DNA from: Clonostachys chloroleuca
Lineage: Eukaryota; Ascomycota; Sordariomycetes; Hypocreales; Bionectriaceae
Length of the DNA: 64,000 nt
Assembly (NCBI GenBank): GCA_037952775.1
Contig: JBANAY010000003.1
Span: forward strand, 30,504,001 to 30,568,000
Reading direction: 5' to 3'
Below, piece by piece: positions 1 to 64,000 of this stretch. Position 1 is the first letter of the stretch. Every line of letters starts with the position of its first letter. The position numbers and the translations under genes were made by a program. The notes below the pieces were generated by a model. That model saw nothing but the letters and a program-made list of their open reading frames with translations, was not told the origin of the DNA and made no database searches.

Positions 1-398
1 AAATGGAAGTAGGATGCGTCGCATAGACCGGGGAAGACTACCGTCCACTAACTCTAGCCCGTGGGTTCGTCGAAGGGGCTAAACATGGGTCTGAATTCTC
101 GGCTCCTGGTCGCCGTTTCAAAGAAGAGAATTCAAACGGCATTTTGCAAATCGGGCATGGAAGCCAGACAAACTTGGATACCAAAAGAATGTCACTCTCC
201 CGAGAAGTGAGGGCTTCTCTCTTCTTTAAGCAAAAAAATATCTACATTCGCGGATCGTTGAGCGGTCGTTTCCTTTATCATCATTCTGTTTGTTGCCCAT
301 TCTCTGTCAAGAAACAGAGTCAGGAGAGTGCCCATTTTACCTAATAATTTTCTGACCCGTCTGCCAAGCCACAGCCTAGGCATTTAGCAGCCGGAGAA
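1..398. other. Intergenic, no gene seen
   Basis: Left edge of the window. Short open frames occur on both strands but none shows recognisable domains or good coding character. The region just before 399 is the likely promoter of the first membrane-protein gene. Confidence 0.5.
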
Positions 399-1849
399 AT
401 GGCTTGTTTACCAGAGCAGCGGATGCCGATGACCGATGAGGTTCGAAATGAACTCATCGTGAACTGCATTGTTGTTTTCATTACCTTGGTTGTCGTTACG
501 TTGAGAGTGGTCGGGCGTGTCTCCGGGCCTGGATTTGGATGGGATGATGCACTTATTGTGCTTGCAACGGTTGGTTCAATGCATTTCGCCGTTTCCAGGA
601 CTCTCACTTACGATTTGGTGTTGGTAGCCTATGGGCGTCGCAATGCTGATCTGTCAAGGAGTTTGTAAGTTATATCTGACCAACACGTTCATTCTACATG
701 ATCTTTGGATGACTTTTTGCTTACCTTTGGAACGCATGTAGTCTCGACAACTGGCAGCGGATACAATCTCGCTGAACACCCACAATGTACGTCAATCTTC
801 TTTTTCGGTGGACTCAAGTCTCTATCTAGTGATCCCCTCAGCATGATCTTCGGCTGACCCATCTAGTGTTACCAAACGTACCGTGGATCCTCCAGGTAAG
901 AAGTTCACTAAATACCAGTCAGCATCAACTTACCGAACCTTGGATCGAACATAGGTCTCATTCGGAATGCAACCAGTATACATCACCCTCCTCGCCCTAT
1001 GCAAAGCCAGTATGCTGTGCTTCTACCTCCGAATCTTCCCGACGCAATTCATGAAATACGCCTCGATAATCTGCCTCGTCCTGGTCGGTCTGTGGAACAT
1101 AGCTTGCGTTTTTGCCTCTATATTCCTTTGCAAGCCTATCTCCGCTCAGTGGACGGGACAGGGAGTGTGCGGGGCTTACATTCCCTTCATCCAATCGGTG
1201 ATTGCTACAAACGCAGCAGGTGACTTGGTCGTGATGGCTCTGCCCATGAGGTCCTTATGGCATTTACAGAAGAGGAAGACGGAAAAGTTGGCGATCATGG
1301 CGTGTTTCTCCTTAGCTACGGCGTAAGCGCACTTCTTTGCTACCCTGTCTGACGGCTTGTCAAGTTCATGGACTGCTTTATCTTTCACCCTTTGTATCAG
1401 CTAACTGACTGTTCATTTGAAGTGTTGTCGTCTGCGCCATCTTCCGAATCATTTATATTTCGACCGTCGACCTAGCCATGAACGTCACCGGTACCATGCC
1501 TACGACCATCCTTCTCTTCATCCTCGAACCCAACCTCGCCATTCTCTGCGTCAGCATTCCCATGCTTCGGCCATTCTTCGCAAAGTTTAGAAAGGGTGGA
1601 GGTAGTTCTAGCGAGAGAAGCGGCTACCCCTCCGCGCTCGGATCCGGCGCCGGGAACAGTAAGCGATCGAAGGACTTGTCGACCTGGGAGATGGGAACAT
1701 ACGGCCATGCTATGAAGGGAAGCCACGATGCAAATGTCTCTCGGGTGGACGATGAGTCGGGTTCCGAGAGGAGATTGACCACGACATCCATACCCATCAT
1801 GCAGGATGAAATTCGTGTGCAAAAGGATTGGAGCGTCAGACATGACTAG
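399..1849 (+). CDS. Rhodopsin-domain (SAT4/PTH11-like) integral membrane protein 1
   Basis: A multi-exon gene for a seven-helix fungal plasma-membrane protein of the rhodopsin-domain family (DUF/SAT4 type); members are of mostly unknown function, some being PTH11-like receptors. The N-terminal exon has a first helix and the family signature GWDDALIVLA. Later exons give the GSGYNL segment, then PVYITLLALCKASML and YLRIFPTQF, the C-K-P-I-S-A-Q-W extracellular loop, and FRIIYISTVDLAMN near helix 6. The last exon starts near 1433, reads through the last helix (EPNLAILCVSIPMLRPF) and ends in a Ser/Gly-rich cytosolic tail. The intron 1323-1432 is clear (GTAAGC...AAG). The splices between about 600 and 955 are uncertain, so the early exon chain is approximate. 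A paralogue lies at 9873 and another at 43200. Confidence 0.8.
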
Positions 1850-3135
1850 CCGACACAAGCAGGAAAATACAATTCGAGGTAGCAGAAGTTGCCATGCTCT
1901 TATATATATCCAGAGCTAGCGCTCGTTCTCTTCCATTACCCCAATTCTCATCCGCATTATCTCCTACGACACCAGTGTATTCAATATATTCCGGGTCGAA
2001 TAACAGCATATATCATAGCCATATTCTTTTTATATCCCGCAAGGTAGATAACAAAACCCCAGACATCCAATTATAAGGTCAATACCACAGAGGTCCGATC
2101 GAAGCTTCATTCAAGATTGCTCTACTCGATCGACCTGCTAACTGTGCTACGTTACCATGCGGGTCGTTCCATTACTTCAACCTTTATTTCCGTGGTCTAG
2201 TGTGAAACTTTATGTCAATGGGCTATTGAAAAGGAAGCAGGTTTCGTAAGAAAGGCGGTGGAATGGGGAAGTCGTCGTTAAAGGATAGACACCTAGTTGC
2301 ATTTCCTCAAAGAGAGCACTGAAGCAAAGAAAAAACATCAACTCGTGTCAACCATAGGTCAACTTGAAGCGTAGATTTGTTACGAAATAGATGACGGGCA
2401 TAGCCCACCAAATTCGTCGCTGCTAGCCCAGCTTAGAGGTTATTTAGATGATGTTCACCCTCCTGACCAAGACATCTGCGTTATTTGAAATTATGGTGCA
2501 AAACAAAGGCAAGATTCTCCTTTCACGCCGTACTGGACAGTCTAAAAACTCCGCTCTCTTAGCTTCCGGTCTATGCATGGCTTTAATTTGGTTCCAACGG
2601 TGATCGTCCGAGCCGGGCGGGAGCGTGAGGGTTGGCAACAATTGGCCGCTTTACGAAGGGATCTACATAACCCTCAATTCATGAGAAAACCAAGAAGTCA
2701 TAGGCCACTTTGCTATATTAGTTGGAATATTTAGTAAATTCCATTATCTTTCCAAATTCAGGATGATTGCTGATTGTAGAAGTTTCTCTCTGCTCGCTGT
2801 CTTATGTTTCATATGCCGAGATTCGATCACGGTATAGTGAGTAATATTTCTCTTAACTTTGTTGTATTTTTTTTGTCACCTAAGAAATTTGACTTTCCCG
2901 ACTTGCGTTCACTTGAATTATATACATTCAATTGAAAAAACCACACAAGTCTTTTTTTGAAGCAACTACTCTGGCTAAAATATGAACATTTCGAGAGGCT
3001 CTAGGGTAGGGAAAAAGTATTTGCTAATCTACTCTCGTGTGGGGCATTTATTTGTCTTGTGACTTTAATGTGAGCTTACCAGATTCAAGTGCGGCTGAGT
3101 CTCACTGACTCCTCATTCGTGGCTGGTATGGACTA
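1850..3135. other. Intergenic, no gene seen
   Basis: About 1.3 kb, AT-rich in places, with no open frame showing a recognisable family on either strand. Confidence 0.5.
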
Positions 3136-3300
3136 TTGATGTCTAGATTTCCTCCTGAGTGTTCCAGGTCTTGGCATTCCACCGTGAATCACATCTCTCG
3201 ATCCTCTCCCAGTTCTTCACGTCACTGTCGCACTCTTTCAGCATCAACACCGTGCCTCCGCGCATCAGGTTACTCAACTGCAAAATCCCTCGCCGCTCCG

Positions 3301-4650
3301 ATGGGTCGGCCTCTCCCACCAGGAAATGAGGCCCATGCAGATCCCAACACCCCGGGAGGAGACACCGGGCTGGATGACCCCTACCCAGATGCCCTGGTCG
3401 CTCCACCGGCCTACGAGGAGGTAACCCTTTTGGATCACGACAGCAGCATCCACGCCAACCGCCGCCATGATGCTGAGAATTCTCGTATGCCTCTTTTCCT
3501 GCTCACTGGCACGACTTCACGTGATCTCCATAATCCAAAAGGGCGGTATCTTGGTCGCACCAGCATTGCCTGCGAGGTGAACGATGTGCAAGACGAGCGT
3601 TGTGATTCGGATCCAGACTTCTTGAAGCAATGGGTTGAGTATATGGCGGTGAGGCCCCCGGCCCCCTACATTCACGTCATAGGCAGACACAACGAAACGA
3701 GGCGATACAGGGTCAGTGACGATGACGAGGACAAAGAGTCAACCGAGGAAATCACCGATTTCCGGATTCTCATCAGCATGCAAAATTACGTGTGTCCAGA
3801 CACTGGGCCGAGTGGCATGGAATTAGTCACGGTCGAAAATGATGAGAAAACTTATCGCGGAACCGCACTGAAATGGAGGGCCCCCGTACCAAACCTGACC
3901 TCGAAGTCAATCACAACAAACCGGGATTGAATGAGTGGTGCCATCGTTATTGTGCAAGCTCCAGCGGAGTTCGAGTGTACGAGACCTGCCATCTCCTCGT
4001 GCTGTTCATCCCAATATGAAATCTAACTCTTGCTGATGCATAGATTCCGTCTCACGCGCATGGTCACTGGTATGGACAAGGATCTCCTGAGCTCGCGCCT
4101 CGAAGGCCTCATTCGCGGCACAGGCTACAGGGGCAGACTCTCGATTGAATTCCCCGTTGCTGATCGCGCTGTCGATATCCTCTCAACCAGCGTGCTCAAC
4201 GAATGGCGCACGACGACTTGGATACGTTGGGTCTTCTACCTAACCTTTCTTTGGATATTCTCCTGGCCTATCCTTCATTTCATTACCAAGAAATACCACG
4301 TGGTGCGTGCAGAGTGGCCGTTCTCACAGACCGATGACCAAGGAAGAAAGAAGTATACAACTCTCAGTGAAGAGGAGTGGATTGCTAGATTCGGCCCTGC
4401 AGTCCAAAGATTGTGTCTGGATCGGTACGAAGGAACGACATGGGAACACCATCTGATGCAAGTCTTAAGGAGAGATGACGCATATAACTCAGCTCAGACA
4501 GAGATCTCAGACCATCCAGGTCTTGTCAATCTTGCCGTCGGCGCATTTCAAGGAGGCCTTGTAGATTCTCTCTCCCAAATGAACAATATCATACACTTCG
4601 CGGGAGGGTCAGGCGATCAAGGTGGGTGGGGGTTTGATACAACCAGGTAA
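3301..4650 (+). CDS. Conserved fungal protein of unknown function with a membrane segment (frameshifted)
   Basis: The first exon encodes an acidic, proline-rich N-terminus with a PPAYEEV motif (a possible WW/Nedd4-type PPxY ligand) and a globular region. The second exon (from 4044) carries RWVFYLTFLWIFSWPILHFI, a membrane segment, then a VVRAEWPF stretch. The intron is 3977-4043 (GTACGA...TAG). I recognise the overall pattern as a conserved hypothetical family of ascomycetes, often loosely labelled transporter-related; no function is assigned. An ATG at 3136 would add 55 residues, but 3301 starts a more conserved-looking N-terminus. Oddity: the reading frame must shift by one base in a run of five C near 3880-3885. 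Only then does the frame continue into TKPDLEV...LNEWCHRYCASSSGVRV and the intron. Without this the protein stops at 3930. Confidence 0.65.
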
Positions 4651-5016
4651 TAGTGAATATGAAATGACAGTGTTTCGCTCAGAGCCTGCTCGAGTGTAGT
4701 AAACTAATAATGGTTGCTCATTTTAATATGTTTGAGGATGCGTCCAACGTCTAAAGTTGCCATAACCCTTCTATCAAGCTCAAAATTCGCTCTTTCTGAC
4801 CCTTTTAACAAACAGGTCTACTCTTCTCCCTGGCTAATAATCTAAATTTATACCCAAACTAGAGAGAGACTAATAGGGGCTAGAAGTAAGAAGAAAAGAA
4901 CAGAACACGGGAGGAAGATAGTTATGCTAGCCTCGGCGAAACCAATTGACAACATCTGAATAACAATACACACCAACCAATCACCCACCACCTCTCTCAA
5001 AGCCGTATTGTTGTAA
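4651..5016. other. Convergent intergenic spacer
   Basis: Spacer between the 3' ends of the membrane-protein gene on the plus strand and the lipase gene on the minus strand; no gene seen. Confidence 0.5.
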
Positions 5017-6489
5017 CTAGACTGGCAGTACAACCTCATAACCGAACTGTGGAAGTCCGGCCCACAAGGGGAATGAATTAATGATCTTGGTGTACTGCTC
5101 ATCTTGTCTCAACGGCGCAACGTCGGTTCTGACTCCTCCTTTCTGGGGCAGAGGCTTCCCTTCGAATCGTTCATCAATCCACTTCTGCCAAAATTGGCGA
5201 GTAGCTCTGAGAATGGGCACGTGTCCGACACCCGACGCCGCCAATAAGTTGAGGTCATTGTTGGGGTAGTTCGCCCAGGCTTCCTCGACGGTTGCCAAGG
5301 TGACATCGTAGGGAACATAGGTATCAGCAGTGCCTTGCAGGACCAGAATCGGGCCCCTGAAATCCTTATGGCCCGCATCACCAAGTTTGGAAAATGCGTC
5401 GACATACCAGGTGTCTTTGAAGTCTGTCTTGACATTCTCTGTCGAGTTCGCCAATATCTGGGTAAAAACACCAATCCCACCCTGTATTTCCTTGATCAGA
5501 TTCAACCTGGCAACTCCAATAGGTGTCATCCAATCACTGAATTCAAAAGGGGGAAAGATTGATTTCAGCATTTGTGCGACTGTGGGAGCCATGAAGTAGC
5601 CCGGACCTGTGAACACCCTCGTGGTAGGGCTGGCAGCAACAACACCTTTGTACCCCGCCACCAGATCAGCAAAGTCACTCTCCTCATAGTGGAGGACTTC
5701 TGCAACGGCCCAGGCAACTCCGCCTCCCTCGCTATGGCCCATGGCAACCCAGTTGTTGTCCAACGATTCGGGGAAAGTCTCCAGGGCTGCACGGAGGCCG
5801 TACACGGCATCGTGGGCTGTGGCTGGAGTAGCGTGATATTGGTGAGGAATTTCACTGCCATCCCATGACTTTCCGATACCTAGTCCAGCAAAGTCCGGAG
5901 CAAAAACTGCATATCCCGCCTCTGCTAAGGCGAAAGGCCCGCTATTGTCATACCAGAGGGACCGATGAGCTGAGGGGGCTTGAGGACCGAAGAAGCCAGA
6001 TGTACCGTGAGCCCAAACTACGACAGGTGCTTTGGCTGTCTCATTCGAGGCTTGAACGAAAGTCCGGGCAGCATAAGGCCATAGTATAAAGCCGGATGTA
6101 GGAATGACGGTCCCGTTGAAGTTGATAGTCGTGTACATGATACGCGATAGTCCAGTGTTGGCGGGGATGGCATACGCACTAGGGTCGGTGATACTTTCGA
6201 CTTTCAGAACCTGGCCTGCCTTGAGAGTTGATGAGTTGGTCAAAGCAGGGAGGGTGTAAAAGTCATCCTCATTTGGGCCCCCAAAGGCCATCTGAGTTCT
6301 GTCGAAGTTCATAACATTTTGAACATTCTGAACTAGGGCATCACTGAGATCACCAGCTTTGATCTGAGCCTCAGTGAGAACAAAGGAAGAATTGAACCCG
6401 GTGTCATGAACTTCCGTCGGCACTATTTGCGATGAAACCAAAGAAGGAAGCGCGGAACCAACGGCGAAGAACAATTTACCCCAGCCCAT
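5017..6489 (-). CDS. Secreted lipase of the fungal LIP family (alpha/beta-hydrolase)
   Basis: A single-exon 490-residue enzyme expected to hydrolyse lipid esters outside the cell. It opens with a clear signal peptide (GKLFFAVGSALPSLVSSQ). An oxyanion-loop-type segment WAHGTSGFFG lies around residue 165. The nucleophile motif GHSEGG is near residue 250, the acid is probably the Asp in DTYVPYD near 388, and the His is in GVGHVPI near 420. These positions and the length fit the secretory lipase family (PF03583) known from Candida and filamentous fungi. The Met at 6489 directly precedes the signal peptide. An ATTTATATAAAT element lies about 110 bp upstream (6598-6609) and may act as a TATA box. 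No frame breaks were seen. Confidence 0.9.
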   Translation of the reverse strand: MGWGKLFFAVGSALPSLVSSQIVPTEVHDTGFNSSFVLTEAQIKAGDLSDALVQNVQNVMNFDRTQMAFGGPNEDDFYTLPALTNSSTLKAGQVLKVESITDPSAYAIPANTGLSRIMYTTINFNGTVIPTSGFILWPYAARTFVQASNETAKAPVVVWAHGTSGFFGPQAPSAHRSLWYDNSGPFALAEAGYAVFAPDFAGLGIGKSWDGSEIPHQYHATPATAHDAVYGLRAALETFPESLDNNWVAMGHSEGGGVAWAVAEVLHYEESDFADLVAGYKGVVAASPTTRVFTGPGYFMAPTVAQMLKSIFPPFEFSDWMTPIGVARLNLIKEIQGGIGVFTQILANSTENVKTDFKDTWYVDAFSKLGDAGHKDFRGPILVLQGTADTYVPYDVTLATVEEAWANYPNNDLNLLAASGVGHVPILRATRQFWQKWIDERFEGKPLPQKGGVRTDVAPLRQDEQYTKIINSFPLWAGLPQFGYEVVLPV

Positions 6490-7786
6490 TATCTACAAGA
6501 AAATAAATCCGATTTTAGGTTTGACTTTGATAAGGTTTAGACTTTCAAACTATAGACACTGGGTCTCATCACGGGTTATGATGCTCGCAGCTCCTAGATT
6601 TATATAAATCTTGTTGCCTTGACACACAACCAACCCATCTCTATTCAGGCACACCAGACTCTTTTACGGATTTAAGGACAATTCAGAAAGTCCGAATTCT
6701 CTCTCTAAAGTCTCACCTGCCTAGAATTGAATTTGTCATCAAGCTTATAAGCAATTGGTCGTTTAATGTCGGGTACTTCAGCCTCCGTGGTGATCTCTTA
6801 TTAGTGGAGCTTGGTCCGACCGGAGTCCATTCCGGAGTCCGGAGCTGCGTCTTGGTCCCTTTCATCAGCAAGCCGTAGATGTTGTATTCAACCGTTTGGA
6901 AACAATATAATAAAATCATTATAATCTTCTGAATTTGCCAATAATCTAGACAAACTACCAGAAAGTCTTACTTTTTGCTATTTAGTAGAAAGGTAAGTGA
7001 GAAGAGAGATCTATTCTAACAGTACGTAATCTAGGACAAACGCTCGATTCAGAATATACAGCCCAAGGTGGCATCAATCTGACCTTTAGTCTATCTTGAT
7101 TATTTGTTTTATCTCTGGAAATCAAACGAACTGCCCGAATAATGCTATGAATTCACTCGAACAGGTAACCATTCACTAGTGGAGTTTTCTTCAAGCGGCC
7201 AAACGTGTTCTGAGATACAAGATTCTAAGCAAAAGACACGGCCTATTAGATTTTATGGTCACTTATTCGAAGCTTCTAGTTACGGTCGTTGTTTGAGACG
7301 TTTCAGGTTGGCCTCTTAATCTGCGGAATGGTTATTTCCCATCGCAGCAGGTCAGACAATTAGATAGAGCCGTGAGCTTGGATATAAATATATGATACAG
7401 ATACTCAAAAGAATAGAAGGAATTTTCTAACTGTAAATGTAAAACAAAGAACACACAAATGATACGGCCTAAAGCGGGCAACATGGCAACATGGACATGT
7501 GTATCGAACCGGAGCTCATGGTTGTAAACTACCAAAACTGGTAGAACTTCTTTTCTCCACAGTAATATGGCGAGGAGCATATGCTGACACGTTTCTGGAG
7601 TCGCGCGGGATTCCGGATGACAAGTAAGCATTGTTTACGAGCATGGGGCGGAACAATGTCCACAGTTTTGAATTGGTAAAATCACTAGCCATAGGCTATC
7701 ACGACTCATGTGTATTGTATCAGGAGAATGGTTGAGTCTGTAGTAATATAGAACTATGATGCAATGCGCTCGGCAATTGCAAAAGG
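6490..7786. other. Intergenic, AT-rich
   Basis: About 1.3 kb holding the promoter of the lipase gene and the 3' flank of the SDR gene. No recognisable coding sequence, RNA or repeat was seen. Confidence 0.5.
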
Positions 7787-8835
7787 CTATCTTCGCATTC
7801 CCTTTTCCTTCACCTGCTCAAAAAACTTGAGCTCCTCTGCCATAGCTCGGGTACCTGCATCCAAGGGGCCCACGGTCGGGTACAAGGCCTCCAATGTGAC
7901 TTCGCGTACATTGACTGATTGGTCGTCTGGGCTGCCTGCCATCAAGATCTCCACGATGTTTCCGTTTCCATACTGTGGCTCCTGTAGAACTTTCATAATC
8001 AGATCTGCAACATGTTCCGGCTCAAGAGCTACATCGCCTCTTTTAAGCCTATCCTTGCAATAATCTTGTTCAAAGATGGGCGTCTAGTTCTGAGTCAGTG
8101 ACGTGAAAGGACATTACTCGGGTGAACACAATAACGTACAAACACAGGGCCGGGACAGACAGCCGAGTTCCGGATGCCAAGGGCCCTGTTTAGGCCGGCG
8201 AGAGACTTGACCATGCTGACCAGGGCAGCTTTGCTCGCAAAGTACAAGGGAGCTTGCATGGAGTGCATGTAGCCACCCATGCTGGCGACAAACAGCAGAT
8301 TTCCCTTGACCTCGGGATTCTGCTGCCAGTAGTCAATCGCAATCTGTGCCAGTCGAATTGGCCCGACGGTGTTGATGGCAAAGCTCTTGTACTGGCCCAC
8401 CTTGGCGTCCTCGGCGTCCTCAGAAAGGGGTGAAATGCCAGGCGGGTACCAGAAGGAGCTTGATGGGGGCTCATAGACTCCGGCACAGCTTACCACGATG
8501 TCAATTCGTCCGAATTTCTCAAGAGCGGTCTTCCACAGCGAAGAGATTTGCGTCCAATCAGATATGTCAGTCTCAACAAATACAGCAGATGGCTTATTGG
8601 GCTCAGCGGCCGGGTGAGGATATTTGCTGATTGTCTCCTCGGCTTCAGGCCTCAGGCGCAAATCAGCAATGATGACAGAGCACCCCGCAGCAAGGAGCAG
8701 CTTGACGAGCACATGGCCAATGCCTAGAATGAATGAGTTTTTCTGTCTCCGGTTGGAGAATTCATGCAGGGATCACTGACCGGAGCCGCCACCCGTAACT
8801 ACAGCAAAGCGATCCTTGACGGTGTAAGAAGCCAT
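7787..8835 (-). CDS. Short-chain dehydrogenase/reductase (classical SDR)
   Basis: Three exons (8835-8781, 8723-8140, 8083-7787) encode about 311 residues. The spliced N-terminus gives VVTGGGSGIGH, the NAD(P)-binding TGxxxGxG signature; the first intron falls inside this motif. ADLRL follows at the end of beta-2, then VVSCAGVY (NAG-like motif), VASMGGYMHSM with the catalytic Ser, and YFASKAAL with the YxxxK pair. ICPGPV-like CPGPVF precedes the last intron. The acidic residue after beta-2 suggests NAD preference. The closest general resemblance is to 15-hydroxyprostaglandin dehydrogenase-like fungal SDRs. The substrate cannot be told, and neighbours give no pathway hint. Confidence 0.88.
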
Positions 8836-9872
8836 GATTTCTATTTGTGGAAGAGGGACGTGATGGGGAGATGAGAGCTTGAGAAAGCACCTTTTGCATT
8901 CATTTGGGCAATGGAAAGGGGGAGGATTATGAATACGTATCAACCAACATTTCCATCGTTATTCCCTCATCCGCAGCTTATCCCTGTTATTGGTTGGTCC
9001 GTCTGATGAACCTGACGACAAGGTTATACATACGCAGGAATAGGAGTAGTTCATGGTTTGTACCCAGCACATGACAAGGCCCGCTCTTGCGAAGTGGACC
9101 TAGGAGCACAGGTTTCTCTGGCCCGCTGCTATCACACCGCTAATGACGGTGATCGACCGGGTTGACAGTTTTCAAACTAGGTGAGTGTTGGGCCCCTGCC
9201 CTCATCCTGGAAGACAACCACCTCCATGTTTGCTGAAATCAAGCATCACTACTAGTACTCATCATCACGTAAAGAAATACTACACGAGTTAAGCTCCAGG
9301 GCCAATACGGTCTTATATCTAACACCAACCCGGGTCATCTTCCTTTCTTGAGCTAGGAAGTTGACAGAGCACTACCACCAAGTGTCCGTGGTGGCTCGCG
9401 AGTGGCAATCCCAGCAATGGCACACCAACCTGTCAGCTTCAAACCTTGCAAATACCGGGGAACATGGGCCCTGGTTCCCCAACCCTTTTTGAGGAGGTGG
9501 CTCGTCAGGATCTCATCATGTCAATTGGTTAGTCGAACCATGCCCGCATTAGACGTAACGTTGGTGGCCAGGATAATGACCAACCACCAACCGCAGGTCT
9601 CGTACGTGCCTCTCATGCAATCCACTCCCGGGGAAACAAAGCTCTCCAAGACACAGTATTCCAAAGGCCTAATTACATGCATCAGTGCTGCCAAGAAGAA
9701 CCGTTGTCATTGACGATCAAACATATCAGGGATCGCAAATCCCCCAAAAGAAAAAAATACCTATTCACCACTGTCGCTAGTCAAACCGCTCAAGTACGAC
9801 TTTCATCACAATCCATCCGCCATGTTTTCCCCGTCCAACATCGCATCTCTCGTCCGGTAGTAGCCAGTTATT
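8836..9872. other. Divergent intergenic region
   Basis: Shared upstream region of the SDR gene (minus) and the second rhodopsin-domain gene (plus). Short open frames between 9402 and 10000 on the plus strand have no recognisable content. Confidence 0.45.
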
Positions 9873-11253
9873 ATGGCCGAGGAAACCGGTTGGCAGCCCG
9901 TGAAGCCAGAAGGGCTAGCGCTTGGGACATTTATCACAACAGTCGTTCTCTCGGCGCTATGTACCGTCATCGTCTTTATGAGAATGTACATCCGAGCTAA
10001 GCACCGATCTCTTGGTACAGACGACTATCTTATGTGCGCAGGCTGGGTAAGTGGGATGTCATGGCACTGACATCTAGGGTTGTTGAAGATCTCAAGGCTG
10101 ACATCTTCGTACGCAGGCTGCGTATATAGTCCACAATGCCATTGTCAGCACCGGATGCCACCGAGGCATAGGCACTCCCCGAAATAAACTCGAAACTGCC
10201 CAAGTAATCGAGGGTATGAAGGTACGAACACGCGTCGTCGACTCGAGCGAAACAGGAACCGAAGGGTAACATTTTGGCTATGATAGTACGTGTTTATGTG
10301 GCAGATTTTCTACGCCGCCACTCTCGTCTTCGTGAAAAGTAGCATCTGCGTCACTGTCTTACGAATTGCGGCTGGAAGAGTTTATATCTGGACACTGCGA
10401 GGACTTATCATCCTTGCAGTGTTGATGAGTTCTGTTGGGCTCATCGTCATCCTGGTTCAGTGCCGACCAGTCGAAGCATTCTGGGATTCATCGAAAGGAA
10501 CTTGCATGGACAAGATTCTTCCCACGATCTTAACATACGCCGCTTCGGTATCGAACGTCATAACCGATTTTGTGACCGCCACCATACCTATAATTTTAGT
10601 AAGGAGGCTCCAGATGCGAGCCAGATTAAAAGCTTTATGCCCAGCTGGTTATGGGCCTGGGAATATTGTTCGTGTCTCTCAGCCCCGTTGGTATTTATAC
10701 ACAGAATTATACATGGCTGACTCCAACGTACAGGGCATCCATCGCAAGCATTGTTCGTGTACCATACTCGAATGCTTATCTGAAACCCGATGATTTTATC
10801 TGTACGTGGCTGTTGATACCTCTCATACGTCGCTCCATTGATTTCCATCCTAACTAAAAATCGGGTATTTAATTCACAGACCAAGTGTCCAACATTATTC
10901 TCTGGACAGTAGTTGAGTGCGGAGTTGGCATTTTGGCAGGCTCTTTGCCATCACTTCGGGCCTTCTTCAAGAGCCTGGCCAAAGATAAAAGCACGAACCC
11001 AAGCGGTTCATACGCTACCGACCTTGTAACCATTGGGCAGATAAGAGCTGGACAAAATCACTCTCAAGCCATGGAGCTGGGATTCGCGACAGTCAATCAC
11101 GACGCCGATATCCCACACGAACACGATAATGACAGCACCAGCCACATCATCAAAAGTACGACAGAGTTTCAGACGGAACGCGCTGGAAGCGACGAGGAAG
11201 GGTTATGCGACGGGAGATACTCAAAAGATTCAAGAGAAAGGAGGTTACAGTAG
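9873..11253 (+). CDS. Rhodopsin-domain integral membrane protein 2 (possible frameshift)
   Basis: A seven-helix membrane protein of the same family as the gene at 399. Exons are 9873-10046 (first helix, then SLGTDDYLMCAGW), 10117-10221 (HRGIGTPRNKLETAQVIEGMK), 10287 onward (FYAATLVFVKSSICVTVLRIAAG, CRPVEAFWD, VITDFVTATIPIILVRRLQM), and from about 10872 the last helix (LWTVVECGVGILAGSLPSLRAFF) plus an acidic tail. After RRLQMRARLKALC the expected helix continues as MGLGILFV in another frame (from 10651) before rejoining ASIASIVRVPY after an intron ending at 10733. The plain reading instead gives a polar stretch. Either a one-base indel near 10640-10650 disrupts helix 6, or the sequence has an error there. 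Confidence 0.75.
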
Positions 11254-11598
11254 TAGGCATCTATGACTCTTGCGGGAAATAATGATAATCAACAATCACA
11301 TTATCGCTCAGGGCTACAATTCGGCTGCGACTGCATATTGTGACTAGGGCAAAAGATCACATCTAATATGTACCAATCGACCCGAGTTGAGCACCGACAT
11401 AATATCCAATCTGCTGAACAGCCCCCGATTCGACCGAGGCACAACAGTTTAAAAATAGATACCTTTACCGGACGAATCAAACGAATTGGATTAGCCGCAT
11501 CAAGGCTATGATATTTTATGATCAATATGGTATGTTTTACTAGCAATATGGTATGATAACTTCGCATCAAACCACAAATCCGATTCCATAGCTACAAG
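11254..11598. other. Intergenic, AT-rich
   Basis: Spacer between the second rhodopsin-domain gene and a regulator relic; nothing recognisable was seen. Confidence 0.4.
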
Positions 11599-11838
11599 TC
11601 AGAATCGCCCACCGCAGCACATCCACCTTTCGTGGAGTTCCCCTGAGTTACCCTTTAGCACAGCCATGAGAGGTAAGGCTTGAACAACGAGAACATTTGG
11701 AGAAGAGAACCCTGAAGCTGAAACCAAACTCTCCGCATAGTCCTCGTACGAACTCCTGTCACGCAAGGTTTCTTCTAACGTGATGTGGTTGGACCGCGGG
11801 GGCTGTGCCGTGTGCGCTGCGAAGATCGTGGCAACCAA
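11599..11838 (-). pseudogene. Relic of a Zn2Cys6 regulator (middle region fragment)
   Basis: The minus-strand frame reads YEDYAESLVSASGFSSPNVL and then VVQALPLMAV...GELHERWMCCGG. This matches in order the fungal transcription-factor middle homology region. It also lines up with the regulator relic at 17571-18669, which has EEYAEYMRARLLEALLGSP, then VQALLIITL and DFHKAWMYCG. The zinc cluster and the C-terminal half are absent; only about 80 residues remain. It is best read as a decayed duplicate. It lies beside another broken gene, the MFS relic on the other strand. Confidence 0.5.
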
Positions 11839-12568
11839 AACTGTGTCCTCCTGTTGCCGAGGGGCCCTTAGCAGGGTTTACAAGTGCACCATAAAGGGCT
11901 CGGGGCACTCTGCTGTGAAGTCGCTGATCGCTTGCACAATGATGCTTGTTGAGATGCCCTCCATGTGAGCATCCCTGTCAACGGAGCCATTGTTACACTT
12001 CGATGACTAGGCGGAGTCTGAAGCACCTAACTGACCATGGTCTTGACTTGTGTTCACATTTTCAGACGCATTCAGTCGAATTATTGTAATTGTTTCATCA
12101 GAAACTCCGGGCTTGCGCCATGTAATCGTAAAGGGAAACTGAACACAAATCTTGCCTCTCTCTTTGGGTGGCAGCGGGCCTAGCAAATCAATTCAAAAAT
12201 TCTGTGAAGACATAGCCGTCAAATACGAAGCTAGCGATTGTGCCTTCTGTGATCAAAGAAGTTTCGCTGATAAGCATGAGACTTTTTTAGAGGATATGAA
12301 TCAGTCGGTACATCGGCTCTCATCCAGGAATCAGTCGGCTTTGAGGCGATACCGACCGGCTTTGGTTACTTTAGATCGGAACAAAAGAACCAAGCAATCC
12401 CCCCAATCACTGCTTATTTGTTTTCTGTACGGCAACTCTACTTTCTGTTTTGTCTACCCTGGAAAGTATACGCTGGCCGAGGGATGTCGCAAATCTGCTG
12501 GCACTTTTGAATCGAGCCGAGACGAGTTCGGCTCACCAACTCTACACCATGGCACGGAGGAAAAGCCG

Positions 12569-13339
12569 ATGCAGGAACGGCCAGAACCACAGGAGACGAA
12601 TAATTTAAATACACAATCTGCTCCAGAGGCTACTCCGAGCCCAATTGACGGAGGTTACGGCTGGGTTTGCGGGACAGCTGCTGCCGTAACCAACGGCCAC
12701 TCTTGGGGCTTCAATTTTGCCTACGCGGTGTTTCTCGCCTACTATCTGGACAATGATGTTTTCCCTGGGTCGTCGCCTATGCAGTACGCCTTTATCGGAG
12801 GTCTGAGCTTGACGTCCCTCCTCGCTGTTTCACCACTTACGACCATCCTAATGCGTAGGTATGGCATTCGCCCTATTATGTTTTTTGGAGTAGTGCTCAA
12901 AACCGCCAGCCTTGTCATCGCCAGCTTCGCAACACAGTTATGGCATCTATTCTTAACGCAGGGACTCCTCTTCGGCGCTGGAGTCGGTCTGCTGTTTATA
13001 CCTACAGCTGCCGTTGTGCCTCATTGGTTTACAGCAAACGGATCACTAGCCAGCGGAATATCCCTCTCTGGAGCCGGCCTTGGAGGAGCTGTATGTTCAC
13101 TGGCCGCGGGTGCCATGATTATCAGCCTTGGCCTCAATTGGGCGTTTAGAATCCTGGGCATAATTGCTTTCACCGTTAATTCGAGCTGCATTTTCCTTAT
13201 ACGCGACCGGAACACAGCGGCTGGGGTTAAACAGGGCGCTTTTCACATCATATCTTTAAGCGTGCGGAGTATCAGCTGCTTATCGGATTCAGCATCTTCA
13301 CCATGCTTGGATATTTTTCACAGAGGAGTACAAAGCTAA
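12569..13339 (+). pseudogene. Truncated MFS monocarboxylate-type transporter
   Basis: The frame encodes the N-terminal half of a major facilitator of the monocarboxylate transporter (MCT) type. A short hydrophilic leader is followed by DGGYGWVCGTAAAVTN (the MCT signature before helix 1), WGFNFAYAVFLAYY, MRRYGIRPIMFFG, GLLFGAGVGLLFIP and a sixth helix ending FLIRDRN. It starts at the ATG near 12569; the frame is open further upstream from 12152 without recognisable content. After RDRNTAAGVKQGAF the frame is wrong, whereas another frame reads KRAEYQLLIGFSIFTMLGYF, the expected central loop and helix 7. The transporter homology then ceases at about 13320, where AT-rich sequence begins. The C-terminal six helices are missing, so this is a gene fragment with a frameshift near 13245-13255. 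Confidence 0.7.
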
Positions 13340-13600
13340 GACCAAGTAAGAGTATAGAAATCATAGGATAGAAACTTTTCAGGATTCAAGTTATCGGCGA
13401 GCTTTATTAGCTAGATTGCTGAACTCTACGGTATTTATACTAATAAAGCTCGGATAATTTACTATTTATAATAAAGGTATATCTGTAGATCCCTGTATAT
13501 AATTATACCAGCTTCTAATAAAGAGTATTAGAAGGATTTACTTTATACTCTGCTATTGTTATTCTGTACTATAGGGTATACCTATTAAGAGGAGGGTTAC
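13340..13600. repeat. AT-rich, CpG-poor block, probable mutated transposon remnant
   Basis: The sequence abutting the broken transporter is rich in TA steps (for example ATTTATACTAATAAAGC and TATATAATTATACC) and nearly free of CpG. This composition is typical of fungal repeats after repeat-induced point mutation. No coding frame, terminal repeat or target duplication can be seen, so the element type is unknown. Confidence 0.4.
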
Positions 13601-14286
13601 TGGCAAAACGTTTGAGCTGCGCCCAGTCTGTTGAGGAAAGTGGGAACAGCTCATTCTGCTTTTGAGAGAGCACTAGCAAGTGTTATTCTAAGGGTGTGTC
13701 TTGGCAGACTCCACATTATTTTTGGACTCTTACCTTACAGCACAAGCCTGCATAGCTAATCTAACCAATCGCTCATATTAATGTTTCTGAAGCAAAATAA
13801 GTAGCTAGTTTATTTAGCAGATACTGGGCAATATGTGCAGTCTACCCGACTTTCGATATGGATGCTCATCGCCTGAGCTTGCTCACGACCCTGAGATGCC
13901 CCCCATCCAAATTGACGACCAAACAATACGCCATGCCATATACGCTAATATACGTGCTGATATCCAGCCGCCAACATTGTCCTAGAAGGAATCTGTAGGC
14001 TTGACTTCCCATGCGTCATATTTTATTCATTTTACCACGTGAATGCCTCTATCGGGTAAACTTATATCGGATATCATATTTCCTTCCTGGAACCCAGTTG
14101 ATGTCCCAGATGCTGATGTTGGGAAGAATAGGTTGACAGTTACATGTAACTCCTCGCTCACAGCTGCCATGCCATTTCCTGACTCCACATCGCTAAATCT
14201 AAAAACATTAAAATAAAGAATAGAAACATCTCTGATTTCATTTTTGGCAGCAATTGTCGACGGAGAGCCACGTGTGAGATATTACG
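13601..14286. other. Intergenic, no gene seen
   Basis: Unremarkable sequence between the AT-rich block and the 3' end of the lipase gene. Confidence 0.4.
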
Positions 14287-15714
14287 CTACCCAAAGCGCA
14301 CGTGGCCATGGAAAGTGTTCCCTGAAACGACGAAGCCGGGGTTGGAAATGTTGATAGGCCCAATCGTCTCGGTGCCGAGTTGTGTGGGTCGAGACAATAC
14401 TTGTTGTCCATCTAATGTCGATCGCTGTCCCTGGCGCGACTGGCTCCACACGCGTCGGGGTTGTCTCCGGTTCAAGGACCTGTTGCTCGGTTGAGTAGCA
14501 ACCTCGCCCAGAGAGCTTTGGGAGTTCTGTTGCGCAGGCAGGCTCAGTTCTCTCCCATATGGAGAGAAAGATTGTGCCGAGGAATGTACTAGCGCCAGGC
14601 TGTTTTGTTCGTTGTCATCCCTGGCTTTCCGGATTTCACCAACCCATCTCATAATCTCTCCAGAAATAGAGCGGTATCCTTCATCCGACTCACTGGAGAA
14701 CTTAGTGATTTCCACATGATTGCCTGTGATTCCAATGGCAGTATATCCAGGCATTTCTGCCGAATGCCTAGGCACAATCTAAACGACCAAGTTAGCCAGC
14801 CCGCTAGAACGCCTGCCATCTAGATCTATTATAAGACAACTTACCTCTCCAAGTCCCTTGAAACCGCCATCTTCAAAAAAGCAGGTGATATTGAGGGCAG
14901 GTTGCCCTTGGATCTGACGGCCCCTGATCATGCTATGGAAATCGCTCTGGATGCGAGCCAATACCTCTGATTTCGGCTTCAAAACTCCTAATATGGCGGT
15001 GTTGGTTTTTTGGACAATGTTTCGCATCTGACAACAAATATATACCCAATTTGCCAGCGCTGATCCACAATGAGGTGTTCCTAGGAAGCAAACGCCATGA
15101 ATTAAGGTGTTGATTCGCTGAATGTGAGGCTCAGCGCTGCTCCGTGATACTAGCATTGCCTGACTCCGTGGTCAATAAATATGCTCTCTGCAATTCAACT
15201 GAGAAATCACGCTCACATCCTGGAAAACCAGCCCTCCGAGACTGTGTGTAACGAAAAGAATCGGACGATTTTCACTCTGTGTACGTTGACGGAGATGCGC
15301 TAGGTCGTTGATAAGGTTGGCTGCGTGGTCACGGATTCGATTCTGCGATGCGGCAGACCAAAAGTGACCAACATCAGCATCGTACCCGAAAGTAAGAATC
15401 CGAGTCTTGGGGACATCTAAACTAAGAAGATCCCTGGGCCAAAACACACGGCTGGGCTTGTGAGTCCAGGTGTTTACCCTGTTCCCGGTTAAGCCATGGA
15501 CGAATATGATGCTGGTTTTTGTTAGCTATGACGCGTCACTTTATTTCTAGAGGTAGGGGTGGGTTTGAACGTACTCTGCCACAGCATCCTCGGAATCATG
15601 ACAGGTCTCGAGGCCGTACGCCGCTCCTTCCGTGGAGTATTGGTCCCCGTCTGGAGCGTTGGCAGTTTTCAAAAGTTTTCTTTTAAAAGTCTTCATAGTC
15701 TTTCTCGAGACCAT
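14287..15714 (-). CDS. SesB-like alpha/beta-hydrolase (NLR-associated lipase) with C-terminal amyloid-type motif
   Basis: Four exons (15714-15575, 15511-15217, 15159-14845, 14778-14287) give about 413 residues. The core is the PGAP1-like/DUF676 serine hydrolase found as effector domain in fungal NLR systems. After the first intron comes IIFVHGLTGNRVNTWTHKP (oxyanion loop), later ILTFGYDAD, the nucleophile elbow FVTHSLGGLVFQD, FLGTPHCGSALANW, and a probable catalytic His in GNHVEITKF. A basic, low-complexity linker of about 100 residues (Ser/Gln/Arg-rich) leads to a tail ISNPGFVVSGNTFHGHVRFG ending at the stop. This tail resembles residues 23-42 of the divergently oriented NLR. In the known systems such a lipase is a membrane-damaging cell-death effector activated by amyloid templating from the NLR. 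Activity here is inferred; all catalytic motifs are intact and no frame breaks are seen. Confidence 0.85.
14290..14343 (-). other. Putative amyloid signalling motif, C-terminus of the lipase
   Basis: The last 18 residues, NPGFVVSGNTFHGHVRFG, form a short Gly/Asn-containing beta-prone motif after a disordered linker, as in effectors triggered by prion-like templating. Pattern shared with the NLR N-terminus: P-x5-G-N-x-F-x(3,4)-V-x-F-G. Confidence 0.6.
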
Positions 15715-16530
15715 CTTGCTTACTCGAATCAAGGTAATGATTACTGAATTGTGGAGAGGGAATAGTGCTCAATATATAGGGGCTGCGTATCGAGTACCGA
15801 GTTTGACATCCAACGTTCTATTTTGTAAGCCAGGCAGCGACTGTGCCGCTCTACAAGGCTCTCTCGAAGATGGCTGCAACCGCGTCTCTAAATCGCTGCG
15901 TTGGACGCAGCGTGACCAATAGCCGACCCTATGCGCCACTCTCATGCATCCGTTCCCTCCGATGCTTACTTGCCCGCACTTTTGTGCATTTGTAGCTGAG
16001 TATACTTGAGCCAGTTGGCGCGAAGGTCAAGCTCGACAACAAGACAAGGAATTAAAATATGATAAGAAGAATTTAAATTATGAGGAATTTCTAGGCAGAC
16101 AGTCTATCTATTTGGACTTTTTTTTTGATATGAATCTTGTTTGGGTATCTTTTGAATACGAAGAATATACGTCGCCCTTGCACGCCTCATTGATGATCCA
16201 AGGAGAGCTGAGTTGAATACGAAGAATATACGTCGCCCTTGCACTGCCTCATTGATGATCCAAGAAGAGCTGAGCTTGACGGCCCCCTCGGGACCAACAA
16301 GGCTCTGTCATCTGCCTACAAACTAGGCAAAATGAGACATAATGAGACACACCGGATTCGTAAGTATTCGCCATGTGGCATCTTTCCCTCCCCCTTCCCT
16401 CCTATGTCGATTATGCTATTCGCAGGGACCGCGCTCTCCTACATAACCTCTTATAGCTTCGAAATTGCCATTATAGCTCACACATCGCAGTTCCTCCAAA
16501 ACATCTGGAAAAGATACACCTATTCAAGCC
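15715..16530. promoter_or_regulatory. Shared divergent intergenic region of lipase and NLR
   Basis: The 816 bp between the two start codons must hold both promoters, consistent with co-regulation of an effector/receptor pair. It contains a near-perfect tandem duplication (16152-16274). No clear TATA box was identified. Confidence 0.5.
16152..16274. repeat. Tandem duplication, 61 + 62 bp
   Basis: Two adjacent copies, 16152-16212 and 16213-16274, both starting TTGAATACGAAGAATATACG and ending AGAGCTGAG. They differ by one inserted T and one G/A change. The duplication is recent, given so few differences, and lies in the space between the lipase and NLR genes. Confidence 0.9.
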
Positions 16531-17490
16531 ATGGCGATGATAAATAATCCATGTTCTGAGTTATCGCGGGAGCAACATGTTCCGGCCATGACGCTTAATC
16601 AGCCAGATGTTACATTTATTGGCAACAGATTTGAAAACAGTGAAGTCTTGTTTGGTTTGTGTAAAACCTAAGCAAATTAACTGAATGATCTATGCTAATG
16701 GAAATAAAAAGTGAATCGTTCCAAGACACCAAGAGAACTCGAAGCAGACTGCAAGCAGGCCCTAGGCTCAACAAACCCTGACGATCACCTGCGCGATATT
16801 CGTGCTAAAAAGCCTTCGCTTGTTGATGCCGATTATGAATGGGTTTTGCACAACAAGAAATTCCAAAAATGGATCGACGAACGAAACAAATCGCAACTTC
16901 TTTGGATTTCTGGAAGCCGCATGGGCGACAATACAATGATGTCAATCTACTTGATACGTGAACTGAGAGAAATGAAGAAATCCACAGTCTTATTTTTTTT
17001 CGTTGACAGCCGAGAGGAGGAGCGAAAAAGCGCCGTGGATATCCTCCGTGGTCTTATCCTTCTATTAGTAAAAGCTCGACCGAGCCTCCTACAACGTCAT
17101 CTGATTAAAGAATTCGAGTACCAACGCAAAGACTTGTTCAACAGCAAATATTCGCTGATGACTCTCTGGAAGATTTTTGCGACGATGGCCAGGGATCAAG
17201 AGACTGGAGACCTCATTATTATCATTGACGCTCTGGACGTGTGCGCAGAGGAGTCATTACGACCATTTCTGAGAAAGATTTGCGATTTTTTCAACCAGGA
17301 CTATTATACAAGCAAGAACTTTAATCAGAAACCGAAAAGGTCAGAATTGAATAACTCAATTAAACTGATAGTTCTGAGTCGAGAATACCCAGCACACCTC
17401 ACAGAGTCCTTGTCACGATTCCCTCGCATCAAGCTTAGACCCATGGTAAGGAGTGATGTTCCTCTAGTATTGAAAACACTCGCAATCTAA
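16531..17490 (+). CDS. Truncated NACHT NLR with N-terminal amyloid-type motif
   Basis: Two exons: 16531-16660 and 16712-17490, with a 51-base intron (GTAAAA...AAAAAG, CTAAT branch-like site). The short first exon encodes 43 residues with NQPDVTFIGNRFENSEVLFG, matching the tail of the lipase. The spliced frame runs directly into the fungal NLR linker (CKQALGSTNPDDHLRDIRAK, YEWVLHNKKFQKW) and a NACHT domain. The P-loop is GSRMGDNTMMS where GxxxxGKT is expected, so the lysine is lost. The Walker B-like strand is LIIIIDALDVC, with V where E is usual. The protein ends at about 302 residues, soon after an LSREYP segment. There is no WD40, ankyrin or TPR region. It is probably a decayed or minimal NLR that may still carry the seeding motif. 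Confidence 0.75.
16597..16656 (+). other. Putative amyloid signalling motif, N-terminus of the NLR
   Basis: Residues 23-42 of the spliced NLR. The spacing Pro-5 residues-Gly-Asn-x-Phe and the terminal Val-x-Phe-Gly match the lipase C-terminus, with a one-residue difference in the middle. N-terminal position on the receptor and C-terminal position on the effector is the arrangement of known fungal NLR/amyloid pairs. Confidence 0.6.
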
Positions 17491-17570
17491 TTCGGGATAG
17501 AAAACGGAGCGCCCTCCGCCCCTCCCTCCTCGGCAACCCAAGACTTTGACGAAGTCACCTGATAGCGGCT

Positions 17571-18669
17571 CTATACATGTATCGATAAAATCTTTTTGGG
17601 AGCGTTGTAAGCAAGAACTGGAAAATCTTCTGCGAAAATAACAAAAGGCGGAGAAGGAATCCTTGTTCCCTGACCGAGCGCGTACTCAAGGGCATTCACT
17701 GGACGCCCAACCTTGAGCTTCTTCATCTCGGACATGGGCAGCATTGGCGGATTATAGGTACCCGCATTGACCATACAGTCTTTAATAAAGCAGGCCCAGT
17801 AGGTTTTGGCTTCGATGGCTTGGGAATATCGGTCATGGACATGGTCATTGGAGGTCGGGTCGAGGGGATATGGGGCGGTACGCATGCTGTATAGCGCTTG
17901 CATCATGCGGATAGCCATGCCTATGATATTTAGTGCAAAGCCAAAAAAGGAACGAGATCAACATATTACCGCAGTACATCCATGCTTTGTGAAAGTCCCT
18001 AGTTCCCCATTCGTGAAGTGTGATTATCAGTAAGGCTTGAACAAACTCGATCTTAGGACTTCCTAAAAGAGCCTCTAAAAGTCTCGCTCTCATATATTCA
18101 GCATACTCCTCTCGCGACCGCAAGGTATCTGTCCATGGTACGTCTGCTGGCTCAAGTCTTGCCTTTATAACGGTGAGGACAGCAGCAAAGAGGATCTTGT
18201 GTTGCGGTAGACATGGACTAGATGCGAAGCCACCCATCAAAGCCAGCACATGAATGATGGTAAGCTCTGGGAACTGGTTCGAGAACGTTTTTAGTATCGC
18301 TAGTTTTCTGCTCGTGGAGATTTGAGACATGTGTTCGTCGATATCTGCTGATCCAACATGGCCGGGACCAAGGCCACCTTGGTTTCCTGACGCGTCTGCC
18401 GAAAGCCGAAGACTTCCTACGAAGGTCTGAGTTGAACGACTGCATGCCATTGGACTCTAGTTGCGGCCGCGTTGCCCTGAGAATCGGCTTTTTGATGGGC
18501 GTCGTGAGTTGGCACCCTGGGAAACCCGACCGCTCGCATCTTTGGCATGGCGATCTGCCCTTATGAACGGATTTCCTGAGCGGGAAACTTGGTCAACGGC
18601 ATGCAAACGACGCCAACCCTATGGACTGTTCACTCACCTACAAGCATCGCACGATAAGCTCGATCGCAT
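17571..18669 (-). pseudogene. Decayed Zn2Cys6 regulator, truncated at the C-terminus
   Basis: A short exon (18669-18638) reads MRSSLSCDACR, followed by a 62-base intron and then RKSVHKGRSPCQRC and FPGCQL. This is a Zn2Cys6 cluster in which the third Cys is missing: a canonical cluster would have RxKC where KSVHK stands. The middle homology region follows in a different frame (from about 18450): FPELTIIHVLALMGGF, VQALLIITLHEWG, HKAWMYCG. After an intron near 17860-17920 come MAIRMMQALYS, YWACFIKDC and AGTYNPPMLPMSEMKKLKVG. A frame change between about 18400 and 18470 is required. The protein stops at ILSIHV, well short of the usual length for this family. It is a relic, related to the fragment at 11599-11838. 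Confidence 0.65.
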
Positions 18670-19032
18670 CTTGTCGGCTTTAGAATCGGCACAATTTCGA
18701 GATACAATGCCCAAGCCAGGACAAGGGAGCGGATCGTATTAGAGATCGGCTAACAACTTCCATGCCAGGGCTCATCGGAATTCTCGGGTTTCGCTCGGTT
18801 CTCAAACCGCTTAGTCACTGTTGAAGAAGATACCTCTCATTCCCGATGCTTATGTGGGGAAGTCCGAATCAAGTTTGCCGGCACTATGACCATAACACCG
18901 AATATAACGAGGAATCGTGACAAGCCAATTGGCTCTTTCATCGTGGAAGCAGATAGGCGGTGGTATAACTCCTCTATAAATGTAGGTTACTCATCAAGTT
19001 AAGGGTGAGTCGACTGAGACCCCTTTACTCAA
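18670..19032. other. Intergenic spacer
   Basis: Between the 5' end of the regulator relic and the 3' end of the next regulator gene; nothing recognisable. Confidence 0.4.
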
Positions 19033-21302
19033 TCACTCCACGCTGTACACATCCCGAAACTGGCCTTGCCCGCTGAAGTCCCCAAAAGCAACAAGTCGAT
19101 GTCTAACAGCTGTATGCCTCTGCTCCGAGTCCTGGATGGAATCATCAATTATCAGACGGATTGTCCTTCCTTGAAGCCTCTCTTGTATCATGAGATGGAG
19201 AATGGTCTTCAAGTACGACCACGTAAAGAAACCTGGATCGGCCTCATCGATGCTCTTGATGTAGGGGATCACATGCTCTAAAATTATCATCACAACCCGG
19301 GTACCCTCACTTAGCAGGGCGGTGATGATAAGCAGCATATCAACACGGAACAGCGTGAAATTCTGACGAGTGAAGTTCATGCCGCAAATGATCCCGAGGA
19401 TCACTTTAGCCCAGGCTTCCGAGACAGGAGCCACTGCTCCTGAGTTGAACACAGATCGGAGATAATTGCAAATCATCCGAGATAGCAAGTACAAAATGTG
19501 ATCAAGGGCTCTGCTCTCGTTAGCAAGCCGATATGTTACCAGCACATCCGAGATGGAATTGCTAGTCACAAAATCCGAATCAGTGGCAATTTTGACCCTT
19601 GGTAGATCAGACTCCGCAACCCCTTCGTACCACTGGTCGAGCTGTTTAGCGAAGTAAGTGCACTGTTGTTTTATCATATGCTGAGTAAGGCTGTCGGAAT
19701 AAAAGTCTTTCTGCTGAGCCTGGTGGACGTCACAGTCTCTGTTAAGGACCAATTGAAGCCACTGGCTAACTCGCTCGGACGGACTCGGCACAATGTTACT
19801 TTCTTCTTCATCCGCATCTGTAGATGAAAAGGGCGGCAGTGGTGAAGAGTCCATTTGGGAGTTTGACAAAAACGTAGCTTCCATGAAGTATCGTGAGTGA
19901 AGTTTCCAAAGCCCAATCAAAACCTCTCGGATTGAGATCTGTTGATCAAGAACACTGCTTATGTCATATGCATCGACGGCAGTTATGGTTTTACGGGTTG
20001 CCAGACTTGAGAACTTCCGATCGCAGCGAAGCATTCTCCATGCTTTAAATAAGCCCGGGGTTGAGCAAGTGCTAAAGTCCATCCGAGAGGCGAGTGCGTC
20101 AAGCCCACATGCATGATTTCTCACACCAAGAGGAGTGCCTACTTCAATATCATGATAAGCCAGGAGCAATGCCGCAGCAGCTAGCTGTTCCAGGTCCCCC
20201 TTATGTGGGCTCTCCAGCTGCTCATTGAGAGTCTTGACAGCCGTGTCATAGTATAACCAATTTATTTTGTCGTTACGTCCATATGCATGGACTGCTTCCT
20301 TTGCGATGTCGTGACTACTGTTGCCTCGATTTCGGTCCAATTTAAGAAAGCTCGAGGAAAGGGCTAGAACTGCCGCCCGAAAACAGCGGTTTTTGTAGAA
20401 CCATTGGGGAAAGGTTACACCAACTGGAGTCCTCGGGAGGACTTGCTGACTGAAATACATGAGAAGGGCCTCCTCTACCTCAGGCCGCAGGGGAAAAGAT
20501 CTAGGTTGAGAGCCCGAGTGGTCACTTGCTGATCTTGGTGACTCTCCCCACGAGTGTGAATGACTGGTCGAACATGAAGGGGTCTGTGTAGGATTTGGAG
20601 AGGGTTGATTCGAGAAGTGCCCGGAGCCACTATCGCCTTCAGTTCCAGCGCCTCCAAAGTCGCTATGGTGGAAGAACTTGGGTCGAACAATATCCCCGGG
20701 GGTTCGAACGGCAGGACCAATGGTGTCATCTTCCCATTGTCTTGTGATTTCATGAAGTTGCAACCCAGGCGCATACTCGTCCAGGGAAGGTAAAGAAGGC
20801 TTAGATATAGGCTTTAATACGCTGCCACAAGTTGAGAATGATGATTCGCCAACTCGGGAGACACTGAAGATCTTGGCCGATATCATATAGTCCGTCTGAG
20901 GTGGAAGACGTGTGTTTTCGTATGGCTTAGGAGAATATTCGGGCTGCTCGCGACTGACGTGGATAATCGTGTTTCCTGAATCGAGGGCAGACGACTCCCT
21001 GACCACGCGACCTCCTTCCAGGCATCTTTTCGTATCGACGTGACGCGAGTCCTCCAGTGGGTCAATCCGCTGCTCGTTGAAGCCTTTGAAAATAAGCGGC
21101 CGCTGATATATGCAGTCCAACCCGCGCGCTGACACAGGCGACACATTGAGGTCGGGTTTCATCGCACTTAATTTTTGTCAACGGGATCCTTGCGTGAAAA
21201 TTGGCCGGTAAAGCGCACCTTTTTCCGGCGATTGCGACAGGCCTGACACCCTGTCCTCCTTCTGCTTGTCTCGACTCTTCGCCTCCGCGCTGAGGTCTCC
21301 AT
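19033..21302 (-). CDS. Zn2Cys6 transcription factor (frame break inside the zinc cluster)
   Basis: Exon 1 (21302-21219) encodes a basic start followed by TGCQACRNRRKK. After a 52-base intron ending in an unusual TTAAG, exon 2 gives CDETRPQCVACVSAR. The long frame that follows (about 700 residues) resumes with LDCIYQRP, providing the sixth Cys. Joining them needs removal of one G from the GGG at about 21122-21125; then the spacing is the canonical C-x2-C-x6-C-x6-C-x2-C-x6-C. The large C-terminal part has the fungal_trans_2-type pattern (PQWFYKNRCFRAAVLALSSS, LAAAALLLAYHDIEVG, CGLDALASRMDF). As written, the cluster and the body are in different frames, so this is a pseudogene, a sequence error, or a protein starting at an internal Met (21162). 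It stands divergent to the OPT transporter. Confidence 0.7.
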
Positions 21303-22025
21303 GGCAAATGTCAATTCGCTCACGAATCAAATTCTGCTGAGGATATCACACCACCTATTGACATCGATAGCGGCTGCCGATTGCTTTCTTTCTCGAAATA
21401 GGTATGGTAGTCGGGTCTTTGCGAGGCGCGAGCCCATATCAGCATGACGCCATATCGTTTTTCGCGCACGCTTTGGCAAAAGGAGAGCAGGTTGTGTTAA
21501 AGTTAGCCAGGCTATTGATATAAGGACGAGATAAACTTGACAGGCCACCCACAAGAAGTGGGCAGCAGGCATCCTTGGCTAAACTAAATGGGGTGAAAAC
21601 AATCGCCGGTCAGACAGACTGAAGAAAGATATTTTGAGCTCATCCACTGATTGCAGTTCCAACGACCTCTAATGGGGCATTGTGGATGCCAAGAATGGCG
21701 CAATCTGACCCCGTTCTTGTTGCATCCATCAAAGCCCTGGTTTAGCGTATGCACTTGGATACACCCATCTTGTGCCATTGGTCAATTCATAGTTCATGAA
21801 CGGCTGGCGATTAAATTTTCCCTTTTGGGTCTCTTGTGGCTCGAGGACCCTTACTCAATGTTCCTCTGCGGTGTGGCAGATCGGAAATACTCCATCGATA
21901 TCAAGGGTAAGGCTCATGTATAATAGATACGATCCTCCACCCTAGATAGGTGGGATCTTCATCCATCTCCTCTGGACTCTACTCGCTCATAGACACACTC
22001 AAGCTCGTCCTCGGGTGTTTCATTC
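21303..22025. promoter_or_regulatory. Divergent region between regulator and OPT transporter
   Basis: 723 bp shared by a Zn2Cys6 regulator gene and an oligopeptide transporter gene transcribed in opposite directions. Such pairing often reflects local regulation, but no defined operator was recognised. Confidence 0.4.
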
Positions 22026-24448
22026 ATGATGGGTAAACCCTCACACGCCATCACCCACACAACTGCGGAGTCATCGTCTGTGGACGATGAGGTCGTTGAC
22101 AATGAAATTGAGCGCAGCGAGCCCCTGAATCCTACAGAACAAAATTCTCAGCTCGTGAAAGGCGCAGTCGTTGTTCGTGATGGGAAGGACATTTCCGAGT
22201 ATGTTGTTAGCACTCAGGATGATGGCGACCCAGCTTGCACTTTTCGCTCCTTCATCATCGGATCAGGTTTGACTGCTCTTGCCGCTTGTATCAACCAGAT
22301 CTACTACTACAAGCCAGTTGAGGTGTCATTTGCTTCTGTTTTCCTCTGTCTGATGGCCTATGTTATTGGACTTGCCTGGTCTAAGCTGCTTCCACGCCGA
22401 GAGCATGTTCACAAGTTTTTGCCCTCACAAGCTGCATGGCTCGGTCCTGTTGTCCACTTTATCAATCCGGGACATTTTGGTCTGAAGGAGCATGCTGTCG
22501 CTTCAATTCTCTCTACCTCAAGCGGTAACGGAGCTGCCATTGTCCAAGTGTTTGGGGCTGAGAGGTTATTCTACAATCGTCAGACAGAAGCCGCTACTGC
22601 CATTCTCACCATCTTCTCTGCTTCAATTTTTGGGTATGGTCTCGTTGGCCTCCTAAGGTCGATCATTGTTCATCGTAAGTTCATTGCTCTCTTGTTGTTC
22701 AGGAGCATATCAGCTAACATTAGTTCTCTTAGCGACTGAAATGGTTTGGTGGCAATGCTTGCCAATGATATCCATCTACCAGACCTTCCACCGCGACCCG
22801 AAAGGCGCCAACAGAGACCGCCTGCGCATGTTTGGCTTTACTTCGATCGGCATGCTGATTTGGGAGCCAATTGCTTCCTACATTTGGCCATGGTTGAACG
22901 GCATTTCGATTCCATGCCTTGCTTCGATGCATGCCCCTTCTAGTACTAGGACGGTGATCAAGAATGTATTCGGTGGGATTTCTTCCAACGAAGGTCAAGG
23001 CCTCTTCAATTTCTCACTTGACTGGCAGTACATCACCTCCCGATATATGTCTCTACCATTATTGCAGCAGGCAAACTCCTGGGTTGGGATCCTTATTTCT
23101 TACATCATGTGCTTCTCGCTGTACTATGGAGGTGCCTGGGGTGCAAAGAAATTACCCTTCATGTCCACGGCCATGTTTGATGCAACCACTGGAAAGGTAT
23201 ATAACCAAACGGCCATCTTTGGTAGAACAGCCATCCTAGACCCCGCTGCCCTCGAAAAACACGGGCTACCCAGACTCACTGCAACCAATGTCTGGGCTAA
23301 TATGGCCGCAATGGCCGCTATTGGCGGCCTCTTCACTCACATTGGTCTGTTTTATGGTCCCAAGATCAAGCAGTCTCTTGCTCGCGCATGGAAAAACGAG
23401 CAGCCTGATATACACTACAAGATCATGCAGCAAAACTACAAGGACGTTCCCCAGTGGTGGTATGCTATAGTTCTGCTGGTCGGGTTTTTCTTTGGTCTCG
23501 GGGCTATATACGTCGGGAACACTACACTTGACCCATGGGCCTACGTGGTTGCTATCCTCCTAGGCTGTATCATTGCTCCCTTTTCACTCTGCCTCTACGG
23601 CCTCCTTGGAACAAGCATATCCACCAACAATCTGTCCAAGATGCTTTGCGGTGTCCTCCAGCCTGGAAAGCCAGTTGCAAACCTCTACTTTTCCATGTTC
23701 AGTCACGAAGTAACCGTTCTGTCTGTTTTCCTAGCCACGGATCTCAAGATGGCACAGTATCTTAAGATTCCATGGCGTACCATGTTTCTCCTTCAGACAT
23801 ACGGCAGTCTTCTTGGCACGGCGCTCAACTATGTCATCATGGATAACATTGTTACTAATCGCCGAGAAATCCTTCTGGACCCCATTGGCAATCAAGTCTG
23901 GAGTGGTCAAAAGATCCAGTCCCTCAACACAAATGCCGTCACTTGGTCGTTGGCTAAGTATGTGTATGGCTTTAACAAAGATGGATACGGGTGGATTCCC
24001 CTCTCGATTCTCTTTGGTGCTGCTGTTCCTGTGGTCCATTGGCTCATCTCACGGAAGTTTCCCACTATATGGGGTCACGATACTCGCAAGATGGTGTCTC
24101 CTGTCATCTTCCACAACGCTTCCTCTACAACCGCAGGCACTACATCCGTGGTTTGGTCTCAGGTTGCTACAGGGATAATATCTCAATGGTGGCTGCGTCT
24201 GCGGCACCCTGCATGGTTCGGCAAGTACAATTACATTGTCGGTGGCGGCTTGGATGCGGGAGCCAAGGTCATGATGTTCATTCTTACGTTCTCTGTGTTC
24301 GGTGGCTCTGGCGCTGAGGTTCCTTTCCCCAAGGTAAGTCATCATAGCCATCATATCGATACATTCATGTAATTAACAACATTTTTAGTGGTGGGGCAAT
24401 CCCGTATCCAGCGCAAAGCAGTATGCTGACTACTGTGGCACTGGTTAA
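22026..24448 (+). CDS. OPT-family oligopeptide transporter
   Basis: Exons 22026-22674, 22733-24333 and 24389-24448 give 769 residues. The product is a polytopic plasma-membrane carrier of the OPT family, which imports small peptides or related compounds by proton symport. A hydrophilic acidic N-terminus of about 75 residues precedes the first helix. Family hallmarks are INPGHFGLKEHAV, HPTEMVWW (restored exactly by the first intron, which interrupts the Pro codon), DWQYITSRYMSLPLLQQANS, and the conserved GKPVANLYFSMFSHEVT segment. The last intron removes the frame that would end at 24372. The spliced C-terminus WWGNPVSSAKQYADYCGTG is typical: family proteins end with a W-WGN and a D-Y-C segment. 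No disruptions are seen. The full-length frame contrasts with the broken genes on its left. Confidence 0.92.
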
Positions 24449-25138
24449 ACACTGATGACAACTAGTAATACTCATTTATCGAGGTTAGATGAACTGTCTA
24501 GTCTTACTTCATGGGTCTCATAACAGTTAAACAAGTTAGAAAAAATAGAACGTCAAATGGAATTTACGCGTCTCATACACTTGGTTGAAGCTTGCTTAAT
24601 GATATGACCTTGGCTTCTCCTGATGAAGACGGCCTAGTCATGCTTATGTCTAGGGTCTACATCTATGACACACAGTAAAATATTACCTTATTTCATTACT
24701 TTGAACCAGGTAGCATTGGTAACATAGTTTATTTAGACCACATGTCTGTGATTAAATCTAATACTCGTTTATCGGACTATAATCGACGGAACTGCCGGAG
24801 CTCTGGTAGAAGCTACCTGATCAATATTCAGAGAAATCAAAGGTCGTATGCACCATCATGACCGTTCCCGCGGTCTATATTTCTTGGATGAACCCAAACG
24901 CCTCGTTTCGTTCTTATTTGAACCGCACGCTCCTCGGTGGAATCGGTCCAACTCAAGTCTGCGCTGGTCAATTCAAGTTCACAACCACAAGCACAACGTA
25001 CACACGTCGCTCGTCATAGGCCGCACGAGCTATCCACCCTTCCAGCCGTCGTATCAAGATCGCTGTCCCCAAAATATATTCAGAAACATGATTGGCCCGT
25101 GTTCTCTCAAGACGCCAGCGTCCGTGTGGTCAGAGATG
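24449..25138. other. Intergenic, no gene seen
   Basis: Spacer between the OPT transporter gene and the tRNA-like locus. Short open frames near 24848-25234 run across the tRNA-like sequence and are not credible genes. Confidence 0.45.
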
Positions 25139-25140
25139 GA

Positions 25141-25150
25141 AAAAAAAAAT
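25141..25150 (-). terminator. Poly-T Pol III terminator of the tRNA-like locus
   Basis: On the minus strand the discriminator base is followed at once by a run of nine T after one A, a strong RNA polymerase III stop. Confidence 0.7.
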
Positions 25151-25293
25151 TGGACGAACGGGGAATTGAACCCCGGACCTTTCGCAAAGCGCTATCAGAG
25201 AAGATGCGAAGCTATTCCTGTTAGTTGCTGCTGAAATGATTCTTTTCGGAAATTGGAAACATACCGAACGCCATACCCCTAGACCACACGCCC
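25151..25293 (-). tRNA. Intron-containing tRNA-like gene, isotype not assigned
   Basis: Read on the minus strand, the 5' part GGGCGTGTGGTCTAGGGGTA contains an A box (TGGTCTAGGGG). The 3' part CGGGGTTCAATTCCCCG forms a perfect five-pair T arm with a seven-base loop and a B box (GGTTCAATTCC). A discriminator A and a T-run terminator follow. About 70 bases separate the two halves in the anticodon region, as a long intron would. Weak points: the acceptor stem GGGCGTG/TTCGTCC has one mismatch and two G-T pairs, the anticodon stem TTCGG/GCGAA has one mismatch, and the usual T33 is not evident. It could be a degenerate tRNA or tRNA-derived sequence. Its 5' end overlaps the stop codon of the regulator gene on the same strand. 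Confidence 0.55.
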
Positions 25294-26925
25294 TATTGTT
25301 GGTTTGCTCCGTTCTGCAATTGCGAGATTCAATGCCTCCCTGTCCTCTGGGAATCGACAAAGGGCGTTGTCTACGTCCCAGGTAAGATCATAATTATGCT
25401 GCCTTTCATTCTTAATTTCATTCTCGTAACCGAGACATGCGGGATGGATCATGTAAACTGCCACGATCGCCTCCAAGGCCCGGAGTTGAGGAATCTCATT
25501 CCAGATGCCCGTGCTTACTTGTCTGAACTCATCGAAGATCTCCGGGTCCGGCGTCCCATAAACGACGCTCATTTCGTATACCATCCGCAAGGGAACCAGG
25601 TGGCACATGAGCATCCGTTGGTATATGGCCGCAAGTAGCACACACTTGAAGTATGTTTTTTTACCCATCATCAGATTCTTTGCATAAGACTCTTTAGCCA
25701 CCTTATCTCCTCCAGCATCGGTCTCTAGTGAGTCTTCTTGACTTCGCAGCGTCGAGTCCTTCATGTCCTGCAGTCTTTGGCGAATAGTTACGGCAAGTCG
25801 TGTCATACCTTGGCTGAATGGGTCGGCATATATTCGCCCAAAATCATGGTACAAAGGAGCGAGTCTTCTGGTGTATTTATGAAGAAGCAGCATGTCGTTT
25901 ATCAAAAAAGGTCGTACATCCGAGGTAGATGACTGTTCTTCTGCACACCGGTCGAATGCCTCCTTCCAAGGCGATGTCCTGATGAAGTCGTTCTCTCCGC
26001 TCCTAGTTGGATCACGCAACTTGAGAGGAGGGGTAAAACATTAGCTATGGTACCACACGATGTATTGTCGAACCTAGACTAACCAGAAGCCCATGAATTT
26101 CGTTCGTAACCGCGATCTCAAGCGGGTCCTCAAACTTCGGCAGTCCTCTTCTTATGAGGGCTTCTCTGATCCCTTTCAGATGCAAATCTGCATACCTGCC
26201 TCCATCAAAGAGCTTGCTCGTGCGTTCGAGAAGTGTCATCGCAGCCAGAGTTTCAATACTGCAGGCCTGAACTGCCACCAGTGCACGGCGGAGACTCCGC
26301 AGAAGCTTCCCGTACTGGGGCATCTCCATCAGTTCTCTTCGTTTCCGATGACGGCGGGAGTCTGACCATGCAGCACAAAAAAGGTCCACCGAGTCACGCA
26401 AACAGGCGCTCGCGCCCAGGCGTCGCGGAAGCTCAGGAAGGTAGCTCATGTGGACACTTATCAGTCCCTCTGAACCGTGATCCATGCTGGCGACGAGACG
26501 GACGCTGATTCGGTCCGCGAGAGTTGTGGGGTTGCTTCTGGGGAGCCCGACTTGAAGCAGGAGGCCGTATTCAGCTGACTCGTCCCCAACTTTTGAATAG
26601 TATACCTTGCGCAACCTCAGGGATGGGCTAGGGCTGCTGGATGGTGTTGACCTGCTGTCTGTTCCTGAAAATTCGCCCTGTGACTCGTCTGGATTCTCAC
26701 TGCGTGAAGCATTGTTGATAAACTTGACGAGCTGCGTAGGTCCTGGGCACTCAAGCCTACGCTGCTTGCATTGTTCGCAAGTTGGCCAAGTCTCGTCGCA
26801 CTAGGAGAGGTATGTTAGCTCGTCCTGAATTAGTCCGCCGTTGCGCCTGGGGCTGGAGGATGCACTACTCTGATCTTTCTCTGCTTGCAAGTCTGGCAGC
26901 CCCTCGACTTTGGAATGCCAGGCAT
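25279..26925 (-). CDS. Zn2Cys6 transcription factor
   Basis: Exons 26925-26869, 26800-26084 and 26019-25279 give about 504 residues. The first intron sits inside the zinc cluster. Spliced, it reads GCQTCKQRKIRCDETWPTC, then EQCKQRRLEC, a complete canonical C6 cluster near the N-terminus (residues 10-37). A Ser-rich linker follows, then a helical region typical of fungal_trans_2 regulators: FCAAWSDSRRHRKRRE, LRRALVAVQACSIETLAAMT, HLKGIREALIRRGLPKF. The chosen Met at 26925 precedes the cluster by nine residues. The frame is intact throughout. The end of the gene overlaps the tRNA-like locus by 15 bases. No obvious target gene sits next to it, since the flank on its 5' side is a 3.6-kb gene-poor stretch. 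Confidence 0.85.
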
Positions 26926-29900
26926 TATGTCGATATGCACAGTGAGAGAGTAAACGTTTGAAGTGAGAAGAACAAAAGAAATGACCTATGATGCAAGCAA
27001 AACAAGCATATACCAAAGACTGGTGATGAGCTAGCAACAAATATTGATTCCATTCGAGAGAAGCACCACCGGACTGGTGCAGAACTATATCTGCATGCTG
27101 ACGTCTGGTGGACGTTTTTAAGTTAGCCTGTCCCACACGTCCACACCAAGCAAGATCTTGTGAGTCGCCAAGGGGTACTACCGCCAGATGGGACTTTGGG
27201 GATGGAGGATCGGCATGGGTCCCAAGAATCGAGACAGGCCTGCTGTCAATTGATGATGCTGATGGAACTTAGGGGTAAAGGAGGCCTACCGGCAACCTGG
27301 TAGGTAGTATCGACCCTCTGTTCTTGAAGGAGAGGTTCGACCTAGGTGAAATGGTGCATTATTTCCCTAAAGGGAGGTCGCCGGCAGCTCATTGAGTGGC
27401 GAGGGCACCTCTTCCAGGCTCAGTCTCGCGGCAGCCACGCGTGTGCCCTGGCAGGATACGACAATAGAGATGAGCGATACCACGTTACCAGTATGACAGC
27501 GGTAGGGCTGATCCGCCGCCGACAGATCTGTCTTGTCTTCAGTGGAGGGACTTAAATTACACTTCGGCAGTAGATCTTATTATTACTACTAATTAGGCAT
27601 CATGATGGCAGTTACAAACGTAACCCGTTGGTTTGGTGCCGGACATACCTGGATGTTGTCTCGGCCAGTACCGGTATCGTCAGCCATTGATGTCAGCTTA
27701 GCTTATGCTGAACAACTAACGTACATCGGCATCACGAAAGGCCTCCCACTGGTTCGATCACGAATTCCAGGGTTAATTTTAAATATCCGGTCTCCCAAGA
27801 GATTGCCGTATGCCACTGTGGCCGGTCGTTAACCTCCTTGTCTGACTGAGCCATTGCGATTATTGCTTGTCGGCTGCTGATCCTTGCCTCCTAAGAAGCC
27901 TCCTAGGAGGCTAAGACAGACCCCGGTCGGTATATTTCCCCCGATTAGGAAGATTCTCGTACATTGGGGCTCCATCCGGCACTTAGCGGGCTCCTGGACT
28001 GGCCCCATACGAGCTGTAATCGCCGACCAGAACTGTGCCTGCCATGCATCTCGTCTGATGTCCAACCATGCCGCCTAGTTCGTTGCTAAATTTACCTCGG
28101 GGATTTCCAGACATGCCCACCCATGATTCTGCTGTGGCAGGTTGGTTTCTTGTTTTGTTATTTCTGCCCTCTTCTATGCTAGAGGCATGCCAAGCTGTTC
28201 AACTGCCGGAAATATATACAGGTATCGCCAACTACCTAGGTACTAGGCCTCCAACGAGGGTAACAAACTTGCTCCACTGATGTATTACCACCAGGAATCC
28301 TCTAACCCCTAAGACACCCGTGGAACCTAGTTGTTGGCGCGACATTGGCCGCCCCAGGCCTATTCAGCCTTCGCAGTGGCTGGACAAAAAGTAGAAGTGC
28401 ATTCCTCAGACTGAACGATCAGCAACTCAGTGTTTCAAGCCTAAATATTTCCAGCGAGTGAGGACAAAGGTCTCATGTCGGCTTATTCCGCCGCCTACTA
28501 GGTTGCAGAAAGCCCCTTCTTCCATTCCTCCCTTATTCCCCGGGCACAGTTAGCACTGGTCCTGCTTATTATTGTTTTCCCTTTCTCGTCTTTTGCTTTT
28601 CGGTGTTACATTCGCGAAATGAACGCATCAACCCATCACCGCGGCTTGCTCACCCATGTTATCTAGGAAGTGGTTCGCACGGGGCAACGGCAGTAGTGTA
28701 GGATTGCACATTCATGGCCACCACTATTACAACTAGACCCTTGCAAGGTGATATTCCACCGAATCCGGTAGTGTGTGAAATATGATAGAGGCGAGATAAG
28801 CTCTTTTGTAAACACGTATTCGGACCTAAAAAAAGTATCCGCCACGTGCTAACGTGAATCCCGGGAACTTGATATGTTCCGTGACTACTGGTAGCCAATA
28901 AAATAAGAATCCCATGATTCAGAGGGTCACCCTCAAGCGACGTCATGCACTTGGCCGAGAAAAGCACAGTAGGCGGAGGAACCTGGTAACCGGCCTGTCA
29001 GGTTCACTGCACCACCATGTGGAAAGCCTTTGTACAGGAGATTAGCATCCTATGAAGACAACACACCCAGAATTTGTTCAAAAAAGCCCTATCTCCTGCT
29101 GGTTGTCCCCCTTTTTCAATTTCCAAGTGCTTACAATAATCATCAGCAAGGTAGCTGGCCACCATCGTTACATCGTAAGTATCAATAGTTTATAGAAGCG
29201 TGCCCTTTCCAATCCCGCTTGAACTGAATTTTGGAACTTGCCACGCCAGAGGACCCTTTGAACGGTATTATGCCCCATAATAACGCCCTTTACCTGCATT
29301 CTTGTTGCCTTCACAAGGACTTTGGGTTATTCCTAAGTTCTATTTTGTACGCGTGTGAAAAAGCTAATGCTTTTTCGAGGAACTATCATGATCTAATTCA
29401 CAGTGTTACATTGCCATCATGCCAAGGAGGTCATGTAGCGACCCCAGTGCTCTTTGTTTATTATACGCAAGTCCCTCAACTCTCATGGAATTAGTAGATA
29501 CTTGAAATAACTTGTCTCAGAGTTTGACTAGTCTCATCCCCTCGTCGACCTTGTAGGTATTTATAGGTCAAGCTATTTCGGTATCAACTCCGTGCCTCGG
29601 AGCAGAGATTCCGCGCCATGCTGTTGTACGAGTACTCTATGGCCCGTAGATCACACAGCATCCAGGAACATGCACGATATGCCTACACTAGACTTGGTGG
29701 GTAAATATTATCTCAAACAGTTTTGCAAATCGTGAATATTTCTGCTCATATAACCTCGAAGATGAGGCTTACTAAATGTTTTCAGTCATATTCTCAAATT
29801 TATCCCAACTGCAGCTAACACGGAGTCAAGCTACCCAGGCTACATTTTGGGAATACTATGAATATATGTTCAGTTGAATTTTTCTAAAAAAGTGAATCGT

Positions 29901-30558
29901 ACTTATAAAAAGGTTCGGGTATAGACCGTAATTTGTGCGAAGACCGTGAAGAAAATTTATGCGTTATCAACTAGTATCTAGCCTGATCTTAGGACGCTAT
30001 CCCTTACTTACGGCATTGAAAAAAAAATCTATGAAGACTTTCCTGGTAAAGAGATCGTTTTTTAACAAAAAATAACGAGTGCTGTCGGATACGAGGACCG
30101 GATTCCGCTTGAAGTCTCCATGTGCTTCGGCAGCCAAGTGCCACAATGGTCAGGCAATAACCGTCTACCAAAATAAGTCTACTCCAACTCCCGTTCGCAA
30201 ATCTCTTTACTGCAGCTAAGGCTCCAAGTTATACGCATTGTCAATATATGAGAAAACCTATGAAGTAGGCTAACATACACCAAATCAAATGGCCATGATC
30301 TATAAGATGCCTACATCAACTTCGCTAAAGCCAGTAATGGCGTCTCTAAATTTGATTTCAAAACATTAAGGAAGTATATAACGACTGTAGTTTGTTACCA
30401 TATGGAGCAAATACTTGTTTGGGGAAACAGCTGCGCCAAGGAGATACAGACTCACAATCGAGCGCCGTTTCATCACCTACATCTAGCTCAGGGTTTTCAC
30501 ATTGAGCGCAATAACTAGCATGAAGTTTTATTCTCATAGATACTTTAATTTATCGATC
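26926..30558. other. Gene-poor region of 3.6 kb
   Basis: No frame longer than about 110 codons with recognisable content occurs on either strand. The first 2 kb is of mixed composition and includes a perfect 16-bp palindrome (27897-27912). From about 29500 to 30500 the sequence becomes AT-rich with poly-A/T runs. It may hold old repeat remnants, but no terminal repeats or coding relics could be named. Confidence 0.5.
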
Positions 30559-31698
30559 TCAGCTACCCCCGACAAAACCACTGGCACAAATTCGCAAATC
30601 CCCCAGAAGGAACGGATAATCATACGTGGTGTGCCTCCCGACCTTGATCTCGGCCGGCGTCCTATCCAAGGCCGCAATCTTGGCCTTCCAAGCCCGGATC
30701 CTCTCCAGCCACGCATCCTGCATCTCGGGCCGTATCATCCCCAGCCCCTCGAGTCCCTGGCAGACCATGGTGTTCTCCCACAACCGCTGCCTCCAGTCCC
30801 TCCCCTCCCCGCCGTCGAGCCACCACTCGTCCTCGAACCCATCCTGAAAGTCCTCCGCCGCCCTCTGGCGGAGACTCCCCCAGTGAGGTCTCCACCTCGA
30901 GCTTCGGAGGACCCAGACCAGTGCGATGTTGTTGTCCTTGGGGGGATCCAGGTAGTCAATGTTCTTCTCATCTTTGGCATACGGCCCCACGGGCTTGACA
31001 TCCCGGCGGGGATCCAGCTCGCCGTTGGGGAGACGGGCGTCCCGGGCGTTAATCCTACCGCGCAACTCACAGGCGAAGTCCGGGACGCAGTACTTGATGT
31101 ACTCCAGGCGCGTCTCGACACTCAGGGCACGATGGGTCGCGTCCCCGTCCAGATAGGCAGCCAGGTCTGGGGCGAAGAGCTCGCCGTAGATGGCGAGGTG
31201 GAAGAAGGTGCTGTTCGGGTCCGCGTCGATGGTGTAGGCGTCGTCCACGCCCCCGGACCAGAAGTCGGGCGTGGAGTACCACTGCTGGCCGACGCACTGG
31301 TCGATGATGTCCGTGACGGGGTTGATGACAGAGAAGCGCAGGGCGTGCATCTGGCGGATGCGGGGCATTGTGAGGCCGCAGTGAAGCAGGGCGAGATCAA
31401 GCATGCCGGCCGGGCCGTTCTGGAAGGCGAGCGCCAGGGCTGCCTCGTTGGCGGAGTCGAGACGGGCCCATTCTCCCAGTTGGCGAGCCGTGGCGGCCAC
31501 GAGGAACTCGGGAGACGGGCGGAAGAAGACGCGCGATTGGTTATTGGCGAGTCGCAGGATGGTGTTTGGGGCCACGGATTGGAGAGTGGTGCGGAGATAT
31601 GTGCATGTTGACGAGAGGGCAGAGTAGTCCTCAATATTGTGAAGACGATCTGCAAGGAGGAGGAGAAGCTCCGGCGCGAGAGAGGCCAAGGAAGCCAT
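30559..31698 (-). CDS. F-box-like protein, function unknown
   Basis: An intronless 379-residue protein. The N-terminal 35 residues (LAPELLLLLADRLHNIEDYS, then ALSSTCTYLRTTL) fit an F-box: an LP-like start, L-L-x-I-A-D-like helix and CR/CTYLR ending. An F-box would link it to Skp1 in an SCF ubiquitin ligase. The rest is acidic and Trp-rich (DEWWLDGGEGRDWRQRLWEN) and may hold degenerate ankyrin-like pieces (NSTFFHLAIYGEL). It is GC-rich compared with both flanks, and this composition also opens a 369-codon frame on the opposite strand, taken to be a shadow. The target is unknown. Confidence 0.7.
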   Translation of the reverse strand: MASLASLAPELLLLLADRLHNIEDYSALSSTCTYLRTTLQSVAPNTILRLANNQSRVFFRPSPEFLVAATARQLGEWARLDSANEAALALAFQNGPAGMLDLALLHCGLTMPRIRQMHALRFSVINPVTDIIDQCVGQQWYSTPDFWSGGVDDAYTIDADPNSTFFHLAIYGELFAPDLAAYLDGDATHRALSVETRLEYIKYCVPDFACELRGRINARDARLPNGELDPRRDVKPVGPYAKDEKNIDYLDPPKDNNIALVWVLRSSRWRPHWGSLRQRAAEDFQDGFEDEWWLDGGEGRDWRQRLWENTMVCQGLEGLGMIRPEMQDAWLERIRAWKAKIAALDRTPAEIKVGRHTTYDYPFLLGDLRICASGFVGGS

Positions 31699-32155
31699 AT
31701 TGTTCTCGATACTCTTGCAACTTAATTGCCCTCCTAGAGGTGATATGTGGTGATATGTGGTGATATATTGGGGTAGATATTATATGTAGCTGAGGCGGCA
31801 GGAGGACGTCGATTGACAGTGACTCACTCCCCGCTGATAGGATCGACAGAGAAGCCCAACGAGGGGCAGAATTGCTCATGTCAGCAAGACGAGCCAGAAA
31901 ACATCCGTTTGCCACCTTGCAAGCTTCGTCAATGCACACTTGCCAAAGTCATCTTCTAACTTGTTGTGAAATATTCATTGTGTCTATGCGCTGATATAAT
32001 CTAATAGCCAATCCAATCCAATATTCTATCTATAGTTCCAAACCAACACGCTGAATGCAAATACAAATGCCGGATATCATACTCTACCCATATCTTATAC
32101 GCTGACCCAAAATCAAATCATACGTCATTATTCTCCCCTCAATGTTGATATTGCA
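31699..32155. other. Intergenic with short tandem repeat
   Basis: Upstream of the F-box-like gene is a threefold GTGGTGATAT-type repeat (about 31738-31770). The remainder is the 3' flank of the Sfk1-like gene. No gene seen. Confidence 0.5.
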
Positions 32156-33051
32156 TTAATTGGAATTATTGCTGATGCTCGCAGCCTCCTCCATCTCTCT
32201 CTCGGTCAGCTTCTTGTGTCGTTTGCTGGGGTCTTTGGTCTCGACAGCTGGCCATAAGTCGATAACGAACGAGAAGACGTAGAAGCTGAAGATGAATGAA
32301 ATGATCCACTCGAGAACAGCAGCTGCATTGGTGTTTCTGGTTCTGCTGCACGCGCCGAAGGCGATGAGGAGGGCAAGTTCGACGATAATGAAGGTGAGTT
32401 TGATCCAAAAGGACAGGCGAAGCTCGGGGAAATCGCGGTTTTCTAAAAGAGAAGAAAAGAGTTGGGGTTAGCCGCAATTCTACAGTGTGAATCGGGGAGA
32501 TAAACCCGGAGGCAACATACTGAATTGGAGACGCTGGTATTCCCAGCAAAGAAAAATGGCAGAGATCAGGTATCCAATAATGAAGAGTGCCAAGAAGACC
32601 CAGTGCAGACGGCCATGCGTGCCCGTCTTAAAGATGGATAGGCAAATGAGGCCCACAGTTCCGACGGCGGCAAACAAGAGACTCAAAATGGAGAGAGCCT
32701 TCTCGCCCTTTGAGGAGTTGGGCACAAGTCGGCCCTTGTGTCTTAGCCAGCGCTCGGCGATGAAGGCAGCGTCGAGAAATACAGCCGTGAGAGTACATCC
32801 GGTAATGAAGAGAGGCTGTAAACGATCGGCGCCTATGTTGCTGATGTAGGCGATGGTGGCCCTCTCAGACATGGTGTCGTAGTGGCGGGAGTTCTCGTCG
32901 ATGATCCATGAGAGGAGCATGCCGAGGAGCATACCGAGCCATGCTAGGCCGGAAATTATTGGGAAGACCTGACAAGTCAGAATTAAGCGAGGCAGTAAAA
33001 ATGAAATGGGAGAATGCCTACCCAGTAAGAAACGTAAGCCGGTCTCTTCAT
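32156..33051 (-). CDS. Frag1/DRAM/Sfk1-family membrane protein
   Basis: Exons 33051-33022, 32968-32521 and 32442-32156 give 254 residues with about six transmembrane helices. The Sfk1 family acts at the plasma membrane, in yeast in phosphoinositide kinase Stt4 and lipid-asymmetry control; DRAM relatives are lysosomal. The spliced N-terminus MKRPAYVSYWVFPIISGLAW gives the first helix. Family markers include YISNIGADRLQPLFITGCTL, FIAERWLRHKGRL, LSIFKTGTHGRLHWVFLALF and AAVLEWIISFIFSFYVFSF. The first exon is only ten codons long. Longer upstream open sequence lacks an in-frame ATG, which fixes the start at 33051. All exon joins keep frame. Confidence 0.88.
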
Positions 33052-34661
33052 GGTGAAGGAAATGAAGGCGACGGTGATGCACGCTAGGTGGGGAGGGGCG
33101 TTGACGCTGGTGTTGATTCGGCCAGGCGATGGGCGGACGCCAACCACAGGGATATGAGCAAAACGAATGGATGTTTGAATCAACGCGGGCTTGGATGAAT
33201 TTTAATAATAATTTTCGGTGCTAAATTGAGACACGGATCCCGTCAAACAATCAAACAAACAGGGGCTGCGGGTCCGCGGACATAACGGGGTCCGAACACG
33301 CACGCGACAGCTCAATGCCACAGCGATTCAGACTTTGCCATGGATCGGACGTTGACTAAGGACTCCTGCGCCTCACTCCGCGTCATCGTCGTTCAGTCAG
33401 TCTGACTTCTGCGCCATCAACCACGGCCCGCGCCTGGCTCCAGTCCTTGCGAGTGCGTCCGAGGCTCAGTCAGGCGATGAACCGCTGTCGCCTCGCTCTT
33501 GGGCGCAAACAGCCTAGTGTCAATACCGACCGAAGCATCCGAAGGCAATTGACTGCCACGCGCAAGGCTTTTTCGGACTGTGCCAAGCAGCTGATTGATG
33601 ATGTGACGTAGAATGAATGACAAAGCAGACATTGAAAACAAAACAAATAAACAAAAGAGAAACGTATTTCCGATGACAGTCACGTGCCATTATGTAACCC
33701 GCCTACCCTACAGGCCTTGACTTCCGCAATGCGCTCTATAATTTGCGAGTTCTGCTCCCTTTATTGCGTCTAGACAATCTTCCATATCCTATGAGAGCAC
33801 ATGGGAATATAATTTGACTGGCCTTTTTTGTTCTTTCTCAGTTTACTTAGTTGGTGTGGTTTGTGTGCTTTCAATTGAAGTCCAACATGAGCATTAAAAC
33901 TTGCGCATCTATGCCGAGTCTGCATAAGGGTTATTGGGTTGTCTTTTCTGACAAATAACCTAATTGCTCAGATTGCCCATCGAATCTTTGCATCTTGCAC
34001 TAATAACAGGAGCTGATAACCTGATTGTGTGCAGTCATGATCTACATTAGGTGCTGACTTCACAATACATCGTCCAAGGTGCGCACGGCATTCTCCCATA
34101 GCCTTCAAGCTCGCTCTATTAGCGCATCGGCCCCTTGGCCTAATTAAAAAGCCATCGTTTAATAATTACCTATCCATTCTTTAGCCCGTCACGCGCTAAG
34201 CACTTTTGGAAGTGTGGAAATGGCTGGTCAAATCTTTCCAGCCCTGACGGAGTACGCCATTGGCTAACTTTCAAGGAATGGCATTGCGTTGACCTGTCGC
34301 ATATCAGCTTTAGATTCCTGGGCAAATTTTTTTGAGAGACCTCGGAACTATCAAGCGCAAGCCTGATCAATTTTAGATTTACGATATTATGCCTTGGGAG
34401 AGTAGGACTTCTGGTAACATGAACATGCGGGGGGTCAGCCCTACCCATGACGGGCAAACATAAAGATAAGCGGTGGTAGGCACTAGACAGTAATATGGAA
34501 GCTGTGATCGCTAAGCTCCTGCCTAAAAGAAGATCATCGCCCGAATCCTATCTTGAGCTTACAAGGATCCAATCCTCTGATTTGGTGCGGGGTTCTTGGT
34601 ATATCTAGAGACAGGCAATCCACCATGATTCCCTTCACTTCTGTTTTGACAAGACGTTACA
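33052..34661. other. Divergent intergenic region, 1.6 kb
   Basis: Holds the promoters of the Sfk1-like gene (minus) and the PAF-acetylhydrolase-like gene (plus). No recognisable coding sequence; open frames are short and compositionally random. Confidence 0.5.
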
Positions 34662-35753
34662 ATGAAGCTCCACTCAGCCCTATGCCTGGCAGTTTGGCTG
34701 GCGCAATGTTGCAATGGCGAGCCCATCCCAGAGCCTCCAGGGCCTTACAATGTAGGGGTTCGCCGGCTGGTCATCAACTTCGACAACCCAGACGACCCCG
34801 TAAGCCCAAACAACATCTCGACGGAATACCTTGCAACAATATACTATCCAACCGAGGACAGCCCATCTGCACCAGCAACATACATTGAGCCTGAGCTGGC
34901 ACAGATGTACGCAGACGTATACAAGTTCAATATATCCCACTTAACCTCCACAAACCGTTGGAACGCCTCGTATCTGAACAAATGTGCTGGCCCCTCGCTT
35001 GTATTCGCCCCAGGTGGATGGGGTCCCTCAACTGATGGCTTCGTGATCCTGCTCTCTGACCTGGCATCCCGCGGCTACGTCGTCGCCGCACTTGATCATC
35101 CATATGAGCAGCCCTTTTTGCGCTTCCCAAACGGTACCGGGTTGGTTGGGCTTCCCATCACAACCCCGTCCAGTCAGCCTCTGATTGACTTGCTGCACGC
35201 TGTGCGTGTACGCGAGATGTTGCACTTTGTCCACAACTGGCCTAAGCTTGTGGCAGAACTGGGTGCCCCTTTCCGGAAAACTCGCATCGGCGCTTTTGGC
35301 CATTCTTTCGGCGGCTCCTCAGCACTCAGCGCCGGCATCGAGAGCGATGCCATCGTCGCTACTTTGAATCAGGACGGGACCATTTGGGGGAGGGCGGCCC
35401 ATAACGACTCGTCGGCTGACGCTGGCAAGCCGACCATGTTGCTGACGGTCAAGGGCCACAACAACGACCAAGATCAATCTTTCAAAAACTACACATCGAA
35501 CCAATCAGACTGGTGGCGGGTCATTAGTGTAAATGGAACCGTCCATGCGGACTGGACGGATGCCACCTTCTGGAAGCGATGGGGCACGACAAGACCTATG
35601 GGCACAATCGACGGTCGACGAATGACAGATATTCGGGGTACGTACGTCTCGGCGTTCTTTGGCGAGCATATAAAAGGAGAGGAGTCGCCGTTGCTGGATG
35701 AGGATTCTGAGGAGTGGCCAGAGGTGACGGTATACGATGGCAATGATATCTGA
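34662..35753 (+). CDS. Secreted PAF-acetylhydrolase-like alpha/beta-hydrolase
   Basis: A single-exon enzyme of 363 residues with a signal peptide (LHSALCLAVWLAQCCNGEP). The layout is that of the PAF-acetylhydrolase isoform II family: VFAPGGWGPSTDGFVILLSD (oxyanion region), RGYVVAALDHPYEQ, the nucleophile motif GAFGHSFGGSSAL near residue 213, an acidic residue in LNQDGTIWG and the His in NGTVHADWTD near residue 293, equivalent to the family HxxFSD block. Such enzymes cleave short or oxidised acyl chains from phospholipids, or act as general secreted esterases. Several N-x-S/T sites agree with secretion. No frame breaks were seen. The physiological substrate is not evident. Confidence 0.85.
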   Translation: MKLHSALCLAVWLAQCCNGEPIPEPPGPYNVGVRRLVINFDNPDDPVSPNNISTEYLATIYYPTEDSPSAPATYIEPELAQMYADVYKFNISHLTSTNRWNASYLNKCAGPSLVFAPGGWGPSTDGFVILLSDLASRGYVVAALDHPYEQPFLRFPNGTGLVGLPITTPSSQPLIDLLHAVRVREMLHFVHNWPKLVAELGAPFRKTRIGAFGHSFGGSSALSAGIESDAIVATLNQDGTIWGRAAHNDSSADAGKPTMLLTVKGHNNDQDQSFKNYTSNQSDWWRVISVNGTVHADWTDATFWKRWGTTRPMGTIDGRRMTDIRGTYVSAFFGEHIKGEESPLLDEDSEEWPEVTVYDGNDI

Positions 35754-36411
35754 ACACGAGATTACTCTGAGGTATAGTTATCGGGGCCAATATTGCCGTG
35801 ATAGAGCCATGCAGCGCACTTGAACCCATTGACATCGAAACAAGTGGCTGAGGTTGAATGTCCATATAAGTAAATGATTGCTCTCATCCCATCAGCTTCC
35901 TTCTAAGTGACTTATGTTGTAACTCGCATGGCTCCATTTTATTTGCTGCGTATTCTACGTTTATCACCAATTAATTTTCTTGTTGCATATATCATGTTTG
36001 GTTGTCGGGAACATAATGATAGTTTTTATTCGTGTCGTGTTTAAGTAAATGTCGGTGACTCTTATTTCCAGTAATGTCTTTGACTTCCTAATTTGAATGA
36101 TTGCATTAAGCACAACATCCTATACGAGGACGATAACCTGGCGAGGTCTTGGCAAAGGTGACATTCAAGCTTCAGCTCGCTTCAGCTTCTTTCAGCTGAC
36201 ATCGGTAAAGTTTCCGCTTTTTGCTGGCGGTGGGTGTTCGAACAGGGATGCAGACTCTGGGAATGAGCATGCAGCGAATGGGGAGACATCTCATTATGCT
36301 CGTTGACAAGGGCCTGAAGAGCCTAGCACGATGCCCAACCCCTCATTTTCAACGGCTCCCCTCGCTCTGCTCCCTCACCCTCTCTTCATATCATCGAAGC
36401 TCGATTGCAAG
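35754..36411. other. Intergenic spacer
   Basis: Between two plus-strand genes; contains the promoter of the wall-protein gene. Nothing else recognised. Confidence 0.45.
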
Positions 36412-37441
36412 ATGTGGCTTTCTCCAACCCCACGGCTGTTGGCTGGGTTGTTGTTTTACCTGTCAGTTTGCCAGCTTTGTCTGGCTGTTGTTTTCACCAA
36501 CTCCGATTTCTCAATCCAACCAAATAAAGCGTTCAATTTAAAATGGGACCAAAACGAAGGACCTGTTACCCTGAGTGTGGTGACTAGCACGTCAGATAAT
36601 GCCCAGCAGGTAGTTACCATAGCGGGTGAGGCGTTTCGTACCCAATCTCAGAGGTCGATGGGCGTGTGTCTGCAGCTATTTGCGAACGGCAGCAGCACAT
36701 TACCGTCGGATGGCTTAATCTCTTGACATGACTGACGCTTGATCTGTACTAGAACTCGCCCTAGGAAGCTCGCGCTACTGGACTCCGAGCAGCAGTCTGC
36801 AGTCGGGAACATATTATTTCAGAATCAAGGATGAAGTGACAGGGGAGGTCAATTACTCTCCAGAATGGAAGTACTCGACAACCAGCAGCTCCTCAGATTC
36901 GTCTACTCAAGCAAGCTCAAGAACCACCTCGGCAGCTTCGCGTAGCTCAAGTGATGCATCCAACATCATCCAACAAGCCTCAACGAGCCGTTCGACAGGA
37001 ACTTTCTCAACCTCCACAAGGTCGTCATTCTCAACCACTATAGTATTACCTGCGGGAACTGGCGCAGACGACGACCAAGCAAGCAGTACTAGCAATCCCA
37101 CATTTGAGACACCTTCTTCGGGTCTTTCGACAGGGGCGAAGGCAGGAATCGGCGTCGGCGCGGGCCTTGGTGGGGTTCTCCTGTTAGCTACCGTCGCATT
37201 TTTATTCTACAGGAAGGGCAAGTCGCGTGCCGAGAGACAGAACGCGTCAGTGACCCGAGGCCAGGATCCTCCAGCGAGCCAGGAACCAAAATCACCGGCG
37301 ACGCGTCGATCTTACCCGGAGCTGGGCGTTACAGATGACAAGCCGATACCCGAAATTGCTGGGATGCCAATTGCCGAAGTTCCTGGAGCTAATGTTCATG
37401 TTAATCCCAAAACTCGAAGCAAGTTTGTTGAGCTGCCATAA
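36412..37441 (+). CDS. Ser-rich single-pass wall protein with Kre9/Knh1-like N-terminal domain
   Basis: Exons 36412-36625 and 36753-37441 give 300 residues. A signal peptide (LLAGLLFYLSVCQLCLAVVF) is followed by a beta-domain of the Kre9/Knh1 type: NKAFNLKWDQNEGPVTLSV, then after the intron SGTYYFRIKDEVTGEVNYSP. About 110 residues rich in Ser and Thr follow, likely heavily O-mannosylated. A single membrane helix (AGIGVGAGLGGVLLLATVAFLF) with a basic stop-transfer YRKGKSR comes next, then a Pro-rich cytosolic tail. The layout resembles cell-wall or stress-sensor proteins of filamentous fungi; a direct role in signalling is inference. The Met at 36412 was chosen over the one at 36331 because it begins the signal peptide. 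Confidence 0.8.
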
Positions 37442-38566
37442 ATGCCTATGAAGAATTTAGCACCTTTATATAATAGATACGTTGGTAATGGGATAACGTC
37501 CTCATATCGACTGAATCAGATCATACTTGCTCATTGATAAAAAGTGTGAGTTGCACATACTTGATGAAACTGGAGTACTTGCTTTGATCGGTGCTGGTGT
37601 CACTGAGTTCCGCTTGAAGTGTTTCACTAAGCCTGGATTGATATTTCAAGACGTTCTATAGAATTCAAAATAGTCTCAATATTCAATGAATTCCCACTTG
37701 CTAATGTCATGTATCCAGAAGAGTGGGAAATATATTCAGTTTAGTATTTCTTTGATCGCTTGAAGGGTCATCTTGGCTCTTCTTCAAACATCATGTCATG
37801 GCTTATCATTACTAATATTCAATATCAGCTTCAAACAAGCACTCACACCGCCCGGCATAGATGATCACTCACATGCATGATAGGGTTGCTCCACTCGCAA
37901 ACCGACATCGGGATGATGGCAAAGATAGCGGTCTAAAGTCATTATCTACGTAGCATAGCCTATTATCTTACTTTGGAAAAACCCCGGTCATCAGAGGTTC
38001 TAGAAATGCTATAGCAGAAGTAATGTATCCATACAATAAGAAGGTATAGGCCGAGATTCGGGATTAGTAAGTGCTTGGATAGTTCCCCGGCCTTAAGATG
38101 CAGCTGTTTCCTTTGAAGTGCAACGTTACTCCTGTATAAAGTGGCATTGCATAAACTATGGATTCGCGAAAATCGGCTCTCACCACGATTCGATTCATAT
38201 ACCGTTAAGAAGAAAATAACACTATTGGCTTGCACGCTGCCAGCCAGGGAATCTCTCAGGGCGAGCATGAGATGATCTGAGACAAAAAACAAAGTCACTT
38301 TTCTCTCCAAGACAGAAGAGATTGCGAAGCTGAGCGGGGTTGTTGGCAAACCCCCTCGTATATCAATAACGAGGTCCCAACAAAATGCCCCGCAGAGTAT
38401 GCATGTAACACTGGAAGCTTAGTATTGGGGTATTATCGCTTACCTCGCTTGAATTTTTCCGTCCATGACTTTAAATCGGCTTTCCCTCCGTATAAGAAAA
38501 CCAAATTTTACACATAAACAAAGCAGAGGACCCTTATGTTCTGGCCAGACATTGAAAACGGGCGCA
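37442..38566. other. Intergenic, 1.1 kb
   Basis: Separates two plus-strand genes. A minus-strand open stretch at 37963-38349 has no recognisable content. The last 100 bp contains a GTATAAGAAA element upstream of the alpha-galactosidase that could act as a TATA box. Confidence 0.45.
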
Positions 38567-40234
38567 ATGATTCCTCGCTGCCACACTTCTGTCGCGTTGC
38601 TGGCCCTCTTAGGGCTGGTCTCAGCTGCATCTGGAGTAATCTCACCACTACCTCCGATGGGTTTCAACAACTGGGCTCGCTATATGGACGCCTTAAACGA
38701 AACGCTTTTCGTTGAGACGACCGATGCCATGCTGTCAAAAGGCCTACTCCGGGCGGGCTACGACCGCATCAACTTGGATGACTGCTGGTCTCCTAGGGAA
38801 CGGCTTGCTAATGGCTCAATGACATGGGATGCAGACAAGTTTCCACAAGGTCTTCCTTGGCTAGCAAGCTACATCAAAAGCAAAGGATTCATACCTGGAA
38901 TATATACCGATGCAGGAACCTTATCATGTGCTGGGTACCCAGGCGCCTATGGTTACGAGGAGATCGATATCAAGGACTTTGTAGACTGGGGTTTTGAGTT
39001 TGTTAAGCTAGATGGGTGCAATATGCCAACGGGAACGGAGGCTGAATACAAAGAGGTGTATGGGAAGTGGCACGACATCTTATCCAAGTTAGAAAACCCG
39101 ATGGTGTTCTCAGAATCGGCGCCGGCATATTTCGCTGAAGCAGCGAATCTGACCAATTGGTACAAAGTGATGAGCTGGGTGCCGGAATTTGGGCAGCTTG
39201 CGCGTCACTCCCGAGATACATTGGTATGGAATTCGACTTTGTACTGGCCAGACATCACTGGCTGGGACAGCATCATGTTCAACTACGGGCAGGAAGTGCG
39301 CCTGGGCCGTTTCCAGCGGCCTGGTTACTTCAATGATCCGGACTTCCTGAATGTCGACCACTTCGATTATACTATACACGAGAGACGCTCACATTTTGCA
39401 CTTTGGGCCTCGTTCTCAGCTCCGTTGATCCTGAGCACTGATATACTTTCTCTCACCGATGAGGAGGTCAAATATCTTACAAATTCTGACATCATCGCCA
39501 TTGACCAGGACCCTCTGGTTCAGCAAGCATCGCTGGTTAGTCAATCAGCTGACTGGGACGTCTTGACGAAAAGCCTTCACAATGGTGACCGCCTGCTCAC
39601 TGTATTGAACAAGGGTAGCGCTACTGCTGATTCAACCGTTCCCTGGAGTCATATTGGTCTTACAAGAGGCACTCCTCATACCCCTTCCAAACTCTCTGTC
39701 AAGGATCTGTGGACCGGCCGCTCCCAAACCGTTGATCTCATGCGCTCAAAGGGATTCACTGCAAGGAGCGTACCGCCACATGGCACAGCGATCTTCCGCA
39801 TCTCGAATCCGGCACCAGGATCCTCTGTCCAAACCGTCCCGACCGGTCTAATCTTCAACACCTACTCTCTCAGCTGTTTGACTGACTCCTCTTCACGCGA
39901 AGGCCTCGTAACATGGGCTAATTGCACTACATCGGACTCTCAGATTTGGAGGGCTCGTGACGACGGCACATTCAGCAGCCTGGCAGATGAGAAGCGGTGC
40001 CTGGTTGAAAAGGATGGGAAGATCCAATCTGGAGAGTGCAACAAGCGTGCTAAATGGGACTATTTCCTTTCTGGCGTATTAGTCAATCGCGATTCGAAGA
40101 AATGCCTTACAGAAGTCCAAGATTTGGGAGCGTTTGCTACATCAGACGTATGCGGATACATGACAAATGAACAGGTGGTGGCGCTTCCTGTGGGTGTGAC
40201 TATCAACAGCTTGACGGATGGCGATTCCGTATGA
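38567..40234 (+). CDS. Secreted GH27 alpha-galactosidase with C-terminal ricin-type lectin-like domain
   Basis: An intronless gene of 555 residues from the Met at 38567, which begins the signal peptide (CHTSVALLALLGLVSAASG). GH27 motifs appear in order: PPMGFNNWARY, YDRINLDDCW, GFIPGIYTDAGTLSCAGYPG, FEFVKLDGCN with the nucleophile Asp, and RPGYFNDPDFL with the probable acid/base Asp. IDQDPLVQQ and VLNKGS mark the C-terminal beta-domain. The last 125 residues show a Q-x-W-like repeat (SDSQIWRAR) and disulphide-spaced Cys of a CBM13/ricin-B-like fold. The enzyme releases terminal alpha-galactose from galactomannan or raffinose-type sugars outside the cell. A frame open further upstream to 38465 lacks secretion features. 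Confidence 0.92.
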   Translation: MIPRCHTSVALLALLGLVSAASGVISPLPPMGFNNWARYMDALNETLFVETTDAMLSKGLLRAGYDRINLDDCWSPRERLANGSMTWDADKFPQGLPWLASYIKSKGFIPGIYTDAGTLSCAGYPGAYGYEEIDIKDFVDWGFEFVKLDGCNMPTGTEAEYKEVYGKWHDILSKLENPMVFSESAPAYFAEAANLTNWYKVMSWVPEFGQLARHSRDTLVWNSTLYWPDITGWDSIMFNYGQEVRLGRFQRPGYFNDPDFLNVDHFDYTIHERRSHFALWASFSAPLILSTDILSLTDEEVKYLTNSDIIAIDQDPLVQQASLVSQSADWDVLTKSLHNGDRLLTVLNKGSATADSTVPWSHIGLTRGTPHTPSKLSVKDLWTGRSQTVDLMRSKGFTARSVPPHGTAIFRISNPAPGSSVQTVPTGLIFNTYSLSCLTDSSSREGLVTWANCTTSDSQIWRARDDGTFSSLADEKRCLVEKDGKIQSGECNKRAKWDYFLSGVLVNRDSKKCLTEVQDLGAFATSDVCGYMTNEQVVALPVGVTINSLTDGDSV

Positions 40235-40669
40235 CTTGCACAAGAATGGTGCTTGAGGGCTTGGCCTGAATTGAACCTTTGATTTATCATGTTGAATATC
40301 TGTAGTTGGAAAGTCAAATGATCGAATCATCATAACTCGTCGTAAATGAGAGACCTCTGCCGTAACGTCGCCACTCGCGTCCATATAAACCCAACGACCA
40401 TCCTCCTACCTCTCGTGGTATTCGGAATTTTCTCACCCTGGTATCATTCTCTACGTGCTTTCATTATGCTAGCACTCTGTCTTATGACCAACTCTCGCAC
40501 GCATGTATTATCGTTGCTCATCTAGTCATCTGATCGCCTAATCCGCCCATGGTGCTTTCTCCCTAACGGACTGGATAACCTTTTATCCTGGATGGTATCG
40601 AGTCTGCCCTGTGCCATGCTTCCCGTTGGCCGCTCTTCATGTCATGCCGTGGCGTCAACTCCCCCTGTC
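40235..40669. other. Convergent intergenic spacer
   Basis: Between the stop codons of the alpha-galactosidase (plus) and the P450 (minus); nothing recognised. Confidence 0.5.
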
Positions 40670-42702
40670 CTACTCCTCCCGGGGCTTGAACACACACATG
40701 ACCTTGCCTGGCTGGGCGGTGACCTGGTCCTTCATGTCCCGCCACATGGTCTCGGGATCGTAACCATCCGCAAACTCAATGTCATAGTGCCGGAGCAGAA
40801 GCGTCGCCACGTGCCGAAGCTCGGCATACGCCAGAGTCTTGCCGGTGCACTGGCGGGGGCCGACCGAGAACGGCGTGAAGGCGCGCCTGTCGAGGACGAG
40901 CTCCGGCCGCGAGTACCACCGCTCCGGTATGAACTCGTCTGGGCGAGGGAACGCAGACTCAACTGCCCGACACAGGGTCAGCATTTTGACTTTTGAAATG
41001 GGTTGATCAACTTGATATGCCCGAGTTACTCACGTCTCATTATGCCATACCTTGGCGCCGTGACTTTGGTGAATGGAGGTATGTAGGTGTTCTTGAATTG
41101 CATCCCTTGCGGCCCAGTGATCCTGGCCGTTCCCGTCATACCGGCAGGCGGCATCAGGCGAAGGGTTTCGTTGATGAATGCGTTGAGATGAGGTAGACTG
41201 GCGAGCGTTGCGAAATCGTCCCCGTCCACATCTCGAGTCTCGGCCCGTATCTTATTCGCGTGCTCGGGATACCTCGCCAAGAACCAACAGGTTGCTATCA
41301 AAGCAGCTCTGGTTGTATCACTAGAACAGGATGGGGTAATTAGCCAAGCAAAAGGCAGATTTCATGGTTCATGTGGCTGGCCGTGGGAATCCGGTAGGGT
41401 ACGAACCTGCCTGCGACCACTGCTGTGATTGCGGTACCTGCAAGGTAAAGATCTCGATCTCTCAGACTCATAGAGCCGTCGAGGCTCTGGTGCTCGTCGA
41501 GGAAATACTGAGCCATGTCCGGCTTCTTCTCATTCTCGCCTCTCTGTGTTATAACGGCCATGAATTAGTGAATTAAGCTCCAACCCGCCTATCATATCGG
41601 AACAACACGAAAAATGTATCTTGGTGCCATGGAGAAATGCTTACCTGGATTCGGGCCGCGAGTCGGTCCTCGCAGAACTTCACCATTCCGAGCCAGTCCT
41701 GGACTGGACTATAAAATGGGACAAGAAGGAACGCCAGATGTGCAAGCCAGATAGCATCTGAAATGGGCCCAACAAGCGCTAGAGCACCATCACGGTGTTT
41801 GATAGCAGGGTCTATTGTCTGCGAACTGAGTAGGTTGAAGTCTTCGCCGAACAGAACATCGCCCATGACGTCGAAAGAGAACCAGGACATGACGTCGTCG
41901 ACATCCACGGGCCGAGTGCCGTGTGATCTGATGCAACTTGAGAGCGAGTGGGATAGAGCTGCGACTCGGGGATAGAAAGCATTCATCGCTGCAGTCCTCG
42001 TAGCAACCGAGTTAGTGGAGTTAGCAACTGGTGCCGCTGGGCGTCTTACCTTTCCCTGTCATGGAGTTGACCCAGGCCTTGCGCCCTTCCTTGTGCAGTT
42101 TCTTGTCGCGACAGAACACTGCAGAATATCGCGGCCGTAAGAGATCATACCAGATGTCTCTAGTGGTAGTATTACCCCATCCATCAAGCAAATTAAAAGC
42201 CGAAGGCCCCACGAGGGTAAGTTCGTTCGGGCCTGCCATGTTGAGGGTAAAAGCTGGTGAGCCTGGTTATATCATGGTGCATGAATGGTCTGGTATCTCT
42301 CTCACCAGTGCGTATTATGTCTCCATACTCTCCGTTAAGTTCCTGGAGTAACAGATAGTTTGTCGACTTGCGAATCTTCCACACGTGCCAGAGCTTGGTG
42401 ACGGCTGCGAGCTTCGGCCCTGGGAAGCCGGATAGCTTGTGGAAGAAGAGGCGGTAGACCGTCATGCTGCCGAACAGGGCCGTCAAGCATGCCATATCCA
42501 TGCAAAACACGGCGCTAAGCGCCTCGCCAAACGATGGTACATGTACGACGCGGTATAATGAGTATAGCGCGATGATGTTCACCAGACAAACTCCAGCGAG
42601 AATTTCTAGGATATGCATGTGCCACTCGCCACGGATAAAAATTGCATTGTGTGCAAGAAGGCCGGCGAAAACAGAAACAACTATGTGTAAGTGGTAGTCC
42701 AT
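40670..42702 (-). CDS. Cytochrome P450 with long multi-helix N-terminus (candidate cluster P450 1)
   Basis: Six exons: 42702-42306, 42232-42050, 41988-41645, 41543-41407, 41320-41034 and 40962-40670. The N-terminus has three or more membrane helices before the Pro-rich hinge LSGFPGPKLAAVTKLW, as in some fungal secondary-metabolite P450s. TGPNELTLVG, WYDLLRPRYSAVFCRD and FDVMGDVLFGEDF follow. The I-helix AGSDTTRAAL is restored only by splicing exons 4 and 5. Next are FINETLRLMPPAG (ExxR) and FIPERW. The heme loop FTPFSVGPRQCTGK carries the axial Cys, with S/V-G-P-R in place of the usual G-x-G-R. It probably oxidises a small lipophilic metabolite in the ER membrane. Its position beside the UbiA and flavin-oxidase genes suggests a common pathway. 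All six exons join in frame. Confidence 0.88.
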
Positions 42703-43199
42703 ATTGTTGTCTTGATGGTTCCGAGTATCAAACACTGACAACAGTTGGATACTATGCTTGTGCAGAACTTAGATAGCCAACAGTCTACGCCCGGGTGCGT
42801 AGTCGGGCAGCTCGCAGGCTTAAAGCGTGTAGGGTGACAGCACTGAGCTTGAAGGAATTAGGATGAGATGTGTCTGCGTGTGTGAAGGGACTTTGCTACG
42901 TAATGTAGTATTTGGGGGCGGAGAGGGAGGGTGAGCATAACGAGGGCGACTTGTCTTGGCCTTAGCCATCAGGAAAAGATAAACTGTGTGATCGGGCACG
43001 TTTGCTGGGACCTTTCAGTGATGGCCTAACTGTAACCATCCTTGGGCGTGTCTATAAATGATATTATTTACCGGCTTCCTAATTAAATATGTGTGTTCAA
43101 TCCATGGTAACCATCTTGGCTGATCCTTCTATGTGCCCTCCATCCTCGCCATAGCCTACATAGCCATCTTTATGTGTATTAAAATATTTTCTAATTACC
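42703..43199. other. Promoter region of P450 1
   Basis: 497 bp upstream of the P450 on the minus strand, holding the inverted repeat at 42785-42802. No coding sequence recognised. Confidence 0.45.
42785..42802. promoter_or_regulatory. Inverted repeat upstream of P450 1
   Basis: CTACGC-CCGGGT-GCGTAG: perfect six-base arms around a GC-rich spacer, 83-100 bp before the P450 start codon. A dimeric regulator could bind such a site; the binding protein is unknown. Confidence 0.35.
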
Positions 43200-44483
43200 T
43201 TAAACAGTCTGTACATGGGCGCTGTAGCCTTCTGGCGTAGAAAGATTGCGGGCAGGCTCTGAAGAAACGCGCGTTTCCCGGCTCATTACGATTCCTTCTT
43301 GAGACTCATGTTCAGGGCTATCATCCTCCAGGCGGTAAAAGTTATCTCGAGCCAACCTATCCGGGTTTCCGGAGCTTCCAAATGTCCTCAAAGCAACCCC
43401 GCGTGGAGCCTCCAATTCGCTCTGCCCTTGTTTCCGGCTCGAGGAAGCGCTGGCATACATCGTTGAGAGTGTCTTCACTGTGCGGCTGGCCAGAGGACCG
43501 AGCGTAGGTATGTTGGCAGCAAGAATCCCCAGCCAAATCTCCATCTGGCCCTGCACAGAGACAGTGAACAACTCGTATGCCATATCACTGCCGTGGTCCG
43601 GTCTCGCCGTGTATACAAGACGCCAAATCATGATTGCGATGACCCTGAAAAGCGACATATAGATTAGCCCCAGACTCTCAATCAAGCATAAGGGTATGCG
43701 AACTCACCCAACTCCAAGACTAAAGACGCCGCTGACTCGGATCTTCTTATCCCAAGACATTTCCAATCCCCAGATGACGGGAAGGGGAGCGGCGACAATT
43801 GCACTATCCAGTCCCAGGTGAACTGCTACAGAAGCGAGCTCCTGCTGCTTCAAGGGCCTGCAGTTGGTCTGCGACAGGACTTGATCCCATGCCGCAGAGG
43901 GGGGAGAGCATTGAGTCATGAAGTAAGGGATAAAGACGGGCGGGTAGCAAAGTGTGAGGGCTATCAAGATCCAGACGGCGATTCTGAACAGTCGGTGGGT
44001 GCGGAAGATCTCGAGATACATGAACAAGATGGCAAGCTTGCAGGAGCAGGTCGCTAGGGTCCAGGTGAACAGAGTCGAAGTTTGCATCTGTCCACGCAAG
44101 ACGTTAGCACCATACAGAAAGTGTCCGGGTCAGAAGACGATTGTTCTATCAGGAGCTTACCTTGATCAACGACGCAATGTCAGACCATTCCAGTTGGTCA
44201 GTGTGGTATCCGATCCCATGATGGATGCCTGCGTGAAACGTCGCGTCAGTTGTGATACGGGAGGTAGGAGCAGAAGGATGCGGATGGAAGCCATACCTGC
44301 GCAAACCGCGCCGACAACACCGATCATGCATACTATGCAGAATGTGATTATGTAGTCGTCGACGCGGAACTTCCTTGGCCTCACAACAAGGAGTGTGTAG
44401 ATGCGCAAAGCAAAAGATACCAGAGATAGGAGGGTGAAGATGGTTGTAAGTATGATCAGGTCGCGTCCAAGTGCGCTAATCAT
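43200..44483 (-). CDS. Rhodopsin-domain integral membrane protein 3
   Basis: Four exons encode a seven-helix membrane protein of the fungal rhodopsin-domain family. The in-frame Met at 44483 starts MISALGRDLIILTTIFTLLS; open sequence just upstream lacks an ATG. FRVDDYIITFCIV (RVDDY signature) ends exon 1. Exon 2 is short (IHHGIGYHTDQLEW). Exon 3 begins MQTSTLFTWTLATCSCKLAI and contains YLEIFRTHRLFRIAVW, CSPPSAAWD and the last helices. Exon 4 (from about 43645) gives AIMIWRLVYTARPDHGSD, QGQMEIWLGILAANIPTLGP and a charged cytosolic tail. It lies between the P450 and the UbiA gene and has the same orientation. Such proteins are often found in or near metabolite clusters, without a proven role. 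Confidence 0.85.
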
Positions 44484-45373
44484 ACTGGCCGACGTTGAAC
44501 AAAAGCCCAAACAAGTAGACGATACGATGGGCAGAAGTTTGAGCCGATAGGCATAATAACAGCTGGTTCAATCGTGGGGTGAGGACAGAAAAACGCCAGC
44601 ACTTGGCAGGTTCTTTTGCATGCATGAACTCACCCGAGCACGCATTGCATGGCAAACTTGGCGGGACTTGGTGAATGTCACTTTCCTACCCGCTTGTACT
44701 TTGGGGATTGGTAAGAAAGCGCGGCAGATGACGATATGAGTTGTCATTCATGTATGCATGAGGCAACCCGCAATGTGAAATAAGAGAAAACATGCAGCAA
44801 ATGATACGCTGACGGTATCACACCCAGGTAGCATTGCAGCAGAAATTCTTTTAGGTAAGATATTCATAACGGCTCCCAATTCGGCCCTTCCGTTTGTTCT
44901 GAAGGAGATGCCAATGAATCATATATCCTACTTAGGGAGATCTTGTACAGTACAACCCTCATAGCAACCCCCTTTTCGTAATGTGACAGGGTGCAAGGCC
45001 TCTGCGCAATGCCACATGTATATACAAATTAGTCTCAATAGGCGACTAGGAGAGATATAGTAGGTGTAAAATGTATTCCTAAGCTTACTGTCGCCTCTTC
45101 CGCACGTCCTTGTCTACGGGCCGCCACCACTACCGACATGATGTGGTAGTATCCAGCGAATGCAGAGTACCTTCAATCCTACCTTACCCCAGCAGCCAAG
45201 GCAAGTCTCCACGCACCCTCAAGCATCCATTGATGGCTATATCCTAGTGTATACGAACAGTTACGGTCCGGACCATCTTGAAAATCTTGCAGAACAAACC
45301 CTTAGTCCAACATCGGGATGTCTCCTAATGCCGACAACTTGCATTAGAGTCTAGAAGTGAAAGCAGTCCCAAC
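44484..45373. other. Intergenic, 0.9 kb
   Basis: Between two minus-strand genes, containing the promoter of the rhodopsin-domain gene and the 3' flank of the UbiA gene. No gene seen. Confidence 0.45.
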
Positions 45374-46731
45374 TCACATGACTCCTTGGGTGGGAAGGTA
45401 GGGATCCGCATAGATGCGTTGGATACTACACACACGTCTGTTGTGCCCAAGATCATACATTTTCCCGTCGATCGATGCAGTCAGACGGTGTATTGGTGCT
45501 CCCGCCACCCAATCAGCCGTCCAGGCAGCCATCCACATGTGCTGACATGCCGTACGAGAGGGGGGCAGCATGTACACCATTGCCGTCCACAGACACCACA
45601 ACCTCCAGGTGAGCTTGTCTACCTGAAGGCCGGAGCACCGGAGGCAGCGTACAGCCACGAGTGTACCCAGCGCCGCCTGAGGTGCTCCTACAACCAGGCC
45701 CGTCCTCCAGAAGCAGGCACTGGCCACTGGCCATACGAGCATCGGCACTGCGACGCTCCAACGGGCCGGCCGATCACCCATGACAATGGGCGCCGAGCGG
45801 CGGCCTCTCGCGCGGTCGCCCTCGACGTCCTGCAGGTCCTGCACATGCATAGTCGTGAAGATTATGGCGCTGACCACTGTGTTCCGCGGATTTTAGTATG
45901 TTGATCAACAAATGAGAGTATGCAAATAATGGATTGGAAGCTTTCTTACTGCCTGCCCATATCACGCATTCAGTGGACAGCCCCCGAACAAACCCGAATC
46001 ACGCACGGCGGCTGTTCCCAGGGCAACCTTGACAGAGCCCGTGTTGTATACACCGAAGGCGGCAGCGATGATGGCGTTCCGGACGACGTAACCCTCGTCG
46101 CCTCCGCGGAGGTCGTTGTACATCCACGTCAACGCCATGATCACAAGACTCTCGACGCCAACACCGAGCAAGAAGTGATTAAGCGCGACTACGAGAGGAA
46201 TCAGGCACAACACTATGATACTATGAGTTAGTTGCATATTTCTATCTGTTGGAACACAGAAAGGTTCGAGAATGGCTCACTGCAGGTGCGGATCTGGTCG
46301 GCTGTCACAAGCCCGCGCGGAACTGGCCGCCAGGGCTTATTGAGCGCATCCTCGGCAGCCGACTCGGGCAGCCGCTGGTTGGCTAGGTCGAAGATGAACA
46401 GGTTGGACCAGTTGAACAGGATCACATGGCCGAGGCGCGCCATCACTCGTAGAAGGGTTATCATCAGGGGCTCTGCTCCGTGAACAGCACTGGCGGCTTC
46501 TACCGCCATCCACGGCGACGCGAGGGCACCGCAGATGCCAAAGACGGTGTTGGGCCCGACAAAGGTCGGTGCGTTGGACTCTGTCAACAGCCAGAACAAA
46601 CGAAATAGGCTTAAGGTGCGGTTGGGGATGTTCTCCCAGCCTTCTGGTTGCCTTCCAGCCTCGGAGGCCGGCATTCCGCAAGTCTTCACTTTTGGGGCAC
46701 CGGAAACGCTCTTGTTCGTTTCGTCATTCAT
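45374..46731 (-). CDS. UbiA-superfamily membrane prenyltransferase / terpene-cyclase-like (frameshift)
   Basis: Exons 46731-46281, 46212-45950 and 45876-45374 encode about 405 residues of an intramembrane UbiA-fold enzyme. The first acidic region is FIFDLANQRLPESAAEDALN then KPWRPVPRG, the pattern of fungal UbiA-type proteins related to the fumagillin sesquiterpene cyclase Fma-TC. The second is QDLQDVEGDRARGRRSAPI, the classic D-x-x-D-x-x-x-D motif that binds diphosphate through magnesium. Helices such as LCLIPLVVALNHFLLGVGV and SAIIFTTMH fit the fold. The enzyme would either move a prenyl group to an acceptor or cyclise a prenyl diphosphate. Oddity: in exon 2 the frame GLFGG must shift by one base in a run of five C on the plus strand (near 45980-45985) to continue LSTECVIWA into exon 3. 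The start could also be the Met at 46809. Confidence 0.75.
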
Positions 46732-46809
46732 TTTGGTCTTGATACGTAGCACACTAGGATTCCCTTCCACCAAGCCATAATTTAGATGGAAAGATATATA
46801 CATATTCAT

Positions 46810-47780
46810 TCTATCTCATTGAGTCTGACTATCTCGCTGGCTATGCCGAGGCCGGCTATGCTTTAAGGTAACTACGTCATCTGCTCATACCTACGTATCA
46901 TCCTATGGCCGTAGGATTGGACCCCAGTGCACTCTTGGTTCTTTGTTGGACATGTCAATGAATGTAACCCGTAGAACGATTCCAAATTGACTTCAAAGAT
47001 TGAAAAGGGTGGTGAAATGGCAAGGCGATGCATTCTGCGCAAACCGCCATCTGGCTAGAAATGCCTGGGCCGGGGACAAGGTCCGGTAATCTTCGTTGCG
47101 GATGCCTATCGAATCATGGGCACATATGCGTGTTAAATCACACACCAAAGTCCACAGAGAGCGTCCGGCCAAGGTCACATCGCGTATCACCATGGTCGTA
47201 GCATAAGAATACGTCTGGTGAATGTCACAGCGCGATGGGGCAAGGTAGAGCGGCCGTTGTAGCTGACAAGAGCACTGTCGATACGCGATGTGACCCTGGA
47301 CGGACGCTCTCTGCAGACGTTGTGTGATCTGTGCTCAAAAGTCCATTAAAATATGAGGTCAGACAAGAGTACCTTTTCATAGAGGGAAATATGGGACAAG
47401 GTAATTGCACCATGGCGGAAAGGGCGGCGAGATATCTCCATTGAGGAAAATGTATCATGGTGAAGAGACGACGCCCTTGAAGCTCGTTTGGACGTGCTCA
47501 TGTGGCCTTTGTAAGCGCAATTCAGTAGCCACAATTCGTCTCATTGAGAAAAAAAAAACACATGCATGTAGTAGAAGATTCAAGTACAAGGTAGATGAGT
47601 GTATCGTATTAGGAGAAGAATTTTCATGTATCACATCTATGATTTAGATACCATGGCACAACCCAAAACACTCAATGCTCGTTATGAGCTTCAAAAAGGA
47701 TGAAAATAAGAAGTAAAGCCATCTTCACATGACGAATAATGCGCACAGATCGCAGAAGTATACTGTAGATGAACGTTGCC
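46810..47780. other. Intergenic, about 1 kb
   Basis: Upstream of the UbiA gene and downstream of the flavin oxidase gene, both on the minus strand. No recognisable gene; contains scattered CGG/CCG triplets. Confidence 0.45.
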
Positions 47781-49538
47781 TCACTTTTTGCACAGTCTTC
47801 CGTCGAGACGCTGTTCCCAGGACTCACTCCCCACCGCCGTCACGGCGTAGAAGATGCTGTCGGGATCGTATTTTAGCTTGATGGACAGCAGCCTCTGGTA
47901 ATGATCTCCGTAGAATGTGTTCTGGAAATCAGGAGCTTGGAAGTCAGCCTCGTTTAGATATACACCTCCGTCGGGCGTGATGGCCTCCAACGCAGGCAGT
48001 AGCTGATGAGTGATGCTGTCTTGCGCCCGTTTGTTAGCCTCCCAGTCGGTATAATTGACGGGCGTACCGATCGCAGCACTGAAAATGGTCTTGCGGAAAT
48101 AGGGGTTGGCGGCAACCTCATCGGGCGACGAGACAGAATGAGCTACGTTGAAAGAGACCCCTGACATGAATGTTTGGGAGGTGATGTCCCGGATAGCTCC
48201 CACGAGGGATGCCGTGCTGGCATCGTCTTCCACGAGGGTGCGAGGGATCAAGCGGCCGCCTGCGTTGAAGTCCGACACATTCCAGACGGTCCCCAAAGAT
48301 CGATAGCTCTCAAGAAAATTGGGATACTCGGCAGAAGAATACTGGTATTGGAGTCCCAGCTGATCCATCTTGTCCAAAGTTGGCTTGAGGAGCGCGTCCA
48401 GTTCTGCCGGGTGCAAGCCAGCAACCATGGCCGGCGAGATCATGAAGCCGAACGGGGCCGCAATCCAAACTACCCAGGCACCGGCATCGACAAGGCTGGG
48501 CAGGGACTGCAGGAAAGTCCCCAGAGCGGAGTAAATATTATCCGTGTTGTCCCCGGTGTTCGGCAGCATCAACGAGGCCGTCGAGAAAAACGTGTCTGGG
48601 AACGCTTTGATGACCATGGAGAGGACGATACCATAGGTGCCGCCGCCGCCGCCCCTGAGAGCCCAGAACAGATCCTTGTTGTGGGTTGGGTCTGCGGTAA
48701 CGATGTCTCCTGCCGCCGTCACGACTTGGAAGGACAAAACTTGGTCGGCAGCAAGGCCAAACTTGGACGACAAGATGCCAATGCCTCCGCCTTGGACGTA
48801 GCCACCAGTGACGCCCACATTGGGGCAGTTCCCAGCGACAACCATCAAACCATGGTCGTGAGCAAACTGGTAAAGCTCACCTCCTTGGATGCCGGCGCCT
48901 ACTTTGAGGGCTATTCCCCGGTAATCTGAGGATGGGTCCTGATATTGGGAGATCAGCTCAATTGATTTCAGATGCTGTGTCCATATTGCGAGTGCATAAG
49001 CTCCCGTTGATTTCCCTAGATAGTCATGGCCACTATTGCGGATGACGAGCCGGATATTGTGGTGTTGGGCGAACTGGAGAGCAGCTTGGATATGCGTCAC
49101 ATCGGTGGCATTGACGGTGTAGGAGACAATATAGCCTGGGGTACAGGGGACGTCGGGGCCCAGGAACGGATTGCAGGTATTGTTGGTGAACGGATACGCC
49201 ATGGGCGACGAAGAAGAAGGCAGGTGAGTTGTCGCGGAGAACCAGTTGCTTCGTAGAGCATCGCAGACACTCTGGTCGTAAACGGACGCGTTGCTTCCGT
49301 CACCGCCAACGAAGGAGAAGTGACACGGCGCAGCCAAGGGGATGGAAGAAACAAGCTTCCCGTCTACCGTCTTGTTGAAGGCGTCCCAATCGTTCTTGGT
49401 CGGCCATGCTGCATCACCGGGAATGGTGCGACAGATCGGCGCACTGTCCTTTGCATAGCGAACGGCGATTCCGGCCGCAAGAATGACGACTGAGAAGATT
49501 GTAGCAATTCGCCGCGTGCCCATTCTGTACTGAAGCAT
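47781..49538 (-). CDS. FAD-linked oxidoreductase, berberine-bridge-enzyme type
   Basis: A single-exon 585-residue protein. An N-terminal hydrophobic segment (IATIFSVVILAAGIAV) acts as signal or membrane anchor. The VAO/PCMH FAD-binding domain includes YTVNATDVTHIQAALQFAQ, then VIRNSGHDYLG with the flavin-linking His near residue 168. AGNCPNVGVTGGYVQGGG supplies a Cys near 235 at the position used for bicovalent flavin linkage in this family. RGGGGGTYGIVLSM and the C-terminal BBE domain with YLNEADF...FYGDHYQRLLSIKLKYDP complete it. Such enzymes oxidise alcohols or amines or drive oxidative ring closure in fungal metabolite pathways. It is transcribed divergently from the second P450 with under 500 bp between starts, so co-expression is likely. 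The frame is intact. Confidence 0.92.
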   Translation of the reverse strand: MLQYRMGTRRIATIFSVVILAAGIAVRYAKDSAPICRTIPGDAAWPTKNDWDAFNKTVDGKLVSSIPLAAPCHFSFVGGDGSNASVYDQSVCDALRSNWFSATTHLPSSSSPMAYPFTNNTCNPFLGPDVPCTPGYIVSYTVNATDVTHIQAALQFAQHHNIRLVIRNSGHDYLGKSTGAYALAIWTQHLKSIELISQYQDPSSDYRGIALKVGAGIQGGELYQFAHDHGLMVVAGNCPNVGVTGGYVQGGGIGILSSKFGLAADQVLSFQVVTAAGDIVTADPTHNKDLFWALRGGGGGTYGIVLSMVIKAFPDTFFSTASLMLPNTGDNTDNIYSALGTFLQSLPSLVDAGAWVVWIAAPFGFMISPAMVAGLHPAELDALLKPTLDKMDQLGLQYQYSSAEYPNFLESYRSLGTVWNVSDFNAGGRLIPRTLVEDDASTASLVGAIRDITSQTFMSGVSFNVAHSVSSPDEVAANPYFRKTIFSAAIGTPVNYTDWEANKRAQDSITHQLLPALEAITPDGGVYLNEADFQAPDFQNTFYGDHYQRLLSIKLKYDPDSIFYAVTAVGSESWEQRLDGRLCKK

Positions 49539-50021
49539 TATTCAACGTAGTAGAAACAGTAACATGTTTCTGCTGAGCAGCGAATCTCTCACAGGGCGGG
49601 GGAATGATGTATATGACTGTCGGAGAGTGCTTACCAACAACAACTCTGCCCGGGAAAATTGCCCCGAGGGCCAAATGCAAGGGGTATTCAGGTGGCTCGT
49701 CAGCAATTATGCCCCTGGAACCTGCGTGATACGCAGGACGGGCCCTCACATCCCTCACAGCTGTGTCCCACACCACGTTGTGCAGCCAACATAATGTAAC
49801 CTTCTACCTCAACCGCGGTCTGGGCCGGTACCTATTGCGTACGCCAAGGTACTTGCTAGTAGTAGGCATAATATTATGTATCGGGTTGGACACTCAGCTG
49901 AAAGGGGACCCCGCTAGTGCGAAGTGGCATGTGATATATAAACACCAAGGCCAATAGACCCACGACTGCAGATTAATACCTGATGTGAGATTTTCCAGGG
50001 CCAGCAGCTAGGTTCTTGATC
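49539..50021. promoter_or_regulatory. Bidirectional promoter between flavin oxidase and P450 2
   Basis: 483 bp between divergent start codons. It holds a CGG-N6-CCG palindromic site at 49816-49827 (CGGTCTGGGCCG), the half-site type bound by Zn2Cys6 dimers, and a TATATAAA box at 49935-49942 about 80 bp before the P450 start. Confidence 0.5.
49816..49827. promoter_or_regulatory. Candidate Zn2Cys6 operator CGG-N6-CCG
   Basis: Everted/inverted CGG half-sites with a six-base spacer, between the oxidase and P450 genes. The regulator encoded at 57468-59695 is a plausible ligand, by inference only. Confidence 0.35.
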
Positions 50022-51755
50022 ATGTTTTCCACGCTGTTACAAAGCGCTGTGTCTTATTTCTGGCTTTTGCCGCTGACCGGCATTGCTTACTTTGGACTAA
50101 GTGCTTTGTTGCCGGGGAAGAAACATGCCAAGTTTCCTTTGGTTGGCGCTTGGGATGCTTTGATCCCAACATTCATCCATAATATCATCTTTACTCTCTC
50201 CGCCGCATCTTTGCTTAAACGAGGCCACGAAAAGGTATTATACCCTACAAGGTCACCCGGAAGACCAGAGGCACCGCAGGGACTGATGTTTACGGGCGTA
50301 GTTCCCAGACTCGACCTTTCAGCTCATCAGCAACAACGAGGCCATTGTCATCCTGCCCCATGCGCTGCTGAAAGAGCTGGCTGGCCTGCCGGTTACAGTA
50401 GCAAGTCCACAACGGGCATTAGAACGAGACTTGCTTGGTCATTACACGGGAGTGAGCCTACTCGTTGAGAGCCAACTGCACCATTCCATAATGCAGAGGA
50501 GGTTGACGCCGCGGATCCCGCTGCTCATCCCGCGGATGGAGAGGACGGTAGCTCAAGCATTCGAGAAGCATTTTCCCAACGATGACGATTGGACTGAGAT
50601 CCAGCCCTCGAAGATTCTCGGCCCCATCTTGGCCAAGGTTGCGGCAGAGGCCCTCGTAGGTCCTGAATTCAGTCATGATCCTACCTGGGTAGATATCTCG
50701 ACTCACTACACGGAAACAGGTGAGCAGGAACCGCACTCCCTTAGTTAGCTACTTCGGTGCTGTACTAATCGTGGGTCTTGTTCCTACATAAAGTCTTTGC
50801 TACCGCCGCAGCGCTGCGCATACTCCCGACCTGGATGCAAGGAGCCGTGGCGCCGCTACTCCCGACGTTGCGCGCCGTGCGCCGTTACTTGGCCCAGGCA
50901 AAGCGGCTCCTGAGTTCCCGCATATCGGACCTCATCAGGCGAAACGACGACTTGGACGATATGAATGACTCCACCGACGAAAACAACATGCTGGCGTGGC
51001 TCGCCGGCCAGGCTAAGGGCAAGGATCGTGACCCAAACGCCATCGCGCAGGCACTGGTGCTGCTGTCGCTCGCCTCGGTACACACGACGCTCCTTCGTGT
51101 CGTCGGCGTGCTGTACGATGTGACAGCCGCCGGCCACGACCTGCGACACGAGCTGTTGGACGAGATATACATGGCCGGCATGGCCGATGGCGGCTGGGGA
51201 CCCGACGCCTACGGCCGGCTGCGCAAGATGGACAGCGTGATGCGCGAGTCGCAGCGGCTCTCGCCTCCCAGTGTCATCGGCATGAAGCGCGTCTTCGTGC
51301 GCGCTCACACCTTCGCCGACGGCACGCATGTTCCCGCCGGCGCCTACGCATGCATGGCCATCCACGCCATCGAGAACGATGAGTCGCACACGCCGGACGC
51401 GGATCGCTTCGACGGCCTGCGCAGTTTCCGCACGTGGGAGGAGGAGCGCGAGAAGCAGATGGCCGGGAAGAGCAAGGCCAGTGCTATCAACAGCAGCAGC
51501 GGCAATCCATTCCTCTTCGAGACACCGACCCCAACGAGCCTGAATTTTGGCTATGGCAGGACGGCGTGTCCCGGCCGCTCCTTCGCCAGCCACGCCATCA
51601 AGATGGTGCTTGTCAAGCTGTTTGGCGACTACGAGTTCCAGTTTCTCCCTGGCAGCGGGCGGCCGCCGAACGTCATGGCCCACGAGTTCATGTTTACGTC
51701 CCCTGAGCAGAAGATCCTGGTAAGACGGAGCAGGAAAGCACTTTGTCCGTTTTAG
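50022..51755 (+). CDS. Cytochrome P450 (candidate cluster P450 2)
   Basis: The first exon has a membrane anchor (YFWLLPLTGIAYFGLSALLP) and ends near LLKRGHEK. A middle exon reads NNEAIVILPHALLKELAGLP, LERDLLGHYTG and DDWTEIQPSKILGPILA. After an intron at 50720-50793 the third exon begins FATAAALRILPTWMQG. It continues with KMDSVMRESQRLSPPS (ExxR) and the heme loop LNFGYGRTACPGRSFA with the axial Cys. The I-helix region is SLASVHTTLLRVVGV, lacking the usual acidic-Thr pair, as in some related fungal metabolite P450s. The join between the first two exons is unclear. An intron of about 90 bp (GTATTA...TTTCAG) is possible, but it would remove a segment YKVTRKT that looks coding. Alternatively there is a one-base frameshift near 50235. 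It pairs divergently with the flavin oxidase. Confidence 0.8.
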
Positions 51756-52729
51756 CGGAACTCCCAAGTACCATCCAGCCGCCACATCTTGAGTTTATGG
51801 ACAGAACTACCCTACCTCTGAGACGCCTTGTTTTCGGGTTTCTGATGCCGCCCGCAATTGTTGGTATGCTCGTAGCAGAGTGATTTGGGACGCCTGCGGC
51901 CTTCGGTCTCTCCTGGATCGGGATTCTCCCGAGGACTCAGATCTAGTCACTTCCGGTTCCATTTCATATTGAGACTCGCTCGTCAAAGGTCTCCAAGAAC
52001 TCATCTTCCGAATGATCAAACCGCCGTAACATTGCTCAGACAGGTACTTCTGGTTTATGATAACACGTCTGGCAAATGCAGAAAGAAAGAAAAGCGCCCT
52101 TTCATTTTCATTTACCCCCTTGCCACGTGTATCCATCAAAAATTTCCTCCTAAATGATCCACTGGATTTCACGTGATGTAAGCTTACGAAACTACAAAAT
52201 GAACATGTGACATCAGCGTGAACAAGGCGACATTTTTTCCATTTGTTTACATCAATTACGTCTATTTGCGAACCAGCCGACACAAAATCAAGCTTACAGC
52301 CAGGAGAATTTCCTCCGTTTTAAATTGATTTGTTGAAGAGCTTCACTTATCTATCAGAAGCCATGTGTTTTGGCGTATGTTGGCAAACTGATATTCAGGG
52401 ATATCGGATGAGCTCACTCATATCTCGCAGATAAAGTCCAGCAAACCGAAGCATGACTTCAACAATCCGCCACCAGGAATGGCGCGTGATAATATGGGGC
52501 GACTGTATATCAAGCCAGAGAATCGCAATAAGAAAGCGTGGAAAAAAGCGAAGAGGGCACGAGAAAAGCCACGATTTGGGTTTTACCTCCCCGGCCGGAC
52601 CGACAAAGGCGGAGCATAAGCGGTATTGAGATACGATGATGGTCACAGTGATTCGTTTTAAATCATATAATCCCACACTATTCTAGATAATTGACTCTGA
52701 TATGCATCCGAATAGTAAACTGAGTGTAT
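51756..52729. other. Intergenic, no gene recognised
   Basis: A minus-strand open stretch (51807-52283) with a Ser/Arg-rich C-terminal part has no recognisable family. The rest appears non-coding. Confidence 0.4.
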
Positions 52730-53290
52730 GAGCCATCGCTGCTGCCAACTACGCTGGCATTCCTGCCCTGGGTCACATCGTCAACGAGGCGCTAGGCTTT
52801 GGCGTCCTTGTCCTAGTCGGGGAGAGCATGTATATTGCAAACTGAGTTATGCGAGCCGCGTCTCGTCACAGGCTTATTCACAACGTCTTCGCCTATATAG
52901 ATAGCAAGGACTATCTACTATGAGTAGGCTTTGTATCTATATTCAGCATTCTCCTCACGTATATAGACTTGTCAAGTGAGTGTAGCAGCATTATGCGCGT
53001 CCTGATTTGAAAGATAGACGTAATTACCAACGCAGATAGTAGAGTGGCAGGGTACACTCAGTTCGTCTCCTTAAACTACCGCATCGTCTGGCATGCTGAT
53101 AGGATGGCAGTCATTCCTTTACCGCAAATCTCTCCGATTGCAGCGAAATGACCTACCCTAGGAGGGATATGAAGTCAAGTGCTGGTTCTGGCCGATCCCT
53201 CCCAATGTACTACTCTTGGTCGCACCGATGCTCCTTGTGCCAGGCATTTATGCAAGCATCAACCCTAGGGTAAGGCTACTAGTTACAGGC
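52730..53290 (+). pseudogene. Decayed membrane-transporter relic, possibly an amino-acid permease
   Basis: Interrupted plus-strand frames read AIAAANYAGIPALGHIVNEA, LGFGVLVLVGESMYIAN, HNVFAYIDSKDYLL, then VGFVSIFSILLTYIDLSS. This order resembles the later helices of fungal amino-acid permeases: AGIPALPHIVNA, a small-sidechain helix, a loop containing FAYxDSKG, then a LFGLLAYL-type helix. Several stop codons interrupt it, no start is visible and neither end is complete. The family call is tentative. Confidence 0.3.
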
Positions 53291-53697
53291 ATTTTTTTGA
53301 GCGAAATGCTAATAAGTGTTTCAGATCGTGCCCTTCAACGTTGAGATAAGGGACCAATTCATGATTGGCATTCTTTTGATTGGTGGTGGTATATGAAGTT
53401 TCTACTCGTGGTGGGCTTCGCGATCTGTCTCAGCTTGGCCTCCAGAAATGACCCCGATCACTGACTGATAATAGATGTGCTGAGTTTCGGAAATACTTCG
53501 CACAACCGAGGTGGAAGAGATTCCCGATATGTCTATAGCTCTGGTAGAACCAGAACCAGTTTCGCCATGGCATATTACTCGAGTATTCGGTCCATAGTCC
53601 ATAGGCAAACCCGGTAATGTTGCTATACTAACATCTCTTACCCGACACAAGATGGTAATATGAATGACACAATTTTATCGAGAAAGAGAGTCTTAAA

Positions 53698-53870
53698 TAA
53701 TTGATAGGCTAGTTACGATAGCTAAATCTAGCCTGAGGGTTATAAAACCAATCCCAATCAACAGATAATCTTAGGTCAGCAGATCAACTACGAAAGCCAG
53801 GCCTGGCTTCAAGCAAATCAATATAGTTAATAGATCAGTTACGACAGCTAGATCTCGCTGCCAGGGAGGA
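53698..53870. repeat. Three degenerate short direct repeats
   Basis: Three loosely similar units near 53705, 53780 and 53835 share GATCARYTACGANAGCYA followed by a CTNGCT-like end. They lie in AT-rich sequence beside the transporter relic and may be remnants of one repeated element. Confidence 0.35.
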
Positions 53871-54017
53871 GGTGTCCCGGTCGAGCTTATAGGGGCTGAA
53901 GCTTCACCTGCTCCTTTTGGCCGGATTGCCGCCAATCAACCTAAGTCTGTCTCCTGATACAAGTATAGTCTCACGATAAGAGTGTTAATTTTCATCGTAT
54001 AGTTTATTAATATAGGT

Positions 54018-54579
54018 TTAGGCTAATAACTCAGGCCTAGCTTCTAATTCTGAAAGCAAGTCTTTGAAGTCTCCATCACCACGACTTGCCCTGTCTTTGA
54101 AGTAGTCAAGATTCTCCCATAGCCAGCCCTTCCCGTTCCAGCCTAAAGTGCGTTAGGATTCTACCTGAGCAAAGCTGAGGTAAGAACCAACTTACCTGTG
54201 GAATGGCCAGTCCCTCTTCCCTTGCCGTGATACCTGGAATGATGAAAACTGCCTGCAGGATCTTCAAGTTACCGGGACCAACATCCGACTCCTCCTTGCC
54301 AACCACATTATCCCAGATAGCCTCCAAATCCTTAGCGAGCTTCGCAAAGCTCTCGGAGGATCTGTTAGAACCACCTCTCACATGCGCAAAGATTCGGTTC
54401 GAGTTGGTCTTGCGCTTTCCACCGTACCAATATTCTTCGTCTTTGATTGGCGAAAAGAGGATATTCACAAAGAGCGACGGAGTGAACGTGGTACAGTGCA
54501 GAGATGTAATTCCATTCGCAAGGGCTTCCCGGTCAGCCGGGGTGAGGGAATAGGAGTGTGAGATCTCGTAGAACGGCAT
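54018..54579 (-). CDS. Tautomerase-like protein (cis-CaaD / oxalocrotonate tautomerase-like)
   Basis: The Met at 54579 is followed by Pro, which would become the N-terminal catalytic Pro of the tautomerase superfamily (MPFYEISHSYSLTPADREAL). LHCTTFTPSLFVNILFSPI, YWYGGKRKTNSNRIFAHVRG and KILQAVFIIPGITAREEGLA follow in the order of fungal members of PF14832. An upstream start at 54606 would bury the Pro and is rejected. The C-terminal part WNGKGWLWENLDYFKDRASR lies in a second exon after an intron ending CACTTTAG near 54147. The GTAAGT donor after AIPQ leaves the phases mismatched by one, so either the donor is a GTTGGT four bases on or there is a one-base error. The substrate is unknown. It could serve the nearby metabolite cluster. 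Confidence 0.65.
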
Positions 54580-55222
54580 ATTGAAAATCAGACCGCATTG
54601 GATCAAATCATAAACCGGGTGGTTGAGCGGAATGCATTGCCTAAATAACCCCTCACCATGTCGCCCATCCTCGGCAAAACTTTACGTCACAAGTGCTCAG
54701 TTCAACGAATCCTACACGACAGGCCGAACTCTGCCCGCTTGTCCGTTCCCCAAAAACCTGGGGAAGAGCTTATCGAGATTTGTCAGCCGTCTGTTTCGAC
54801 GGAGTACTCCGAGCGAGACAAGAAGTGGAGTTAATGGGTGATTACCAATTTCTAGTCCATGCAGCGGATCCGAAGTGATCAACAGCAACCGGAGTACTCC
54901 GAGCAGGGTTGACTCCACGCAAGTAGAAGGGGGCTCCGGTCTGGGTCTGGCTTCAGCATCAAGAATTGACCAGCTAGCAAATGTGTAACATCGGTGATAG
55001 AATTAAGCTCTTTAGGTAAGAGAAGGATCATTTGGCATGTTTAGCTATTCGATCTTGCTCTTACGTTTTGCTACTCTAAGAAAGAACTATATATACTACT
55101 CCGCCTGGTATTTCTAGATGCCAGAATAAGTTCTTCTCTGCAATTATACCTTGCTTTCATCGGTTGCACCGCAACAACAAGCTCATACTTTCAAGCTCCC
55201 TGAACTAAATCATCCTACCATC
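54580..55222. promoter_or_regulatory. Divergent region between tautomerase and aldehyde dehydrogenase
   Basis: 643 bp between opposite start codons; a TATATATA-like stretch lies near 55086. No specific operator recognised. Confidence 0.4.
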
Positions 55223-56836
55223 ATGGCTAGTCTTTCTCTCGAGTTGAAGACGCCTATCACTGGTCCATACCAGCAGCCAATCGGCCTGTGAGTGCTTCGG
55301 CTTCCTCGTGGGAGGAAATCCGCAGGTTCTGTAATTGTAGTATCTAACAGACAACAGCTTCATCAACGGCGAATGGGTCAAGAGTGTTGACGAAAGGAAG
55401 CTCGAAGTGGTGAACCCATCCACCGAAGAGGTTCTCGTTTCGGTCTATGAAGGGACTGAAAAGGACATTGACCTCGCTGTTGCCGCAGCTCGGGCAGCTT
55501 TCAACACCACCTGGAAGACTACAACACCTGAGCAGCGAGCTATCCTGCTCTACAAGCTGGTTGAGCTGGCTGAGAAGAACAAGGAGTTACTCGCCGCAGT
55601 CGAATCACTTGATAATGGAAAATCTATCAACAATGCGCGCGGGGATGTGGCTGCTGTGATCGGCTGCCTGCGCTACTATGCTGGGTGGGCCGATAAGATC
55701 GAGGGGAAAACAATTGACATTGACCCTGGAATGCATCATTATACGAAACTCGAGCCAGTAAGTTTGCTTTCTATGCTTAGCTTCTGTGGTAATCCGGGCA
55801 ATCACTGACTTAACTTTAGATTGGCGTTTGCGGGCAAATCATTCCTTGGAACTTCCCCCTCCTGATGTTTGCATGGAAGATTGGACCGGCCCTCGCAACT
55901 GGAAACACTATTGTAATGAAGACGGCCGAGCAAACCCCTCTATCTGGTCTAGTCTTTACCCAGCTCATTCAGCAGGCTGGATTTCCTCCCGGTGTTTTCA
56001 ACCTGGTCACTGGAGTGGGTAGAGTTGCCGGCGCAGCCCTTTCCTCTCACATGGATGTCGATAAAATCGCCTTTACAGGATCGACGGTGGTTGGAAGACA
56101 GATTATGAAGGCAGCGGCTGCTTCTAACCTTAAAAAGGTTACGCTAGAACTGGGTGGAAAGTCTCCCAATATTATCTTTGATGATGCAAATCTTGAAGAT
56201 GCTGTTGAATGGGCCAGTTTTGGCATCTACTACAACCACGGACAGATCTGCTGTGCGGGCAGTCGTGTATTTGTTCAAGAAGGTATCTATGACAGATTCA
56301 TGGCGGCTTTCAAAAAGCACGCAGAGCAGATCAAGGTCGGCGACCCCTTCAAGGAGGATACTTTCCAAGGACCCCAAGTCAGCCAGCTTCAGTACGACCG
56401 CGTCATGACTTACATCGATTCGGGTCGGGAGGATGGAGCTACAGTAGTCACTGGCGGCTCTCGTCTGGGCAAGAAGGGATACTTTATCCAGCCCACCATC
56501 TTCTCTGATGTTAGACCTGATATGAAGATTATGCAGGAGGAGATTTTTGGACCTGTCTGTGCTATTGCCAAGTTCAAGGATGAAGAGGAGGTTATTCGAA
56601 TGGCCAATGAATCAACCTATGGTTTGGCCGCTGGCGTTCATACCCAGAACGTAAACACTGCCATCCGAGTCTCGAATGCTCTTCAGGCAGGTACTGTCTG
56701 GGTCAACTGCTACAACATGCTCCATCATGCTTTGCCCTTCGGGGGTTATAAGCAGTCCGGCATTGGTCGGGAGCTTGGTGAAGCTGCGCTCGCGAATTAC
56801 ACGCAGTCCAAGTCTGTTGCGATCCGTCTGACCTAG
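55223..56836 (+). CDS. Aldehyde dehydrogenase (NAD(P)+), ALDH1/2 class
   Basis: Exons 55223-55287, 55358-55757 and 55820-56836 give 493 residues, the usual length. Motifs: [56 protein letters not shown], the general base Glu in LELGGKSPN near residue 265, and the catalytic Cys in [11 protein letters not shown] near residue 299. EEIFGPV and the C-terminal [15 protein letters not shown] follow. It oxidises an aldehyde to the acid in the cytosol. The family includes ethanol-utilisation AldA and cluster-associated members. The first exon is short, as in other fungal aldA-like genes. All joins are in frame. Neighbouring tautomerase, P450 and oxidase genes suggest, without proof, a role in the cluster. 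Confidence 0.93.
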
Positions 56837-57467
56837 GAGTTCCATAGAGTAGTGGGCGGGAGGAATCCAGTTCTCATAGTGATATAAGACTGTAAATATA
56901 TCTCGTGACCTCTCAATGATGTCAAGTGGATTGGAAACTTGACAAAGAGTTCAGCAGCATTATGTCGAGTCCCGTGTGTTAATGATGAATGAGCAATGTC
57001 TTGATGTCCACTGTGAGTGGCGAGGTGTGATGGTGTCAAACCCCCAGAACGTTGAATATCATGCCCAGCTGGATTAGTAGGATCCAAGACTGTGTGAATC
57101 TAATGAAATTACCGTAGTTGGGTTCATATTCTTTCATATCATAAATTATAATCACACCAACGTAGTGAAGGTTAATTCGTTAATTGTTTAGGAATTAAGT
57201 GAAAGAGCTATCTTCCCCCTGCCCCAAGTAACAGGAAAGTATACTAAGGAACGTTCTCTCTTTTGATACCCGTCCTTCTATTCCGTCTACTTCAGGGGCA
57301 GTGATTGTGCTATAGGTAACAGAAAGCGTTTAAATTACAGAAACAAAAAGAGGAAGAAAAAAGAAAAAGAAAAATCCTGCCCTGAGATAGTTCACCATAG
57401 GCAGCACTACTGGATAGCCAAGGCAAAGCCAACACAAGGGCCCCAATGAACGGCCCCCTACCAACTT
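56837..57467. other. Convergent intergenic spacer
   Basis: Between the 3' ends of the aldehyde dehydrogenase and the regulator gene; includes an A-rich tract near 57345-57375. No gene seen. Confidence 0.5.
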
Positions 57468-59695
57468 TCAGGTGTCTATATAGTCGTCGAATTCTTTGGT
57501 ATGCAGCGGCCAGAACATTTCAGGCATGGCCCATTGATCAACATCGAAAGCCATGTTGAGAGTGGCCTGTAGAGATGCCGTAGCTATCTCTTCGGAACCA
57601 AACGCGTTTTCCGCCAAACCTACTTCCAAAGATTGGATTGCAAGACCCGCATTCGTGGTGAGTCGTGTATGATCAATGGTACACTGATCTAGGTTACTGT
57701 TGATGCTCTCGCCAAAGACGGCCATCGTTCCCGTATCCTGAGGCCTAACGAGTTTGATGTTGGCAACGAGTTGGCGCACAACTTTGGCAGCCCTCGCTGC
57801 CACTGCAAGGCTCTCTCCGAACTGGTCCAGGACTGCTAGAGAGAGGTCAATGCTCCTCTTGGCATCTGCTGCCGAAGGAGCCAGAGGGTACGCCAACACA
57901 AAGCCAAGAAGGGTCATGGACGCGTTCCATTGCCATTGGAAGGCCTCATGCCAGCCATTCAAGATGAAATTGGAAGACAGAACCTGATGTAAGATGTTTG
58001 TGAGTGTGCTGGCATGGGAGGCGCACTTGGACGAGGCCAGCTCTATGGCGTTAGAGGCCGTGGCTGGGCCGAAGGAGATGAAGGGACGATAGAGGTTCGT
58101 GCACAGGTTATGGTACATCAATTCCAGCAGGAGACGTTGTCGCTGAAGCCAGAGGGGCGCAAAAGGGTCTATGTTTAGAGCACACGTGTCTGCCGAAAAT
58201 GGGCGAGTGTTGTTGGTCCGCTTAGTCTTCAGAGCATCAGGAACGGAATTTGCCCATTCTTCCAGTTCCTTCATATTAGCTTCCAAAGCCGTGGCGCGGG
58301 CTTCTAACGCTTCTTGCTCATCCAGTGTGATAGATTCATCGTATGGATTTTGAGGTTGGAAAACAGTACTGTAGATAGCCCTGGTGATAAGAAACAATCT
58401 GGCGTGCTCATGATGGAAGCTCAACCAGGTGAGATTATCTCCTAGAGGAGCGTAACTGGAGCCGGCCTGTAGCGCTATCTCTAGTGCATGTCCCGGAAGC
58501 TTTGGCGAGAATTGCGATTGGGATATGAGAAAGGGGCGACCGTGCTTCATGCCGAGCTTGCTATCCAGGATATAAACCGCCCATCCTAGGCGTCGCCGCA
58601 TCTCCCTCTCCTTCGGCGGCATGGTACTAGGGGGTCTAAGTGAAGGCCGAGCATATAAGCTGTCCGGACCACTGTCGCGCAAACACCATCTGCCATGTTG
58701 TGGAAAGTAGCACAACACAGATAGACGCTGCAAAGGATCTGGCACTGGAGGGTGGAGATGGATGGACTCTCCAACTCGTACGCGAGAAGTCTCTGGCAAC
58801 GGAGGTAATATGCTTGGCCGGCGACTGTCGCGTAACCATCTGCCGTCTCAAAGGGCAGCCCGGATGAGACCCCAAGCTGCATTGACATGGCAACCACGAT
58901 ATCGACGAGAGGTGAAGGCCTTCTCATGTTGCCATGTTCTGTCCATAGGGATCGGTAGTAATGTTTAAACTCGGCCTCGTTGAGGATGGGAAACACCGAT
59001 GTATGATAGGAATGCCAGTAGAGCTCAAGAAAGTACTCTTCATGCACAGGGCTTAGGAATTCGCCATCCAGAGCCGGACGGGCTATGCTAGCGCACCTCT
59101 GTTGGTCCGAGGTTTGATGGCTACTTGTGGCTGGGATAGTACTGCTTGTTTCATCGAGCAAGGAGCTGGCTGGGTTTGAGTTGACAATTTTGTCCAGGGT
59201 ATCGGTCTGAGGGCAAGACGGCCCCAGACAACTTGAGATTCGCCCGATGAAGTGGAAGAGCGAAGAAGGTCCATACCACGTCTCGTTCGGGGAGTGACCG
59301 GACCGAATATGGATTCCCTCCCGGCACCACGGCGGGCTTTGGTGACGGTGGTCGGGAGTCGACGAGGGGCCTGACCGAGGAGATTCTGGGGTCAGAAGCG
59401 GACTCAAGTTTAGTCCTGGGCTAGGGTCAGAATCCGTTCGTTTCTCCTGGAGCTGTGATTCAAGTTTGTCAATCTTGCGCTTAAGTCGTTCAATTTCGCT
59501 GTGAGCCTGAAGAAGTGTTCTAGACGTAATAGTCGCATTGCTGCATTGCCCAGCCTTAGCCTTGCAGTTCGAACACGGGATGCTGTTATCACACTTGATG
59601 CGATGTTGTCGACAAGAATCGCAGGCCCTGATAACCTGCGCTCGTCTTTTGCGCACACGAGCGGCCTGTGCCGTCGAGGCCATGTGCTCGACCAT
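57468..59695 (-). CDS. Zn2Cys6 transcription factor, candidate cluster regulator (frameshift)
   Basis: The N-terminus carries a full zinc cluster ACDSCRQHRIKCDNSIPCSN then CKAKAGQC, and a coiled-coil dimerisation stretch (AHSEIERLKRKIDKLESQL). The Fungal_trans middle homology region begins near FLELYWHSYHTSVFPILNEA and runs through SIARPALDGEF-type segments to VRTAYMLGLHLDP. The frame must then change by one base in a run of five C (about 58630-58634, G on the plus strand) to continue PSTMPPKEREMRRRLGWAVY. It then runs intact to the stop with family features such as WLQRQRLLLELMYHNLCTNL. Total length would be about 740 residues. Dimer-type zinc regulators of this form bind CGG-based sites. 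One such site lies in the oxidase/P450 promoter. Confidence 0.8.
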
Positions 59696-60156
59696 AGGCT
59701 CGACCGTAGGCGCGCCAGAGCAAATCCTTACCTGTATGGATCATGGAATCGTGGACCAACTAGTCTGGGTCGATTGGTGTAGGCGCTCAAGAGAGCCGAT
59801 GGCAAATCTAGTGACAAGGACCTCTTTATTCTCCGTCCAACCCGTCCTACCCGTCCCACCCGTATCGGACAACTCCGATATCAGACTCACCCTGTATTGC
59901 TAACACTTACAAAAGTGGGAATTTAGGTCACTATAGACGGGACAAAGGGTGTCGTAGAAACATTTCTTCTAGGGCAAACTACAAACTTAGCAAACCACCC
60001 TTTTCGTTCCATGTCCGAACTCCGAGAGTGGGATATACAAAGCTTAACCCTTCTACGTGGGTTATGGCTTAATATACCGCCATACAAGCAATCCCCCCAT
60101 CATTAAAAATTGTGTTTAAGCGAGCCTGACCCAGCCATTCTCTTCTTATCCAATCA
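59696..60156. other. Divergent intergenic spacer
   Basis: Between the regulator and the PLP-enzyme relic; contains CCGTCC/CCGTCCCACCCG repeats near 59840. No gene seen. Confidence 0.4.
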
Positions 60157-61191
60157 ATGATCGTCCCTCATCTTACCAACATGCCCCCAAGCAGTTTCCC
60201 AGACGACTACAACGAGGGCACACACCCACAAACCCTGGACAAACTCTGTGAAACCAATCTCTCACAGCAAAAGCCATACGGGGCCGATGAGTACTCCGAT
60301 AGGGCCAAAGAATATCTCCGAAGAAGTTGCAGTCTCCTGATGCCGCAATTTATTTTGTTGCGAGCGGCACCCTTGCCAACATGATAACAATTGCAAACTG
60401 CCTGCGCCCACACGAAGCCGTCATCTCGGCCAGTACTGGGTATATCTTGGTTAGAGAGACCGGCGCAATCGAGGCCATAAGGCACAAGATCATCGTTGTT
60501 GATCAAGAAAACGGGAAATTAACACCTAAGGGTATACAAAATGCGCTAAACAAGAATGCACACTACCCTCATATGGCGAAGCCTCGGCTTGTGTATCTGT
60601 CAAACACTCTCTATACCAAGGCCGAGCTGACAGCTATCTCCGCCCCATGTCGAAAACGCGGCCCGATTGTCTTCCTTGATGGCGCTCGTCTCGGAGCCGC
60701 CCTGTCAGCGATAAAGAATGACATGACACTACCAGACCTGGTCCGATTAACAGACCTCTTCCGGATTGGCGGCACCAAGGTGGGAATGCTCCTCGGCGAA
60801 GCCATTGTTATCAACAACAAAGCACTTGCAGAAGACTTCTCGTTCGATATTAAGCAACGCGGAGGCCTCCTCGCTAAGGATCGGATCCTCGGAGTCCAGT
60901 TCCTGGATGTTCCGTTCCAATCTCTACTTTGAGTTGGCGAAGCACGCCAACGAAATGGCACAGCTCCTGTCCTCTGGTCTTACGGGCGCAGGATACGAGT
61001 TGGATGCTGAAACAGAAACTAACCAGGTGTTTGATATTCTACCAAATGCCCTAATTGCAAAGCTTCAAAACGACTTTCAATTCTATATATGGGAACAAGT
61101 TCCTGACGATGAGGCTGTAGTTCGGCTTGTCACTTCATGGGCAACGAGCAAAGAGCAGGTCTCCGCCTTCGTGAAAAGGTTATATGGCTAA
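60157..61191 (+). pseudogene. Broken PLP-dependent beta-eliminating lyase / threonine-aldolase-like gene
   Basis: Three consecutive frames together encode a fold-type I PLP enzyme of the beta-eliminating lyase family. Frame 1: PDDYNEGTHPQTLDKLCETN and KPYGADEYSDRAKEYLR. Frame 2: LQSPDAAIYFVASGTLANMI, LDGARLGAALSA, and IGGTKVGMLLGEAIV with the probable cofactor Lys. Frame 3: MFRSNLYFELAKHANEMAQL and the C-terminal domain to a stop at 61191. Frame changes are needed near 60325-60330 and near 60910-60920. The catalytic core in frame 2 is intact. No introns could explain the shifts. A loop before LYTKAELTAIS is shorter than usual. It is most likely a pseudogene, with two sequencing errors as the alternative. 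Confidence 0.7.
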
Positions 61192-61435
61192 GATTAAGTA
61201 ATACACAAATTATAGAGGGTTTTTTTATTTAACCCTGATGGTTATTATTGTGTGTTTTGAGGTTTAGGACACGGGACCTCAGCTGTGTAGTCATGAGTTT
61301 TGCAAGCATGACTATGTGTGCAACTTGGTCTGTTCGGCTCGTACCGGTAAGCCAGACATGATAAGGTATAGGTTCAAACAGGAAAATAAGTACTTGTTGT
61401 AGTAGCTCTATACTTGAATATGATCATCCCCGCCG

Positions 61436-61477
<42 letters not shown>

Positions 61478-62332
61478 GAAACGCAGCGAGACTTGGAAAG
61501 GCGAAGATCAGTGGGGCTGGACGTGCGTGCGAATCCGACAGGGGCATGCTTTCCATGTTGAACTCTCTCTACTCTGTTGTCTTCTTGATTGGGCGCAGAC
61601 TTGGCGCTCGGTCACTTGTTGATGTGCACTCAGTTGATCTCGGCGCGTTCGGACTCTTCCAGACACACCAGCCATTATACCGAATACGCCGAATGACAAG
61701 TTAACACGGCAGACACGCTCACGTGGGGTGAGTATAGCACTTGGCTACGCCCATGTCCACGCACACAATGGCAGATCTCAGTTGAACCGGCTGTACTGGC
61801 GATATGCTGATCTGCCACTGGAGTAAAGCGAGTGTTTGGTTAGCCTGAGGTGCGTCTATACGTCCCTCTATTGGGTTTTCTCAATTCCAGTGTTCTCCAG
61901 TACTACACGGCGTGCTTTAGGGGCACCAACGCCTACCAGGGCGACGACGGGAAACTTCGTCTCTTTTAGACCGACTTCAACTTCAAATTTATGCTAGATT
62001 AATCTTTGATACCTCAGCTCTGGGCTGTCTCCTCGGCGACTTTGTAGCTCTTGAAGCAGCACAGAGACTTCCTCGCGATCGAAAAGGCGAGACATTGTAC
62101 CTCAGGCGAACCCATACCGGAACTACCGCTTCACTTGGCGTGCACACTCTAAAGTGTGATTTGTATTTGACGCATGTTTGGTTCAAGGCGTGATTTATCC
62201 ACTGTTTACTTCCCTTTACTGTACTAGTAACTTCTGGAAAGAAATTACGCTTCGCAGCCTTATTAGATAGATCGCTAAATCCGGAAATATTCTCTGGAAA
62301 GTTGGAAAATGGACAAACTCTCATTTAGACTA
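61192..62332. other. Intergenic, with microsatellite
   Basis: About 1.1 kb between the PLP relic and the reductase gene. A minus-strand open stretch (61989-62324) ends immediately upstream of nothing recognisable and could not be identified; otherwise non-coding. Confidence 0.4.
61438..61477. repeat. (ACT)n microsatellite
   Basis: About thirteen perfect ACT units in tandem, in non-coding sequence. Confidence 0.95.
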
Positions 62333-64000
62333 TCACCAAGAGAAACTATCCTCGACTAGCCTGACGGCAGCGCCTTTTCTCTTATGCGCAGTTACAACCA
62401 TTCTGACCTCGTCTGCCATCCCTCGAGGGCCACATACGAGAATGACGGTGCCTCCTTGGACATGAGTTGTGGCTAGCTCCGTCTCTATCACGGTCCTGAA
62501 GTCAAATCTTTCTCCAACCCTGATATGAACATCAACATCACCCCACTTCCGTTCAGTTTGGTTGTTATTTTCCCAATCTCCTTTGACTTCCTGAGGCTTT
62601 CCCTTGTGTTCCTCGCGCCCCCCAATCATGTCTTCCACGGCCTTCAAGAGCCCCAAACCCTCGTCACGTAATCCCCAATAGAGCGTTCTCCTGCCGACCG
62701 GTTTCTTGAAAAGGGCTCGCGATGCAGCGACTTTTGGGAGAACTGCAGTAATTCCCACTCCACCTGCAATAACGACAAGATTTGGATGACTCGGAGTTGG
62801 TCCGCTATGGAGATCATGGCGGAGAACAGACAGATGGGTATAGCACTCAGCCAATAGAGGTATTCCTTCCGGCTTACTAACATGGGCTGCAAGAAGAGAC
62901 GTTGTACCATTTTCAACGCGAATGAAGAAGCTCGCTCCTATTTTTGTTGCATGAGTAACTGAGTCGCCCTCTTGGTGCGAGCCGGATGACGAGGTTTCGC
63001 CTGCCGTAATGACACTCGTCAACCCAGCGGCCTTTTCGGAGTCAAGGACTGTAGGTTCGGGAACTTGCACATGGCTTGAACCCGTCTCCAAACCTGAGCG
63101 CTGAGACACGCCGATTGCCGAAAAGGGGTGGCTCTCCCAGACTCGCCACGTGAGAGTAGGGAAGTACATATAGGCGTGACCTGGACAGTTCAGGCCGGGC
63201 ACGTCCAGGCGAATGTACTCGTCGCCGAGTTTAGTGACATAACCCCTTCTAACTCCATTTCCAGCTATTCTTATTGCTCGGAGGACCCAATCGCAGGCCC
63301 AGATGACAGAAGCCATGATAACCCAATTTTCGTATCCCCATTGACGTTTGTAACGGTAGATGATGTGATACCAACATCCGACAATAGACAGAATCGCGAG
63401 AACAATATGCGCTGCATGGAAGAACTCGTACATTTTCTGACGGACTGGTAGTAAGGAGAAAGGGACAATGAGGACGAGGGCCAGCGTCGCGATGATACCC
63501 CAGTACCAGTAAGGGATAGCGGCAACTTCGCTGTGGTCTTGAGAGATCCCTACATGAATATGTAACCAAAGAGCTGAGTGAATAGCGGCTTGAAGCACAC
63601 AGAGAAAGGCAACCCAGCGATGGATCAGCAAGAAGGTGGAGTATGACCAGCTTGTCAACCAGAGAAGAACGTTATTGCGACCTGCATACAGAATCAGGAG
63701 CGGGAGGTTGGCAAAACTCAGCATCCCAGTACGATTTGCCACATAATTGAGGATTTCCTCCCAGAGGCCATGTTCCCACCAGGAGTTTGGTTGGCGAGGC
63801 TGATATCCGATTGCCACAAATATGACATTGATGACAATCAGGTACAGAATGAAAAGAGACTGGCCTCTAGTTGGGATGAGTCCCAGACCTAATATCGGGC
63901 TGGCATGGCGTCCTCCGAACAGCGGAGGCTCAATAATGTAGCCATGAAATTGGTCAACCAAAGTGGCAGGGAAGGGTATGAACCGGAGCAGTGACAGCAG
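62333..64000 (-). CDS. Ferric-reductase-like transmembrane flavoprotein (5' end outside the window)
   Basis: The frame is open through the right edge, so the start lies outside; at least 556 residues are present. The membrane domain carries paired heme-ligand His residues in LLIHRWVAFLCVLQAAIHSA and EFFHAAHIVLAIL...CWYH. FAD binding is marked by WESHPFSAIG, and NADPH binding by VVIAGGVGITAVLPKV and ILVCGPRGMADEVR. This is the FRE/NOX ferric reductase architecture, which moves electrons from NADPH across the membrane to reduce ferric iron or siderophores. A low-complexity insertion of about 60 residues between the FAD and NADPH motifs (Ser/Gly/Glu-rich) is common in fungal members. No frame breaks in the visible part. 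Specificity for iron is inferred from the family. Confidence 0.9.
   Translation of the reverse strand: MLSLLRFIPFPATLVDQFHGYIIEPPLFGGRHASPILGLGLIPTRGQSLFILYLIVINVIFVAIGYQPRQPNSWWEHGLWEEILNYVANRTGMLSFANLPLLILYAGRNNVLLWLTSWSYSTFLLIHRWVAFLCVLQAAIHSALWLHIHVGISQDHSEVAAIPYWYWGIIATLALVLIVPFSLLPVRQKMYEFFHAAHIVLAILSIVGCWYHIIYRYKRQWGYENWVIMASVIWACDWVLRAIRIAGNGVRRGYVTKLGDEYIRLDVPGLNCPGHAYMYFPTLTWRVWESHPFSAIGVSQRSGLETGSSHVQVPEPTVLDSEKAAGLTSVITAGETSSSGSHQEGDSVTHATKIGASFFIRVENGTTSLLAAHVSKPEGIPLLAECYTHLSVLRHDLHSGPTPSHPNLVVIAGGVGITAVLPKVAASRALFKKPVGRRTLYWGLRDEGLGLLKAVEDMIGGREEHKGKPQEVKGDWENNNQTERKWGDVDVHIRVGERFDFRTVIETELATTHVQGGTVILVCGPRGMADEVRMVVTAHKRKGAAVRLVEDSFSW

Follow-up and report, generated by a model that had tools for sequence, protein, structure and literature searches.

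A divergent lipase/NLR gene pair with HRAM-like termini in Clonostachys chloroleuca: a candidate relic of an amyloid-signalling switch

A 64,000-nucleotide stretch of the Clonostachys chloroleuca genome (the window) contains a SesB-like lipase gene and a NACHT-domain NLR gene that diverge from a common intergenic region, and the C-terminus of the lipase and the N-terminus of the NLR each carry one segment in the register of the HRAM amyloid motif. We favour, at about even confidence, the reading that this locus is a decayed NLR/effector amyloid-signalling pair of the HET-S/NWD2 kind with a lipase as its effector. Because the receptor half appears broken, the locus is probably what remains of a cell-death switch of a known kind. 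A preliminary description of this DNA had reported the divergent lipase and NLR genes, with a motif-like segment at the lipase C-terminus and in the first NLR exon, and these observations hold, as do its sequence, coordinates and strands, which proved exact on rechecking. Its proposal of an amyloid NLR/effector pair survives in architecture, which is that of known pairs and of a PP-motif triad elsewhere in this genome, but not as a live receptor-effector switch, which is unlikely given the loss of the P-loop lysine and of the sensor part.

Anatomy of the lipase and receptor genes

14287..15714, minus strand: SesB-like alpha/beta-hydrolase (lipase) gene, 4 exons, 413 aa, intact
15714-15575, 15511-15217, 15159-14845 and 14778-14287, minus strand: lipase exons, splicing from sequence only
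14290..14313, minus strand: aromatic/Gly tail FHGHVRFG that follows the motif and forms the C-terminal end of the lipase
14314..14376, minus strand: HRAM-like segment at the lipase C-terminus, GTETIGPINISNPGFVVSGNT, residues 385-405, 4/5 core hydrophobics, G19-N20
15715..16530, no strand: divergent intergenic region, 816 bp between ATGs, containing a tandem duplication of 61 bp (16152-16279)
16531..16660, plus strand: NLR exon 1 (ATG at 16531), 130 nt, 43 codons plus 1 base, phase 1, carrying the motif
16567..16629, plus strand: HRAM-like segment at the NLR N-terminus, REQHVPAMTLNQPDVTFIGNR, residues 13-33, 4/5 core hydrophobics, G19-N20
16661..16711, plus strand: NLR intron, 51 nt, phase 1, GTAAAA...GCTAATG...AAG with branch-like GCTAATG, predicted from sequence
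16712..17490, plus strand: NLR exon 2, NACHT/NPHP3_N core (PF24883, 3.4e-25, profile positions 4-153 of 164)
16912..16935, plus strand: Walker A position, GSRMGDNT, conserved Lys replaced by Asn and PG lost
17491..17570, no strand: spacer of 80 bp, G+C-rich (0.60), between two 3'-truncated genes
17571..18456, minus strand: Fungal_trans transcription-factor fragment with its 3' end cut (PF04082 positions 56-179 of 262, spliced model)

The lipase, whose GT-AG introns measure 63, 57 and 66 nt, ends in NPGFVVSGNTFHGHVRFG, followed directly by the stop codon. It matches DUF676 (PF05057) at 4e-6, above the Pfam cut-off, and keeps a nucleophilic Ser (THSLGG) and a His (GNHVEITKF). The Ser, the Glu of an FxE and the His are common to the lipase and three genomic homologues (L025, L026 and L027) in an alignment; which acidic residue is catalytic is a putative assignment. 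The label SesB-like is given by no profile and is used here for the combination of an HS[LM]GG-type nucleophile, an acid and a His with kinship to a PP-tailed lipase, since the protein aligns (42% over 76 aa, 3.1e-7) with the lipase frame beside the in-genome PP tail. Lipase matches number at least 46 in this genome, of which 4 are its own exons and at least 42 lie elsewhere. No HeLo domain was matched in the window.

The spliced receptor model reproduces the 51-base intron and the 43-residue N-terminal segment of the preliminary description, and predicts a protein of 302 aa that opens with this motif-bearing segment. A stop codon falls directly after the NACHT core (the frame ends at 17490), so that the C-terminal repeat sensor is absent, unlike in the best homologue (L003), which extends beyond NACHT. 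No continuation of the NLR was found among the downstream plus-strand frames, and the next two of at least 100 aa match no family above cut-off. The P-loop is also altered: GK[ST] is kept in all 19 homologous loci that were read (12 by script, and by eye 7 in which Ala replaces the first Gly), out of at least 47 other NACHT matches in the genome, and in NWD2 the substitutions K83N and K83R are described as abolishing activity in the portions consulted of PMC4344463. With the Walker A lysine lost and the sensor missing, the receptor looks dead, and the stub is probably incapable today of the usual ligand- and ATP-dependent signalling. The preliminary description had overlooked both the missing lysine and the missing C-terminal repeats. 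RIP mutation as a cause of the decay is unsupported (NLR indices 0.58 and 1.34). A whole-genome segment search, of low sensitivity, returned no sister receptor with the same motif.

The receptor and the convergent transcription-factor gene face each other and are both cut at the same place. We propose that the spacer at 17491..17570 marks a deletion or rearrangement junction; the 3' half of the receptor may have been lost in a deletion that truncated the transcription-factor gene as well.

HRAM-like segments at the two termini

The preliminary description had drawn the shared motif as P-x5-GN-x-F-x(3,4)-V-x-FG and assigned it to no named class. No Pfam amyloid-motif profile (PF11558, PF17108, PF17046 or PF17106) matches the window segments, in keeping with that assignment; the motif was, however, probably cut too short, since its upstream extension fits the HRAM template in both proteins and makes it the terminal part of a longer HRAM-like segment present in single copy. 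The template (PMC4518210 and PMC9815663, each in the portions consulted) was scored as hydrophobic residues (here VILMFYWA) at positions 5, 8, 10, 16 and 18, Gly at 19 and then Asp or Asn. With 4 of the 5 hydrophobics and the Gly in place, it matches exactly once per protein, at the expected termini, in one register anchored on the same GN. Such matches are infrequent in shuffled sequences (p 0.0073 for the lipase and 0.0092 for the NLR); when the demand for Asp/Asn behind the Gly is dropped they are not unusual (p 0.079 and 0.070). The background is 28 matches in 72,521 residues, with 1 of 247 tails and 2 of 206 heads, and was taken from 247 further stop-to-stop frames, each 150 aa or longer, some of which are not real genes. 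Both segments deviate from HRAM, with Ser at position 18 in the lipase, Thr at 16 in the NLR and neither Arg nor Lys at 15, and the whole lipase holds a single copy, against the HRAM arrangement of two pseudo-repeats in the effector and one in the NLR. On 17 HeLo loci, read in the three frames of the coding strand, the template gave nine scattered matches and picked no HeLo tail convincingly. The template reading appears stronger than plain alignment, but it is post hoc, the template having been picked with the sequences already in view.

Across the whole genome PF11558 has no match, and PF17108 and PF17106 have sub-cut-off matches only, none of them in the window. The PF11558 result is a weak negative, because the control for this profile matched in none of the control genomes and because 38 of 155 HRAM proteins match it (PMC4518210), which makes it a weak test of HRAM. 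An isolated match of the lipase tail to PF15520 (E 0.027, 14.8 bits against a cut-off of 26.8) was taken as chance.

Similarity of the two ends and alternative explanations

Taken alone, the direct similarity of the two segments appears marginal. Lipase tail and NLR head align with a score of 27 (BLOSUM62, 11/1; shuffle p 0.03, 20,000 shuffles), and at least this score is reached by 2,471 of 60,000 random pairs of ORF tail and ORF head (4%). At a gap cost of 5 the p value is 0.001 and 157 of 60,000 random pairs score as high; overall, p ranges from 0.001 to 0.03 with gap cost and segment length. In the same test the three pairs of the in-genome PP triad give p 0.0002-0.001, compared with 0.016-0.033 for the window pair. 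A search of the whole genome with each segment (E<=10) recovered only the segment itself, with no partner and no second copy, but such searches are blind to copies this diverged, since the partner segment was missed as well. A phmmer comparison of the segments with 8,362 reading-frame pieces from the fetched loci, excluding the window's own six loci, gave a best E of 1.6 among the matches listed for the first query, which is unconvincing. In the PDB, no solved amyloid was matched by the segments, singly or together, or by a profile built from both; two PDB matches to the NLR segment (E 1.4-1.5) are ascribed to chance.

The fraction of random pairs that score as high lends some weight to coincidence, in which a stand-alone SesB-like lipase lies beside an unrelated, degenerate NACHT fragment and the Gly/Asn/Phe-rich ends resemble each other by chance. 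The decay of the receptor and the abundance of such genes here (at least 47 other NACHT and 42 other lipase matches) point the same way. We nevertheless consider this explanation unlikely, because exactly these gene types adjoin, with the motif at exactly both expected ends and one rightly placed HRAM match in each, and because the exon layout is that of a PP-motif NLR.

A second possibility, descent from a PP (RHIM-like) motif with strong divergence, was weighed against the control triad of lipase, NLR and HeLo protein near C4:8.855-8.861 Mb. The lipase pattern N-x-G-F-x-V...VRFG resembles N-S-G-F-Q-I...GVRFG in the triad HeLo protein, and both I-G-N and V-x-F-G are retained in the NLR; the lipase tail aligns with the HeLo PP tail at shuffle p 0.08, 0.02 and 0.004 for gap costs of 11, 8 and 5. 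Lipases with PP motifs are also known, in the excerpts consulted of PMC3321046 and PMC5485727, and one occurs in this genome. Yet the window motif has neither the central Gln nor the GxN half, and PF17046, which recognises the triad (1.1e-12 on its lipase tail, our positive control), does not match the window. The two remaining PP segments give p 0.10-0.19 with the lipase tail, the NLR segment gives p 0.06-0.63 against all three, and we judge PP descent distinctly improbable.

A further, undescribed class of amyloid motif, defined by the pattern as first drawn, would account for the lack of a Pfam amyloid-motif match and for a conserved F..V.FG end that falls outside the HRAM core. It would be founded on two sequences of marginal similarity, however, and the strict pattern occurs in 0 of 45 other NLR and lipase loci (1.5-kb flanks) and, in a search of low sensitivity, has no second copy in the genome. 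We hold a new class to be very doubtful.

Proposed mechanism and relation to known systems

If the locus descends from a HET-S/NWD2-like pair, the ancestral NACHT receptor would have bound ligand through its C-terminal sensor, together with ATP, and oligomerised, gathering the N-terminal HRAM-like segments into a beta-arch amyloid. This amyloid would have templated the corresponding C-terminal segment of the neighbouring SesB-like lipase, which would then cluster and switch on, leading to membrane damage and cell death. Amyloid templating and lipase toxicity at this locus are inferred. The lipase, still intact, would now be an orphan, or else be seeded only when the receptor stub, on rare occasions, assembles spontaneously. 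That the P-loop-less stub acts as a ligand-free seed for a single HRAM-like motif on the lipase, making a prion-type lipase switch, is very doubtful. Ligand-free seeding is reported for WD-less NWD2 at high expression in yeast and for NWD2(1-30)-GFP, and a comparable state exists in het-s strains, which carry nwd2 as a pseudogene; the partner protein of those strains has itself lost its toxicity, whereas the window effector appears catalytically complete by its residues.

Should the relic interpretation be correct, HRAM-type signalling would extend to a lipase effector, beyond pore-forming HeLo and PNP_UDP proteins, and amyloid tag and killing enzyme would look like exchangeable modules. The pairing of an HRAM-like motif with a lipase effector was not met in the portions of the published accounts consulted for comparison. 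The locus would further offer a naturally occurring amyloid pair whose receptor is dead while a seemingly complete enzyme remains, so that one could ask what happens to effector and motif after receptor loss.

Among known systems, HET-S/NWD2 of Podospora anserina and other fungi shares with the window divergent neighbours (0.6 kb apart in nwd2/het-S; PMC4344463), a motif at the effector C-terminus and receptor N-terminus, and two traits of the HRAM template, its hydrophobic/polar pattern and its G-[DN] ending (PMC4518210, PMC9815663, PMC4344463, as excerpted). It differs in its HeLo effector with two motif copies, where the window has a SesB-like lipase with one, in positions 15, 16 or 18, at which the window deviates, and in a receptor that has the P-loop lysine and repeats lacking here. 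The SBP lipase/PNT1/HELLP cluster of Chaetomium globosum likewise sets a SesB-like lipase with a C-terminal motif beside an NLR, and the in-genome PP triad has the same layout, its NLR (L011; splice read by eye) comprising a motif exon, a phase-1 intron at the same place and then NACHT. Unlike these PP clusters, the window has no Gln-centred palindrome (NxGxQxGxN), no PF17046 match and no HeLo match. The sigma-motif SESB/SESA/HET-eN locus of Nectria haematococca also joins a lipase to an NLR, whose 5' intron had hidden the motif from annotation (PMC3321046, in part); sigma repeats (GxGxQFN / GGTQNINT) and a PF17106 match are absent from the window. PNP_UDP effectors with a single-copy HRAM3-like motif (NLR12; PMC9815663, in part) carry a different enzyme and adjoin their receptors in few cases only, and resemble the window lipase in bearing one motif copy on an enzymatic effector.

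Lipase and receptor genes, with a PP triad as yardstick

The features discussed here are as follows (window coordinates):
14287..15714, minus strand, SesB-like lipase gene
16152-16279, lipase/NLR divergent intergenic region, 61-bp tandem duplication (2.1 copies, 95% matches)
16531..17490, plus strand, NACHT receptor (NLR) gene
17571-18600, minus strand, Zn2Cys6 transcription-factor remnant with its Fungal_trans domain cut at the 3' end
61001-62000, RIP-like dinucleotide indices (TA/AT 1.23; 0.98 for the second index, which falls below 1.03 in no other of the 64 kilobase steps)

The window spans C3:30,504,001-30,568,000 of a 59.4-Mb genome in four contigs, which its gene families and introns mark as fungal. 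The lipase gene is intact, and its four exons encode a 413-residue alpha/beta-hydrolase that matches PF05057 in a profile search (4e-6) and aligns with three same-genome homologues at the HS[LM]GG nucleophile, the E of FxE, and the His. The label SesB-like denotes likeness to a lipase frame that neighbours a PP motif elsewhere in this genome (42% over 76 aa, 3.1e-7); the catalytic part is matched by no profile of that name. Beyond the catalytic domain lie a linker of ~80 residues and the tail GTETIGPINISNPGFVVSGNTFHGHVRFG. The receptor gene, 816 bp away from ATG to ATG, is composed of a 130-nt exon, a 51-nt GT-AG phase 1 intron, and an exon encoding the NACHT domain (PF24883, 3.4e-25). Re-reading of both genes confirmed the coordinates and translations in the preliminary description.

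A canonical PP triad of HeLo protein, lipase, and NACHT receptor is located on another contig, at C4:8,855,047-8,860,837 (L011, L052), where the PP profile PF17046 matches with E-values of 8.6e-7, 3.2e-11, and 1.4e-3. All three motifs are Gln-centred. The triad lipase carries its motif at the protein end and the receptor, read by eye, in a short first exon closed by a phase-1 intron that cuts it off from the NACHT. The window pair follows the same plan, and its layout is counted as evidence. Five further lipase or lipase-NLR loci (L069-L073) were given a closer look. In four, L069 (C3:5157500-5167400), L070, L072, and L073, a SesB-like frame is followed on the same strand by NACHT or NB-ARC-like frames, an all-in-one receptor layout assigned by eye, the NB-ARC part without profiles. 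The fifth, L071, is a lone lipase locus in which no motif is visible.

The segment shared by lipase and receptor

The preliminary description proposed an amyloid signalling motif, perhaps a new variant, common to the lipase C-terminus and the NLR N-terminus. The segments are indeed found at these places, although ordinary alignment shows only a weak likeness between them. Their local BLOSUM62 score is 27; 3% of 20,000 shuffles do as well, and so do 2,471 of 60,000 random ORF-tail/ORF-head pairs, 3 of 201 other tails set against the NLR head, and 9 of 196 other heads set against the lipase tail; with a gap cost of 5, these values fall to 0.1%, 157 of 60,000, 0 of 201, and 2 of 196. Shuffle p values for the window pair are 0.016-0.033 versus 0.0002-0.001 for the triad segments compared pairwise in the same test; the two window segments are thus much less similar to each other than those of a live triad.

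The HET-s-related amyloid motif (HRAM) appears to be the better reading of these segments. Its template has Gly at position 19 and a hydrophobic residue at each of positions 5, 8, 10, 16, and 18 (PMC4518210), and its end is a G[DN] pair (PMC9815663). With the GN of each protein set as G19-N20, the lipase reads T-E-T-I5-G-P-I8-N-I10-S-N-P-G-F-V16-V-S-G19-N20 and the NLR E-Q-H-V5-P-A-M8-T-L10-N-Q-P-D-V-T-F-I18-G19-N20, both from position 2. Each fills four of the five core positions without gaps, and Pro 13 and Phe 22 are common to both. Shuffled lipase and NLR segments equal this match at rates of 0.73% and 0.92%, respectively, when D/N is required after Gly, and of 7.9% and 7.0% when it is not, odds that should be discounted several-fold because the template was picked after several families had been inspected. 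With D/N, each of the two full-length proteins contains a single template match, located at the expected end, against a background of 28 matches in 247 other stop-to-stop frames totalling 72,521 residues (1 of 247 tails, 2 of 206 heads). An aromatic, Gly-containing tail is common after HRAM repeats (PMC4518210); if the register holds, TFHGHVRFG in the lipase and RFENSEVLFG in the NLR would be such tails. Counting against the assignment are Ser at lipase 18, Thr at NLR 16, the lack of a basic residue at 15, and the single motif copy in the effector; the HRAM-type profiles PF11558 and PF17108 do not match the motif.

The segments could alternatively represent a diverged PP motif, an option considered because the lipase tail is similar to the HeLo PP tail at low gap costs (p 0.004-0.08), but the central Gln of PP is absent and the NLR segment has no PP likeness (p 0.06-0.63). 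Taken together, the sequences provide moderate, not strong, evidence for a pair sharing an amyloid motif.

Probable decay of the receptor

The window receptor is probably dead. GSRMGDNT occupies its Walker A position, whereas GK[ST] is kept in all 19 homologous loci (L003-L021; 12 by script and 7, Ala-initial, by eye) cut out of 48 listed matches, one of which is the window itself. The site equivalent to Lys83 of NWD2 is Asn, as in the inactive mutant K83N; both K83N and K83R abolish NWD2 activity (PMC4344463). The frame ends just past the NACHT core, whereas L003, the best homologue, continues in frame for >130 residues beyond that point. Neither of the two downstream frames on the plus strand that reach 100 aa matches a Pfam family above the cut-off. 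Beyond an 80-bp spacer (60% G+C) lies the opposite-strand transcription-factor gene, which is cut as well: in the spliced model, its domain stops at position 179 of the 262-position profile. A single deletion between these convergent genes would explain both cut ends. Upstream of the cut Fungal_trans domain, a zinc-cluster-like stretch was seen by eye in another frame. The RIP indices of the NLR (0.58 and 1.34) do not support RIP as the source of the decay.

Relation to known amyloid pairs

In the main-text passages of the literature searched, lipases are joined to PP and sigma motifs, the HRAM effectors are HeLo, HeLo-like, and PNP_UDP proteins, and an HRAM-type motif on a SesB-like lipase was not found. 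The pair is plausibly a new combination of HRAM-type motif and SesB-like lipase effector, a variant of known amyloid pairs whose receptor has probably decayed.

The ancestral scheme most likely resembled HET-S/NWD2 and SBP/PNT1, on which it is modelled: the NACHT receptor would have bound ligand and assembled ATP-dependently, its clustered N-terminal segments would have folded cooperatively into amyloid, and this amyloid would have templated the lipase tail, switching on the lipase and causing cell death. The present-day stub is unlikely to respond to ligand. By analogy with NWD2, it might still seed the lipase occasionally, since NWD2 forms without WD repeats are reported to bypass ligand at strong expression in yeast and the first 30 NWD2 residues fused to GFP to assemble spontaneously; a short NWD2 form was insufficient in mammalian cells (PMC4344463). 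The divergent arrangement of the window pair, with 816 bp between the genes, is similar to that of nwd2 and het-S, which lie 0.6 kb apart (PMC4344463). In het-s strains nwd2 is a pseudogene (PMC4344463), which offers only a partial precedent because the het-s partner has itself lost toxicity.
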